In this document: positions 1 through 64,000 of the stretch, piece by piece
Numbering within the stretch: position 1 is the first letter of the stretch
Layout of the letters: every line of letters starts with the position of its first letter
Origin: Chlorella sorokiniana
Taxonomy: Eukaryota > Chlorophyta > Trebouxiophyceae > Chlorellales > Chlorellaceae
DNA length: 64,000 bases
Reading direction: 5' to 3'
Assembly: GCA_025917655.1 (NCBI GenBank)
Contig: CP084614.1
Coordinates: 1,612,001-1,676,000 of the forward strand
Made by a program: the position numbers and the translations under genes
The notes under the pieces: model-generated
The model's input: only the letters and a program-made list of their open reading frames with translations
Told to the model about the DNA's origin: nothing
The model's database searches: none

Positions 1-4403
<4,403 letters not shown>

Positions 4404-5245
4404 TGCGGCCGCGGCAGCGCCCGCATTGACGGCCGTTGCGGTGCCCTGCCCTGCCTCGGGGCCCACCACCCTGACCTGCACTTGTACACCTCCCTTTCTG
4501 TCACCACGCGCCTCCTTACTTCACCGGCCCTGCCTGTCATGCACGGCAGCGGCAGTCACTGTCAGGTGTGCGTGCAACAGCATGACGTGAGACAATCCAC
4601 AACGCCAGCAGCTTATGCTTGCCACGTCGGCTGTAAGCTCACTGTTCCAAGCAAGACGGCACGGTTTACACTTGTACCTGTTGGTTATTTGAAGAAGGGT
4701 CTTTGAAAGATGTGGCTGAGGAGCCACACAAGGAGCTAAGGCGGGAAGCTGCCCATTGCAATAGCAGGCAAGGAAACCTATGCCAGCCGCTTGATGAAGG
4801 AGGGTTTGTTTGGACCAGTGCATATGCACGCTAGAGGAGCGTCTACTATGCCCAATGAGCAAAGGCCTCGGAAGACGCCCCGGAAGTTTGCACTCATGGG
4901 TGAGGTTGACTGCGTAAGCGGGCCGCCGACAGTCAACACTGCAGTACGTCCGGACACTCGATGGGGCTGCTGACACGAAGTGGATGCTTTATATTTTAAG
5001 GGACGGAGACATCAGGATCATAATACGGGGTGGGAAGCCAAAATAACGACCCACGCTGCCGCCAACTTCAACCCATGTCCTGCATGCTTTGCATGGACAG
5101 ACGAGGGACAAGCCCACGTCCCACCCTATTTCCTTGCCATCTACGGGCTTAAGGGGCACCCTAGTGCTCGTTAGTTTTGCTAAAACTGCCCTTGGCTCCT
5201 CAGGGCGCTGGCGGTTGAGACCGGCAGCCAGCCGCGCCGCGCAGT
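4404..5245. other. Intergenic region between MCM6 and cyclin A
   Basis: This holds the MCM6 3' UTR and the presumed cyclin promoter and 5' UTR. A TGTAA motif at 4632-4636 is the best candidate poly(A) signal for MCM6. The stretch is less GC-rich than the genes and I see no convincing coding exon in it. Confidence 0.6.
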
Positions 5246-7677
5246 ATGCAGCAGGGCAGCTCCCTGATGGCCATGCCGCCTTACTTCAACGTGCTTGACG
5301 GAGTGGTGGGGCCGCGGGGCGGCAAGAGGGGCGCAGACCAGGTGAGTGACCAGTTTGGGCGGCAAACCGAGTTTTAAGCGTGCCCTTGCCAGGGCGCCCA
5401 CTCCCGTCCCTCCTCGTTTCAGCAAGCAAGTCTGAAGGTTGGGTTAATGCCATGCCTTGCTAACCCTCTGCCTGCAGGTGATGGATCAAAACAAGAAGCG
5501 GGCCGCTTTCGACGACATCACCAACCAGTTCGCGGAAGCAGAGGCCTTAGATGCGGTGAGATGTCGGCCCGGGCGCGAATACAGGCCGACGACGGTCCCC
5601 ACCGTCCCCACCAGGGGCACCTGCCAGCCGCTCGTTCCTGCCGCCGCCGCCGTCGGCTGCAGCAAAGCAGTCAGGATGCTGGGTGCCAGTCTGATCCAGT
5701 CTACCATTTGCCTGGAGGAACAGTGCCGGATTCAGCATCTGACTACTTTTAGGATGGCCGCCAAGCGTGGCTATGAGGCGCCCAGCTTTGCGTCCGGCGC
5801 CATCGTGCCCAGCTCATCTGTTGCATTTGCTGCCACTTCACGCGCAGGAGCACGACGCAGACCCCAGCACTGTGGCGCCGGGCGCAGGCTGCACTTACTC
5901 GCAGCAGCACAACCAGCTGCAGCACCCTGCGGGATACGCCGAGGTGGGTGGCCCACGCGGCTGCCCACCCGCTCTCTGGCTGTCCGTGGCTGTCCCTCAC
6001 ACATGTGGCCGCTGCAGCGCCCTCCCTCTGCCCTCACCCAACAGCCGCCCCTCACCCCTGCCACGGCTCCCACCCCTCCACGCAGGGCCCCTGCGGCGGT
6101 TCATGCCTGCCCTACTCTGCGCTGCCGGGCTTCAGCCTGGGCCCGGTGCCGTCGGCCCGCCCCTGCCGGCCCGCCCACGTGGACATCGACCGAGACGACC
6201 ACGACGACCCCATGGCCTGCGCCACCTACGTCAACGACATCTTCGACTACCTGCGAGAGAGCGAGGTGCGGCCTGCGCTGCCCCCGGCTGCACACCGGAG
6301 CACCGCACTCGGGCGGGAGTGCCGCGCTCGCCGCCGCCCCGCTCGCAAGGCTCCGCCCCCTGCCCATCCTCCACCATTGTGCCTGCCTGCCTGCCTGCCT
6401 GCCCGCAGCTCAAGCGCCGCCCCACCACCACCTACATGGAGTCTGTCCAGTCGGACATCAACCCTATGATGCGCTCCATCCTGCTCGACTGGCTGGTGGA
6501 GGTGGGGCAGGAGTACCGCCTCACCTCCGACACCCTCTTCCTCTCCGCCGCCTACATCGACCGCTTCCTGTCGCTTGTGGACGTGAAGCGCAACCGGCTG
6601 CAGCTGGTGGGCGTCACCGCCATGCTGGTGGCCAGCAAGTACGAGGAGATCTACGCGCCCCAGGTGGAGGAGTTCTGCTACATCACAGACAACACCTACA
6701 CGCGGGAGCAGGTGCGGCGGCGCCGCCTGCCGCGCCGCCTGCTGCCGTGCCGTGCGTGCCAAGGGAACCGCCGACTGGCTGGCCCTGAGCGTTGGCGGCA
6801 CCAGCCCCCACCGGCCACCTGCGCGCCCCTCCTCCCCAGGTGCTGGACATGGAGCGCGAGCTTCTGCGGGTGCTGGACTTTGACCTGACCCAGCCCACGA
6901 TCAAGACCTTCCTGCGGCGCTACATCAAGGCCGCGTCTGGTGCGTGCCGATCGCTGCTGCTGCCGCTCGCCACGGCGGCACGCCGCCGCCGCCTGCGCGG
7001 CCCACCTCCTCCACACCCTCCTGCCTGTGCCTGCTGCCTCGGTCCCGCACTCTTCGCTGAGGCTGCCCAGCTCGTGCCCTGCTGCTCATGGCTTGCGCAC
7101 CGCCTCTGCTCTTTGGAGTTTTCTATTATATACTTTGATGGTCAAAAGAGTACACAGTGAGGTAGCCTGCTCCCCTGCACCCCGTGCTGCTGCAGGCGAG
7201 ATCCCGCTGACCGTGACCTTTGAGTACCTGTGCTCTTACCTGGCGGAGCTCACCCTGCTGGAGTACCCCATGCTCAACTACCTGCCCTCCACCGTGGCCG
7301 CCTCCTGCGTCAGCGTGGCCCTCTACATCCTGTTCCACGCCCACCCCAACTGCCGCACCTGGTCCAACACGCTGACCCACTACTCGGGCTACCTGCCGCG
7401 GGACCTGCACCACTGCGCGCAGGTGGGCACGGGGTGGGCCTGTGGCCGGGGCTGCCTGGCACGCACCCACCCGCTGACTGGGCAGAATCAACCATGCCGA
7501 CCGCCTCACGCACCACCCCTCTGCCCACCTGTCACACCGCAGGCGGTGCACCAGCTTTTTGTGCAGGCCAAGACCTCCAACCTGCCCGCAGCGCGTGAGA
7601 AGTACGCGCAGCCCAAGTTCGCGCAGGTCTCCTCGCTGGGCTGCCCCACCTCCCTGCCAGACTGGATGTTTTTGTAG
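5246..7677 (+). CDS. CYCA: A-type cyclin
   Basis: Mitotic A-type cyclin, the regulatory partner of a CDK acting in S/G2. Eight exons splice in phase: 5246-5341, 5478-5555, 5848-5943, 6086-6265, 6409-6711, 6840-6939, 7196-7422 and 7543-7677. The start is the ATG opening [16 protein letters not shown]. The cyclin_N box carries [18 protein letters not shown] and YIDRFLS, then [13 protein letters not shown]. The cyclin_C box carries [18 protein letters not shown], followed by [13 protein letters not shown] and REKYAQPKF. The YLAEL/LLEY and HYSGY signatures are those of A-type, not B-type, plant cyclins. An N-terminal [11 protein letters not shown] resembles the region around the destruction box, with Phe where Leu is expected. 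A methionine-led open stretch at 5755-5830 falls inside intron 2 and is out of phase. TGTAA at 8246-8250 may be the poly(A) signal. Confidence 0.95.
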
Positions 7678-9051
7678 GCCCACCCGCCGCGCGTGCCAAC
7701 TGCGGCAATCTACCAGATGTAGAGGCGGCAGCGGGTGGCTGCGGGTGGCATTGGCGCTGTGAGAGCACCTTTGTCCCCGCCACCCCCCTTCCCTTCCCCT
7801 CCCGCTTCTTCCCCCCTTGCTGTTTTGATCGCTGTGCCGTGGCAATGAAGCGCCAGCGGCAGAACTAGGTAGCTTTAACTTAACCGCCCATTGAACCTGT
7901 TGACGCCCGTTGCGGGACCCACGGCCAAGTCTGCCTGTTGCGCGTGCTTGCCGAAGTTTGCTGCGTCGGCTCCCAGCCATGATGGTTGCACGTAGGCCTC
8001 CGCTGCTATGCTAGACAGACTTTTATTATCCCTTGCTGGGATGTTCTGCAATTCCTGCAACTTGATCCCCCACACCCTTCCAAGGAACATGTTTGTTTTT
8101 GAATGCTGCCATGCCTTTTTCCCCTTCGCTTCTCTGCCACTGTACTCTCTGCCTCGTTGGTGATTGTGTCATGGTCCTGCCCAGTTTATCTTCCCCTCCC
8201 CGTTTGTTGTCTCTCTCTGTTCCCCCCCCTCCATTGTACAGCCCCTGTAACTGGCCCACAATCTTCCAGTCACAGTCCCGCTGGTGCTGCCAACCGTGAA
8301 ACAAGGGCCTTTTGGCGTCTGTATTCACTACAGGCCCCGTGTTTCAAACGTTTTGCATCTGGTGGACTGAGCATTGGGGAGGCTAAGGCAGGATCCAGGG
8401 TAGGCAGATTAGAAAAGCGGCGGACAGAAGCAGCACTTGGCTTGCTGGCTGGCTGAAATCAGGCACTTGGCTAACGAACTGCTGCAATGCAGGCACAACG
8501 GGAAACAGAAGCTGGCAAAGGATGAAAAGACATGTCTGTTAACCATGGAAGGGCCAGAACGTAAAGTGGGAAAATGAAAGGGAGCGCCGCTCGCTCCCTG
8601 CCGGCGGCAGCCGCAGAGAACCCCAACGGTACATTGCCAGTGGTCGTCGGTGGTGTGCCTATCAAAGCGGGGCCAAGCCCGGCAAGGTGCTTGACGTGCT
8701 GTCAAGATATCTGAATGTGGTTGGGCCGTTGGGCAGATACGAGTACATGCGTTGATCAACCGCTGGCGTGGCGGCGTCATGCCCGGGATGTGGCGACAAG
8801 TGGCGCGGGCGCCCTGCCAGAGGGCGGGTCGGCAAAGTCCAGGGCACGAGGGGCTGTGCTGCGTGTGGGGCAGGTGCTGCCCGAGCCACGCCTGCGGGGG
8901 CATGCGGCCAGCATGGCACGCCGTCAAGCAGGCACACGTGCCCGCCCAGGCAGGGAGAGGCAAGTGGGGCACAGCTCTCCAGGCCTTTGCGCTGCCCATG
9001 CCTCCCGACAGAGCTTACCCTGCGGCTGGTGCTCGCGCGCCTCGCGCCAGC
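7678..9051. other. Convergent intergenic region: 3' UTRs of cyclin A and the F-box gene
   Basis: The cyclin gene (+) and the FBS-like gene (-) converge here. The left half is pyrimidine-rich 3' UTR-like sequence with TGTAA at 8246-8250. I find no conserved exon on either strand; open frames here look like composition shadows. Confidence 0.5.
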
Positions 9052-10105
9052 CTAGTCATGACCTGGTGCATGTTGGTACGGGGCGGGGCGGCGCTGGCGC
9101 TCGCCCAGCGCTGGCGGCGCATTGTCCTCCACAGGCCGATGCGGCGTGGAGAAGTTAAAGTGGTAGGCGATGGCGTTGTGCAGCTGCAGTGGGAGGGGGC
9201 GGGTGAGGTGGCTGTGCAAGTGCGCATGTGTTGCCCAGATGAGGGCTGAACCATGTCAGGGAGGCAGGCAGGGCTGCGGCAGGCGTGGGGACCCACCGTG
9301 GAGCGCAGCGCCTTGCACACTTGGAACAGCGGCTTCAGCTCATCGTGGGACAGGAAGCACAGCACCTTGAGCTGGGGCAGGGAGGGAGCGGAGGCACAGC
9401 GCACAGTGAAGGGCGTCTGCACGTCTTCAGCCTCGTCGGCTGCAATGTGGGCGGCTCGTGCGTCGGCTGTTCGGCCAGCCAGAGCTGGATTGGCACAGCA
9501 TGGCAGTGCAGGCCACGCCAGCCGCCTGTGCAGCTGCTGTTCAACCGCCTGAGCTTCTCACCAGCACATCCTCGGGCAAGGATAGCAGGCCCTCTCCCTC
9601 CCGCCGCTCATACGGCCCGCGGTGCTGCGCCTTAGCCTTCTGCCGCTGCAAGTGGCGCTTGCGCTGGGCGAAGATGAGGGGCAGCGTACGCACAGGGACG
9701 TAGGCCTGCGGCATGCCCCTCAGCGCCGCGGGCACCGAGTGGGGACCGCCAGAGGTGCTGCAGGCAGCCCTGGCGAGCGGCGCTGCCCTGGCAGACAAGG
9801 GACCGCTGCCATCGGGTGGGCGCAACCTCAGCTGCTGCTGCAGTTGTCTGCGAGCGTGAGGAAGGCGACAAAGGAGAGGGCGAGCTGAGCGCAGAGGGGG
9901 ACACCAGGCTCGCGCAATGCAAGACTTGGGTGCGTGATCACTTGCTGGCGAACCTGGAACGCGCAGTTGCAGCCCACCTGCTTTGAAGATGAGCGTGCAG
10001 CACGGAGGGAGGTAGCACGGTGACCGCCGTCTTGCGCTTCTTATTGGGGCCGCTGCCCTTGCTGGGGCCCCGGGGAACTCCCCGCTCGTCATCCATGTGC
10101 GCCAT
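9052..10105 (-). CDS. Small F-box protein, plant FBS (F-box stress-induced) type
   Basis: Likely substrate adaptor of an SCF E3 ubiquitin ligase. Four exons join perfectly in phase to 206 residues: 9978-10105, 9562-9847, 9297-9371 and 9052-9183, read on the minus strand. The short F-box is split over two exons: LSLPEDVLV, then LKVLCFLSHDELKPLFQVCK. It is followed by the diagnostic C-terminal HFNFSTP motif. Mid-length F-box followed closely by H-F-x-[FY]-x-T-P is the arrangement of the Arabidopsis FBS1/At1g61340 family, a plant stress-response group. The N-terminus is basic (NKKRKTAV), possibly a nuclear signal. The start could be the first ATG or the one three codons later (MDDERG). Family assignment rests on motif recognition, not alignment. 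Confidence 0.72.
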
Positions 10106-10707
10106 TCCCTGGCGCGGCGGTCTAAGCGACACCTGGGTGAGAGGTTGTTGCGGACGAGTCAAGGGTAGGAGGCTCGAGGGGAACTTGAGCAGCGGGGCGT
10201 CGGAGATGATTAAGCTAGGTTGAATGTGGTGATCACGCGCGAGCCGCGGGCCGAAGGGGGCTGCTGTGCTGCATGCTGTCCGCGGCTGCTGTGGGCTGTC
10301 AGCACCGCAGCGTGTGCATGCAACCTCCTACTGACCCCAGCAGGGGCAGCAGTAAACATTCCGCTTTAGTCACGCCTTTGAAAGGTTCTGACTATCAACC
10401 CGGTGTGCATGCAGGGGTTGTCAAACGCCGCGCTCCGGATGACGGGTCGCTGAGCCAGAGGTTTTCAAGCCAGCCCTCTTGTCTGGTCCCTCAATTCAAA
10501 AAATGGGCATCACATGGCCCCTGATGAAACAGGCACATCGACTGAGAATGCTCAACTATATGACCAGCCTGCCCTGTGCGTCAACCCATCGCATGGAACG
10601 GGCTCCACGTCATGAAGTCTCAGTTGCTGAGGCAGTTTTACACATGTTTACACGGAAGGATTGCATGAGGCAGCCACGTGAATTCACACAGCGCATCCTG
10701 CGACAGC
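10106..10707. other. Intergenic: FBS-like 5' region and POLE2 3' UTR
   Basis: Both flanking genes are on the minus strand. Two reverse-complement TGTAA motifs (10638-10642 and 10648-10652) lie 55-70 bases beyond the POLE2 stop and are good candidates for its poly(A) signal. No other feature is evident. Confidence 0.55.
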
Positions 10708-13238
10708 TCATCCCTCCACTGCCAGCTCAGCCTGCGCCTCCAGCTCCATCGCCTCCTCCCGCTCTGCCAGCTCCGCAGCGCCGCCGCCCTCCTGCTCCTC
10801 TCCTTCATCCTCAGCTTCGTCCTCGGCTGGCTCAACAGCGCACATCTCCGCCTCCCGGCTGATGGGGTTGTAGGCGGCAAAGGTGCCGCAGGCAAGGGAA
10901 CCCTACGCACAGGCGGGCGGGGAGGCTGGGTGCACGGCTGCGGAGCCGCTCTGCGCCCGGGCCCAGCAGTGCCAGCCACGCACACCAGCCCGCCGCGGCG
11001 GTGGCAGCGCACCGGGTTGAGGCAGCTGCAGGAGTCGAACGTGAACTTGGCGCACGGGGCGCTGTCTGCCAGCACCAGCGCGTCTGGCATGGGGTAGAGG
11101 TGCAGGGCGCGGTCGTGCTCCCAGTAGATGGGCTGCAGGTGCGGCAGGCAGGCGCGGCGGGGGCAGGCAGGCGCAGCGGCGTTTGAGCAAGACACTCTGG
11201 CATGCAGAGCAAGCATGTGCTGACCTGGCGGCGGCACCGCGGCTGCTGATGGACAGCGCGGCCTCACCTGGAACTCGAGCGGCACGGGGCACAGGTGGGC
11301 CTGCTGCAGCACCGTGGCGCACACGTGCTCAAACAGCCGCGCGTCGTCCTTGGAGGGCGGCAGGATGGCCAGGCCGCGCATGCGCGCCTGCAGGTTGTCC
11401 CGAAACACCACGATCTCCGACCCGCCGTGGCGCACTCTGGCAGTGGGAGGAGGCGCGGAGAGTGGTTCAGCTGGTTCAGCTGCCGCGCGGGCACAGGGGC
11501 CAGGTGGTGGCCAGCTTGACGGCTGGGGAGCCCCAACCACGCGCTGCCAACCCAGCAAGGCAGCAGCCGGTAGGCTTGGCAGCAGCCCTCACCTGCAGGG
11601 GTTGCTGGCCAGCACCGCCCCCGGCACCGCCTCCAGCAGCGGCCCAGCCACCGCGCGTGGCAGGCCGGGACGCGGCAGGCTGCTGCCGGGGCCGAGGTCG
11701 CCCGGGCCGGGCACCAACACAAACCTGCTGGCCTGCGGGCGGCGCGGCGCGGCTCGGGCCAGCTGTGAGTGCGCAGGCAGACAATCTGCCGCAGGCAAGC
11801 TTCCCAACCGGCTGCTTCACGGCCCTTTACAGAGAGGGGTGGGCCGGTGCGACCTGCACGCCTGTCCCCACCCATGGGTCAACAACGCCGCACAGCAACA
11901 TCAGCGCAGCAGCACATTGCTGCCAGGCGCGCTGGCTCACCCGCAGGGCGGGGTGCGCGTTGATGGCGCGGCCCAGGGCGGCAAAGTGCTCCCTCAGGCG
12001 CGCGTAGTGGGTGTTGGCGGCGTTGGCGTCGTACGACTGGAACGGGCCCAGCAGCACAAACAGCGAGGGCGGCTGATCCAGCTGGCCAAACCCTGGTTGG
12101 CGGCAGGTTCGCGGCGGGGTGAAGGGGAGGGACAGGCAGATCAGTCGCGCACGAGCCGGCCCTCCCAACCCTGCGCTGTCCCGCTGCCCTGCCATCCGCC
12201 CCCCCACCCCCCAGCCCACACAGCCACACCCTCACACACATTGTGCCTCTTCCCCCCACATACCACCGAAACACGCACAGTTGTGCCTCCCTCCCTCCCT
12301 CCCCCTTGCGGCCCCCCACCCTCAAACACGGTGTGCAGGGCGGCGAGCACTTCGGGTCTGTCCAGCCACACATCCGACAGCAGCACCAGGCGGTCCTCGG
12401 GGTGGGCCGCCTCCCAGGCCAGCAGCGAGCGCTCGTCGGGCGGCGCCCCCAAACAGGTCCAGACCCTGCAGCGCGCGCAGGCTGTCGGCCCGCGCCTCGG
12501 GCGGCGGCATGCCCAGCGCATCAACCTGCCGGGCGGGGGAGGGGGAGGGGGGCAAAGGCAGGCGGGCTTGCCGCAGTGGAGAGGACAGGTGAGCCAGCGG
12601 GGCGGGTGCAGCCGCGGCGTTCACGCATCGCAGGCGGCGGCGTGGGAGGCATGCGCGGCCTGGCGCGTCCCCCCGCCGCGGTCCACACCCCGGGCCCCCG
12701 CCTCCCGCGCCCCACCTTGAACACGCCGCTGGCCTGCAGCTCCCCCTGCGCCACCACCAGGCAGTTCTGGGTGAACACCCCCATCGTCTGCTCCGCATCG
12801 GACAGGTCCACGGGCAGCCGAGCCGACATGTCCTCCAGAGCGTACCGCCCCTCCTCGGGCTGCACAGGGCCAGTGCCGCGCGCGCCAAAGCTCAGGCAGC
12901 AGGCAACGGCCAGCAGCTCGGGGGCCGGCCGACGAGAAGCGGCTTCAGCCAGCATGTCGGAGCTGGCTGCCCCCGCACGCGCTGGGCCAGCGAGCCGCGC
13001 TTCCTGGCCTGGCCGCCGCCGCGGCTTGCCTGTGTGAGGAAGCCCATCACGTAGCGCGTCTCCCCGTCACCCCCAGCATCGACTTGAGCTCGCTGAGCTC
13101 GCACTCGCTGGAGCCCTCGCCGCCGCCCAGCCCCGCAAAGCGCGCGGGGCGGAAGATGCGGTTGCGCTTGAGCCGCTGCTGCACCAGGTGGTACCGGTCC
13201 TGGTACAGGCGCACCTTGCTCTGGGGAGGGTGTGTGTC

Positions 13239-13275
<37 letters not shown>

Positions 13276-13909
13276 TGGTGTGGGGGGGGCACGGTGCGGT
13301 TCACAGACAGGGTGGCAAGCATTTCCCAGGAGTAACCAGCTTGGCGGCAGGAGCCCCACCGGGTCCTTCCCCCAGCCGACGCACCTTGGCGTCCGCCTGC
13401 AGCTGCGGCTGCGCCGCCGAGCGGTAGAAGAGCTTGCGCAGCGGGTCGTATGTGATGCGGGGCACGGCAAAGGCGTCGATCACTTGCACCATGTCCTGCT
13501 GGCCGCCCTGCCCCTCCAGCGCCGCCAGAGCGCCCTCCAGCAGCGCACGGGTCACGCGCCGCTCGTCGCTGGCTGCATGCCGTGGGTGCAGGCGCCGCAC
13601 ACAGGGTCAGGGGGAAGGATGCTGGCATGGCTGGCGCAGCAAAGCTGCATGGTGCCGTCTGCCACCCTGTTGGCAGACCCAGCACGCCGCTCAGCTGCCG
13701 CCGGCTGTTCCGACCAGGGTTGCCCGTTCAATCCAGCGCAGCTTACCTGTTTCAATCTCATCGATCAAGCTGTGTACAAACTCCTCAGGGTCTGGCACGT
13801 CCTGCACAACCTGCACAAGCTGCTCGAGGGCCTGCGGGTCCAGCTGAATGCCGCTGGTCCTGAACTGCTTCTGCAACCAAAGCTTGGTGGCCCGCAACTG
13901 TTCCTGCAT
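10708..13909 (-). CDS. POLE2: DNA polymerase epsilon subunit 2 (B subunit)
   Basis: Non-catalytic B subunit (Dpb2) of the leading-strand polymerase epsilon; it also contacts the CMG helicase. The start is the ATG of MQEQLRATKLWLQKQF; the upstream in-frame GTG is not needed. Recognisable blocks in order: FVHSLIDEIETG; VIDAFAVPRITYDPLRKLFY; LYQDRYHLVQQRLKRN; YVMGFLTQ, then PEEGRYALEDMSARLPVDLS (OB fold); a calcineurin-like phosphoesterase-fold section with RLVLLSDVWLDRPEV, LFVLLGPFQSY, FVLVPGPGDLGP and VLASNPCR; VRHGGSEIVVFRDNLQARM; and YPMPDALVLADSAPCAKF. It ends in an acidic Glu-rich tail, unusual in length. One frame break sits in a G run near 13070. The intron at 12860-13029 appears to use a GC donor. 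The metallophosphatase metal ligands are not conserved, as usual for B subunits. Confidence 0.95.
13241..13274. repeat. (TG)n microsatellite
   Basis: Uninterrupted TG dinucleotides, about 17 units, inside a POLE2 intron; on the coding strand it is a CA tract close to a splice acceptor. Confidence 0.95.
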
Positions 13910-14277
13910 GTCGCCTTTTGTATCCACCAGCTCAGCGGTTCATGTGAAGTGCAGGCTGCCCCATGACTCGTGAGACGTCTCAGGGCGTTTACAAATGTTG
14001 TGATCAATGTAGAATCCGCCTACAAAGGGCGAATCTCACAGTTCTTTCAAACCCCACATGCAGGGTGGTGATGTGGCGGCGAGGAGGCGCCGCTGTTGAA
14101 TAGCCCAGGCCTGCTTGATGGCCGGTTGGCTTGATCTTTGTTGCAGTTTTGTTTGCATCATACAAAGTGATGTATTAGGCATGAAATAAGCTTATGCCGC
14201 TGCTGACAAGCCAAGTCCGCTCGCCGGTGTTCTGGGCCTCTACAAAGCTTGATAGAGGCTTCACGCGCATCTTAACA
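13910..14277. promoter_or_regulatory. Divergent promoter region, POLE2 / nucleoside hydrolase
   Basis: Only 368 bases separate the two start codons of divergently transcribed genes. The stretch is AT-richer than its flanks (for example 14130-14200) and holds no coding exon, so both promoters must sit here. I cannot point to a specific TATA box with confidence. Confidence 0.5.
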
Positions 14278-15875
14278 ATGTGCGCCGCAAAAAAGAAGCT
14301 GTGGGTTGACGTGGATGTGGGAGTAGATGACGCGCAGGTAGGCCCGCCCTCTGCCGCCGACGTTCTGGCTCGCCGCCATCTCTCGCATGCCTGACTTGCT
14401 GCGGTGGTTTGCAGGGCCTGCTGCTGGCCTTAGCGCACCCAGATGTGGAGGTGATGGGCATATCAGCAGTGCACGGCAACGTGGCTGTGCAGCGCGTGGG
14501 GCAGAACATCGCGAGAGTTCTGACGCTGTGCGGGCGCCTCGACATCCCTTTCTATCTGGGAGCTGACGAGCCGCTGGTGGCTCCCGCTATGGATGCCTCC
14601 TTCGTGAGTCCAGCCACGCTTGACAGCGGGCTGCAATGAGGCTGCTGGAGCGGGCCATGGCAGCATCTCGTGCCACGCCACGCGAAGGCAGCAAGGCCTT
14701 TGCCCACTGCCTCACCACCTGCCAGCCGTGCACGCTGCAGTTCCACGGCCAGGATGGGCTGGGAGACGTGCCTCACGTGGCCCCCGCCTACGCCGACCTG
14801 CAGCTGCAGCCCCAATCGGGGCATGCTGCTGTGCACCTGGCCCGCGCTGCCCAGGTGCAGTGGCGCAGCTGCTGCGTGGGCTGCTCGACGCCTTTGCTGT
14901 GCCTGCCCAGGACAGACCTTTCATTGCGCACCAGTCGACGGATGGTATCTGCGGCAATCCTGCGCTGCAGGAGCAGGAGGGCGAGCTCACAGTGGTGGCC
15001 ACCGGCCCTCTGACCAACATAGCCCTGGCAGCCAAGGTTGACGAGCAGTTTGCGCAGAGAGGTGCGTGCGGCTTCTGCCGGGCCCCTGGGCGCTGACGGG
15101 CCGGGTGCTTCCCCGCCCATAGCACGCCGACCGCCGCTGGCAGCACCCGGCTCATGCTGCGGGAACCCCATGCTGCAGTGGGGCGCCTGGTGGTGATGGG
15201 GGAGCCGAGGCGGCAGGCAACGTGACGCCCACCGCCGAATACAACTTTCACTGCGACCCCGAGGCGGCGCACGTGGTGCTGCGCAAGCTCCCCTGCACCC
15301 TGGTTTCGTGGGACTGCACGGTGCGCCACGCGCTGCCCTGGGCCTGGGTCGACGCCTGGCTGGACAAGCCCACGCCCAAGGCGGCCTTCATGGCGGCGGC
15401 CATGGCCAAGAGCGTGGCGTACGAAAAGGAGCGGGATGCGGGCGCGGGCTGGATCGCGTGCGACCCGCTGGCCTTTGCCGTGGCGGTGTGCGACGAAGCG
15501 CTGCTGGCAGCTGAGCCGCGGCACTGCACCGTGGAGCTGCAGGTGGGACGCGTGGGGGCGTGGGGGCGCGGGGGGCACCGGGCCATACCGCCGAGCAGCA
15601 TTTGGCATAGTCAGCTTGCAGCCTGTACCTCATTGGTTCGCGTTTCTGTCAATGGTTTGCTGAGGAAATGCGTTGCATTGTGCCTGTTGCTTGACTTGCG
15701 ATGCTCCGCACAGTTGCCTCCCTATTCCCCTGATGCGGAGCAGGGCTCCCTCACCCGTGGCATGAGCGTGTTTCAGGAGCCGGGCGGCAAGCGCGGGCTG
15801 GTGGCCAATGTGCAGCTCGTGCGGCGGGTGTGCATGGAGCGGTTCAAGGCGCTGATGGAGGCAGCAACAGACTGA
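14278..15875 (+). CDS. Inosine-uridine preferring nucleoside hydrolase
   Basis: Hydrolyses ribonucleosides to base and ribose in purine/pyrimidine salvage (plant NSH/URH family). Exon 1 is 14278-14337 (20 codons, MCAAKKKLWVDVDVGVDDAQ), holding the metal-binding D-x-D-x-G-x-D-D motif. It is followed by GLLLALAHPDVEVMGIS with GNV. Later blocks are HGQDGLGDVP, GELTVVATGPLTNIALA, RLVVMGGAEAAGNVTPTAEY and NFHCDPEAAHVVL, then CDPLAFAVA, carrying the late active-site Asp region. The protein ends MERFKALMEAATD. The GG of VVMGG requires one extra G at about 15196-15200, another apparent homopolymer frame break. Length is near the usual 310-330 residues. TGTAA at 16016-16020 follows the stop. Confidence 0.93.
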
Positions 15876-16015
15876 CCGCAGCCCTCCCTCCCATCAGCCT
15901 GGCCGCCATGAGTGATGCGGGTGCAGGGCATGGAATTTAAACGTATATTGCAATCGTGACTGAGAGAAGTGTTGGCAGTGATTCACTGAACATGAGACAT
16001 TGCAGTTTGGGATGC

Positions 16016-16020
16016 TGTAA
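16016..16020 (+). terminator. Candidate TGTAA poly(A) signal of the nucleoside hydrolase gene
   Basis: TGTAA lies 141 bases after the stop codon, in the short gap where this gene converges on the Nudix gene. TGTAA is the common green-algal polyadenylation signal. Confidence 0.55.
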
Positions 16021-16049
16021 GCACTGCACCAACCAAGCAGCACTGGGCA

Positions 16050-17237
<1,188 letters not shown>

Positions 17238-20200
17238 ATGGAGACGGCTGACAGGCGGCTTGCCGTGATGGCCGCCCATTTGGGGCGGTGCGAAACACGA
17301 GCAGAAGAGGAGCATGTGGAGCCCAGCCCAACATCTGCACTCGCGGTGCCGCCCCCGAGGTGAGCTTAGCTTTTGCCGCCGCCGCCGCCGCTGACCGCCC
17401 TGCTCCCCACTTCTGTTGCGTGTGCTACCTTCCCTGCACTCCCAGCTCTCCCATCTATCGCATCCTTGCGCACCCACAGGTGCACGACTTCCTCACGCGC
17501 GACAACAAGGAGTTGCGGGCCGCCATTTTCGATTTCATGAAGGTGGGGAGTGCTGTTTTCCCTATGGAAGGTGCATCCTTTGCCACTCCAGTTGCCTTTC
17601 GCCCACCAGGCGCAGCTTGTCGGTAGTCCAGCCCGCCAAGGTGTGCCTGCGCACCTCTCTGTTGTCTTGCAGGACCCGCTGTTTGCCCCCAACCACTACC
17701 TGTCCATGATGGGCCAGCGGGAGCTGACGTCGCAGCGCATGGCGCGCTTTGTCTCCCAGCGCTTCTTCTCCGTGTTTGACTACGTGCGAGACCCGCTGAA
17801 GTTCCAGGTGAGGGCCCCTAACCACGGCAGGAGCCTGCAACCAGCCTGGCCTCTGTCTGCGCCGCTGCAGCTCCCTTGCGCCGCGCTCCTCGGTCCCCCA
17901 CCCCGGAATCCTTGCCCAACAGGCCGCCCTGGAGTGCCTCAACTACTGCGACTACTCGCTGGCCATCAAGAACGGGGTGCACTTCACGCTGTGCGGCGGC
18001 ACGGTGGCCAAGCTGGGCACGGAGAAGCACCACCAGTGGGTGGCGGCTGCCTGCCCGCAACCGCAGATGTGCCGCTGCCTGCAGCCACCCCCACTGTCCA
18101 CGTCAGCAGTGGTTTGGCTGACGCCCTGCTGAAACCCCCTTCTGCAGCATCCTGCGCAAGCTGGACTCGCTGGAGTGGCCCGGCTGCTTCGGCATGACGG
18201 TGGGTAGTGGCGCAGCGGCTTCACACTGCACCAGCCCCTGCAGGCACCTGCCCAGGCCCCGCATCGGGTCCCCCATCATCATTGGGCAACTCCCCACCCT
18301 TCCATGCTGCACACACACGCCTCCCACCCTGTGCACGCCCCCAGGAGTTGGGCCACGGCAGCAACGTGATGGGCATCGAGACGACGGCGGTATACGACCC
18401 AAGCACGCAGGTGTGGGCGGGGCAGCACTTTGACCGCAAACTGCCACGCTGGCACGCCGCGCTGCACAGCCACGCCTGACCTGCCGCCCCCTTGGCCCTC
18501 CCATCCTGTTCCTCAGGAGTTTGTCCTGAACACCCCCAACAACGAGGCTTCCAAGTTCTGGATCGGCGGCGTGGCTCAGACGGCCAAGGTGTCTGTCGTT
18601 TTTGCGCAGGCAAGGCAGGCTGGCCCACGAGAGAGGCCGCGGCGGCGTTGCTGTTCACATGTGCCTCGCCGCCGCCTGCCCTCACTCCCGGCCGCTGCTG
18701 CTGCTGTGCCGCAGCTGACGGTGAACGGGCGGTGGGAGGGCCCGCACGTGTTTGTGGTGCGCCTGCGCGACGACACCGGCTCGCCCTGGCCCGGCGTGCG
18801 CATTGCGGACAACGGCCCCAAGCAGGGCCTGCTGGGCGTGGACAACGGCCAGTTCTGGCTGAACAATGTGCGGGTGCCGCGTGACGCGCTGCTGGACAGG
18901 TTCTCACAGGTGGGGGACTGTGGGCGTGGTTTGTGCCCCTGCTGTTTTGGTGTTTTGGGTGGGGGCCGGGGGCGGAGGGGGGCAGCATCGTGTGGGATGG
19001 CCCCACAGCGCGTTGGCATTGGCAGGGCCGCCGGCCCTCCTGCAAGCTGGGCTGGGGCTGGGCCCACCCTCTCCAGCCAGCTTTGTCCTCGCTCCACGCT
19101 GGCTGCTTGACGTCTGAGGACGTGCGCCCCAGCCTCGTCACGCCCCTGCACCCCCATGCTGCGCAGGTGGATGCGGCGGGGCGGTACAGCAGCCCCATCA
19201 AGGACGCGGCGCAGCGCTTTGGCACCGTCGTCTCAGGGCTCACCACGGGACGCATGCTCATCGCGCAGGTGGGGCCCCCTGCCGCGCGCAGCACCTCAGC
19301 CCCACGCCCACCTCCCCGCTGCGTAACGGCGTGCCAGCTGCAGCGCACCTCTGCCCAAGCGTGCCGCCTGCTGGTCCCCGCCCCTCTGCGCAGGCCGCGG
19401 TGGACGCCTGCAAGATCGGGGTCACCATTGCGGTGCGCTACTCCGCCTCCCGCCCCCAGTTTGGCGACCGACCCATCCTGGCCTACATCACGCAGCAGCG
19501 GCGCCTGTTTGGAGGGCTGGCCACCACCTATGCCATGCACCTCGCCATGCTGGCCCTGAAGCAGATCGCGGTCCAGGTGGGCGGCAGGGCGGCAGCGGCT
19601 GCAGAAGAAACCTGTTGCTCCACCGCCAGGCTGCCTTTCACCGCCGCGTTCCGACGCTCCACGGGGGCTGTTATCAGCGGCGCGCTTGGGACCCAGCTCC
19701 CCGGCGGCGCTTGATCGCTTGGCTGGCCGCCGGGAGCTCTCTCGCCCCAAGCCCGAGCTCAAGCTGAGGGCCACCCCGCCACTGTTTGTTGTTTGTTCCA
19801 GGGCGGTCCCGAGGCGGGCAAGCGGGTGCACGTGGTGTCCAGCGGGCTCAAGGCGGCGGCCACCTGGCACCGTAAGACGGTGCTCAACCACTGCCGCGAG
19901 TGCTGCGGCGGCATGGGCTTCATGGCCGCCAACCGCATCGGGCCCATGCTGAACGACATGGACGGTGGGTGGGTGCATGGGTGGTGGTGGTGGTGGTGTG
20001 TGTGGGTGTGTGATGGGGGGGCACGGGTGGTGGCGCCCTTCACTCTGCGGACTCGGTCGGTGGGAGCATCAACGCAACCCTGCAGCTGCACCGTGACGTC
20101 CCCCTGCCCACCCGCCACCTCAATGTGAGCCCCTAATCCGCCCCCTTGCCCACCCGCCCCGCCCCGAACAGTGGACACCACCTTTGAGGGCGATAACACG

Positions 20201-21201
20201 GTGCTGATGCAGCAGGTGGCCAAGCCGCTGCTGGATGCGGCGGCCAGGGCGGGGCGGCAGGCGCGCACATGCCGCGCGCCCCCGCCGTGCAGCAGGCGGA
20301 CCTGGGCCTGGGCTGCGTGGGTGCCCTGCTGGCGTGGCGCCAGGCGGCCCTGACCGCCACGCTGGCGGGCGACATCGGCGCGGCGACGGCGCGCGGCGGC
20401 ACCAAGGCCGCGGCGGCCGCCTTGACGACTCGCTGGACCAAGTGGTGGGCTGGGCGGCTGGGCTTTGCGCTGGGGAGGCGCTACCCGGGAATGCTGCTTG
20501 GTGGAGCCGCTCTGCTGCACTGGCAGCCTGCATGCCGCTGTTCGCTCATCAGCAGGGGACTCCACCTGGCCGCTTTTGTCACACACTGCTGCCCGCAGGT
20601 GGCTCTCGGATGGGCCTGGACCGACCGCTACTCGTTCGACGCGTTTGCCGCCGAGGCGGAGGCGGCCCCCGCCGCTCTGCGCGGCACGCTGTCCCTGCTG
20701 TGCCTGCTGTACGGCCTCGCCCGCGTGGAGGCCGGCTGCGAGACCTACCTCGCAGAGGGTGGGTGCTTGTCCACAGCTGGGGAGGGGTTGCAGGACGTCC
20801 GGCATGTGATATTGCGAGCCAGCTTGCGCATCGAGCTCTGCTGGCCCCAAAAGCTCCCCTTCACACCGACCATCGGCCATGCCTGCAGGCGTGCTGTCGT
20901 CCGCCGCTGCCAAGGCCCTCCGCGCCAAGGTCAACGCGCTGTGCCGCCAGCTGGGCGCCGACAACGGGCGGCTGGCGCTGGCGCTGTGCGACGGCTTTGG
21001 CATCCCCGACCACCTGCTGCGGGTGGGTGGTGCTGGTGCAGGGTGCGGCGCCCTGCCTGCCTGCAAAGCGGTTTTTGGTGCAGCCGTGCATGCCGTGCAA
21101 GCAGCAGCTGCCAGGAGCCCTGCCCAGCTGGCGTTGCCCCTGGTTCTGTTTGGGCGCAGGCGCCCATTGCCGTCGGCGACTGGCGGTCCTTCCAGGGCTG
21201 A
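17238..21201 (+). CDS. Peroxisomal acyl-CoA oxidase (ACX2/ACX3 group)
   Basis: FAD enzyme of the first step of peroxisomal beta-oxidation, acyl-CoA to trans-2-enoyl-CoA with release of H2O2. The start is ATG 17238; within the first 15 residues is RLAVMAAHL, an R-L-x5-H-L PTS2 peroxisomal import signal. Early exons are 17238-17359, 17480-17542 and 17673-17807. Conserved blocks: [128 protein letters not shown] and FEGDNTVLMQQVAK, which holds the expected catalytic Glu. It ends GDWRSFQG, with no PTS1, consistent with PTS2 import. Exon 1 needs one more C in a C5 run (about 17352-17356) to stay in phase. Confidence 0.96.
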
Positions 21202-22601
21202 CAGCCAGCGGGCGCAACCCGCTGGGACGAGATCAGACTGACTCGCCGCATTGGCGGGATGTCGAGAGCGCCATTTTTGCAGCTGGGTTTTGATTATTCT
21301 AAGTGCTTGGTCCCATCGAGTCGACCGCCTAGCGACCCGCATGATAGCGTGCTGCAGCCGCCCCAGGTCTAGTATCACAGCTGTGCAGGAGTTTGACTCA
21401 AGCCACACACGTGATCCCGTGTAGCGCAGATTGAAACAGCGTGTAGATTTCTGAGTACTAGTTGTACGTGTAGCACTTGGAAAACACGAAACACACTTCA
21501 GGTTGTCAATGGTTGCAGGGCGTCAGGGCGTTCGCAGTGTGCGTCAATGGTTGTAGCAGGCACCCGCATTGTGCACCCTTCGCCTTCATAACGGCCTTAG
21601 GCCTTAAGCTCAAAACAAGTCAGGAGACTGAACGTACCGAAAACAGCCTCCCCGCCGGTTCCCTGACTAGCTGCTTCGGCGGGCGGCGCCGCCTGAGCCC
21701 GCCTTCCAAATTGCCGCCACCTGTATCACCCGCGGTTCCGGGTGCGCCGCGTAGTCGCCGACACCTCCGGCCCATTTTGGATAGTGTTGTTTTGTGCAAT
21801 AACACTCACTGACCCGATCGTTCGCATTGGGACGGTTTATTGCAAAGCAGAGGTGAGGGGAGGTTCGGACGGGTCGATGGCTTGCTGTATATTGGTCTTC
21901 TGCCCGTTCGTATTCTCTGATACCGCCTAGTTCGTGATGGTGAAACCTTTCTTGTTCTGCATACTTGGCTTTGCAGGTTGCCCGGTGTGTTGCGCAAGGG
22001 GACGCATGTGGGAACCGCGGGTTTGTTAAGATAAGCGCAACCAATTTGCGGAGCTATATGCCTTTAGAAGCTTGCTGAGGCGGTCGCTGGCGTTGCGACC
22101 GCAAGCCAGAGACGATGAGCGCGGCACATGCCGTCCGCAGGGCAGCTGCTCGCTGCTTATGCCTGGTGGCATTGATAGGTGGGTTAGGGCTCGAGGGGCT
22201 GTAGGCCACATCTGGGACGTCGTCAGGATGCACGCACCCGGGGTTCCAGCCTCCTCTGCTGACGGCGGCGGTGCCGCCGCTGAGCTGTTAATGCTGAGCT
22301 TTTCAAACCTAGCGCTCCACCCACACTTGTGTTCCACGGCACCGCTGCTTGAGTGGCACTTTTTCAAAAGGTGGAAACATGTGTGCCGTCTTTCGACATC
22401 CCTCCTGCCGCCCGGGTGCAGGGTGTGTGAGGCACGCCGCCGCTCAACCGACGACGGTTGTTGGCCCCGCTGGACCGGAGGTGTGTTGTGCTGTGCCCGC
22501 TTTTGCCCTCTGGTCTAAGCGACAAAGCAGGGGCATGTGTGATGCATGGTCTGAACGTGGGACGCGGTGCCCTGTCCGCTCTGTGCACTGACCACACGTT
22601 A
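21202..22601. other. Long intergenic region
   Basis: About 1.4 kb between two plus-strand genes, with lower GC and mixed base use. Open frames here lack codon bias and recognisable motifs. It probably holds the oxidase 3' UTR and the wall-protein promoter and possible 5' exon; a signal peptide expected for the downstream gene was not found here. Confidence 0.4.
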
Positions 22602-25600
22602 TGGTGTGGCGCGTGGCGCAGGACGTCGGGCTCCGAGTCCAGCTGGCGTTCAAGGTTGAAGGTGGGCAGAGGGGCCTACGCCGGGGTCTTGAAGCCTCAA
22701 GACAGCATCGCTGAGCGCCCAATCCCAGGCCCCTCTCAGCACTGCGACAGCTGCTTCATGCTCTGTGCAGGCGGCGCTGCATTCGTAAACAGCGCGACCG
22801 ACTTCCAGGCAGCCCTGAGGCAGTTTGTGGGGCGGCTTGCGGGCGGCGGCGTGGAGCCCCCACCCATCATGTGAGAGGCAGCTGTAGCCGGGGCTGCTGT
22901 GATGGGTCACCTTGCAGCCCCGGCACGCTGGCATGAGCGCTCCGCCGGAGTTTGAGCCACACTCCCCACTGACTGTAGGTGGGTGGGTGCCAGCCCAGGA
23001 GCAGAGGGGCAAGCCTGCCCCAACCTGCAGGGAGTCTGGGTGGCGGCCGTGCTGCGTGTCACCACGGATCAGGCCATTCAGGCCAAGGCGGCCATCGAGG
23101 CGGCCCTAGCCCAGGGGGCAGCTGCTGCCGTGGTGAGGCCCAGCCCAGCCCGCGGGTGCGTTGCACCGGGCCAAAACTTGGGTTGATCGTGCCGAGCTGC
23201 TGCCCGTGCAGTGGGAAGAATCGGTGCGCGCCCTGAGCCCCCTGGGGGCAACGCGTGCCTCGGCCCTGGGCTCAGCACCGTCAACCTGCTGCCAGGTGGG
23301 CTGGCTGTGACAACTCCTACAATTCCCTGCAGAAGGCAGCTGCGCTCGGTCGAGGCTAGCTGCTGGCAGTCCCTCCATTGCTGCTGTGCCAGCACACGCT
23401 GCAGGAAGCGTGCCCAAGCCGCCGCGCGCCCGCCGCCGCCGCGCCCAAGCCGCCACCGCGTCCACCACCGCCACGCCCCAAGCCTCCACCCTCTCCAAAG
23501 CCGCCACGCCCCAAGCCGCCGCCCTCTCCCAAGCCGCCTAGCCCCAAGCCGCCGCCCTCTCCCAGGCCACCCAGCCCCAAGCCGCCGCCCTCTCCCAAGC
23601 CGCCTAGCCCCGAGCCGCCGCCTCGGCCAAGGCCTCCACCCCCTTCCCCCAAACCCTCGTCCCCTCCGCCGCCTCGACCCACCCCCCCGCCAAACCCCAA
23701 GCCGGGCGCAGCCGCCGCCACCTAAACCTGCCCCAAAGCCGCCGCCCACGCCGCCCAGGTGAGGACCGGTCCTGGAGAAACCGCTGCCGCCTTCCTACTG
23801 CCGCTCCTGATGCCCCACGCGTTGTGCCTCCCATCCACATGCAGGCCGCCGCCAAACGCCGCCCGTGCTTTGCCGCCGCCAGTTCCAGGCATCGGTGTCC
23901 GCCCTCCACGTTCAACACAGAGGGTGAGTGCGAGGCTGGCGGGCTCTGCTGCATGCGTGACGTCTGTTGCCCTTCAACATGGCAGTCATTTGCTGCTGCT
24001 TGACCGCAGGTTTTAACGTCACTGCCGCGGACGAGCAGGCGCCAAGCCCACCCCCTCCTTCCCCTCCGCCGCTGTCCCCGCCCCCCTCCTTTCCCTCCGC
24101 CGCCTTCCCCGCCCCCTCCTTCCCCTCCGCCACCTTTGCCACCCCCTCCTTCCCCGCCCCCTCCATCCCCTCCGCCGCCTTCCCCACCCCCTCCAACCCC
24201 ACCGTCGCTGGCACAAACTCCTTCCCTGGCGCCAGCGCCAGCGCCGGCGCCATCAGGCTCCAGCGTTCCGCCGCCTGTTGTTGTCCCGTCGCCCTCGCCT
24301 GCGCCTGCCCCAGCCCCGCTGCCCGGCATGGCTCCGGTGACCTCCGTCAGCCCCAGCCCCTGCCCTACTCACCCAGCCCAGCATTGGCCCCCGCCTATGG
24401 CCCCTCGCCCTATGGCGTCCCCTACTCGCCCTACGCATCCCCGCCAGCGGCAGAGCCCTCGCCAGGCAGCCCCTACTCACCAGACCCCTCGCCCTACAGC
24501 CCATACGTGCCGCCGCCACAAGAGTCTCCCTACAGCCCGTACGTTCCGCCACAAGAGTCTCCCTACAGCCCGTACGTTCCGCCACAAGAGTCTCCCTACA
24601 GCCCGTACGTGCCGCCACAAGAGCCATACAGTCCCTATGTCCCGGCCACAGCCTCCCCGTACACACCTTACACTCCCTCCTCTGGCGGCGGCTCCTACAC
24701 CCCATACACACCAGCTGGTGGCTCCTACACCCCATACACACCAGCCGGCGGCTCCTACACCCCATACACACCAGCCGGCGGCACCTCCTACACGCCCGTC
24801 AGTGGCGGCAGCCCCTACTCCCCAGCAGACGCCTATTTGTCACCCAACGGCGCAGGCGCTCCCTATGGGCCCCCTACACCGTGGATGCGGATGGTGAGGG
24901 CGCGAAATGCTTGTCGCACAGCATGCCTGTCGCGCCCAGGCCCGCCGCACGACGCATGCATGCAGCCCTGACTGGCCCGGCCCCCCCGCTCGCGCTGCCC
25001 GTCTGCAGCCTCTGGCGCCCGACGGGCGCGGCTGCAGCGCCTGCGCCTGGGCCAGCGTCAGACGTGCCCATGTGCATGGCAGAGTGAGCTGTTGGGGTTG
25101 GGTCGGGGCTGCTTCCCCACGTGTTCCCCTGTGCTGCCGCCGCCCGCACACCTGCTGAGCTGGCCATCATGCTGTCGGTGCGGCTGGAATGCAGCCGCTT
25201 GTGGTGCGCTGAAGCCATGCACCCTGAACTCTCATCCCTGCAGGCCCGCCTGCAAGCTGTTCCTGGCTGATGCGCTGTGCTGCCAGAGCTACGGCATTGT
25301 GCTGCACGCTGCACCCAGGCTGTGGCTGGTCTGCACTGCCGACGTGTTCCTGCCTGAGCCCAAGTGCCTGACAGGTGCAGAGGGCGGCACCAGCTGGCGC
25401 AAGCAAACGATGCCAGCGGGCAGGGCTGCGCATGCCGCCTGCCCATGCCCACACCTCTGGCCTCAGTAAGGCACCTGCGCTAAACCCACCAAGCCACGAT
25501 CACACACTGTCCCCCGCCTGCAGTCACTAGTTCGGCCACTGGCGAGGTGCTGCCGCTGGCCGACCCTTCCCTCCCCCGACCCGCTCTTCGCCGTGAATGC

Positions 25601-27159
25601 GTCGCTGGCGGCCGCCCCCAATGCGCGAGCAGTGGAACTGGAGGTGGAGCTGCCCCTGAGGGTGTACGAGCAGGGCGTTGGCGGCGCCTGGGGCCAGCTG
25701 CCTGTGCAGCTGGACCTGGAGCAGCAGCGGTGAGGGGCCGGCGAGCGGTGCGGCCCCGTGTGTCCAGCAGCTGCATGGCAGCATAGAGGGCGTCTGGCGT
25801 GGCAGCCAGCCGTGCAGAAAGATATAATGAGCGATGGCTGCCGTCTTCCAGCCTTGAACCATCCCCTGTTGCACAGGCTGCCTCCTCATCAGCCTCCGTG
25901 CTCCATGTGCAGAATGGCGGAGGCCGACGGGCTGTGCAGCCTGCGCTTGCGCACTCCTTGCCAATGGGAGGGGGTGGTGTATGAGGCGGTCGGCCCTGTG
26001 CAGCCGGTTCCGCTCCTCTCAGGTGCGGCTGTTGGCTTTGCGCACCGTCCCAGCAGCGGCGCCTGCGGCGGGGGCATGTAACGGGCGAGCGTTGCTGTTT
26101 CCAAATTCTCTCCCACCACTGCTCCCGTCCCTTGCCGCAGTGCTGACGAGCGAGGAGATGGAGGAGGTCAGGGCGCAGCTGGGCACAGAGGCGGCAACGG
26201 TGCGCTCTGCCAACGCTCCCGCAGCGGCTCCCGAAGCAGCCGGCTCCCCCTTTGCCGCTCCAACGGGCCCCGTGGACCCCAGCACATCCTTTGGCTTCCT
26301 GGGCGATCTCAACGGGGCCCCCGCCGGCGCGGAAGCCCCCACCCTGGCCGCCGCGCTGGCTCCCGCGCCGGGTGCCGTGCTTCGCGGCAGGCGGCTGCTG
26401 CAGGATCTGCTGGCGGCGAGCGGCGAGGCCACGGCCGACCCGTCCCCGCTTGAAGTCGAGGGGGCTGTTGATCCGCTGGACCTCTCCGCCCCTTCCCTTA
26501 CCCTCGAGGCAGCGGGCGAGGGGGCGCACTACGTACTACAGTGGGCAGCGAGCTCCCGGTGCCGCGGGTGGACCCAGGTGTGCATGCTGCTGCCTGCTGC
26601 GGCTGCATGCAGCGGTGCCACGCAGGCTCCTGCATGCTGCGCACGCTGGCATGCTGTGTCAAAGTCGTGCAGCGGCCTGTGAGCGGCATGCGTGCCGCCT
26701 TGCTGGTGCCCATGCAGGCATGCTGCCCCCCCGACCGATGTGCTGGGCTCCTTCTCGGCAGGCTTCCTGGAGGAGGGGTGGCCCCTCAGGTGGGCCGAGG
26801 TGCCCGCAACCGGTGCCGCAGCTGGCAGCACAGCCACTTGTGACGACAGTCAGCAAGGATGCCGTGCACAGCGATTCGCAGGTGCCCCGACATGAAGCAC
26901 CCCCCCCCAATCTCCCCCCACACACACACACACTCCCCTGCCATGCTGGATAACGCCGGCCAAGCGCCCCCTTCTTCCCCCCGTTCCCCCGCAGCTGGCT
27001 GCCCTTCAACACCACATCTGGCGAGGCCTGCCACATGACGACGACATCCGAGCTTCCCCCGGCTTCCTGCTGGGCGAGGTGCAGGACCTGGTGGGGTACG
27101 AGGAGGAGTGTACGCCAGAGTCTCTGCCAGCCATGGGTGGCGTCGACCTGCAGCTGTGA
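22602..27159 (+). CDS. Proline/tyrosine-rich hydroxyproline-rich-type extracellular protein (possibly two genes)
   Basis: Composite model; exact exons uncertain. Order: a short N-terminal domain (VGLRVQLAFKVE; FVNSATDFQAALRQFVGRL; VTTDQAIQAKAAIEAALAQG), a (K/S)PPPSP tract (23440-23700), a PPPPSPPPPSP tract (24050-24250), PAPAPAP, ESPYSPYVPPQ and GGSYTPYTPA tandem repeats, a Cys-containing segment (PACKLFLADALCCQSYGIVL and following), and a C-terminal region with RLLQDLLAASGE and FNTTSGEACH that ends at 27159. SP4-like and YxxY repeats are typical of algal and plant wall glycoproteins whose Pro is hydroxylated and glycosylated and whose Tyr may cross-link. It is not a clear pherophorin: I do not see the family's Cys-containing domains. 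No signal peptide was located, and several frame breaks in C runs (near 24079, 24345, 25575, 27055) blur the model. TGTAA is at 27308-27312. Confidence 0.6.
23440..23700 (+). repeat. KPPPSP-type proline repeat tract
   Basis: Degenerate tandem codons for PKPPPSPKPPSP and related units, C-rich on the plus strand. These are arabinogalactan/extensin-like glycomodules inside the wall-protein gene. Confidence 0.9.
24490..24650 (+). repeat. 33-base tandem repeat encoding ESPYSPYVPPQ
   Basis: About four units of a 33-base repeat, each coding for ESPYSPYVPPQ or a near variant. The last unit is shortened to EPYSPYVPAT. Units differ by only a few bases, suggesting recent expansion. Confidence 0.93.
24655..24800 (+). 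repeat. 30-base tandem repeat encoding GGSYTPYTPA
   Basis: Directly follows the ESPYSPYVPPQ array. Three nearly identical 30-base units code for GGSYTPYTPA, flanked by degenerate copies (SPYTPYTPSS and GGTSYTPVSG). Confidence 0.93.
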
Positions 27160-27936
27160 TGATGCAAAGGCGCCTCCTCGGGCGCTGTGCCGCAGCTGTG
27201 CCGCGCTTGCTGGTTGCTGTCCCAGTGTCTATCGCTTTCATCTAAGCTCTTCCGCTCATTGGCTCCAATTCGCTCAATAAGACACCATTTCATGCTGGCT
27301 TCCCGCTGTAAATGCCTTGCTTTACGGTACATCGCCGGCCACCGCTGCCCTCTGGTCAAGCTGTCGCCTGGGCCCCAGGTAAGCTGCGCCGTTCCTGCAT
27401 AATTCATGGTGCCTGCATCTTGTCAAAGCTTTGGGGGCTTTGCTGCACTTCATGCACGCAGGTCAGCAGCGCTTGTGGCGTGACGGCACAAGGACCACCG
27501 CCGCCACGGCAAGGACGGCCCCAGCAGGTGATCTCCTGTCGTCGCGGCGCTCCCAGCATGCATTGACTCAACGTTGTTGAGGCCGTTTCGATTTTCAGCG
27601 TACAGCATAATCCCACAAGCCCTCTGGCAGCGCACAAGCCCTCTGGCAGTGGTAACATCGGCACGGTTCACTCGGCTTGTGCTTGGGCCTGATACCCCGT
27701 GCAACTTGGAAAACGTTTCAGGTCGATACACACTGCCTGCTCTGCCATGCCATCACAATCCCGTCTGCCTGCAACTTCCACCCGGCCCCTCTCCTTGAAT
27801 CTCTTACCTTTCGCTGCTTGCATCGAACATCGATTGCTTATATTTGTTCAAGCTGTCCATCTGCCGCCTGTTTTTTTGTATCGAGCGCTGCGCGGAGTGT
27901 AAACCCACTTGCTCTGGTGGCTCGCACACCCACAGG
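27160..27936. other. Intergenic region
   Basis: 3' UTR of the wall-protein gene with TGTAA at 27308-27312, then the presumed promoter of the next gene. AT content rises toward 27600-27870. No exon recognised. Confidence 0.5.
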
Positions 27937-30900
27937 ATGGGACAGTGGTCCCATCTAGCGGTGTTGGGGCTGATATGTGCGGCCCTAGCCTGCACGCAAA
28001 CGGCTCGAGCAGGTGAGGCTGCACGCCTGCCCCCCGCGGCCCACCCGGCTCGCTGCAGCCCTGGTAGCGCCAGGGAGACGAAACCCACTTCTTGTAGTCA
28101 CAAGAGCAACTCACAAAGGGCCGGGAAAGGGCAACGGCGCCGGCCCAACTCCCAAACAGACGGCGACGCAGCGCGCGTCGCCGCTCTGCCTACGCGCTGC
28201 CTGCTGTTCCCTGCCTTCGCGCAGCCGCCGAGTTCTGCCCAGTCGCGTCGCCATACCTGGAGTGTGTTTGGAACGCGAACTGGAGGATGCCCAACCTTAC
28301 CACTATATTGGTGGGCAAGAAGCAGGCCCCCTCATCTCCATCCCGCCTCTTCGACTGGACAAAGTGCCGGGCAAGCCCAACCTGCTGGGCATCCTGCCCC
28401 TCAACGGCGCCGTGGACCTGTGAGCCGCATGCAGCAGCCATGCAGTTGATATGGACCTGAGCCAGGGGCCTTGCTGAAGGCCTGCCATGCAGCGCCTGCC
28501 CGCACACGCCGGTCCCACCCTCTCCCACCTCTGCCCTGCAGGGTGTTCAAGTCCATCCCGGCGCGGCTGCACCAGTGCCCCGTGCCCATCCTGCGGTCCA
28601 GCCGGGTGGAAAGCTGGGCAGGCAACAGCAATAGCAAGTACCACTCGTTGTTCAAGCCCTGCAAGCGTGCCCCCTGGACAGACGCCCCCGAGAACTCGTT
28701 TGTCATGGGTGCCTTTGGCGAGTGAGCGCAGCTGCAGGGGTGTTGCTGCTGGTGTACGTGTGGTTGCGGTGGTTGCGGCGGTAGGTGTGTGTGGGCGGGT
28801 GGGTGGGTGTGCGGGCGCAACCTGGACACCCTGAGTTTGTTGGGAATGCGCAGGGAGCCGGCAAGTGGGAGGGCTGGTGTGGGCTCGGCAGCCATACGGC
28901 CTGCTGACCGCGATGCCCCCGCTGCCGCAGCCTGTCGAAGCTCACCGCAGCCCAGCTGCGCAAGGTTCCCGCGGTGTTGGTTCAAAAAGCGGTACGGGCG
29001 GTACATGCCCAACCTGGGGCTCTGCGTTGGCACCAACCCCTGCGGCATGGTGAGGTGCCAGCTGGCATTGAGACCCCTCGCAGCCTGGGTGTGACGTGGG
29101 CTGGCAGGCAGGCAGCCTGCCGCCGCACCGGGCGTCGTTGTGCGGGCGGCTGCCCCAACAATGCCCGTCCCCAATACACTGCGGCCCCGCCTGCCCCTGC
29201 CGCTGCAGAACATATTTGTGGGGCTGGAGAACGTTGACCAGTATGCCAGCATGTTTGTGAGTGGCAGCGCTGCGCCGCACTGCCGGCTCTGCCCTCCTGC
29301 CCGGCAAGCGCGCTGGCCCCCTCCCCCGCTGCTGCCTTGGGCTGAGGGGGTGCCTCCTCTCCTCCCCCCCAGTTCAACTTGGGCTACGGCCGGCTGAACG
29401 TGACCGTCAAGCCGTCCAGCTATTACTACTCGTGGGGCGTGAGCGTGTCGCCGCCCGCGTGGCGCCCGCCGCCCCCGCCGCCTGGGGCATCGACCCGCAG
29501 GCCCTGGGCGCCGTCGGCTACACCTCCCCCGTCACCCAGCTCAGCGGCACCTCCGCCACCGGGTCGGTGTACGTGGAGGGGCCGCTGGCGGGGGCGGGCC
29601 GCCAACCAGCTGAGGACGCCGGATGTGCTGTTTGAGATCGGCAGCCAGGGGTCGTGGTGGGGCATGCTGCGGGACCTCAACCGCCGCGCCGTGTCCATGG
29701 GCCTGGCCACGGCCCCCGACCTGCTGCTGTGGAACCGCGTGAGGCTGCCCTTCAGGCGAGCCTGGAAGGGGCCTGCATGGGGGCGCAGGCCCGGGCACTG
29801 GCTGGCAAGGGGAGGCAGCACGCCGTGCGGCTTGTGCGCGCGCAAGCATTGCCAGTGCGCCGGCGTGTGTGCTCGCTGCGCCCCTGACGGTTCCCACGCT
29901 CCCTCGGCCTGCGTGACGTTCCTGCTGCACATGCCAGCCCCAGAGCCTGACTGCCCCCCTCCCCCAACACATACACACACACGCAGGGCGCTCAAGGTGA
30001 GCGGCAACGTGCAGCTGACCACCCGCACCGCAGACTCCTTCTTCTGGCTGGGCGCACCCGGCCAGCAGCTGCCGGCCTACAAGCTGGCGAGCGCCATCCC
30101 ACAGGTGGGCTGGGCGGCCTGCCTGCCGGCCCAGGGGTTTTGGCCACAAAGCGGCATGCGCGCAGCCCGACGCCCCAGCCAGCCTGCCTGCCTGCTCCTG
30201 GGCGGCAGCCTCCCAACCAGCCTGTCGCTGCTGCCGCAGGTGGGCAACCTGATGGCGCTGCTGTACAAGGGCGCCAAGACGGGAACCAGCCACACCATCT
30301 CGGCCGTGGACGTGCACGGCCACGGCGTCGGCGGCGTCGGGCTGCGCCTCTGGTTCCAGGCGGGAGAGTTCAAGCTGCAGCCGGGGGTGAGCCCAAGGGG
30401 GGCTTGACACCCATCGCCCGCCAACAGCATGTGCCGCGTCGGTGGCGCCTCTGCATCAGCTGCTGCTCTGCAAGCTGCGCCTGGGCCTTCGTTTGCAAAG
30501 CCCTGCTGGCAATCCCCCCCTCATTGCTTCTGCAGCCGCGCCGGTTGTGGGTGTGCCGACCATCTACACAGACTTTGGCGCCGTGTTCCGCATCGACAAG
30601 GGCTCCCCCAACTTTGGGCGCTCCATCACGCTGGACCTGGGCGGCAAGGCCCATCAGATCATTTTCTGGTGAGAGGCGCATGCCGGGGTGCAGCAGGGGA
30701 GGCCCGGCGTTGGCGCAATGGACGAGTCCGGGAGGGGGAGGGGGCTCGCGCGCGGCCTGCCTGCGGGGTGGCGCTGCTGCCGCTCTGCCAGCCGCGTGGC
30801 CGGGCATGTGCGTGGATTGCAGCGTGCGACCGTTGCGGCTTTGGCCTCACGCCCCCGCCCTCTCTCTGCCTCTCCCCTCACCCTGCAGCCAGTTCAAAGC

Positions 30901-31211
30901 CGACTGCCCCGGCGCGTGCTACCGCACCTGCAGCACCAAGCAGCGCGTGTGCGTGCCGCGCCTGCCGCCCCCGACAGCTGCCTGGGCACCACGCCCGTGG
31001 GCTACGCCGCAAGCACCTCGGCAGCCTTCTCCACGGCCTCCGCGGAGGAGGAGTCGCAGCCCGAGCTGCCTCCAGGGTCCCCGGCGCCGCTGGGGACGGC
31101 GGCGTGGCGGCGGCAGGCGCGGGCCGCCTGTGCTCGTGGGACAAGCCCTGCCCGCGCGGCCAGCGCTGCGAGTCAGACTACGAACGGGAGCGGTACGTGT
31201 GCGTGCACTGA
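27937..31211 (+). CDS. Secreted protein of unknown family
   Basis: Starts with a clear signal peptide (MGQWSHLAVLGLICAALACT, then QTARA; intron at GCAG|GTGAGG). The mature part begins AAEFCPVASPYLECVWNANW. Later exons give LLGILPLNGAVDLVFKSI, WAGNSNSKYHSLFKPCKR, KKRYGRYMPNLGLCVGTNPC, NIFVGLENVDQYASMF, FNLGYGRLNVTVKPSSYYYS, FEIGSQGSWWGMLRDLNRRA, KVSGNVQLTTRTADSFFWLG, GNLMALLYKGAKTGTSHTIS, IYTDFGAVFRIDKGSPNFGR and a Cys-rich end, CSWDKPCPRGQRCESDYERE. I do not recognise the family. The NLT and NVT sequons and paired cysteines fit an extracellular glycoprotein. Frame breaks occur near 28357 and 28970. It follows another wall-type gene on the same strand. Confidence 0.62.
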
Positions 31212-31745
31212 CCCACGGTCCCGCAGTGACCGGCTGCGCCACAGCAGCGCCGCACTGCTGCGAGGGCGGGGCCTGTTCTGGCCGTCAGGCAGCCTGCTTG
31301 GAGCACCAGTGTCTGGGTGCTGAAGCCGGCAAGCCTGTGGATTGGGGTCCCGCACAGCCCGCCCCTGGTGGTCCCGCCCCACGGGAATGCAGCGTGGCCC
31401 CCTGCTCTTCTTTTGACCAACCTGCTGTACAATGCTGCGCGCACCGGCTGCGCCATCCCTCAACTACTTGCACCCCTTGCGTACGCCCCCCTCTGGCACT
31501 GCGCGGTCACATGGGCGGGTCACTCTCCACTTTCATAGTCCCTTTTTCTCTCCACTGCCTCACTTCCAGCTCTTCCCTTTCGCTCTGCTGCTCGGAAGCT
31601 GCGTAAACCTCCCACGTTGATGTCAACCGCCGGGAGACCTCACCATGTGCATCACCTCCCACGCTGCAGCACCGCCCCCATGGGCCCTGCCTGCTTGAAG
31701 CAATCGCTTGCAGTGTATAACATGAAACGAAGTGGTGCAGCGGCG
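31212..31745. other. Convergent intergenic region
   Basis: 3' flanks of the secreted-protein gene (+) and QTRT2 (-). Pyrimidine-rich around 31540-31600. No TGTAA on either strand was found close to the stops, and no exon is evident. Confidence 0.45.
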
Positions 31746-32290
31746 CTACGCCTCGCCCACCAGTGCCCGCTGGCGTCGCTGCAGGAACCAGGCGCGGTAG
31801 GCGGCGTAGGTGCCGGCCGCCAGGCTGGCGCGTATGGCGGCGAAGAAGCGCAGGTAGTGGTGGGTGTTGTGCGCCTCCAGCAGCACCTGGAGATGGAGGT
31901 GTTTGGGCGTGGGGGGTGGGGGTCGGGGGAGTGGATCGCGAGGACAGGCTCTTCACCTCTCAAAGAAGGGCTCACAACAGGCAGCGGCCAACCGGCCTGC
32001 ACACGTTGTGTCCAGCCTCCATGCACTGCCACGGACCCCTGCCCCTCCCACCCACCCACCCACCTGCGCCGTCATCTCGTGCGCCTGCAGCAGGTGGTGC
32101 ACGTATGCTCGGCTGTGGCTGCCGCACGCAAAGCAGGCGCAGCCCGGCAGCAGCGGGCGCTTGTCCCGTCGGTACGCCAGCGCTCGCAGGTTGAGCTTGC
32201 TGGCGTCGCTGCCGGCATCCGCGGCGTCGCTGCCGGCATCCGCGGCGTCGCTGCCGGCTCCTTCCGCCTGCCTCCCCTGCTGCCCGTCCA

Positions 32291-32323
<33 letters not shown>

Positions 32324-34199
32324 GGAGGTCTGCCTCGGGGCACAGGGGGAAGGCGAGGGCGTAGCCCGCGGCGGTCAGCGCGGCCAGGTATGCGCCGTCA
32401 AACAGGTCCACGCCCTGCCGCCAGGTCAGCGTGGCGCGGAGCAAGGGCGGAGGGGGCGCGCAGGCGATGTCAGGGGCGGGGCGCGCTTCAGCCTGGCCGC
32501 AAGCTCGGCACCTCGTCGCCAGCTGAGCCGCCGCAGCAGCCCGCCTGCCTGGCACACCCTGGGGCTACCCCATTCACGGCTGTTCACAAGCACAGCCTGC
32601 CAAGCCCCCACCTCCCACCCCCAGTGCAACCAGACGGCACCCCCACCTCCCACCCCCAGTGCAACAAGACGGCCCCCACTTCCCACCCCCGTGGCAACAA
32701 ACCGGCCCCCCACCTGCGCCACCGCCTCCAACACCTCCTCCCGGGTGCCCACGCCCGACAGCAGGCGCGGCGCGGCGGGCGGCAGCGCGCCCAGCATGGC
32801 ATCGACCAGCTGGCGGCGCAGCGACGGCGACTCCCCGTGCCCAGCCCCGCCAGCACGTAGCCCTCCACGCCCGGCTGGCCTGCCACTGCCTGAGAGGGTT
32901 GGAAAAGAGGGGTGCAGCCGGCCGGCAGAGGGGTGAGCTGGCGGGCAGCACGATTCAGCAGGGCAGCCAGTGGAGCGACAGCAGAGGAGTTTTCAGCGGG
33001 TCCCGCTGCCTGGCACTGACCTCCCACTGACCACATACCCCTCAACACACCGTCACACACAATGGTGCTGTCGGGCCTTACCTCTGCGCAGCGCCGACGC
33101 TCTGCAGGGTACTGCCCGCCCTGCACCGCCGCAAACGCCGCCGCCCCCGCCAGCTCCGGCGCCGCCTCCGCCGCCTCCAGGCACTGCCGCAGCCAGGCCG
33201 CGGTGCGGTCCACCGCTTTGGCTGCACGGTCGGACCTACCCAGCAGGAAGCTCGGAGGTGCTGGTTAGGGGCTGGGAGGCGGGACCCGCAGGTTCACTCT
33301 GCACCCCGGCCTCCCGCCCCAAACACGCGTCCTTCTACATGCTGCCCGCCTTTCCACCGGCAGTGCTGCCACAGTGCAGCCTCCCCTGGTGGGGCTTTCG
33401 CAGCGCCAGCTGCCCCCACCACCCACCGCGAGTCGCTGGGTACGTCGTCCGACAGGGCCACCCACACGTCGGGCCCCACCGCCGCCACGCCCGCCACGTA
33501 CTGGGCCGGCGTCACGCACGCGGCGCCCGTGTGCACCGTCACTGCGGCGCAGCGGCGCAACGCGTGCATGAGCAGGGCAGGAGCACAAAAGGTGCACGGA
33601 CGAGAGGGAAGCGCGATGGCGCCCACGCGGGTCGCGAGTCAGCCTTGCGTCAACTGTGCCTTCCTGCCGCTGCGCCCGCTGCGCCCGCGGCCCACCTGAC
33701 GCCCATTGGTCGGAGGCTTGCCGCAGGGCCCCCGCGTACTCGTACACGCCGGGGTCGCGGGCGGTGGCCACCAGGGCGTAGCCGCCGTCCAGGCAGAGGA
33801 AGGCGCGGCCGGGGCGCGCTCCCGTCACCACCTCGGGCTTTGGGGACGTCAGGCTGCGGGTGGGGGCGTCAGCGTGTGAATTATTACTCTGTGGCATGCT
33901 ATATTGTTGTCATTCGGGCAGGAGGCATAAAGGGTTGGGGCTGGAGAGCGTTCCCAGCCCCGCAATCAGGCTGGCAGCGTCCCCATTTGCAGCCGGCCCC
34001 GCCGCCGTGCTCACAACTGCAGCACGTCCAGTTGCACGGCCTGCACATCGGGCTTGAGCCGCTCAAGCAGATCGGGCGTCAGGTTGAGTGGAGAGCCGCG
34101 ATGGCTGTAGACGAGCAAGGCGGGCGTGTCGATGGCGCCGCCGCGCGTTTTGAGAACCCCACACCGGGCCTCTCCTTCAGTGCGATGAAGGGTAAACAT
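31746..34199 (-). CDS. QTRT2: Queuine tRNA-ribosyltransferase accessory subunit 2
   Basis: Partner of QTRT1 in the eukaryotic tRNA-guanine transglycosylase that inserts queuine at the wobble position of tRNAs for Asp, Asn, His and Tyr. Starts MFTLHRTEGEARCGVLKTR, then DTPALLVYSHRGSPLNLTPD. Further exons give GPDVWVALSDDVPSDSRW, DRTAAWLRQCLEAAEAAPEL, FAAVQGGQYPAERRR, GVEGYVLAGLGTG and SGVGTREEVLEAVAQ. GVDLFDGAYLAALTAAGYAL matches subunit 2 rather than the catalytic subunit. The zinc site is present: CACFACGSHSRAYVHHLLQA followed by EAHNTHHYLRFF. Between the TIM-barrel part and the zinc site lies an inserted low-complexity segment: ten Gln, then repeated GSDAADA. The gene depends on dietary or salvaged queuine, as algae do not make it. 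Confidence 0.93.
32203..32258 (-). repeat. 21-base coding repeat (GSDAADA)
   Basis: Two exact 21-base units plus a partial third within a QTRT2 exon, coding for ADAGSDA repeats just upstream of the zinc site. Confidence 0.93.
32291..32321 (-). repeat. CAG/CTG trinucleotide tract (about ten Gln)
   Basis: Uninterrupted CTG on the plus strand, read as about ten glutamines in QTRT2. The family normally has no polyglutamine here. Confidence 0.95.
32605..32718. repeat. Intronic minisatellite, about 34-base unit
   Basis: Three imperfect units of CCCCACCTCCCACCCCCAGT plus GCAACAAGACGGC, followed by a partial unit, inside a QTRT2 intron. On the coding strand it is G-rich (GGGGGTGGGAGGTGGGGG), so it could form G-quadruplexes. 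Confidence 0.85.
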
Positions 34200-34345
34200 A
34201 GTTCAAAAGCCAGATCAGGCATGCAAGGATTGGCAGGGGCGTTTGGAGGGGTTGCAGTGGCACGCTGCGCATCGCCACCTGTGCCGACAGCACTTCAGGT
34301 TTGTGCCTGGAGATTGCACGTTTACATTGTGGCACAGGGGTTCCT

Positions 34346-37300
34346 TCATGCTTGCTGCATGCTGGACTGCTGCAAGCGGACCAGCACCCGCCGCCGGCAG
34401 CTCTTGGCCATGTACACCACGTCCTCCACACCGCACCGCGGCCGCCCTCGGGCCCGCTGCCGGCGCCGCCGCCCGCCTCGGCAATGCTGGCGTCGTCGGT
34501 GGAGCTGCCGATGGCGCGAGCCCAGGGAGCCAGGGGCAGGGGCTCGGGTGGCGGTGCAGCCCCTGGGGGAGGCGGCGGCGGCGCCTCGAGGCGCGTCAGG
34601 CGGCTGAGCGTTGTCACGGTGAGGCGGGCGGTTGCTGGGATGCTCACCAGGTCGTCCATTGCGCAGTTGGCTGCTGGGGGGGGGACCACAGGAGGCGTTC
34701 AGGCGATTGCTGTGGATAGGCCCAACATCATTTGCCGGCGGGCTGTCGCTGGGAGACGGGAGCGTGGGCCCGCGCTCCACCGGTCTCCACCTGCCCCTGC
34801 CTGCGCACTCACCAGTGCCGTCGTCCACCAGCAAGCCCCTCAGCAGCGTCAGCGCCTCCTGGACCACCCGCAGGCGCTGCTGCCACGCCGCCTGCTGATG
34901 CAGCAGCCCGCCGCCGCCGCCGCTGCTGCCGCCGCTGCTGCCGCCCGCCGCGGTGGGCCACTGCACGGGGCACAGCAGCATCATGCCCGCCTCATCTCCC
35001 GGCAGCGCCGAGGCCGCCTCCGCCAGCTGCACCAAGCGCTGCGCCAGCATGCAGCCGGGCGCGCCGCACGCGTCGTCCATCAGCAGGGCAGCCAGGATGC
35101 TGAGCTGGCGTTGCTCCCGCAGCATGGCCACCAGCTCCATGGCGGCTCGGGGTGCACAGCGCTGCACACGCGGCGGACGGCGGCGTGGGGCCACCCCCTA
35201 ACTGCATGGCATCGGGCTGTATGCTGGTGCCGGCGCCGGTGCTGGTGTTGGCGCTCGCCGGATCAGCAGCGCTGCCCGGGCCACCCAGCACAAAGCTGTC
35301 CAGAAGCCGCTCCGCAACCATGGCTGCGCCAAGCCACGGCCCCGCCTCCGCCTCCCCCACATCCATCTGCGCTGGCTGCTGCACGGCACCCCTGCCCCCG
35401 GGGGCACCGCCGCCGTCCCTAGCCGGGCTGCTGCTGCCGCCGGCGCCCTCCGCCCGCCGGTGGCCATGTTTGCGCTGGGGGCCCCGGCTCGCGCGGGCGG
35501 CGGCGGCCTGCGGCAGGCTGCCCTCAAACAGCGCCGCCAGCTGCGTGTCCTCCAGCAGCAGGTGCAGCAGGCGCAGGGCGGGCAGGCGCAGCGTGGGGCT
35601 GCCCATGAAGAGCTCCAGGGCGCCTGCGGCACAGGCAGAGCGCGATCAAACCGCCGATTGGCGTCAACGAGTGGCGCACCCAGGCTGACAAGGAGGCTCT
35701 GCCTGTGCAGCGGGTTGTGCCTGTGCAGAGGGCCGTCCAGGGCGCAGGGGGCAGAAGGGGGTGCAAACCTGAGGTGAAGACGGCGGCCAGCGGCGCCCGC
35801 GCCCCTCTCCCCGCAGAGCCTGCGCCAGCGCGCCCAGCGTGCCCAGCGCCCCAGCCGCCACCGCCTCGTGCTGCTGCCCCAGGCGCAGGGCGGCGGCAAG
35901 CACCACAGGCAGCAGGACGCCGCCGTCAGCGCCTCCTGGCAGGCCGGCAAATGCGGCCGCGTGTGCCTGCACCAGCAGCGCGGTGCCCGGCAGCGCCGGG
36001 GGCTGCCGCCCGGCTGCGGCGGTGACAGGCCGCAATGCACTATTGCTGCTGCCACACTGGAGCCGCTGCTGCTAGTGAGGCGCACCCTGCTGGACAAGCT
36101 GCGTGGCGCGGGTGGGCTGGCGAGGGCGACTGCATGAACACCGGAAGGCGCGGAAAGAGCCAGCGCCGCCGCCTGACACCCAGCATCCAGCTCCAACAAG
36201 TGCTGCGCCACCTGCAGCCCCGCCGCAATGAGGCACACCCGCTGCGCTGGCAAGCCGGCGGCTGGGCTGCCGCCGGCGCCGCCGTGCAGCTGCGCCAGGC
36301 TGGCAGCCGCCAAGCTGCCAATGCAGTCGAGCAGCGCCGCCGCCGGCAGCATGCCGCACGCCACCTGCTGCACGCGCTGAGAGAAGGCCGACACAAACAC
36401 CAGGCTGTCCCTGTCGGGGCCTGGGCTGCCAGCGCAGCCAGGCGCGAGCGCAGCAGCAGCGCGGTGCTTGCCGCTGCGGGGGCGCCGACCTCGGGAGCAC
36501 CGCTCTGCGCTGTGCCGCCAAGGAGCAGCGCCATGCTTGCGTGGCACGCCGCCATCAGCCTGGAGGGCAGGCTGGCGCTGCTCGTCAGGCTGCTGGCTGC
36601 AGCCAGCACAGCAGGGTCCATCAACGCCGCAGGGGCTGCCGCCTGAGGCTGCTCGGCTGGCGAGTCCCACCGTGCTTCTGACAAAGGCCGCTTGTGGCTG
36701 CCGCTGCGTTGTGCGGACGACTGGCCGGCGCTAGGGCGGCTGCACGTCGGGAAGCAAGGGGCACAAGCATGAGCAGGCGTGCTGTGCAGAGGCACCGTCT
36801 TGCGGTACGTGTTCAGAACCCACCCGTCTTGCTGCTGGTCGCCAGGGTGTGCCCTGCCGCTCCCCGTGCCGCTGGGCTGTGCAGCAGCCCCCACAGCCGC
36901 CGACGTGGCCGCTGCCGCCGCTTGACTCCCCGCCTGCTTCAGCTGCTCCCGCAGCTCCGCCGCGCTGGCCTCCGCCTGGCGCAGGCGCTCCGTGCGGTCG
37001 GCGTGCTGCCGCCGCAGGTCATCCATCTGCGGGCACTCCCAGCCGGCCAGCAAAAAGCGGCATGGGTGGTGTGTCGCAACGCGCAGCACCCACTGTGAGC
37101 CCAGCATCGCCTCCCTTAACACATGCTGACGTCGTACGAGCGTGCAGCTGTCCCGCAGCACCCACCTCCGACTCCTTGAAGGCCAGCTGGCGCTGCGCAG
37201 ACTCCAGCTGCTTCTGCAGCTCGCTGAGCGACAGGGAGCGGTGCATGGGCCCCCCCCCGCCCGCCTGCTGCGCCGCCGCCCGCTCCAGCGCCGCCTTCTG

Positions 37301-37942
37301 CTGCCGCAGGGCCGACAGCTCGCGGTCCCGCTGCTGCAGCGTGGCCGACAGCAGCTTGTTCTGGCTGGCGGTGCGCCCCAGCTCAGCCTCCAGGTGCGCC
37401 AGCCGCCCCTGCACGTCCTGCATGTGCGGCCCCATGCTGCTGCCAGCCGGGTGCTGCGCCCAGGGGGGGGCTGCTGCGCGGCGGGCTGCCGTGCCTGCGC
37501 CCCCATCCCATGCTGCGCCGCCCCACAAATGGCCCGGGCCGGGGCTGGGGCACCGGCGGGCGTGCAGGCACTGCGCCCGCTGGCGCCGCTGGCTTGTGCC
37601 CCTGTCCTGCTGCAGGCAGGCTCTGCCCCACACCGTTTATTTGCTGCAATGGCGGCGGGGCATGATGCTGGAACAGGGCAGCAGGCGGCAGGTGGCTTGC
37701 TGACGACGGGCGGAGCGCCGCACTGGTGCCTGCCGCCGCCTGATAGGGGCTGCTGGGCTGGGAGCCGCGGAAAGACCGAGGTGCTGCCTGGCTCTGCAAT
37801 GGTGTGCACGAATGCGACATAATTGTGAAGGCAAGACGGGCACTGCGGGTGCAAGTCAGGTCTGGGAGCCCACCTGATGGTGCGCCACCAGCTTGTCGAT
37901 TTCGGAGAAGAAGGCATCGTCGACATCATCGTCGCTGTCCAT
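34346..37942 (-). CDS. Coiled-coil and helical-repeat protein (possibly ATRIP-like)
   Basis: Exon 1 (37942 downward) is MDSDDDVDDAFFSEIDKLVA plus HHQ, an acidic/hydrophobic start. A low-complexity Pro/Gln linker follows, then a coiled coil (RLAHLEAELGRTASQNKLLS, QRDRELSALRQQKAALERAA, SLSELQKQLESAQRQLAF, then RQHADRTERLRQAEASAAEL). The C-terminal half is Leu/Ala-rich helical sequence like HEAT/ARM repeats (FMGSPTLRLPALRLLHLLLE, LREQRQLSILAALLMDD, RVVQEALTLLRGLLVDDGTG) and ends VEDVVYMAKSC to MQQA. Acidic RPA-binding-like start, coiled coil, then helical repeats is the ATRIP architecture, but I see no sequence signature that proves it. Reverse-complement TGTAA at 34322-34326 follows the stop. 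A degenerate copy of the 3' half lies at 56295-57848. Confidence 0.5.
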
Positions 37943-38222
37943 TGATCGAGCTGTGTGAAGACGTTCAGTTGAACTTCGTTCAGGACTGCATCAGGTCTAC
38001 TGATCACGGGCTTGCAGGAAAGATTGTCATAACGTGTGTATGTTGCAGCAGCGTGGTGGCGGAGGAGGGGAGGCGATCAAGCCAAGGACTGCAGATGCTG
38101 TGTACGCTGAGCCAGGACGACTGCTGCCTGCTTTGCGCTGCGCACCTGATGTGGGGCTTACTCGGTGCATGCTACAAACATGTCAATGCGCGATGCCAAA
38201 AAGAAGATGCATGCAACGTTTG
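37943..38222. other. Intergenic region
   Basis: About 280 bases between two minus-strand genes, holding the coiled-coil gene promoter and the F-box gene 3' UTR. Nothing else is visible. Confidence 0.4.
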
Positions 38223-38468
38223 TTACTGGCACATGTCAGCGCCTGCCACGCTTGCTACTGGGGCCCGCCTCGTCATCCGCGTCCGCTGCGGGCTGACGCC
38301 GGCTGCCTCCCGACCTGCACGTTCGTTGCGTGCATCGCCCTTTTTGGCCGCTGGTTTGGCACGCTGTGCACCCTTCCGCGACTGCTGCTTTTCCTTGTCT
38401 TCCTTCTCCTCTGCATCACTTCGGTCTTTGGCGGACGCCCGGCTGTTCCGCCGCTGCCGGCCTCTGCC

Positions 38469-38499
<31 letters not shown>

Positions 38500-41400
38500 C
38501 GCTGCTGCTCCTCCTCCTCTCGTGGCGGCGGAGGCTGTGGCGTCGCCGTGGCGGTAGATGGCTCCGCCCCCAAGCCGCGCCCACCAAAATCGAGCACAAC
38601 CAGCGAGCCGTTGAGGCCGTCTGGATAGGCATCCAGGTCCGCCAGGGACAGCACCACGTACTGCCCCGCGCTGTGCAGCGACTCGCACACCCCCTCCAGC
38701 GGTACCGCCTTGAAGCGGCACCCGCTGGAGGCATCTATGAGCACCAGAGCTCGGGGGCCAGCACGCCGCGGCCGACGCGGCCGCCCCGCAAGATTGTCGG
38801 CCCGTGTCGGCGCCCCCGCCGCGCGGCCGCCCGCCCGCAGCGGGCCCCAGCCCCGCCAGGTAGCTGCCCGCCGCCTTCTCGTGCCCCAGCAGGGCCGCCA
38901 CGGCGGGGCAGCTGGTGTCTGCCGTGGTCATCAGCACGCCGCCGTCCTGAGTGTACTCTACGAGGCCCGGCTCGGCGGCGCGCGGCCCAGCGGCACGCCC
39001 CGTCGCCAGGGTGGCCAGCGGCGGCGCGACGGGCGGCGACCGCAGGTCTGTGTGGCTCTGCGGCGGCGGGGGGGCGCAGAGGTGGGTTGAGCGGGCGCAT
39101 GCTTGCATGGGCCAGTACTGACAAGGCCAGCCGGCCGGCCCCAGCACGCTCGCCAGCCGCAAGCTCACAACGCTGCGCTTGCTCGCGGCGCTGATGCCCA
39201 GATAAGCCGGCCTTCGCAGGCACGCCTCCACAGCATGAACCCCCACACCTCACCTGCACAAAGTAGGCCGCCTCCACGCCCCCGCCACCCTGCTGCAGAA
39301 GCTCGGCCACGTGGTGGTCGTAGCGCGGGTGGCGACCGGCCTGGGCGCCGCCGCCGCCCTCGCCGTGCTGCATGTACCAGAAGTCGGCCACCTGCGGGCG
39401 GCGGAACTCTGCGATGTGCAGCGTGTTGGTGGCCTCCAGGAAGAAAGCGACCTTGGTGCTGTTGGGCAGGGGCCAGCTGCGCGCAGTGGGTGGCGGGCGG
39501 GTGGGTGGCTGGGTGGGCAGGTTCAGTGGTGGTGGTGGGGAGGGGGCCGGGGACGCCAGGAGGCAGGTGAGGATGCGGCTGGGCGTGAGGATACCAGTGA
39601 AACGGCGCTTGGCAACCAGGCGTCCCGCCAGGGGCAGGCAGGAGCCCTGCAACGGCGCGCAGCGCAGCCAGCAGGCGGTGCGGTGCGGTGCGGGGGTGGG
39701 GCGGGCGCACCTGAAGGCCCCCACATCCATGGGCAGCATGTCGTGGCCGGGGGCCACCCCCCGCCAGCGCGCCAGCGACACCTTCAGGAAGGGCACGCCC
39801 GACAGGTCTGCCACAAACACCTGCGGTGCGCGCGCGCGTGTGTCTGTGTTTGTGTGCGCGTGTGCGTGTGTGCGCGTGCGCACGGGAGCCTAAGGCTCAA
39901 GACAGGGTTGAGAGGCACCCGTGCAACACCAATCCTGCTCCCACCTAGCCGCCCAGCCTAGCCAGCAAGCCAGCCACCCCTGCGCCGCCGCACTCACGTG
40001 CTCCATGCCCACCACCAGCAGGCGCTGCCCCGTGTGGGAGATGGACAGGTCCACCACCGGCTCCTCGTCGGCGGTGGTGTACACGTGGCGCAGCTCGCTG
40101 GCAGGCTCCGAGCCGCCGCCGCCCTCGGCGTCGCCGCCCGGCGCCGGCGGCGGCGCGCCGCCGCCGCCGCGTCCCAGGCCGCGGCCCGCGCTGCCGCCCA
40201 GGCCGCCGCATCCTGCGGGGCGGCGGCGTGCGGGGGGCTGGTGCGGGTGCTGCGGGGAGGGCGTGGTCGCGCAGGCGCCACAGGAAGACGCGGGTGTCGA
40301 AGAGGGCGCAGGTGGCCACCACCATGCCGCCCGCCTCGCCGCTGCGCGTCGCCACCATGGCCGCCTCGTGGTCCAGCAGCTGCAGCTGCGCCACGGGAGG
40401 GAGCGCCACGCGGGGGACGTCAGGGTGGGGGGGCAGCAGGGAGCCAGGGGCCGCCGCTGCAAGCAGCCGGGCTGAAGCCGTGCGACATGCTTCTGTCGTG
40501 ACGGCAAGCGCGTCGCTTCCCCCAACTCCCAAAAACACACACACACACACACACAGCCACACACCGCTGCCTCGTCGGCGTGCAGGTCGAGGGCTGATGC
40601 GCGCAGGCAGGCGCCGGTGGCGAGGTCGAAGAGGCGCACGACGAGGCGGCCCTGGCTGGGCACCATCAGCGACGCCGCCACCAGGCCCCCGCCCATGTCC
40701 AGCCACTCGGCGGGGGCCATGCCCCTGCACAGCGCACAGCGGGGGGGGCGCATCAGGCATGTGAACACAAACCGGAGGGAGGGGCATCCGAGGAGGAGGG
40801 CGTGCGCGCCCAGGAGCCAGAGGACCTGGCCATCGCTCCTGTTTCACTGCAAGGGTGCGGCGAGCGCATGCGCGGCGTGCCCTCACCGTCCAAAGGTCGC
40901 TGCCAGCGGCACGTCGCGCAGGGCGGGTGGCCCCGGCTCCAACACCGAGGCCACAATGGCTGCATGCTCCGCCCAGTGCGCCGCCTCCGCTGCCGCGCCT
41001 GGGTCGCCGCCGTCAGTGCAGACCTGCGCAGGTGAGGTGGGCGAGGTGGGTGAGGTGGGTGAGGTGCAGGCGAATGAGGGGTTGAAGTCGAGAGGCAAGG
41101 GCTGCGGCCGCATGGTCGACAGGCTGGCATGCACATGTGCTAGCAGTGCCCAGGCCGTGACCCCGGCTGCTGTGCTGAGCGGCGGCGCGCCCACCGCGGG
41201 CACCACCGCATCGTCGGCGATGCGCCACACAAAGAGTCGTCCGTCCTCCAGCTGCAGGTGCTTCAGCACGTCGTGCACCACCAGGAGGGGGCGCTGCGCC
41301 AGCAGCGCCGACGCGTTCCACACCTTGAGGCAGCTGCCGCGCTGCCGCACGCTGTGGCCGGGCACTTTCGGGGCCTGCTGCACTTGGGACAGCCAGAGTG

Positions 41401-42147
41401 CAGCAGAGATGGCGGTGAGCATTGAGGGGCGGGGAGGGAGCAGGCCGGAGCAAGCCTTGCTGGTGGAGGAATGCAACATGCGGAGCAGCGTTGCATTCCT
41501 CCCGCGCTGCGCACCCCACCTGAACCGTCAGGATGCGCTTGTCGTCATCCTGCGGGCCCCCATCAAAGAACAGCACCTCGCTGACGGGCCCGTCGCGGCG
41601 GTTGAAGGGGAAAGCGGATGCCACGCAGTCGCCTCGGCGCACCAGGTGCTTGGCGCGCAGCTGCTGGCGGTACCCGCCTGCATGCCCCATGGCCAGGATG
41701 CAGGCTGTGTCAGAGGCAGCAGGCTGGTGGCAGCCCGTCGGATCGGGAATCGTGTGTCCAGGCAAGCAGCGCCCGGGTGGCGCCGCCCTCACCGTCGGCC
41801 TTTGCCCAGCGCCAGAGCCCCACGTCGCTGACCGACTGCTGCCAGAAGGCGCGCCAGCGCGAGTCCAGGGAGGCCTCGTACCGCCAGGTCTGGCACACGC
41901 TGGCCGCCGCAGCCAGGTCACGCAGCTCCAGGCTGTCAAAGATGAGCTGCAGGCAGGTGTGGGGCAGGCAGTCCCAGCCCTGCGGCCCCCTGGCCAGCGC
42001 TTGACCTGCCAGGTCAACGCTGGGGGAGCGCCAAGCCCGCTGCGACCCTGCCGTGCCGCTGGTCATGCCCCGCACCCCAGGGGCGGGGGCCTGAGCCGCC
42101 GCACGCACAGCACGCCGGTGACGCCGCTCCTCTGCCCCAGCTGGCAT
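38223..42147 (-). CDS. Large F-box protein with probable beta-propeller region
   Basis: Likely SCF ubiquitin-ligase adaptor. The start is the ATG of MPAGAEERRHRR; earlier in-frame codons are TTG. The F-box is LPHTCLQLIFDSLELRDLAA then AASVCQTWRYEASLDSRW. The rest reads as repeated short beta-strand blocks: VSEVLFFDGGPQDDDKRILT, LVVHDVLKHLQLEDGRLFVW, RLVVRLFDLATGACLRASAL, CALFDTRVFLWRLRDHALP, EEPVVDLSISHTGQRLLVVG, NSTKVAFFLEATNTLHIAEF, VEYTQDGGVLMTTADTS and SGCRFKAVPLEGVCES. These suggest WD-like blades, though clean WD dipeptides are missing. The C-terminus has a Glu/Gln tract (eight Gln) and a long basic tail, ending DMCQ. About ten exons; the substrate is unknown. Confidence 0.68.
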
Positions 42148-43021
42148 GCTGTTGGGGTTGCTGGAGACAGGCGGAGGGGCCGTGCCCGCACCCTCGCTCC
42201 CGCTGCCGCCGCTGCCAACACTCCTCAATCGCGATGGACGCCTTTATCAAGACCGTGCGCCTCCGGTATGGCGCTGGCGAGCGGCAACCTGACTGTTCCG
42301 AGCGTGAAGAGCACGAGCAGGTGTGTCGCCCAAGGAGAAGTCTCTTCCCTTATGCACCAGGGCCCTTGGTACCCCCAAAACTCCGGCACTGATGGGTAGC
42401 CTATGTCTAAATGCGCTGGGAGGGCACGGAACCATCAAGGCGCTCACAATGACAATGTAGTGCGACTGTACCGGGTGCTTCGTGTGTTTTGAGCAGTTTG
42501 AAAGCCCCTTGCTGGCAATGTGCTTCTACGCTTCCAAGGAGACGAACAGCAGCTGCGAGACAAGCAGCAGCCTCTGCTGGCCCTTGCAGTGACACCAGCA
42601 CTCGAGAGCAGAAGCGGAGACACACAGCTCTGATCGCACATTGTCATTCCGGAATCGCACTTTCCAGGTGAACCTTTAGCCTCTGTCTCGGTCTCATTGG
42701 CAATGTGCTCGTCTCCCCGCCAGCTTGTCGGCACCACTCCATTTCACAATTGCACGTGGATGTGGCTCGTGGGCGCCAGAAGGAGGGGAACCGGAGCAGG
42801 CAGCGGGGGCTTCCCCAGCCGGCTCTGCTTGAAAGCCTAGCTTCGCACGCGCGGTTTGCCTTCTGTCGGCCCTTGTTCGCATTTGTTCGCACATTCAATC
42901 CGCAGCCCAGCGCATACCTCGTCAGCCGGACCTCGCCTGAAGCGCCTGGCCGCTCGCCCGCCACGCTGCTCACGACTGCCCACAACTAGTGCTGCGCAGC
43001 GCGGGCATCCGGCCTGCGTGA
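42148..43021. promoter_or_regulatory. Divergent intergenic region, F-box / OTU genes
   Basis: 874 bases between divergent start codons, with no convincing exon. It should hold both promoters and 5' UTRs. Confidence 0.4.
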
Positions 43022-44912
43022 ATGGCGTGCTTGGCGTTCGGCCGTGCTGCACTGCTGAGCCACCCGTCCTTCGGGGACCGCAGCCTGGAGGATGTGGAGT
43101 GGTGCAGCCGGCAGCTGACGGTGCCCGAGGATGCGACGCGCCTGGCGCAGGAGGGGGCCGTGTTTGACTCGCTGGCAGCCCAGGTCACCGCCTTCATTTG
43201 CAACCTGGATGAGGCCACCGTGAACTGCGGCGCCGCAGAGCCCCACACCATCCACATCAGCAGCAGCAGCGGCGGCGGCGGCCAGGCAGGGTTGCGCTGC
43301 GCCGACGGGAGCAGCGGTGGCCACGTCACGCCCCGCAGCCCCGGCAGCCCCAGCAGCCCCGCATCTCCTGCCAGCTCTGCAGCACCAGCAGCCGCCGCCC
43401 TGTTTCGAAGGCTACGATCCACCCCGGGCATCGATAGCGGTGCGCGGATGCTGCTGACCTTCAGTGCCCGTCATGGCGCTGCAGCTCGTTGCTGGCGACC
43501 AGGCTGCAGCCGGCGCGCTTGTCTCGGTTGCTGACGCGCGGGTGCACCTGCCTGCGCTGTTGGTCGCCTTGCAGGTTTTGGCTGGCGTGACGCGCGCGCC
43601 GCGTTTGAGCTGGCCATGCGGCGCGAAAACCGGGTGGAGCGCCTGGTGGCACGCAGCGACCCCGTGGCAGCGGAGAAGCGGCTGCAGCAGCGCCTGCTGG
43701 TGGCACGCCTCGAGGCGGTCACCTTCCGCGGCTGCACAGGTGCGTGCTGTTGCGTACGGGCGTGGCTGGGGCGGGGGGAAGGGGGCGCGCGCGCGGAGAG
43801 GCGCGTCTGCCTGGGGCCACCTGCCTCTCGCCCTGCTGGCCTCGACCTGCGGCGCGCACATTGCTGCCCAGCCCCCGCCGCGCCCCTGCCCACCCGCCGC
43901 TCGCACCCGTGCCCCAGCAGGCGGCAACTCGCTGTTTGACGCGCTCTCCCTGGCGCTGTGGGGCACCACGGCGTTTGGGCCTGCGCTGCGCGCGCTGGGG
44001 TGGCCCACGCCGCGGCGCACCCCGCGAGTACCGCTGCTTCCTGGGGGACGACTGGGAGGCGTACCTGGGGTGGGTGGCCGGGTGGCTGGGCGGGTGGGTG
44101 GGTGGCGGCAGAGCCTGCAGTGCGTGTGTTGAGGGTATTGGCAGCCGTGGCCGCGACGCGGCTAGCCGCTGCCCGGCGGAAGGGTCAGGCTGCTGGGGCA
44201 GCAGCACTGGCATAATCAGGGCATGGAGCATGGGTTGCCGCCTGCGAGCGCGCCGCTGCGGGCGCCAGCTCCCCGCCTGCCTGACAAGCCCCCGACCCGT
44301 TGCATGCGCAGGGGCATGTCCCGCCCGGCACTCCGGGTGATGAGCTGATGCTGCGCGCTGTGGCCGACCACTTTGGGGTGAGCGTGCAGCGAGTGCGGAC
44401 CTGCGCTGTGGCTGTTCAGTCCAGCTTGCGAACCACGCTGCCCCTCCTCACCCACTTGAGCCCTTGCTTCCTCCTGGTCCGCCTGCCGCAGATGCACGTC
44501 AACATCGTCTCCTCTGACGCATTCATGTGGTGAGGAGCCAGGCTGGTGCTGCAGACTCCTGCTGACGCCCGTGCTCCCGATGCAAAGTGCTGCCAGCATG
44601 CTGAGGGCTGTGTGCTGCTGATGGTACGGTGTGGCTGCGCATTCCCCATGCGTCGCTCGCCGGTTGGCTCTGTGTGCCGAACACTCGGCGCATCAACCCC
44701 GGCCACGCAGGTTCCAGCGCTACTCGCCGCTGCGCACGCTGTCGCGGCGCGAGCCCACCCTCGCCTTCCTGGGGCCCAACACGTGGATGCCAGTGCGCCG
44801 TCAAAGCACGATGACCGCGCTGCGCCTGAGTATCAGCGGCGGCAGCGAGTGGCGGGCGGCGCGCGAGGTGCGGCGCAAGATGAGCCAGCTGGAGGGGCAG
44901 GCAGCGGGCTAA
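43022..44912 (+). CDS. OTU-domain protein, apparently lacking the catalytic Cys
   Basis: OTU-fold proteins are mostly cysteine deubiquitinases. Six exons: 43022-43439 (MACLAFGRAALLSHPSFGDR; Ser-rich linker), 43575-43739 (FGWRDARAAFELAMRRENRV), 43921 onward, 44312 onward, a short exon MHVNIVSSDAFMW, and a last exon to the stop at 44910-44912. The catalytic block normally reads D-G-N-C-L-F-x-A; here the splice of exons 2 and 3 gives CTGGNSLFDALSLALWG, so the Asp is Gly and the Cys is Ser. The following OTU elements are intact: YRCFLGDDWEAYL, GDELMLRAVADHFG, HVNIVSSDAFMW and FQRYSPLRTL. I infer a pseudo-enzyme or an ubiquitin-binding role. Frame breaks occur near 44020 and 44325. An alternative acceptor at exon 3 cannot restore the Cys. 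Confidence 0.78.
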
Positions 44913-45286
44913 GCCCGAGCAGCGCAGCTTGGGGCCACGGCCGCTCTCTTCCCGAGCCTTGCACCATTGTTGCCCAGCTCACGTTTTATCCTGTCTCAAT
45001 CTCAAGGACACCCCTTTTCCCACGCACTGCTGCTGGTTGCCTGCCTGTTTCCCCTGACCTTTTCCTCGTGCCTGCCCTGATCACGCCTGACAAGCCTGCC
45101 TGCACACACCCGACCATTGTGACCATGCTGCCCTTGCTCGCTTGTATATTGCTTCCTCCTTCCTACTGCTTTGCTTTCATCAGCCATCAACCGTACAAAC
45201 TGCAACCTGACTGCGTGCCTGCAGCGGCGCAGGCCCTCCCTCCTGCGGCTGGCTGGCCCTGCCTCTGCAGCTTGATCGTCACTCCT
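44913..45286. other. Convergent intergenic region
   Basis: 3' flanks of the OTU gene (+) and the hydrophilic-protein gene (-). Relatively AT-rich; no exon seen. Confidence 0.4.
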
Positions 45287-46500
45287 TCAGGATGTCGGGG
45301 TGCGCTCCCCGTCTGCACAGATTGCTGGGGTGCACCCGTGTGGGGCCCGTTCTACGCATTCCGCACTAACCTGAAGGCCCCAGCCCAGCCGCCTGCCGTT
45401 CAGTGGCAGCCGCTCACCCGGGTTCACACCAAGGAACTCGTGGGCCTGCGCCGCACGGCCCTCCGCCGCCACCATCTTCTCACGCACTGCGCCACCGGTG
45501 CGGCACGGTGTGTCAGCTGAGCCCACGAGGAGCAGCAGAGGTGCCGCTCACGACGTCACATCGCACTGGCGTGCCTCACCTTTGTCTGCCACCTTGTGCA
45601 TGGGAGCGTGGGTGTCGTAGCGTTTGGCGTAGACAGCCTCCGCCTTGGCGGCGTCGCTGCCGGGGAAGATCTGCAAAAGCAAGAAGAGTGAGTTTAGGCT
45701 TGGTGAGGCTGGCCATGGGATGCACCCACAGCAGGGATCAGGGGTGATGAAGCTGATGAGGATGGAAGTGCATGCCCATCCGCCCTCCCACCCAACTCAC
45801 ATGCCCGTCGTTGTGCTTCGCAGAGGCTCGAGACATCTCTCGGGCAGCCTCCTGGCCAGGCAGGCGAAGCGCATGGAATGTATGAGACGCTGTCTGGTTG
45901 CATCTTGCCGAACACAGCATATGTTCATCCGTGACGTCCCCCAAAATCCCACCGCTGATCCATATCAAGTGGTCTCGCAGCCATCAACAGTCTTTCCCCT
46001 CACCCAGCCATATGCACTCATCCCCCTGCCGAACAACAGCCCTTGCCTTCATCAGCTTGTTTGCCATGCTGTCCGCGTCCATGGTGGGTGCCGCATTGTC
46101 GTCAGCCTGCCACTCATCCCCATACCGCTCGCGGCTCTTGGCATCCATGTAGTCGGCACCCACCTGCGCTTCGCATATGCATGCGGAGCGGGCAGCGGCA
46201 GCAGTTGCTGCTTCTGATACAGACCAGAACGCGAGCAAGGCGAAGGGCGGCGGGCTGAGGCAGCACAGGGCACGAGCGCTGCAGCTGTGGGAGGACTGGC
46301 CCCGACAGCCCAGGAAGCCTATGCAGACAGCCGCCCTCCCCCTCACCGACACAATCTTCTCTGCCAGCCGCTCCGCCTCCCGCTCCGGCACCTCCTGGCG
46401 CTTCTCGTCAATGCGTGTGCGGGGAGGCGGCCGGCCTCGTGGTAGGTGGACGAGCCCGGCTTGCTGGCCGGCCGATCCTGCAGGTGTGGAGGACGGGGTA
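45287..46500 (-). CDS. Hydrophilic Ala/Glu/Lys-rich protein of unknown function
   Basis: Exons on the minus strand, in order: IDEKRQEVPEREAERLAEKI plus VS (about 46344-46465), VGADYMDAKSRERYGDEWQA and ADDNAAPTMDADSMANKLMK (about 46037-46167), EAAREMSRASAKHNDGH (45803-45855), IFPGSDAAKAEAVYAKRYDT with HAPMHKVADK (45590-45671), then VREKMVAAEGRAAQAHEFLG with VNPGERLPLN to the stop at 45287. The joins between the last three are in phase. Charged, low in hydrophobics, probably disordered or helical, LEA-like in composition, but I recognise no family motif. The first exon and true start are not resolved, and the splice after NKLMK may use a GC donor. It lies head to head with another small hydrophilic gene. 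Confidence 0.5.
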
Positions 46501-46846
46501 GAGCGGTGAGCATCTGCCAGGGGCGCTCACTTGCCGTCCGGGGCATCCAGGCAACAGCAGGGTGCCCAGCCCTGGAACACTGCCGCCCAACCTCGGCGCT
46601 GTGGCGCAGGCTCCAAGCTCCGCTCATGGTGCCTCGTGCCCTTTTGTGTCTGATTCGGTGCCTTCCTAGACTGTCCAAGGTGAGGGATGCAGGGGGAAGG
46701 GACCTAAGAGGGATGGCTGCCATGAGGAAGCCGCCCTGCTGGCGATGCGCCCATGCGCCGAGCCTGTGTGCAGACCAGCAGCCCTCATCAGCTGCCTAAA
46801 GCGTGTTTTTGCCTTGTTTTTGCCATATTCTAGAAGTATACCAGCT

Positions 46847-47821
46847 ATGGCAGACGAGGGCAGGCCCAACCCCATTGCCAAGGCAGCAGGTAGCCTGCTC
46901 GGGCCATGAAGAGTGCGGACAGTACTCAGGCACACAATGCGTCTGACAGCAGCATCTGTGGCGACCGGGTGCTCACCCCGCTGCCCTGTTCCTCCCCCGC
47001 CGCCGCTGCAGCCACCAGCAACCTGCCGCGCCAAGCGCGCGCACGAATTGGCCACCTGACAGATCCGCTGCCCGAGGGCAAGCAGCTTGATGCAGCGCCA
47101 GAGTGAGCAAGCGCCTTACTCGCCTGCACCTGCTGCAGCCAAGCAGCCTGCGCTGCACCTGCAACGGACGGTCACACTCCAGCTTTCACCCTGGCGGCAT
47201 GCAGGCATCACTTTGAGGTGAAGCCCGCCAGCCATGATGTGGCGCGCAGCCAACCCGATTCCTCCTCCGAGATGAGCCTCGTCGAGCGCACCATGCAGAT
47301 GAAGGTAGGGCGCGGCAGCAACCGCGCTTTCACACGGCGCAGCACGTATTCTGCTGCCTTCCTGGGTGAAGCAAGATGCAATGCATCCCCCGTTCAGGAG
47401 ATGGCCAAGGCGCACGGCAACGAGGCGCCCATAAACCGCAAGGACGTCATGGTGGGCTGCCTGCCAGCCCCTCCTCTGCCGCCACGCACCGGGGCGCATG
47501 GCCAGCTCCTGCGGCTCGCCTCGTTGGCAGCGAAACCCGTGTGGGCTGGCTTTTGCCCTGCCTCCCAACAGAAGCTCTGCTGCCCGCAGGACTACAACCG
47601 TTCCAGTTGGCAGGGCACTTCCAGCGCCGCAAACAAGCTGATGGATTCGCGCCACAGGTGCAAGGGCGAGGGGAGGTGCAGCGCGGGGCCGCCCGCCGCC
47701 ATTGCCGCCTCGCCGACCACCCGCGCCAGCTCAGCAGCAGCGTGCACCGCCGGCACCCCCTCGCAGGACCAACGACTTCCAGGCCTCGGGCGTGGCAACA
47801 GCAAGCACCACGACAGCGTGA
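46847..47821 (+). CDS. Small disordered hydrophilic protein
   Basis: A clean six-exon model: MADEGRPNPIAKAA, then TSNLPRQARARIGHLTDPLP with EGKQLDAAPE, HHFEVKPASHDVARSQPDSS with SEMSLVERTMQMK, EMAKAHGNEAPINRKDVM, DYNRSSWQGTSSAANKLMDS with RHR, and TNDFQASGVATASTTTA. Every donor is GT and every acceptor AG (for example AAG|GTAGGG, ATG|GTGGGC, CACAG|GTGCAA), and all junctions keep phase, giving about 130 residues. There is no signal peptide or membrane segment. Polar, Ser/Asn/Lys/Glu-rich sequence suggests disorder; no family recognised. Both this protein and its head-to-head neighbour contain the string ANKLM in a similar context, possibly coincidence. Confidence 0.72.
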
Positions 47822-47973
47822 CGCACAGCGGCCACTGACGCGGCGGCAGTGCTAGTGCGCGCAGGCATGTGTGAGGCAACGTTGCCTCTGGCACCAACAA
47901 TTAAAGTTCATTGTAGATGAGGCCACAGGGTGAACAATGCAATGCATGCCAGGGTCATGGGCAGGCAAGGTGG

Positions 47974-48678
47974 CTACAAGAACTTGAAGGGCAGCTTGTC
48001 GCCCGGGAGATGCGCATGGGGTCCCCCTTCCAGTCCAGCACCACCTGCGCCTCCTCCTCCCCGCTCACCACCGACAGCCCGCTGGCCGTCTGCTGCCGCG
48101 TGGCGGGGAGGGGCTCCGCTGCCGGCTCCGCATACCGCCCCACATCCTCCTCGCTGGGCACCTGCAGCAGCCCGCTGCCCCCGCCGCCGCTGCCATGGCC
48201 GCCACGGGAGCCGCTGCTCCCGGCACCGCTGCGCGGCTGCCGGGCGCACCCCGCACAGCTGCGGGGGCTGCTGTCGTCGCTCCAGGGTCGGGCTGGGGAA
48301 AGGCCGACAAGCAGCGGTGGACCTGCCACTGTGGGCTGCCGTGCACAATGTGCTGCTGCATGCGCTCCCCACGCGCGGTGCTCCTGGGGCGGGATGGCGC
48401 TCCAGAAGCCCTCCAGCTCAGCCAGGCTGCCAAAGCTAACCTCCAGCTCCAGTGTGCTCTCTGGGGCGCCGATGCTGCGGGGCGCACAGAGGGGAGCGGC
48501 ACACCGGCAGGGGGCCGTCTTTGAGGTGGGCAGGCCTGCTAGGAAACCGATCGCTGCAGCCGCCATAGCCTGCCATGCCTGCCCACCTGCCCGTCGTCAG
48601 TGTGGTGTTCTCAGGCGTGAGCCCCGCTGCTGCACCCACGGTGGCAACCCACTCCTGCAGCAGGGCCACCGCCGCCAT
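47974..48678 (-). CDS. Conserved-looking protein of unknown function
   Basis: Exon reading MAAVALLQEWVATVGAAAGL then TPENTTLTTG splices in phase to SIGAPESTLELEVSFGSLAE with LEGFWSAIPP. Then come RMQQHIVHGSPQWQVHRCL, a Ser/Gly-rich linker, SEEDVGRYAEPAAEPLPATR, and an end AQVVLDWKGDPMRIS to GDKLPFKFL with the stop at 47974. AG immediately precedes the first exon (CCTGCAG|GTTTGGCAGCAAG), so an upstream exon is possible and the ATG at 48678 may not be the true start. Frame breaks near 48000 and 48390. I do not recognise the family. Confidence 0.5.
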
Positions 48679-49229
48679 CTTGCTGCCAAACCTGCAGGAG
48701 GCAGCAGGTGAAAGGAGGCGGCCCTGTCGTTGCGCCTGATGCCCCGGCAACAGGTGTCGTCATCATCACTGTACATGTACAGTTGCAAAGGCCGCTGGGC
48801 GCGGGGAGCCGAGAGCGTTCTGGAGTGGGAACTCCTCCAGCGCCACTGTATCAACTCACTTTACATCGAGTGACCATCTGGCTCTAAAGTTTGCTGACGC
48901 TGAGCAAACAAGTGTGCGCCGACTGCGAGGGCGAAGGTGAAGCAGCCGGTTGGGACGCTGCGAGAGGGGCTTCGCAGTGGTAAAAGACATTCTTGTGGCG
49001 CCGCTCAATGATGGACTGCAGTGAGATGGTTTGCGCACGTCTCCTTGAAAGAACCGGTTGCCGCCAGGGCGGCTCTTGCTGTACCGCCCAGTCTCTTCTG
49101 GCGCAGTGGTACGAGGACAATGCCAGCAAAACTGGTCATCTGCACCATCTCTCCTGGAGGATCCGAACATGCCTGCTACATCTGCTCCCGCCGCTTCACA
49201 GATGTGGGATCCCGCTTCACAGGCTTCCA
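48679..49229. other. Intergenic region, possible upstream exon
   Basis: Contains a short minus-strand open stretch (MYSDDDDTCCRGIRRN) that might be a first exon of the preceding gene, and the 3' flank of the sorbosone-dehydrogenase-like gene. Neither is certain. Confidence 0.35.
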
Positions 49230-51184
49230 CTAAAAAGCACAGAGACACGCAGCCAGCAACGCCAGCAGCCCAGGAATCACCCTGGCAGCCGACGAAGGGG
49301 CTGGTGGCGGGGGCGCAGGTGCCATCGGTTGCCCCACAGGCGACGATGCGGGTGTGCCGCTTGCCCTGGCGGCATCGTACGAAATGCGGTAGACCACGTT
49401 GGCCTGATCGTCGGCCAGCAGCATGGAGCCGTCGGGCAGGCGCAGCAGCCCCACGGGCCGCCCCCACGCCTGGCCACCCTGCAGCCAGCCTTCCGCAAAC
49501 ACGGCGTAGTCCTCGGCTGTGTCCCCGTCTGCCGACAGCTTCACGTTGGACACGCGGTAGCCAATCTTGGCGCCCCGGTTCCACGAGCTGCAACAGGCGG
49601 CGGTGAGGGCACCCAGGGAGGCTGGGCTGCACCCTTGCACCAGCAGCAGCCTGCCTACAGAACACAGCCCACAGTGAATGCACACAGGCTCAGCTGCGAG
49701 AGATCCATCCCATCAGAGGCGTGCGCTCACCCATGCTCCCCAACAAACACGCTACCGTCGTACTCATCAGGCCAGCGCTGCTCGCCGTTGGTGGCTGCGG
49801 GCGCGGCGTCCGGCCAATACAGCACCCCCAGCGGCGCCACGTGCGGTCCAAGCGCCTGGACGGGCGGCGGCGTGTTTGCTGCAACAGGAACAGAGGGAGG
49901 CCCGCCTGTGAGCACAAGGCCGTGTTCCTCGCTCAGACGATCTGCCCCTGCCGCCCAAGCCCCCGCACCGCCCAGACGCCTCACCTGCACAGCGCTGCTG
50001 CAGCGCAGCCTGCGAGGGCTGCTGCCCGTTGGCCAAGGCAGGGAACACCTGGTTGTCGGGGATGGCGGAGCCGGGGCCTGGCTCGCGCTGCTCTGGGTCG
50101 CCGCCGCCCACCCTGCAGGCGCGGGGCACCGGCATGAGGGAGTGGCGGGAGTGCCGCAGGCAGCCGCCAAAGCGAGCCGCGCAGCTGGGCTGCGCCACTT
50201 GCCGTGCCAGGCCGGGGGTGCCCTACCAGTGGCAGTAGGGGAAGCCCCAGTCCACGCCGGGCTGGTCCGGGAACGAGGCGCCCAGCACGTCGTCGGGCAG
50301 GTCGTCGCCCATCATGTCCCGCTCCATGCCCGACCACAGCAGCGCCCCGTCTCAGCGTTCCAGTCAAAGCCGGCGGCGTTGCGGATGCCTGCAGGCAGAG
50401 GTGCGGTGATGCCAAGGGGATGGACTGGGGCTGGGTGTGCCATCAGAAGCACTGCACAGCAGCATGGCGCGGAGCAGGGCAGCAGCGCAGGCTGAAGCGG
50501 CCCCGGCCCACCTCGAGCAAACACCTCCCAGCCGGAGCCGTTCCTGTCCAGGCGGTGGATGGTGCAGTAGGGGTCCACGCACTCGGCGACGTTGAAGGGC
50601 GCTGCCACCGTGACGTACAGCTTGCCGTCCTCCGGCCCGATGGCCAGCGCGCGGTTGGCGTGGCTGGCCTGGGGCGGCAGCAGGTCGGCGCCGGCCACCT
50701 CTGTCGCCTGCAGCAGGCCGGGGTCGCAGCCCGCCAGCGCGGCGGCGTCCACGTTGTCGTACCGCGTGATGGCCCGCACCTCCGCCACGTACAGGGACCG
50801 GGTGGCTGCGTCGTACGCGACGCCGTTGGGGTTTTCCTGGGAGCTGAGCAGCGTGCAGGCCCGCACCGGGCTGCCGTCCCGCCTGTCCACCAGCGCCGTC
50901 ACCACGTCTTGCGTGCTGCTCACGTACACCACTGTGGCATTGGCATCTGACTGACCCAGCGCCAGAAAGCGGGCGGGGAAGCTGTCTGGGCTGTAGAGGT
51001 CGATGGAAAAGCCCGGCGGCAGGCGGATGGTGTCGAGCGGCAGGTCGGTTGCAGCCAGGTGCCGCCCACGAGCCAGCCGTTCTGCGCCGTGCTTGGGCAA
51101 AAACAGATCTGCGCAGCATACACGTCTGAGGAAGAGGCAAAAAATTAGCAGCCGCGCGGCTTGCGCCACACTGCTGGCAGCCAT
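49230..51184 (-). CDS. Glucose/sorbosone dehydrogenase-like protein, secreted and probably GPI-anchored
   Basis: Six-bladed propeller of the glucose/sorbosone dehydrogenase superfamily (bacterial members use PQQ; algal substrates unknown). It starts MAASSVAQAARLLIFCLFLR, a signal peptide. Blocks: TIRLPPGFSIDLYSPDSF, SSQENPNGVAYDAATRSLYV with AEVRAITRYDNVD, ASHANRALAIGPEDGKLYVT, IRNAAGFDWNAETG, PDDVLGASFPDQPGVDWGFP with YCHW, VAPLGVLYWPDAAP, YDGSVFVGEHGSWNRGAKIG with YRVS, and GRPVGLLRLPDGSMLLADDQ with ANVVYRIS. It ends in a Pro/Ala/Ser linker and a hydrophobic tail AARVIPGLLALLAACLCAF with nothing after it, the form of a GPI-attachment signal. About five exons. A frame break falls near 50340-50345, in NAETG to WSGMERD. 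Confidence 0.9.
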
Positions 51185-52317
51185 GCTTTCACCACTGGCC
51201 GACTTGCTTGCAGATCAAGAACACTGAGGCTACCACAACATTGAATTCAATTCTTGTTTGCCTGCCAGGTCAGTTGCAATTCTGACACGCGTCTCTGCCC
51301 AAATGTACTGCAGGCATCTCGTTTCAACCTTTTTGGACGCAAACGGCGAAGACTACATAACATCGATGCAAATGCCTGCGCACACGACATGCCTGCAGCA
51401 TGCGCCCTTCCCAACAGGTGCTGCCAGGCAGACAACCCGCAGCTCTGAGCTTGCTGAGCTGCACTGCAGGCATGTCAGGTGCCTACATGTCGCTCTTAGG
51501 GCTGCAGTCACGCAAGTGCTATGCTGACTACGTGAAGATGGGCCTGGCATATCAGCGACGAGCAACGGTGGCAAGGACCGGTGGCGGCAGCAGCAGCAAG
51601 TTCAGCTTCACTTTATGGCTGTTGAGCAGCATGGCCACGGCTTGGGCCGAGCTGCACATCTTCCTACTGTCACAGTGCTCGGCATTGGCAGTAAGGCTGC
51701 CAGGTGAAAGAAGCCTGGTCAGTGTGCGCGCAGACGGCAGCATTCTGCACCTTCGCAGCCTGGCTGGCATTGCAGGGCTCCCTTGCAGCGCAGGTCGCTC
51801 ATGCTGAAGTAGCAGCCGGCTGTGCCAATGCTCATGACGCACCCGGCCACCGCTGCTTGCGCGCTGCTTGCGCACGTGGGAAAGGGTGGAGCGGGGCCAG
51901 CAGGCCCACAAGCTGCGCGCTGCTGTGCACACGCATGGCTGTTCTCAGCCCCAGCACGCACAACACGAACTGCATTGATTCAACTCTGGGCAGGCCGGGC
52001 CGGCTCCCCGATGCCCGGCAGTTGCGCTGCGCTGACGCATTCCCGCTTCCAGCCTTTGTCCCCATGCAGCCGTAGGCATGCCTTCTTTGGAACTGCGGGC
52101 ATACCTCACTGTTCAAGTTGAGCATTCATCAGGCGGCGTTGCAGCTGGGAAGTTTCGGCAGCAGATGCCCCGCCCCTTTCTTCCCTGCGCAGGCGGTACG
52201 CCAGCCTGGCATCCAATGTGGGGGTAGCAGGTATTGGGTGCGGGCGCAGGCCAAGCCGCTGTGTTTTGCCTTTCATCCTTTCAGTGCTCACAGCCCCCAC
52301 CCCCGAGCCCCACACGA
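51185..52317. other. Intergenic region
   Basis: About 1.1 kb between divergent genes. A minus-strand stretch around 51640-51840 codes for Cys-rich sequence (GCYFSMSDLRCKGALQCQPG), but no supported gene model could be built. Otherwise no feature. Confidence 0.35.
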
Positions 52318-53124
52318 TGAGGACCGCGAAGCCCATCGCACTGCTGCTGCTCCTGCTGGCGCTGCTGGCCGGCAGCGCCTTTGGCTATGGTGAGATGTAT
52401 TGCTTGAGAAGGACTTGGCTGCTCTGCACGGGGTCCAAGGCGGCAGGGTGGCCATTTGGGGACATGGGAAGCGGCGGGCAGCGGGAGGTGGGCGGCGGTG
52501 CCGCCGAGGGGGCTGTTGCTGCTGATGCCAGCCAGCCGCGCCGCTGCCACCCCGCTGCCAGGGGGGCTGGGCTGCGCCCTGGGGGCTGTCCAAGGCAGCA
52601 TGGGGGCATGGGGGCTGTTGGGGTGAGAAAGGCAGCGCGTGGGGCTGAAGTTGCAGGGAAGGTGGCGTGCATGTGTTGGAAGCCTGGGGCAGTACATGTT
52701 TGCTGCTGCTTCCTTGGCCCTCATTGGAAATGCACGTTCTGCTCCTTCAATCCGCCCACGCTCTCACTTGGTGCAGGCCCCTGGCGCAAGCTACAGGGGT
52801 GCACGCCCACCTCCCCCTGCCCGCCGGAGTGCAACGGCTGCCCCTGTTCCGCTGGCTGCACCTGCTCCTACGCGGTCAAGTACGGCACGTGCCGCCGGAC
52901 ATGCATCAGGTGGGTGAAGGGTTGGAGGGGATGAGCGGCTGTCGCGCAGTGTCGGGCTCCCGAAGCGTGCACGTTGTCCAGAGCGCGCCCATCCCCGCCC
53001 TCGCTGCAGCTGCTCCGCCTCTTGCAAGTGCTACTCCTCTGGTGGCAACTGCTACCCTGCCGACCAGTGCATGAAGAACACCTATGGCAAATGCGTGTGC
53101 AAGAGTTCGTCCACCTTTCCCTGA
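52318..53124 (+). CDS. Small secreted cysteine-rich protein (16 Cys)
   Basis: Three exons join in phase. Exon 1: signal peptide MRTAKPIALLLLLLALLAGS then AFGYG. Exon 2: PWRKLQGCTPTSPCPPECNG with CPCSAGCTCSYAVKYGTCRR. Exon 3: CSASCKCYSSGGNCYPADQC then MKNTYGKCVCKSSSTFP. The mature chain is about 70 residues with 16 cysteines, including C-x-C and C-x2-C pairs. The even number suggests eight disulfides or metal clusters. Junctions TATG|GTGAG, GGTGCAG|GCCCC, ATCAG|GTGGG and GCTGCAG|CTGC are all GT-AG. I recognise no named family; antimicrobial-peptide-like, protease-inhibitor-like or metal-binding roles are all possible. Confidence 0.78.
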
Positions 53125-54201
53125 AGCCCGCCTGGCCATGAGCGCTGCGAGAACCGCCGCTTAGAAACCTTGCATGCTGAATGGCTGCCTAGATAGAACC
53201 TGCACACCGTACTGCTTTGTTGCTGTTTTGCAAAGGTTGCAAAGGAAAGAATGATGAGCAGGGGGCACAAGAGCAAGCACAAGACAGCTGCAAGCACAGT
53301 TCAGAAGTGTGCCTTGCTTCATGCCAAGGGTGTCTTTGTTCATATGCCTCGCTGCGCCAGCCGCTGATCACGAGGGATTGTTCCTATCCCGTTGGCAGCA
53401 TTCGGCGTCGTTGCTGTTGTTCAGCATGGCCGCCACAAGCAGCACCTGCAGGACAGGGTCTGTGCGCAGACGGCATGCCGCCAACGACGGCTTGACCTGC
53501 ATGCATGCTGAGGGGCAGCAGAAGCGAGTGGTTGGAGGAATGCAGGGCTTCAAAAGCGTGGCCAAGGCAGGGCCTGCTCCGCCTGACGCTCGTGTGTTGC
53601 CGGTGGCTTGGCTTGATCGGCTGCCCGGGCGGCAGCGCGCACAGTTGGCGGAGCGTCAGCGCCCCCTCTTGCGCACGGGGTATCTGTAGGATTACTGGCA
53701 GCTAGCCAAGCACTGCGCTTGCTGCGTCGCCGCCTGTCGTGGCAGGGCATGCACTGCAGCAGCCGAACTCAGGCGCTGGTGACGCTGCTTGACACGGTAG
53801 CGCTGGCGCAGGCACACACCTGTCACAACCAACCTCACACGCGCCGGCACTAGCTGTAGAACTGCAGCGAGCAGCAAGTTCCTTGCTGGTTGGCAGCCGA
53901 GTTGGCTGCCGACGCCTGTACAGCGCAGCGGCCGGCGCCCAGCATCCTTTGCTGCCCAGGTGGGCCGGCGGAGAGCCAGCTCAAGTGGCGCATCACAAAA
54001 AGGATGGCCGACAAACGCTTGGAACTGAGTTTGGCGGCTTGCAGTTTGCAGGAGTCGGGGGCTCGAGCCTCCCGCAGGCCGCCCTCGAGCCTCCCGCAGG
54101 CCGCCGTGGGCCACAACTTAATTACAAAACAGAATAAAAGTGATGCGACGAAAAGATCAACCAATAGGAGCAACGAATCAGAAGAACGATGCATGCACCA
54201 C
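53125..54201. other. Intergenic region left of the U2 inverted repeat
   Basis: Single-copy sequence with no supported exon. Near 54060-54100 there is a short direct repeat of CTCGAGCCTCCCGCAGGCCG. The last 100 bases before 54202 are AT-rich, and reverse-complement TGTAA falls at 54115-54119. Confidence 0.4.
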
Positions 54202-54212
54202 CCCATAAGGGA
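54202..54212 (+). promoter_or_regulatory. Candidate U2 upstream promoter element, left copy (CCCATAAGGGA)
   Basis: Lies 60-70 bases before the U2 start and 11 bases outside the duplicated arm. The same element (CCCATAACGGA) occurs at exactly the same distance upstream of the other U2 copy although the surrounding flanks differ. The 48 bases between the arm edge and U2 are GC-rich and TATA-less. Confidence 0.55.
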
Positions 54213-54271
54213 CCGCGTGCCATCCAGCCCCAGCGGCTGGGCCCGGCGTTCTGGCGCCACCCGAGTCAAGC

Positions 54272-54420
54272 ATACCTTTCTCGGCCTTTTGGCTAAGATC
54301 AAGTGTAGTATCTGTTCTAGTTAGTTTAACCGCTAACTTGAGAACCAATGGTTCTCATTCGGTTAAATTAATCTTTCTGGGCGCTGGCCCCAGGGCATTC
54401 ATGTCCTGGACCGGCATGTA
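54272..54420 (+). ncRNA. U2 spliceosomal snRNA, left copy
   Basis: The 5' end ATACCTTTCTCGGCCTTTTG, continuing GCTAAGATCAAGTGTAGTAT then CTGTTC, is the near-invariant U2 5' domain of plants and algae. GTAGTA at 54304-54309 is the branch-point recognition sequence. Then stem IIa (AGTTAG...CTAACT), stem IIb (TGAGAACC AAT GGTTCTCA), a pyrimidine-rich Sm-site-like stretch (AATCTTTCTGG), a short stem (TGGG...CCCA) and a terminal stem CCAGGGCAT/ATGTCCTGG. The 3' end is set by eye; total length is about 145-150, shorter than the usual 185-195. Confidence 0.95.
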
Positions 54421-54421
54421 T

Positions 54422-54450
54422 CTCATTAAAATGGCACAAACTTTAATGAG
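54422..54450 (+). terminator. Hairpin just after U2 (CTCATTAAA / TTTAATGAG)
   Basis: Perfect 9-base stem with an 11-base loop, starting next to the predicted U2 3' end and ending about 30 bases before the 3' end of the convergent protein gene. Might serve snRNA 3'-end formation or separate the two convergent transcripts. Identical in the right arm. Confidence 0.5.
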
Positions 54451-54481
54451 GTATAGCCTAACCCGTCACTTCTTCTCCATT

Positions 54482-55879
54482 TCAATCCATCATCTCCACT
54501 GCCGACTGTTGCCGCCGTCCGAGCACTATGTGTCCGGGAGTGCCGTGCCGCAGGCGCCGCCCCATCTGCTGCACGAGCAGATGCTCCAGAGTAGGGTGCA
54601 CTGCTGCCGCCTGCTTCTCCGTCTCAAACGGCTGGCCGGGCGCGGCCGCCATGTAGCAGGGGCCGCAGCGGCAGGGGCCCCGTCGACGTGCCCGCGCCCG
54701 TTAGCGGCGTGCTCCTCCGCCTGGGCCGCCACGCGCCGCCAGGAACTGCGGTGGGTGCGGGCGGGAGGGGATTTGGGGTGGGTGGACTGGGTCAGGCATG
54801 TTGCGCTGCAGCTCACTGGAACCGAATGCAAAGCAGCAACAAAACCCCCCATACCTCGCGGCTCGCCGCCAGGTCGATCCGCTTGCCCCTGGGCGGGGAG
54901 CGCAGCTGCCCCTGCAGCCGCGTGCCCGCCTGCCCTTGCACCCGCGACCTGCCCCCGCTGCCCAGCTGCATGTTCTGCTGCGCCGTCAGCACGAGGTAGA
55001 GCAGCGAGCAGACGAGGGGCAGCTGCGTCTGGTAACACAGCAGCGCCACCGCCCAGACGTGGTCCAGGTGGCCGCGCCACCAGTCCTCCAGGCCCACGGC
55101 CAGCGCCTGCGCCTGCGGCAGCCTGCATGCCTGGGTGGCGGTGAGGCCGCAGAGGGCGTGGCGCGGCACCGGCAGCAGCTCCTCCGCCGTCAGCGTGGCC
55201 GTCCCCGCCACGCCGCGCACGCCAAACCCCCACACGCGGCTCATCAGCACCGCCTCCTCGCTCTGGTGCTGGGGGTCGGTGATGGGCTCCGGCTCGGGGG
55301 CAGCACCGGCATCCCGTTTTGCCCTATCAACGCGTAGAGCGCCGCCGGCCCGCAGCCGGCCGAGCTGGGCTGCTGGCCGGGCTCGCGGGCCTTGCAGACG
55401 TACTGCGCGGTATAGGGTGGAAGGGGGGCAAGTTTGGGCTTTGCTTGGTGGGAGGCAATGGCAGACGGGCAAGCAGGTGACGGCTGGCTGGCAGCTGCGG
55501 CAACCAGCAACCTTGGCAGCCTACCTGAGGGGCGACGAGCCGCCTCGCATACTGCCTCACGCGCACCAGCAGCCCGTAGGTGGGCGTTGAAGGCGTGGAA
55601 AGAGCGCCGCACAAAGTGGTATGCCGCCGCCTCCTCCTCGGTGGCAAGGAGACGGGAGCAAAGGCTTGTGCAAAGGCTGGCCATCATCTGGCTGCATGGC
55701 AATTCACACACCTCATGTCTGTTGCCTGGAATCCCCACGGTCCATGGCCGCCGAAGCCCGCAGGAGCTCACTCCCAGCCACTGCGAGAGCAGCGGCCTGC
55801 CGCGCGGGCTCAGCAACAGGGCTGTCAGGTCTGGGCCCGCCTCCGCCTCCATCCGCTCGTACGACACCCGTTCCTCCAT
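54482..55879 (-). CDS. Unknown protein, left inverted-repeat copy (possible pseudogene)
   Basis: Reads MEERVSYERMEAEAGPDLTA, MMASLCTSLCSRLLATEEEA, YGLLVRVRQYARRLVAPQ, YVCKAREPGQQPSSAGCGPA with ALYALIGQN, PEPEPITDPQHQSEEAVLMS with RVWGFGVRGVAGTATLTAEE, GLEDWWRGHLDHVWAVALLC with YQTQLPLVCSLLYL, RGKRIDLAASRE, and an end GQPFETEKQAAAVHPTLEHL to SAVEMMD. No family recognised; the DHVWAVALL region is mildly hydrophobic. The ATG at 55879 directly follows CCCCGCAG, so a first exon may lie upstream (toward 56100). Frame breaks in the NAHL/TYGL and VLPP/PEPE regions are present in both copies. This copy lacks three bases in LLYL-VLTAQQ relative to the right copy and has P for L in RLPQAQA. Confidence 0.55.
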
Positions 55880-56294
55880 GCTGCGGGGGATGCGAGGCAG
55901 CGTCAGCGGCGGCATTCCAGCGCCGCTTTTCTTCTTGCCGCCGCGCCTTGCACGTGCACACACCGGTGGTACCTGGGCCTCTGTGCCCCGCCTCCCTCCC
56001 TCCGACTACTCACCTGGGGCCCGTCCAAGGGCGAGCAGAGCTGCCGGTGGCTGCAGAGCCCGGCTTGCTGCGAGGGGGAGCCCGGAGCAGGGCGCTTCCC
56101 TAGCGATCGGAGGAGGGTTTGGGGGTCAGCAAGCAGGTCCAACTACTATTGAAGGCGAGGGGAGGAGGCAGCACAGGGGCAGCCGATTCAAGCGCTTGGC
56201 ACCCGCTGCTCTGCTTCGTTTCGTTAAGATGTGAGATCAAACAGAGAAGGTCGCGATTGGGCAGAAAGTTGTTGTTGCTGGCTGCCGCTGGATG

Positions 56295-57848
56295 GCGGCA
56301 GGCGGCGGCTGAGGGTGGTCGCCGTGAGGCGGGCGGTTGCCGGGATGCTCACCAGGTCGTCCATGGCTGCGGGGGTGGGGCCAAAAGGCGTTCAGGCAGT
56401 TGCTGTGGATCATGTGCCCAGCAAAATTGCGCCGGGGGAGACGGGAGCTTGTGCCGACGCTGCACCAGCCCGGCCCGCCCCACCCTGCGCCCTCACCGGT
56501 GCTGTCGTCCACCAGCAAGCCCCTCAGCAGCGTCAGCGCCTCCTGAACCACCCGCAGGCGTTGCTGCCACGCCGCCTGCTGATGCAGCAGCCCGTCGCCG
56601 CCGCCGCCGCTGCTGCCGCCCGCCGCGGTGGGCACAGCAGCATCATGCCCGCCTCATTAGCGGGCAGCGCCGAGGCCGCCTCCGCCAGCTGCACCAGGCG
56701 CTGCGCCAGCATGCATCCGGGCGCGCCGCACGCGTCGTCCATCAGCAGGGCAGCCAGGATGCTGAGCTGGCGCTGCTCCCGCAGCCGAGCCACCATGCGG
56801 CTCCATGGCGGCTCGGGGGCGCACAGGCGCGGAGGACGGCGGCGTGGGGGCACCCCCAACTGCATGGCATTGGTCCCGGTGCTGGTGCTGCCGCTCGCCG
56901 GAGCAGCGGCGCTGCCTGGGCCACCCAGCACAAAGCTGTCCAGAAGCCGCTCCGCAATCACGGCTGCGCCGAGCCACGGCCCAGCCTCCGCCTCCCCCCC
57001 TCCATCTCCGCTGGCTGCTGCCCGGCACCTGCGCCACCCTCGGGGCACCGCCGCCGTCCCTGGCCGGGCTGCTGCTGCCGCCGGCGCCCTCCGCCCCACC
57101 GGTGGCCGCGTTTGCGATGGGGGGCTCGGCTCACCGCGGGCGGCGGCGGCCTGCGCCAGGCTGCCCTCAAACAGCGCCACCAGCCCAGCAGGAGGTGCAG
57201 CAGGCGCAGGGAGGGCAGGCGCAGCGTGGGGCTGCCCATGAAGAGCTTCAGCGTGCCCAGCGCCCAAGCTGCCACCGCCTCGTGCCGCTGCCCCAGGCGC
57301 AGGGCGGCGGAAAGCACCACAGGCAGCAGGACGCCGCCGCCAGCGCCTCCTGGCAGACCGGCAAATGCTGCCGCGTGTGCCTGCACCAGCAGCGCGGTGA
57401 CCGGCAGCGCCGGGGGCTGCCGCCCGGCTGCGGCGGTGACAGGCCGCGATGCACTGGAACCGCTGCTGCTGGAGAGGTGCACCCTGCTGGACAGGCTGCG
57501 CGGTGCGGGTGGGCTGGCGAGGGCGCCGGCGAGAACGCCAAGGGGCACGGAAGGAGCCAGCGCTGCTGCCTGGCGCCCAGCATCCAGCTCCAACAAGTGC
57601 TGCGCCACCTGCAGCCCCGCCGCAATGAGGCGCACCCGCTGCGCTGGCAAGCCGGCAGCGGGGCTGCCGCCGGCAGCATGCCGCACGCCACCTGCTGCGC
57701 GCGCTGAGAGAAGGCCGACACAAACACCAGGCTGTCCCTGTCGGGGGCCTGGGCTGCCATCACAGCCAGGCGCGAGCGCAGCAGCAGCGCGGTGCCGCCA
57801 TGCTTGTGGAGGGCAGGCTGGCGCGTCCCACCGTGCTTCTGACAAAGG
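56295..57848 (-). pseudogene. Degenerate partial copy of the coiled-coil/helical-repeat gene
   Basis: Corresponds to about 34590-36690 in the same orientation. Shared blocks include RLRVVQEALTLLRGLLVDD, LLHQQAAWQQ, ALPANEAGMMLL (GDEA in the original), LREQRQLSILAALLMDD, AERLLDSFVLGGPGSA and FMGSPTLRLPSLRLLHLLL. It is about 550 bases shorter: an internal intron (original about 35630-35820) and adjacent codons are gone, as are part of the LEDTQLAALF segment and several other blocks. Intron-like sequence near 56370-56493 is kept, so this is not a processed copy. It lacks the N-terminal acidic and coiled-coil exons and the last exon. It fills the spacer between the two inverted-repeat arms. Confidence 0.85.
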
Positions 57849-58012
57849 CGGGTGCCACCAGCCGAGTTGCAGCGGCTGGGATTCCCCTACTTGCGCTGCC
57901 CTGTCCTGAAATGCCTTGCCCTGCCTACTGCCCGCATCTGTAACCTGCACCTTACTGCCACTCAGTCTCAGGCCAAAAGGTTGGACAACAATGCCTGGCT
58001 CCACTGCTGGAT

Positions 58013-58073
58013 GCCGCCGCCGCCTGCCGCCGCCGCCTGCCGCCGCCGCCTGCCGCCGCCGCCTGCCGCCGCC
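58013..58073. repeat. 13-base tandem repeat GCCGCCGCCGCCT (x4) at the inner IR edge
   Basis: Four exact units and a partial fifth. The corresponding left inner edge (56290-56312, GGCGGCAGGCGGCGG) carries about one unit in inverted orientation, so the array marks the inner boundary of the right arm. Confidence 0.92.
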
Positions 58074-58508
58074 AGGCCCATCCAACATGCAACAACAACC
58101 CAACAATTCTTGACCAATCACGACCTTCTATGTTTGATCTCACAAATTTAACGAAACGAAGCAGAGAAGCTTTCTCGACCCGGGTGCCAAGCGCTTGAAT
58201 CGGCTGCCCCTGTGCTGCCTCCTCCCCTCGCCTTCAATAGTAGTTGGACCTGCTTGCTGACCCCCAAACCCTCCTCCGATCGCTAGGGAAGCGCCCTGCT
58301 CCGGGCTCCCCCTCGCAGCAAGCCGGGCTCTGCAGCCACCGGCAGCTCTGCTCGCCCTTGGACGGGCCCCAGGTGAGTAGTCGGAGGGAGGAGGCGGGGC
58401 ACAGAGGCCCAGGTACCACCGGTGTGTGCACGTGCAAGGCGCGGCGGCGGCAAGAAGAAAAGCGGCGCTGGAATGCCGCCGCTGACGCTGCCTCGCATCC
58501 CCCGCAGC

Positions 58509-59909
58509 ATGGAGGAACGGGTGTCGTACGAGCGGATGGAGGCGGAGGCGGGCCCAGACCTGACAGCCCTGTTGCTGAGCCCGCGCGGCAGGCCGCTGCT
58601 CTCGCAGTGGCTGGGAGTGAGCTCCTGCGGGCTTCGGCGGCCATGGACCGTGGGGATTCCAGGCAACAGACATGAGGTGTGTGAATTGCCATGCAGCCAG
58701 ATGATGGCCAGCCTTTGCACAAGCCTTTGCTCCCGTCTCCTTGCCACCGAGGAGGAGGCGGCGGCATACCACTTTGTGCGGCGCTCTTTCCACGCCTTCA
58801 ACGCCCACCTACGGGCTGCTGGTGCGCGTGAGGCAGTATGCGAGGCGGCTCGTCGCCCCTCAGGTAGGCTGCCAAGGTTGCTGGTTGCCGCAGCTGCCAG
58901 CCAGCCGTCACCTGCTTGCCCGTCTGCCATTGCCTCCCACCAAGCAAAGCCCAAACTTGCCCCCCCTTCCACCCTATACCGCGCAGTACGTCTGCAAGGC
59001 CCGCGAGCCCGGCCAGCAGCCCAGCTCGGCCGGCTGCGGGCCGGCGGCGCTCTACGCGTTGATAGGGCAAAACGGGATGCCGGTGCTGCCCCCGAGCCGG
59101 AGCCCATCACCGACCCCCAGCACCAGAGCGAGGAGGCGGTGCTGATGAGCCGCGTGTGGGGGTTTGGCGTGCGCGGCGTGGCGGGGACGGCCACGCTGAC
59201 GGCGGAGGAGCTGCTGCCGGTGCCGCGCCACGCCCTCTGCGGCCTCACCGCCACCCAGGCATGCAGGCTGCTGCAGGCGCAGGCGCTGGCCGTGGGCCTG
59301 GAGGACTGGTGGCGCGGCCACCTGGACCACGTCTGGGCGGTGGCGCTGCTGTGTTACCAGACGCAGCTGCCCCTCGTCTGCTCGCTGCTCTACCTGCGCG
59401 TGCTGACGGCGCAGCAGAACATGCAGCTGGGCAGCGGGGGCAGGTCGCGGGTGCAAGGGCAGGCGGGCACGCGGCTGCAGGGGCAGCTGCGCTCCCCGCC
59501 CAGGGGCAAGCGGATCGACCTGGCGGCGAGCCGCGAGGTATGGGGGTTTTGTTGCTGCTTTGCATTCGGTTCCAGTGAGCTGCAGCGCAACATGCCTGAC
59601 CCAGTCCACCCACCCCAAATCCCCTCCCGCCCGCACCCACCGCAGTTCCTGGCGGCGCGTGGCGGCCCAGGCGGAGGAGCACGCCGCTAACGGGCGCGGG
59701 CACGTCGACGGGGCCCCTGCCGCTGCGGCCCCTGCTACATGGCGGCCGCGCCCGGCCAGCCGTTTGAGACGGAGAAGCAGGCGGCAGCAGTGCACCCTAC
59801 TCTGGAGCATCTGCTCGTGCAGCAGATGGGGCGGCGCCTGCGGCACGGCACTCCCGGACACATAGTGCTCGGACGGCGGCAACAGTCGGCAGTGGAGATG
59901 ATGGATTGA
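58509..59909 (+). CDS. Unknown protein, right inverted-repeat copy (possible pseudogene)
   Basis: Mirror image of 54482-55879. Exon ends are legible here: QWLG before GTGAGC, then MMASLCTSLC after GCCAG; RRLVAPQ|GTAGGC to CAG|YVCKAREPG; GKRIDLAASRE|GTATGG to CAG|FLAARVAAQ. The tail PFETEKQAAAVHPTLEHLLV then QQMGRRLRHGTPGHIVLGRR ends with the stop at 59907-59909. To stay open the coding sequence needs one base changed in AACGCCCACC and one in CTGCCCCCGAG, exactly as in the left copy. No family recognised. The gene faces out of the repeat and converges on U2. Confidence 0.55.
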
Positions 59910-59940
59910 AATGGAGAAGAAGTGACGGGTTAGGCTATAC

Positions 59941-59969
59941 CTCATTAAAGTTTGTGCCATTTTAATGAG
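59941..59969 (-). terminator. Hairpin just after U2, right copy
   Basis: Mirror of the 54422-54450 hairpin; same 9-base stem and 11-base loop, between the unknown gene's stop and the U2 3' end. Confidence 0.5.
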
Positions 59970-59970
59970 A

Positions 59971-60119
59971 TACATGCCGGTCCAGGACATGAATGCCCTG
60001 GGGCCAGCGCCCAGAAAGATTAATTTAACCGAATGAGAACCATTGGTTCTCAAGTTAGCGGTTAAACTAACTAGAACAGATACTACACTTGATCTTAGCC
60101 AAAAGGCCGAGAAAGGTAT
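59971..60119 (-). ncRNA. U2 spliceosomal snRNA, right copy
   Basis: Reverse complement of the left U2, with the 5' end at 60119 (GGTAT on the plus strand). I see no base difference in the RNA region between the two copies. The two U2 genes point toward each other across the repeat. Confidence 0.95.
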
Positions 60120-60178
60120 GCTTGACACGGGTGGCGCCAGAACGCCGGGCCCAGCCGCTGGGGCTGGCTTCTCATGAC

Positions 60179-60189
60179 TCCGTTATGGG
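60179..60189 (-). promoter_or_regulatory. Candidate U2 upstream promoter element, right copy (CCCATAACGGA)
   Basis: Read on the minus strand, 11 bases outside the right arm and 60-70 bases before U2, matching 54202-54212 at 10 of 11 positions while neighbouring bases differ. Confidence 0.55.
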
Positions 60190-60919
60190 AAGCACAGTGT
60201 TACATTGAAGCCCAACACCCGCACTGCATGCATGGCTCCACTCCTTTTGATTTCATGTCGAATCATAAGGATCAGGATGCGTGGAATGTGCTTCTTCAGC
60301 CTTGCCGCCCAGCCTCAGACAGCTTCACCAGCCGGGTCGTGACGGTGCGGTCCCCTTCTGATGCCTTGCGCTGGTGCTCCGTGACTGCGCTTGAGCAGCG
60401 TGGCCAGCATGATCACTTGCTGCTGCGTATTAGAAACAACCAGGACCGTCGAGCAAAGGTACCTTGATTTTGTAGGGCTTGTGTGGACGGGATGGGGCGG
60501 TGGGCTTGCAAGCGGCACCGCCGCCCGGCACTTCCCTGTCCCGCCGTGCCCGCGGTCGCATGCATGACTGATCAATCCACGAAAGATTGCAGGCTTTGCG
60601 CCGACTCAGGAGGCCAGGAACGCAGTAACACAGTGGGCATCACCTTCTCTTTGCTGCCATCGGCCACCCTGGCACATGCCCAACCATCAAGCGCATTTGC
60701 TCGCGACCTTTGCTTACAAACATATTGTCCAGGCTCTGAAGCACGATCGAATGATGGGACCGCCTGCATTGGCGCCGTGAAGCAGAGCTCTCTCTCTTCT
60801 TTATTTTGGGCCTCTTGAAGCGGCAGTGCAGGCTATCGCTCTGCCAGGAACTCTTGAAAGAAGCGCTTTGACGCTGCACATATCCCCCAGCACTAGCACA
60901 TTCTGACCCCGCCACAGAG
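60190..60919. other. Intergenic region right of the U2 inverted repeat
   Basis: Single-copy sequence with no supported exon or RNA gene; it should contain the promoter of the next gene. Confidence 0.4.
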
Positions 60920-62568
60920 ATGGCCCCCTCCGCGCTGCCGACGTACACCAGCGTGTTTGAGCTTGCGCGGGCGGCCCCCAGCATCAGCTCCGCCGCCTTC
61001 CACCGCCTGTACGAGCTGTCGCTGGGCCACCCGCGCTGCAAGGCCTCCCCGCGCTGCACGCCAAGTACGGCGTGGCGCAGGACAACCGCCAGGCGGTGCT
61101 GCGCGTGGCCAACCGCGCCACGCTGCAGCAGTGCTGGTTCAACGAGGAGCGCAGCCGCAAGCCGCAGACGTTTGAGGCGGGGACGGCAGACGCCGCCGTG
61201 CACGACCCGCTGTCCAGGGAGGGCGGCGCCTGCGACTTCTGCGACTGGCGCCAGCTCACCGCGGAGGACGCGTGGGGGCGGGTGGAGGGGCCCCACGCCG
61301 TCTCCGCCAGCAACCTGTTCAAATACGTGAAGCCAGCGCAGGGTGCGTGCTGCGTCTGCGTGCAGCCGTGCTTGTGCCTGTCAAGGTGCACGCGCACTTG
61401 CGCTGCTCCAACCACCCTGAGTGGGGGCTGAGCTTGTGCTCCAACTTTGCCCCCCACACACACACACACACACCCCACCCCAAGCGCAGGCGTGATCCTG
61501 CTGAAGGAGCAGCACGACCCGCTGCGCTTCAGCCTGGAGCAGGTGCAGGACCTGGTGCGGGTGTCACACGCCTGGTTCCGGCGCGCCGCGGCCGCCGAGG
61601 CGGAGGAGCAGCGCGCGCTGGGGCTGCCGCCCCGCGCGCTGCACCCGCTCCTCGTGTGGAACTGCCTGCCCCGCGCCGGCGCCAGCCAGGTGGGCCGCCC
61701 TGGCTGACTGGACACAGAGGGCTTGGCTGGCGGGCCGCTCCAACCTGCCTGAGCCCGTCGTCCTCGGCTTGACCGCTCCTGCACCCTTCCTCGCCCGACT
61801 CCCCCGCGCCCCGCGCCCCGCGCAGTACCACAGCCATGCCCAGGTGATGCTGTCCGACGCGCCGTTCCCGGCGCTCCAGGCTGAGGCTGAGGCGGTGGCG
61901 ACCTACAACTACAGCAACCCGGGCAAGGGCTACTGGCAGGACGTGCTGGCGGCCCACCACGACGTGGGCCTGCTGGTGCGGGAGGGGCGAGAGGCGCGAC
62001 TACGGCTTCGCCTACGCCGCGCTGGCGCCCTGGAAGGTGGGGCCCCCGGCAGCCTTGTGGGGTGTGCGGGGGTGCAGCACACTGGGCACACACCTTCGCT
62101 GGTGAAGCCTCGATGCTCCCGCATGGGCCCCCCTGCACACACCCCAACCCCAATTTGACCCCCACCAAAAAAGTACACATCACGATATACACAATGTCGC
62201 AGGACATGGAGGTGTGCATACACGGCAGCAGCTTGGAGAGCGCATCCTTCCAGCGGCTGCTCTTCGCCGCCCTGAGGGCCCTGATCGACCAGCTCGGCGC
62301 CCGCACCTTCAACGCCGCCATCTACAACATCCAGCTGCCGCGCGACGGCAGCGACGGCAGCGCGGCAGCAGCGCCTGCCGGGTACCTGCAGGACCTGGCG
62401 GGCGAGGCGCCCGTGGTGGCGCGCATCGTCTCCCGCGGCCGCCTGACCAGCCTGGCCAGCGACTTTGGTGGGCTGGAGGTGTTTGGGGGCGCCAGCATCG
62501 GCCACACCGACCCATTCGCAGTCGTCGAGGCGTTGCGGAAGGCACAAGCAGCGCTGCCTGCGCCTTGA
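60920..62568 (+). CDS. HIT/GalT-fold nucleotidyltransferase-like protein
   Basis: Resembles galactose-1-phosphate uridylyltransferase and ADP-glucose phosphorylase-type HIT enzymes, which transfer nucleotidyl groups through a histidine. Four exons: 60920-61342, 61490-61689, 61826-62035 and 62203-62568. Seen: MAPSALPTYTSVFELARAAP; a CDFC pair in GGACDFCDWRQLTAEDAWGR; ASNLFKYVKPAQ; GVILLKEQHDPLRFSLEQVQ; WNCLPRAGASQ; then the active-site H-x-H-x-Q as YHSHAQVML; DYGFAYAALAPWK; AAIYNIQLP; and an end SDFGGLEVFGGASIGHTDPF. Active-site His is kept. Substrate unknown. Frame breaks near 61046 (KA/LPALHAKYG) and 61986. TGTAA at 62731-62735. Confidence 0.8.
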
Positions 62569-63142
62569 CTCCCGCCGGTCACGGACCCTGCTTGCATTCT
62601 TTCATTGGACATCAATGAGCCTGCAAAACCAACACTGTTTCATTGTTTACTGATTGTGTTAGTATCTGATCTGAACCAGGCGGCGTTCGCCACGGTAGAG
62701 TTGGGCGCTATCAGACAGCAAACAGCCAGTTGTAAGAACTTTAAAAAGCACATGCTGTCATGTGATCGAAAAAAACCGGGCAGCGGGACAACACAAAACC
62801 AAGGAGGTGAGGGAGGGTTGCAAGGATGCTGCCAGCCAGCGGCAGGGTCCTGACTGCCTCATGCATTGGCGGAAAGGACGTTCACAGGGCGAATGGTTTT
62901 CTTATAAGGGACAGGGGAAGCATGACTGGAAGCACGCAGACGCAGAACAAGTTTGCAGGGTAGTGAAGACGGGTGCGACTCGTCCGCCGCTGCTGGGGCG
63001 CATCGACGGTGCCAGCATGTGAGGGCACCGCGACGGGATACAGTACAGGAGCGAGAAAATGAGGCGGGATACGCGGCCTCGCTGCCGCTGGGGGGTTGCT
63101 GTTGGGGTTGCGATCGGGAGCATCTTGCGGGTGCACCCAGGC
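62569..63142. other. Convergent intergenic region
   Basis: 3' flanks of the HIT-like gene (TGTAA 62731-62735 on the plus strand) and of GWD. A short purine-rich stretch lies at 62765-62830. No exon. Confidence 0.5.
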
Positions 63143-64000
63143 TCACATCTGGGGCCGGGTCTGCACCACCGTCACCCGGCCGTCGGCATCCACCACGCCC
63201 TCAATGTCCTGCGGCAGGCGGGCAGGCTGTCAACTTGGTTGCTCACCGGAATGCGCACGAAAGCAGCTGGAGGATGCTGAGGCGGCTCCTCCATCACCTG
63301 CGCCCCATGCACCAGCCGTCCTCCCCGCCCCCACCACCCACCTGCGCCGAGCCCAGCGCCTGCTCGATGGCCAGCCCCGCCTTGCAGATCTCGCGCATCA
63401 GCCGCGTCCTGAAGCCCGGGTCCGTGAGCAGCGGGTCGGCCGAGTAGTCCACCTTGCGGCGCTCGGTGGTGGCGGTGGTCACCGAGTCGTACAGGCCTGG
63501 AAGGGGGGGGATCGTGTGGATGTGCGAGCGTGAGGAACTCAAAAGGTGGGTCGTGTGTGTGTGCGCTTGTGCGTAGATTGACGACAGTGGGCGCCAGGTG
63601 CGCTCCAGTCATTGGCCTTATGACGCGCCGCAGGGCTGCACCTCGGCTCAGGCACACGCGCGGCCTGCTGCCGCACCAGCGCGTGCTGTGCAAGCGCGTG
63701 AACACCCCCTTCCCAATCACACACACGCCAGCTGTGCACCTGCGCCGGCGTAGCCCTCCAGGTCCTCTCCGTTGGAGTCGGACCGGAAGATGAGGGAGTC
63801 GGGCACAAACATGCCCTCGCTCTTGGAGGGGTAGAGCAGCACGCGGGGCTCGTCCAGGTCGTCCTTGCGCGCCGCAAAGGTGAGCGCCGCCCCCGGCACC
63901 GTGCCGCTCACGATGGCCTCGCCCAGCCCCCGCACCAGCTCGCAGTAGATCTCCCCCTCGTCGCCGTTGGTGGGGTTGGTGGTGTGGATCACAAACGCGT
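63143..64000 (-). CDS. GWD1: Alpha-glucan water dikinase, C-terminal end (5' partial)
   Basis: GWD phosphorylates C6 of glucosyl units in starch using the beta-phosphate of ATP, opening granules for breakdown in the plastid. Only the C-terminal part of the ATP-binding PEP-synthase-like domain is in the window. Three exons: 63740 to beyond 64000 (NPTNGDEGEIYCELVRGLGE, PRVLLYPSKSEGMFVPDSLI, FRSDSNGEDLEGYAGAG), 63342-63496 (LYDSVTTATTERRKVDYSAD, PGFRTRLMREICKAGLAIEQ, ALGSAQ) and 63143-63208 (DIEGVVDADGRVTVVQTRPQ, then M and the stop). SDSNGEDLEGYAGAGLYDS and VVQTRPQM are signatures of the GWD1 family. All splice phases agree. Confidence 0.97.

Follow-up and report, generated by a model that had tools for sequence, protein, structure and literature searches.

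Introduction

Multi-copy snRNA genes can evolve in concert. In primates, RNU2 forms a tandem array whose copies are under concerted evolution (PMC4291461), and a title cited in that paper describes remodelled junctions between the array and its flanks. Near-identical inverted arms are described in mammalian sex-chromosome palindromes, where they are kept alike by arm-to-arm conversion (PMC3723533, PMC8981503). Mobile elements also exploit small-RNA genes: the Dada DNA transposons are described as inserting inside an RNA gene, where they leave duplications of 6-7 bp, and as encoding a DDE transposase with zinc fingers (PMC3706591).

We analyse a window of 64,000 nucleotides from Chlorella sorokiniana (contig CP084614.1 of assembly GCA_025917655.1, positions 1,612,001 to 1,676,000, forward strand) that carries two U2 genes within a pair of mirror arms. 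As described for RNU2, the snRNA copies of one genome stay alike; unlike the RNU2 tandem array, there are just two U2 copies here, in mirror image (PMC4291461). The near-identical inverted arms recall the sex-chromosome palindromes as reported; those are large, whereas the U2 pair is a 2-kb arrangement around an essential RNA gene (PMC3723533, PMC8981503). The locus offers a minimal natural case of apparent concerted evolution, in which an essential splicing RNA has two copies that are kept identical in mirror image, and the same genome has a second, U5-like mirror pair.

The mirror arms and their U2 genes

The two arms and the genes within them are as follows.

54224..56205, + strand: near-identical core of the left arm, 1,982 bases (inverted self-match)
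58181..60167, - strand: near-identical core of the right arm, 1,987 bases (inverted self-match)
54272..54461, + strand: U2 snRNA gene, left copy, full length (Rfam RF00004, 130.9 bits)
59930..60119, - strand: U2 snRNA gene, right copy, RNA identical to the left (Rfam RF00004, 130.9 bits)
54477..56226, - strand: decayed copy of an orphan intron-bearing family, left arm (profile search and reading frames)
58141..59914, + strand: decayed copy of the orphan family, right arm (profile search and reading frames)

Over about 1,980 aligned bases, the cores are reverse complements apart from 2 substitutions and 6 indels, which together amount to 11 letters; these 8 differences are scattered along the arms. 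Six inverted blocks, 96-100% complementary, link 54224-56205 with 58181-60167; once the diverged inner edge is counted, identity is 97.96% over 2,108 columns. The inner edge itself fades gradually, over about 130 bases.

Much of what the sequence-only reading had described here is borne out. Its near-identical inverted arms are real matches, with outer coordinates of 54224 and 60167 that proved exact, and the self-comparison of the window that it had proposed recovered them as the sole inverted match of more than 80 columns at E <= 1e-5 with low-complexity filtering. The U2 genes do face inward (54272-54461, + strand; 59930-60119, - strand) and the protein genes outward (56226-54477, - strand; 58141-59914, + strand). 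Two claims hold in part: identity ends abruptly at the outer edges, which had been called sharp, but a common promoter element sits beyond them; and the same unknown protein gene, said to lie in each arm, is present in both as a copy of the orphan family, but a decayed and frameshifted one.

Both U2 copies match positions 1-192 of RF00004, at 130.9 bits against a gathering score of 46. A comparison with U2 copies elsewhere in the genome had also been proposed, and none was detected beyond the mirror pair in the 38.8-Mb, 15-contig assembly, where 46 of 122 candidates were scored. Judged by its sequence, the locus is thus the genome's detected U2 source, with two predicted U2 transcription units in mirror image. 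A dosage role for the paired genes is plausible, because they are the only U2 genes detected.

A promoter-like element lies upstream of each copy, outside the identical arm.

54201..54208, + strand: promoter-like element CCCCATAA, 71 bases upstream of the left U2 (8-mer comparison)
60183..60190, - strand: promoter-like element TCCCATAA, 71 bases upstream of the right U2 (8-mer comparison)

The two fit the motif YCCCATAA, and the linker between element and arm differs between the sides. On seven stretches (120 kb), the motif occurs seven times; six of these sites lie 67-71 bases before snRNA genes and precede all six U1, U2, U4, and U5 genes, the U5 start being an estimate. At the U1, U4, and U5-like genes, the distance is 67-70 bases. 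The upstream element is common to U1, U2, U4, U5, and the U6 gene of contig C4.

How the arms may stay alike

The inner flanks and the spacer are as follows.

56206..56332, no strand: diverged inner flank, left arm (alignment of flanks)
58033..58180, no strand: diverged inner flank, right arm (alignment of flanks)
56304..57795, no strand: spacer, a direct but degraded copy of window positions 34599-36467, in three pieces at 84-92% (self-comparison)

With a simple repeat excluded, the inner flanks align with 66 matches, 9 mismatches, and 21 gap columns, most of these gap columns lying at the alignment ends, and core and inner flank differ in divergence (Fisher p = 3.7e-12). Including the repeat, the alignment scores 146; among 1,000 stretches drawn at random from the window's first 52 kb, the highest score was 102. 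The right inner flank retains a short stretch that is also found in the copies on contigs C3 and C1 (the U5 locus) and that the left arm lacks; the original homology therefore extended past the core. On the inner side, the arms are thus far more alike than their homologous flanks, as in a gene-converting palindrome. A comparison of the left and right outer flanks beyond the promoter 8-mer gave no significant similarity, and for this reason the case for conversion rests, on that side, on one shared 8-mer.

Protein selection does not explain the identity of the arms. The frame changes inside exons 2, 3, and 4 of the right-arm copy of the orphan gene are common to both arms: the left-arm frames agree, and the sites fall in blocks where the two arms match at 100%.

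The best reading is, in our judgement from these alignments, probably that of an old inverted duplication whose core has been homogenised by gene conversion. An older inverted duplication would have taken along the U2 gene, its promoter, and the linked orphan gene; the promoter elements of both copies would have stayed as the surrounding DNA drifted. Ectopic gene conversion, in at least one event and perhaps repeatedly, would have replaced about 2 kb of one arm by sequence of the other. The tract would begin 48 bases ahead of U2, span the decayed gene, and stop at that gene's 5' end; the effect would be to hold the U2 copies identical. Recurrence stays at "perhaps" because two older diverged copies and a single recent copying event look the same. 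We infer conversion as the cause of the near-identity, and the benefit would be a sufficient supply of identical U2 RNA. Among the origins first suggested, gene conversion between arms is thus the one supported, by a near-identical core within diverged homologous flanks.

Arms may also be alike simply because they are young, and a simple, recent inverted duplication of a single 2-kb block, without conversion, would account for their near-identity and for its abrupt loss at the outer edges. This suggestion, also made at the outset, leaves unexplained the clear though diverged homology past the inner edge and the promoter element that stands outside the block at an equal distance in both copies, and we consider it unlikely. 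Near-identical inverted repeats are well known to cause misassembly, and the second arm could in principle be an artefact of that kind; however, the arm-to-arm differences are spread lengthwise, the outer flanks differ, the inner flanks are diverged, and the same assembly holds further inverted snRNA copies (U5, and U6 on contig C9), all of which makes an artefact highly improbable. That the palindrome might be a regulatory device yielding long dsRNA, its complementary arms pairing if transcribed through, has almost no probability given short convergent U2 genes whose 3' ends stand 5.5 kb apart and a decayed inner gene.

The orphan family and other snRNA genes

The genome has a second mirror pair that faces inward, made up of two U5-like genes that differ from each other in sequence; its picture resembles that of the U2 pair. 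Its arms are far less alike than the U2 arms (987 matches, 35 mismatches, and 89 gap columns), and the genes are partial Rfam matches of 37.9 and 33.1 bits, below the cut-off of 40; the Rfam matches of U1, U2, and U4 span their whole models. The U1, U2, U4, and U5 genes detected lie on four different contigs.

Sequence of the orphan family accompanies several of these genes. It was found 0.8 and 6.8 kb from the genome's only U1 gene, in both arms of the U5-like pair, and, as a weak match, near the only U4 gene; a fragment on contig C10 has no recognised snRNA gene nearby. At the right U5 arm, the 3'-end match (1.6e-5) is close to the noise level of the profile search and does not fall below 0.001 with a C3-only profile. 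The family points away from U1 and toward U2 and U4, and both of its ends are present in the U5 arms. Copy number is very low, and one copy on C3 is internally deleted and inverted.

These placements come from a profile search, adopted in place of a very permissive comparison that gave many matches between unrelated G+C-rich stretches; the profile that placed the arm copies included the right-arm copy itself. At U6 loci, the profile search gave no family match better than noise: one match near U6 (L038 8832-8690, E = 8.5e-5) was rejected, an unrelated place in the window having scored 8.8e-5. Weak matches at C1:1359344, C2:1452546, C4:2790416, C10:2184168, and C10:1611687, two on C7, and one on C8 were not counted, since they involve the repetitive C-terminal part. 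The U5 and U4 pieces escaped the whole-genome searches that used the family, and the C3-1 and window copies escaped the one that used the U5-locus segment; the remnants listed are therefore a minimum.

The family was once a real gene, since its exons are mostly more alike than its introns: 70-76% for exons 1-3 against 38-57% for introns between C3-1 and the window copy, with the exception of the C3 copies, whose intron 3 is 82% alike and whose exon 1 only 63%. Between family copies, dN/dS is about 1 (0.91-1.27, four comparisons), which taken alone would mean no constraint, a value that strong base-composition bias may distort. Protein search with the family scored 7,996 candidates and a second search with a five-row profile 7,993, and each returned a single match, P0001. 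Seven reading frames taken from the arms, the spacer, and the right flank had no Pfam match, and the 630-residue read-through of the C3-1 copy showed no Pfam family; on P0001, Pfam gave three matches, all below cut-off (XRCC4, DUF4481, and CCD97-like), none of them a reverse transcriptase. PDB sequences gave no relative up to E = 1, and none was found in plasmid records or viral contigs. An AlphaFold2 model of P0001, built with one aligned window sequence, had a mean pLDDT of 42, too low for use.

A decayed neighbour common to three or four snRNA loci could reveal a lost snRNA cluster or, alternatively, a new class of element homing to snRNA genes. The first is a tentative possibility: U1, U2, U4, U5, and the orphan family may once have stood together, the relics moving with each snRNA gene as the cluster broke up. 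This fits where family sequence is found (the U1, U2, and U5-like loci, with a weak match at U4), and it fits the clusters U1-U4 and U2-U5 reported in Arabidopsis (PMC545797) and the U3-U5 linkage reported in Euglena (PMC2784804), although the genes detected are on separate contigs. It seems doubtful that the family is the relic of a selfish element landing beside snRNA genes that bear the shared upstream element, with inverted repeats as by-products of its insertion and rearrangement. The same distribution, the deleted and inverted C3 copy, and published elements that target snRNA genes (PMC3706591, PMC4640811) are in its favour; yet Pfam recognised no transposase or reverse transcriptase, the copies have no insertion end or orientation in common, copy number is very low, and the C10 fragment lies apart from any recognised snRNA. 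No more than speculative, at similar odds, is the proposal that the family tracks Sm-class snRNA genes (U1, U2, U5, and weakly U4) and builds or exploits mirror duplications there. If true, it would be a new selfish element associated with snRNA loci, or a genuine snRNA-linked gene now decaying, and it would be unlike Dada and Utopia, since it sits beside intact snRNA genes and not inside them.

Comparison with known systems

Across the open-licence literature on snRNA inverted pairs, linked families, targeting elements, and promoters, the arrangement is undescribed among the matches listed, as far as their available text goes. Like the Dada transposons as described, the family has intron-bearing genes tied to small-RNA genes and an internally deleted derivative; unlike Dada, it leaves the RNA gene uninterrupted, U1, U2, and U4 being full length (PMC3706591). 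For a Dada-type DDE transposase, neither a Pfam family nor a solved relative was found, and a decayed, divergent one could escape such searches. The Utopia and Keno non-LTR retrotransposons share the association with U2 genes; by their description, they encode a reverse transcriptase and insert into U2, neither of which is seen here (PMC4640811), and Pfam gave no reverse transcriptase match in the C3-1 read-through or P0001. As in the reported plant systems, one upstream element is common to different snRNA genes, and linked snRNA genes occur in plants (PMC545797). The plant element (USE) is given as RTCCACATCG, against YCCCATAA here, and the plant linkage joins snRNA with snRNA, whereas the link here is with a protein-gene family (PMC545797).

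U2 genes in a mirror pair

The genome containing the window (G000), probably that of a green alga, comprises 38.8 Mb in 15 contigs; the window, part of contig C6, has a high G+C content (62-72% per 2 kb). The mirror pair of U2 snRNA genes is real in this assembly, and its two arms are as follows.

54224-56205 (+), left arm: near-perfect reverse complement of 58181-60167
58181-60167 (-), right arm: near-perfect reverse complement of 54224-56205

Compared base by base, the arms differ by 2 substitutions and 6 indels, 11 letters in all. This agrees with the inverted repeat described by the sequence-only reading, as does the presence of an inward-facing U2 gene in each arm: both genes are full length, score 130.9 bits against a U2 model cut-off of 46, and have their 3' ends 5.5 kb apart. 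That reading also proposed a check on U2 copies elsewhere. Genome-wide, only the two arm copies exceed the model cut-off (46 of 122 candidates scored), the third match reaching 18 bits (E = 4), and a DNA search with the U2 sequence returned the same two copies only. Both U2 genes detected in the genome therefore belong to the mirror pair.

Each arm was further said to carry the same outward-reading protein gene. The gene is present in both, outward and tail to tail with U2, and a by-eye reading of the sequence places intron-like gaps with GT-AG ends within it; however, the right-arm gene has frame changes inside exons 2, 3, and 4, so it appears to be a decayed copy, here of an intron-bearing family (the orphan family). 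The frame-change sites fall in blocks 100% identical between arms, and the left-arm frames agree. The spacer between the arms, at 56304-57795, repeats the window's 34599-36467, 20 kb away, in direct orientation and degraded form (84-92%).

Probable gene conversion between the arms

The 8-mer YCCCATAA occurs 7 times in seven stretches totalling 120 kb. Six of these sites correspond to the six U1, U2, U4, and U5 genes, 67-71 bases upstream of each (U5 start estimated), so the 8-mer is very likely the upstream promoter element. Both U2 genes have it 71 bases upstream, beyond the limits of the identical arms, and the bases linking it to the arm differ on the two sides.

On sequence comparison, the U2 mirror pair is most likely an old inverted duplication whose arms were kept alike by gene conversion. 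This reading is favored because diverged homology continues past the inner edge and because the 8-mer is kept outside the arms. Past the inner edge, the homology of the arms goes on in diverged form: with a simple repeat left out, 66 matches stand beside 9 mismatches and 21 gap columns, in contrast to the core with its 2 substitutions in ~1,980 positions (Fisher p = 3.7e-12). With the simple repeat included, the alignment scored 146, against a random maximum of 102 in 1,000 stretches from the window's first 52 kb. The right inner flank retains a stretch common to the family copies on contig C3 and at the U5 locus; it is gone from the left flank. Conversion had been suggested from the sequence alone: the near-identical core inside diverged inner flanks sustains it, whereas the outer flanks beyond the 8-mer, with no significant similarity, count against it. 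Also against it, the picture would be no different had two older, already diverged copies undergone just one copying event. A recent inverted duplication, also suggested earlier, fares worse: merely young arms predict homology that stops where identity stops, and on the inner side it runs on.

Other snRNA genes

A second mirror pair lies on contig C1, where two U5-like genes in inverted orientation point toward each other inside 3.3 kb; U6 sequences lie on contigs C4 and C9.

G000:C1:768681-772007 (L033, L034): U5-like mirror pair enclosing a tandem array with repeats of roughly 80 bp
G000:C4:2006301-2010843 (L038): one full U6 gene, with eight tandem units of partial copies adjoining
G000:C9:782917-796310 (L035, L036): three equal-scoring U6 copies, set in direct and inverted repeats that are 99.5-99.8% identical

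A DNA search returned the second U5-like copy, 95% alike, and no others. Both match the Rfam model at positions 21-57 only (37.9 and 33.1 bits, below the cut-off of 40), so the U5 label depends on the conserved loop, together with the promoter element and a structure reading. Their arms (987 matches, 35 mismatches, and 89 gap columns) are more diverged than the U2 arms. Identity sets in around the estimated RNA start; here too, the promoter element falls outside the identical stretch, at equal distance in both arms.

U1 and U4 each have one gene above cut-off in the genome (41 of 617 and 41 of 989 candidates scored). U6 departs from this pattern. Its full gene on C4 has the 8-mer and a TATA-like sequence. 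Its neighboring units, of about 555 bp, each hold a 64-base piece of U6, and a similar piece occurs at C8:1530347. The 8-mer was not found in the 110 bases inspected at the three C9 copies, which are possibly pseudogenes carried by a repeat.

The orphan family at snRNA loci

Family sequence outside the U2 and U5 arms is located as follows.

G000:C3:3721026-3730868 (L031, L032): U1 followed by two near-full family copies and a third that is inverted and internally deleted
L037 4729-4970: family piece 0.35 kb from the U4 3' end, convergent (E = 1.7e-13)
G000:C10:345407-345742 (L041): family fragment, exon 3 (E = 4.3e-24)

A genome search with the arm gene returned two C3 copies, which the profile places downstream of the single detected U1 gene, at distances of about 0.8 and 6.8 kb; the inverted third copy sits between the two near-full ones. 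At the protein level, searching the whole genome yielded 19 matches, on C3 and C6 only. A DNA profile built from the two C3 copies and the right U2 arm detects the family 5' end in each of the U5 arms (E = 1.1e-40 and 1.7e-35); its hits to the reversed 3' end are weaker (7.4e-10 and 1.6e-5). The E values listed above for the U4 piece and the C10 fragment come from this profile. A C3-only profile recovers the window arms (1.8e-236 and 8e-226), the U5 5' ends (1.7e-43 and 1.7e-36), and the U4 piece (4.8e-8); among the U5 3' ends, the left alone remains (5.3e-5). Reversed decoys gave one match, at E = 0.05.

When a U5-locus segment was searched against the whole genome, its hits were limited to its own position, the mirror copy, and one of the C3 copies, at 6.7 kb from U1; this check is less biased and insensitive, missing the other C3 copy and the window copies. 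The U4 piece matched itself only, which makes U4 the weakest link to the family. No snRNA is recognised near the C10 fragment, the 9-kb stretch around it giving no Rfam match up to E = 0.5. Three of the five family locations are firmly at snRNA loci (U2, from which the search began, is among them), a fourth is so weakly, and the fifth is not. The choice of the U5 and U4 loci for their snRNA genes biases toward finding family pieces there; as a rough scale, the Sm-class loci apart from U2 number three, and with 10 kb of flank per side they make up an estimated 0.15% or so of the genome. It is this link to several snRNA loci that deserves follow-up.

By sequence comparison, the family is an orphan. 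The read-through of C3-1, one of the copies near U1, matched no Pfam family, and no solved relative was found for the family; the only database relative among 7,996 scored candidates, P0001, has 439 residues and shows 51% identity across 64% of the queried part. Conservation is mostly higher in exons than in introns, so the family was once a protein gene. The copies look decayed or relaxed, since dN/dS between them is about 1 and all three examined have frame changes.

Comparison with known systems

How the family came to these loci can be weighed against known arrangements. A dispersed ancestral snRNA cluster is a fair alternative by analogy, since U1-U4 and U2-U5 clusters are reported from Arabidopsis (PMC545797). 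Simple target-specific insertion is argued against: Dada and Utopia sit inside an RNA gene (PMC3706591 and PMC4640811, respectively), and the family is arranged non-uniformly, reading away from U1 and toward U2 and U4, with both ends present in the U5 arms. The snRNA genes of this genome have an upstream element in common, as do those of plants. If the arms are indeed kept alike by gene conversion, the U2 pair would be a small variant of the known concerted evolution of snRNA genes.
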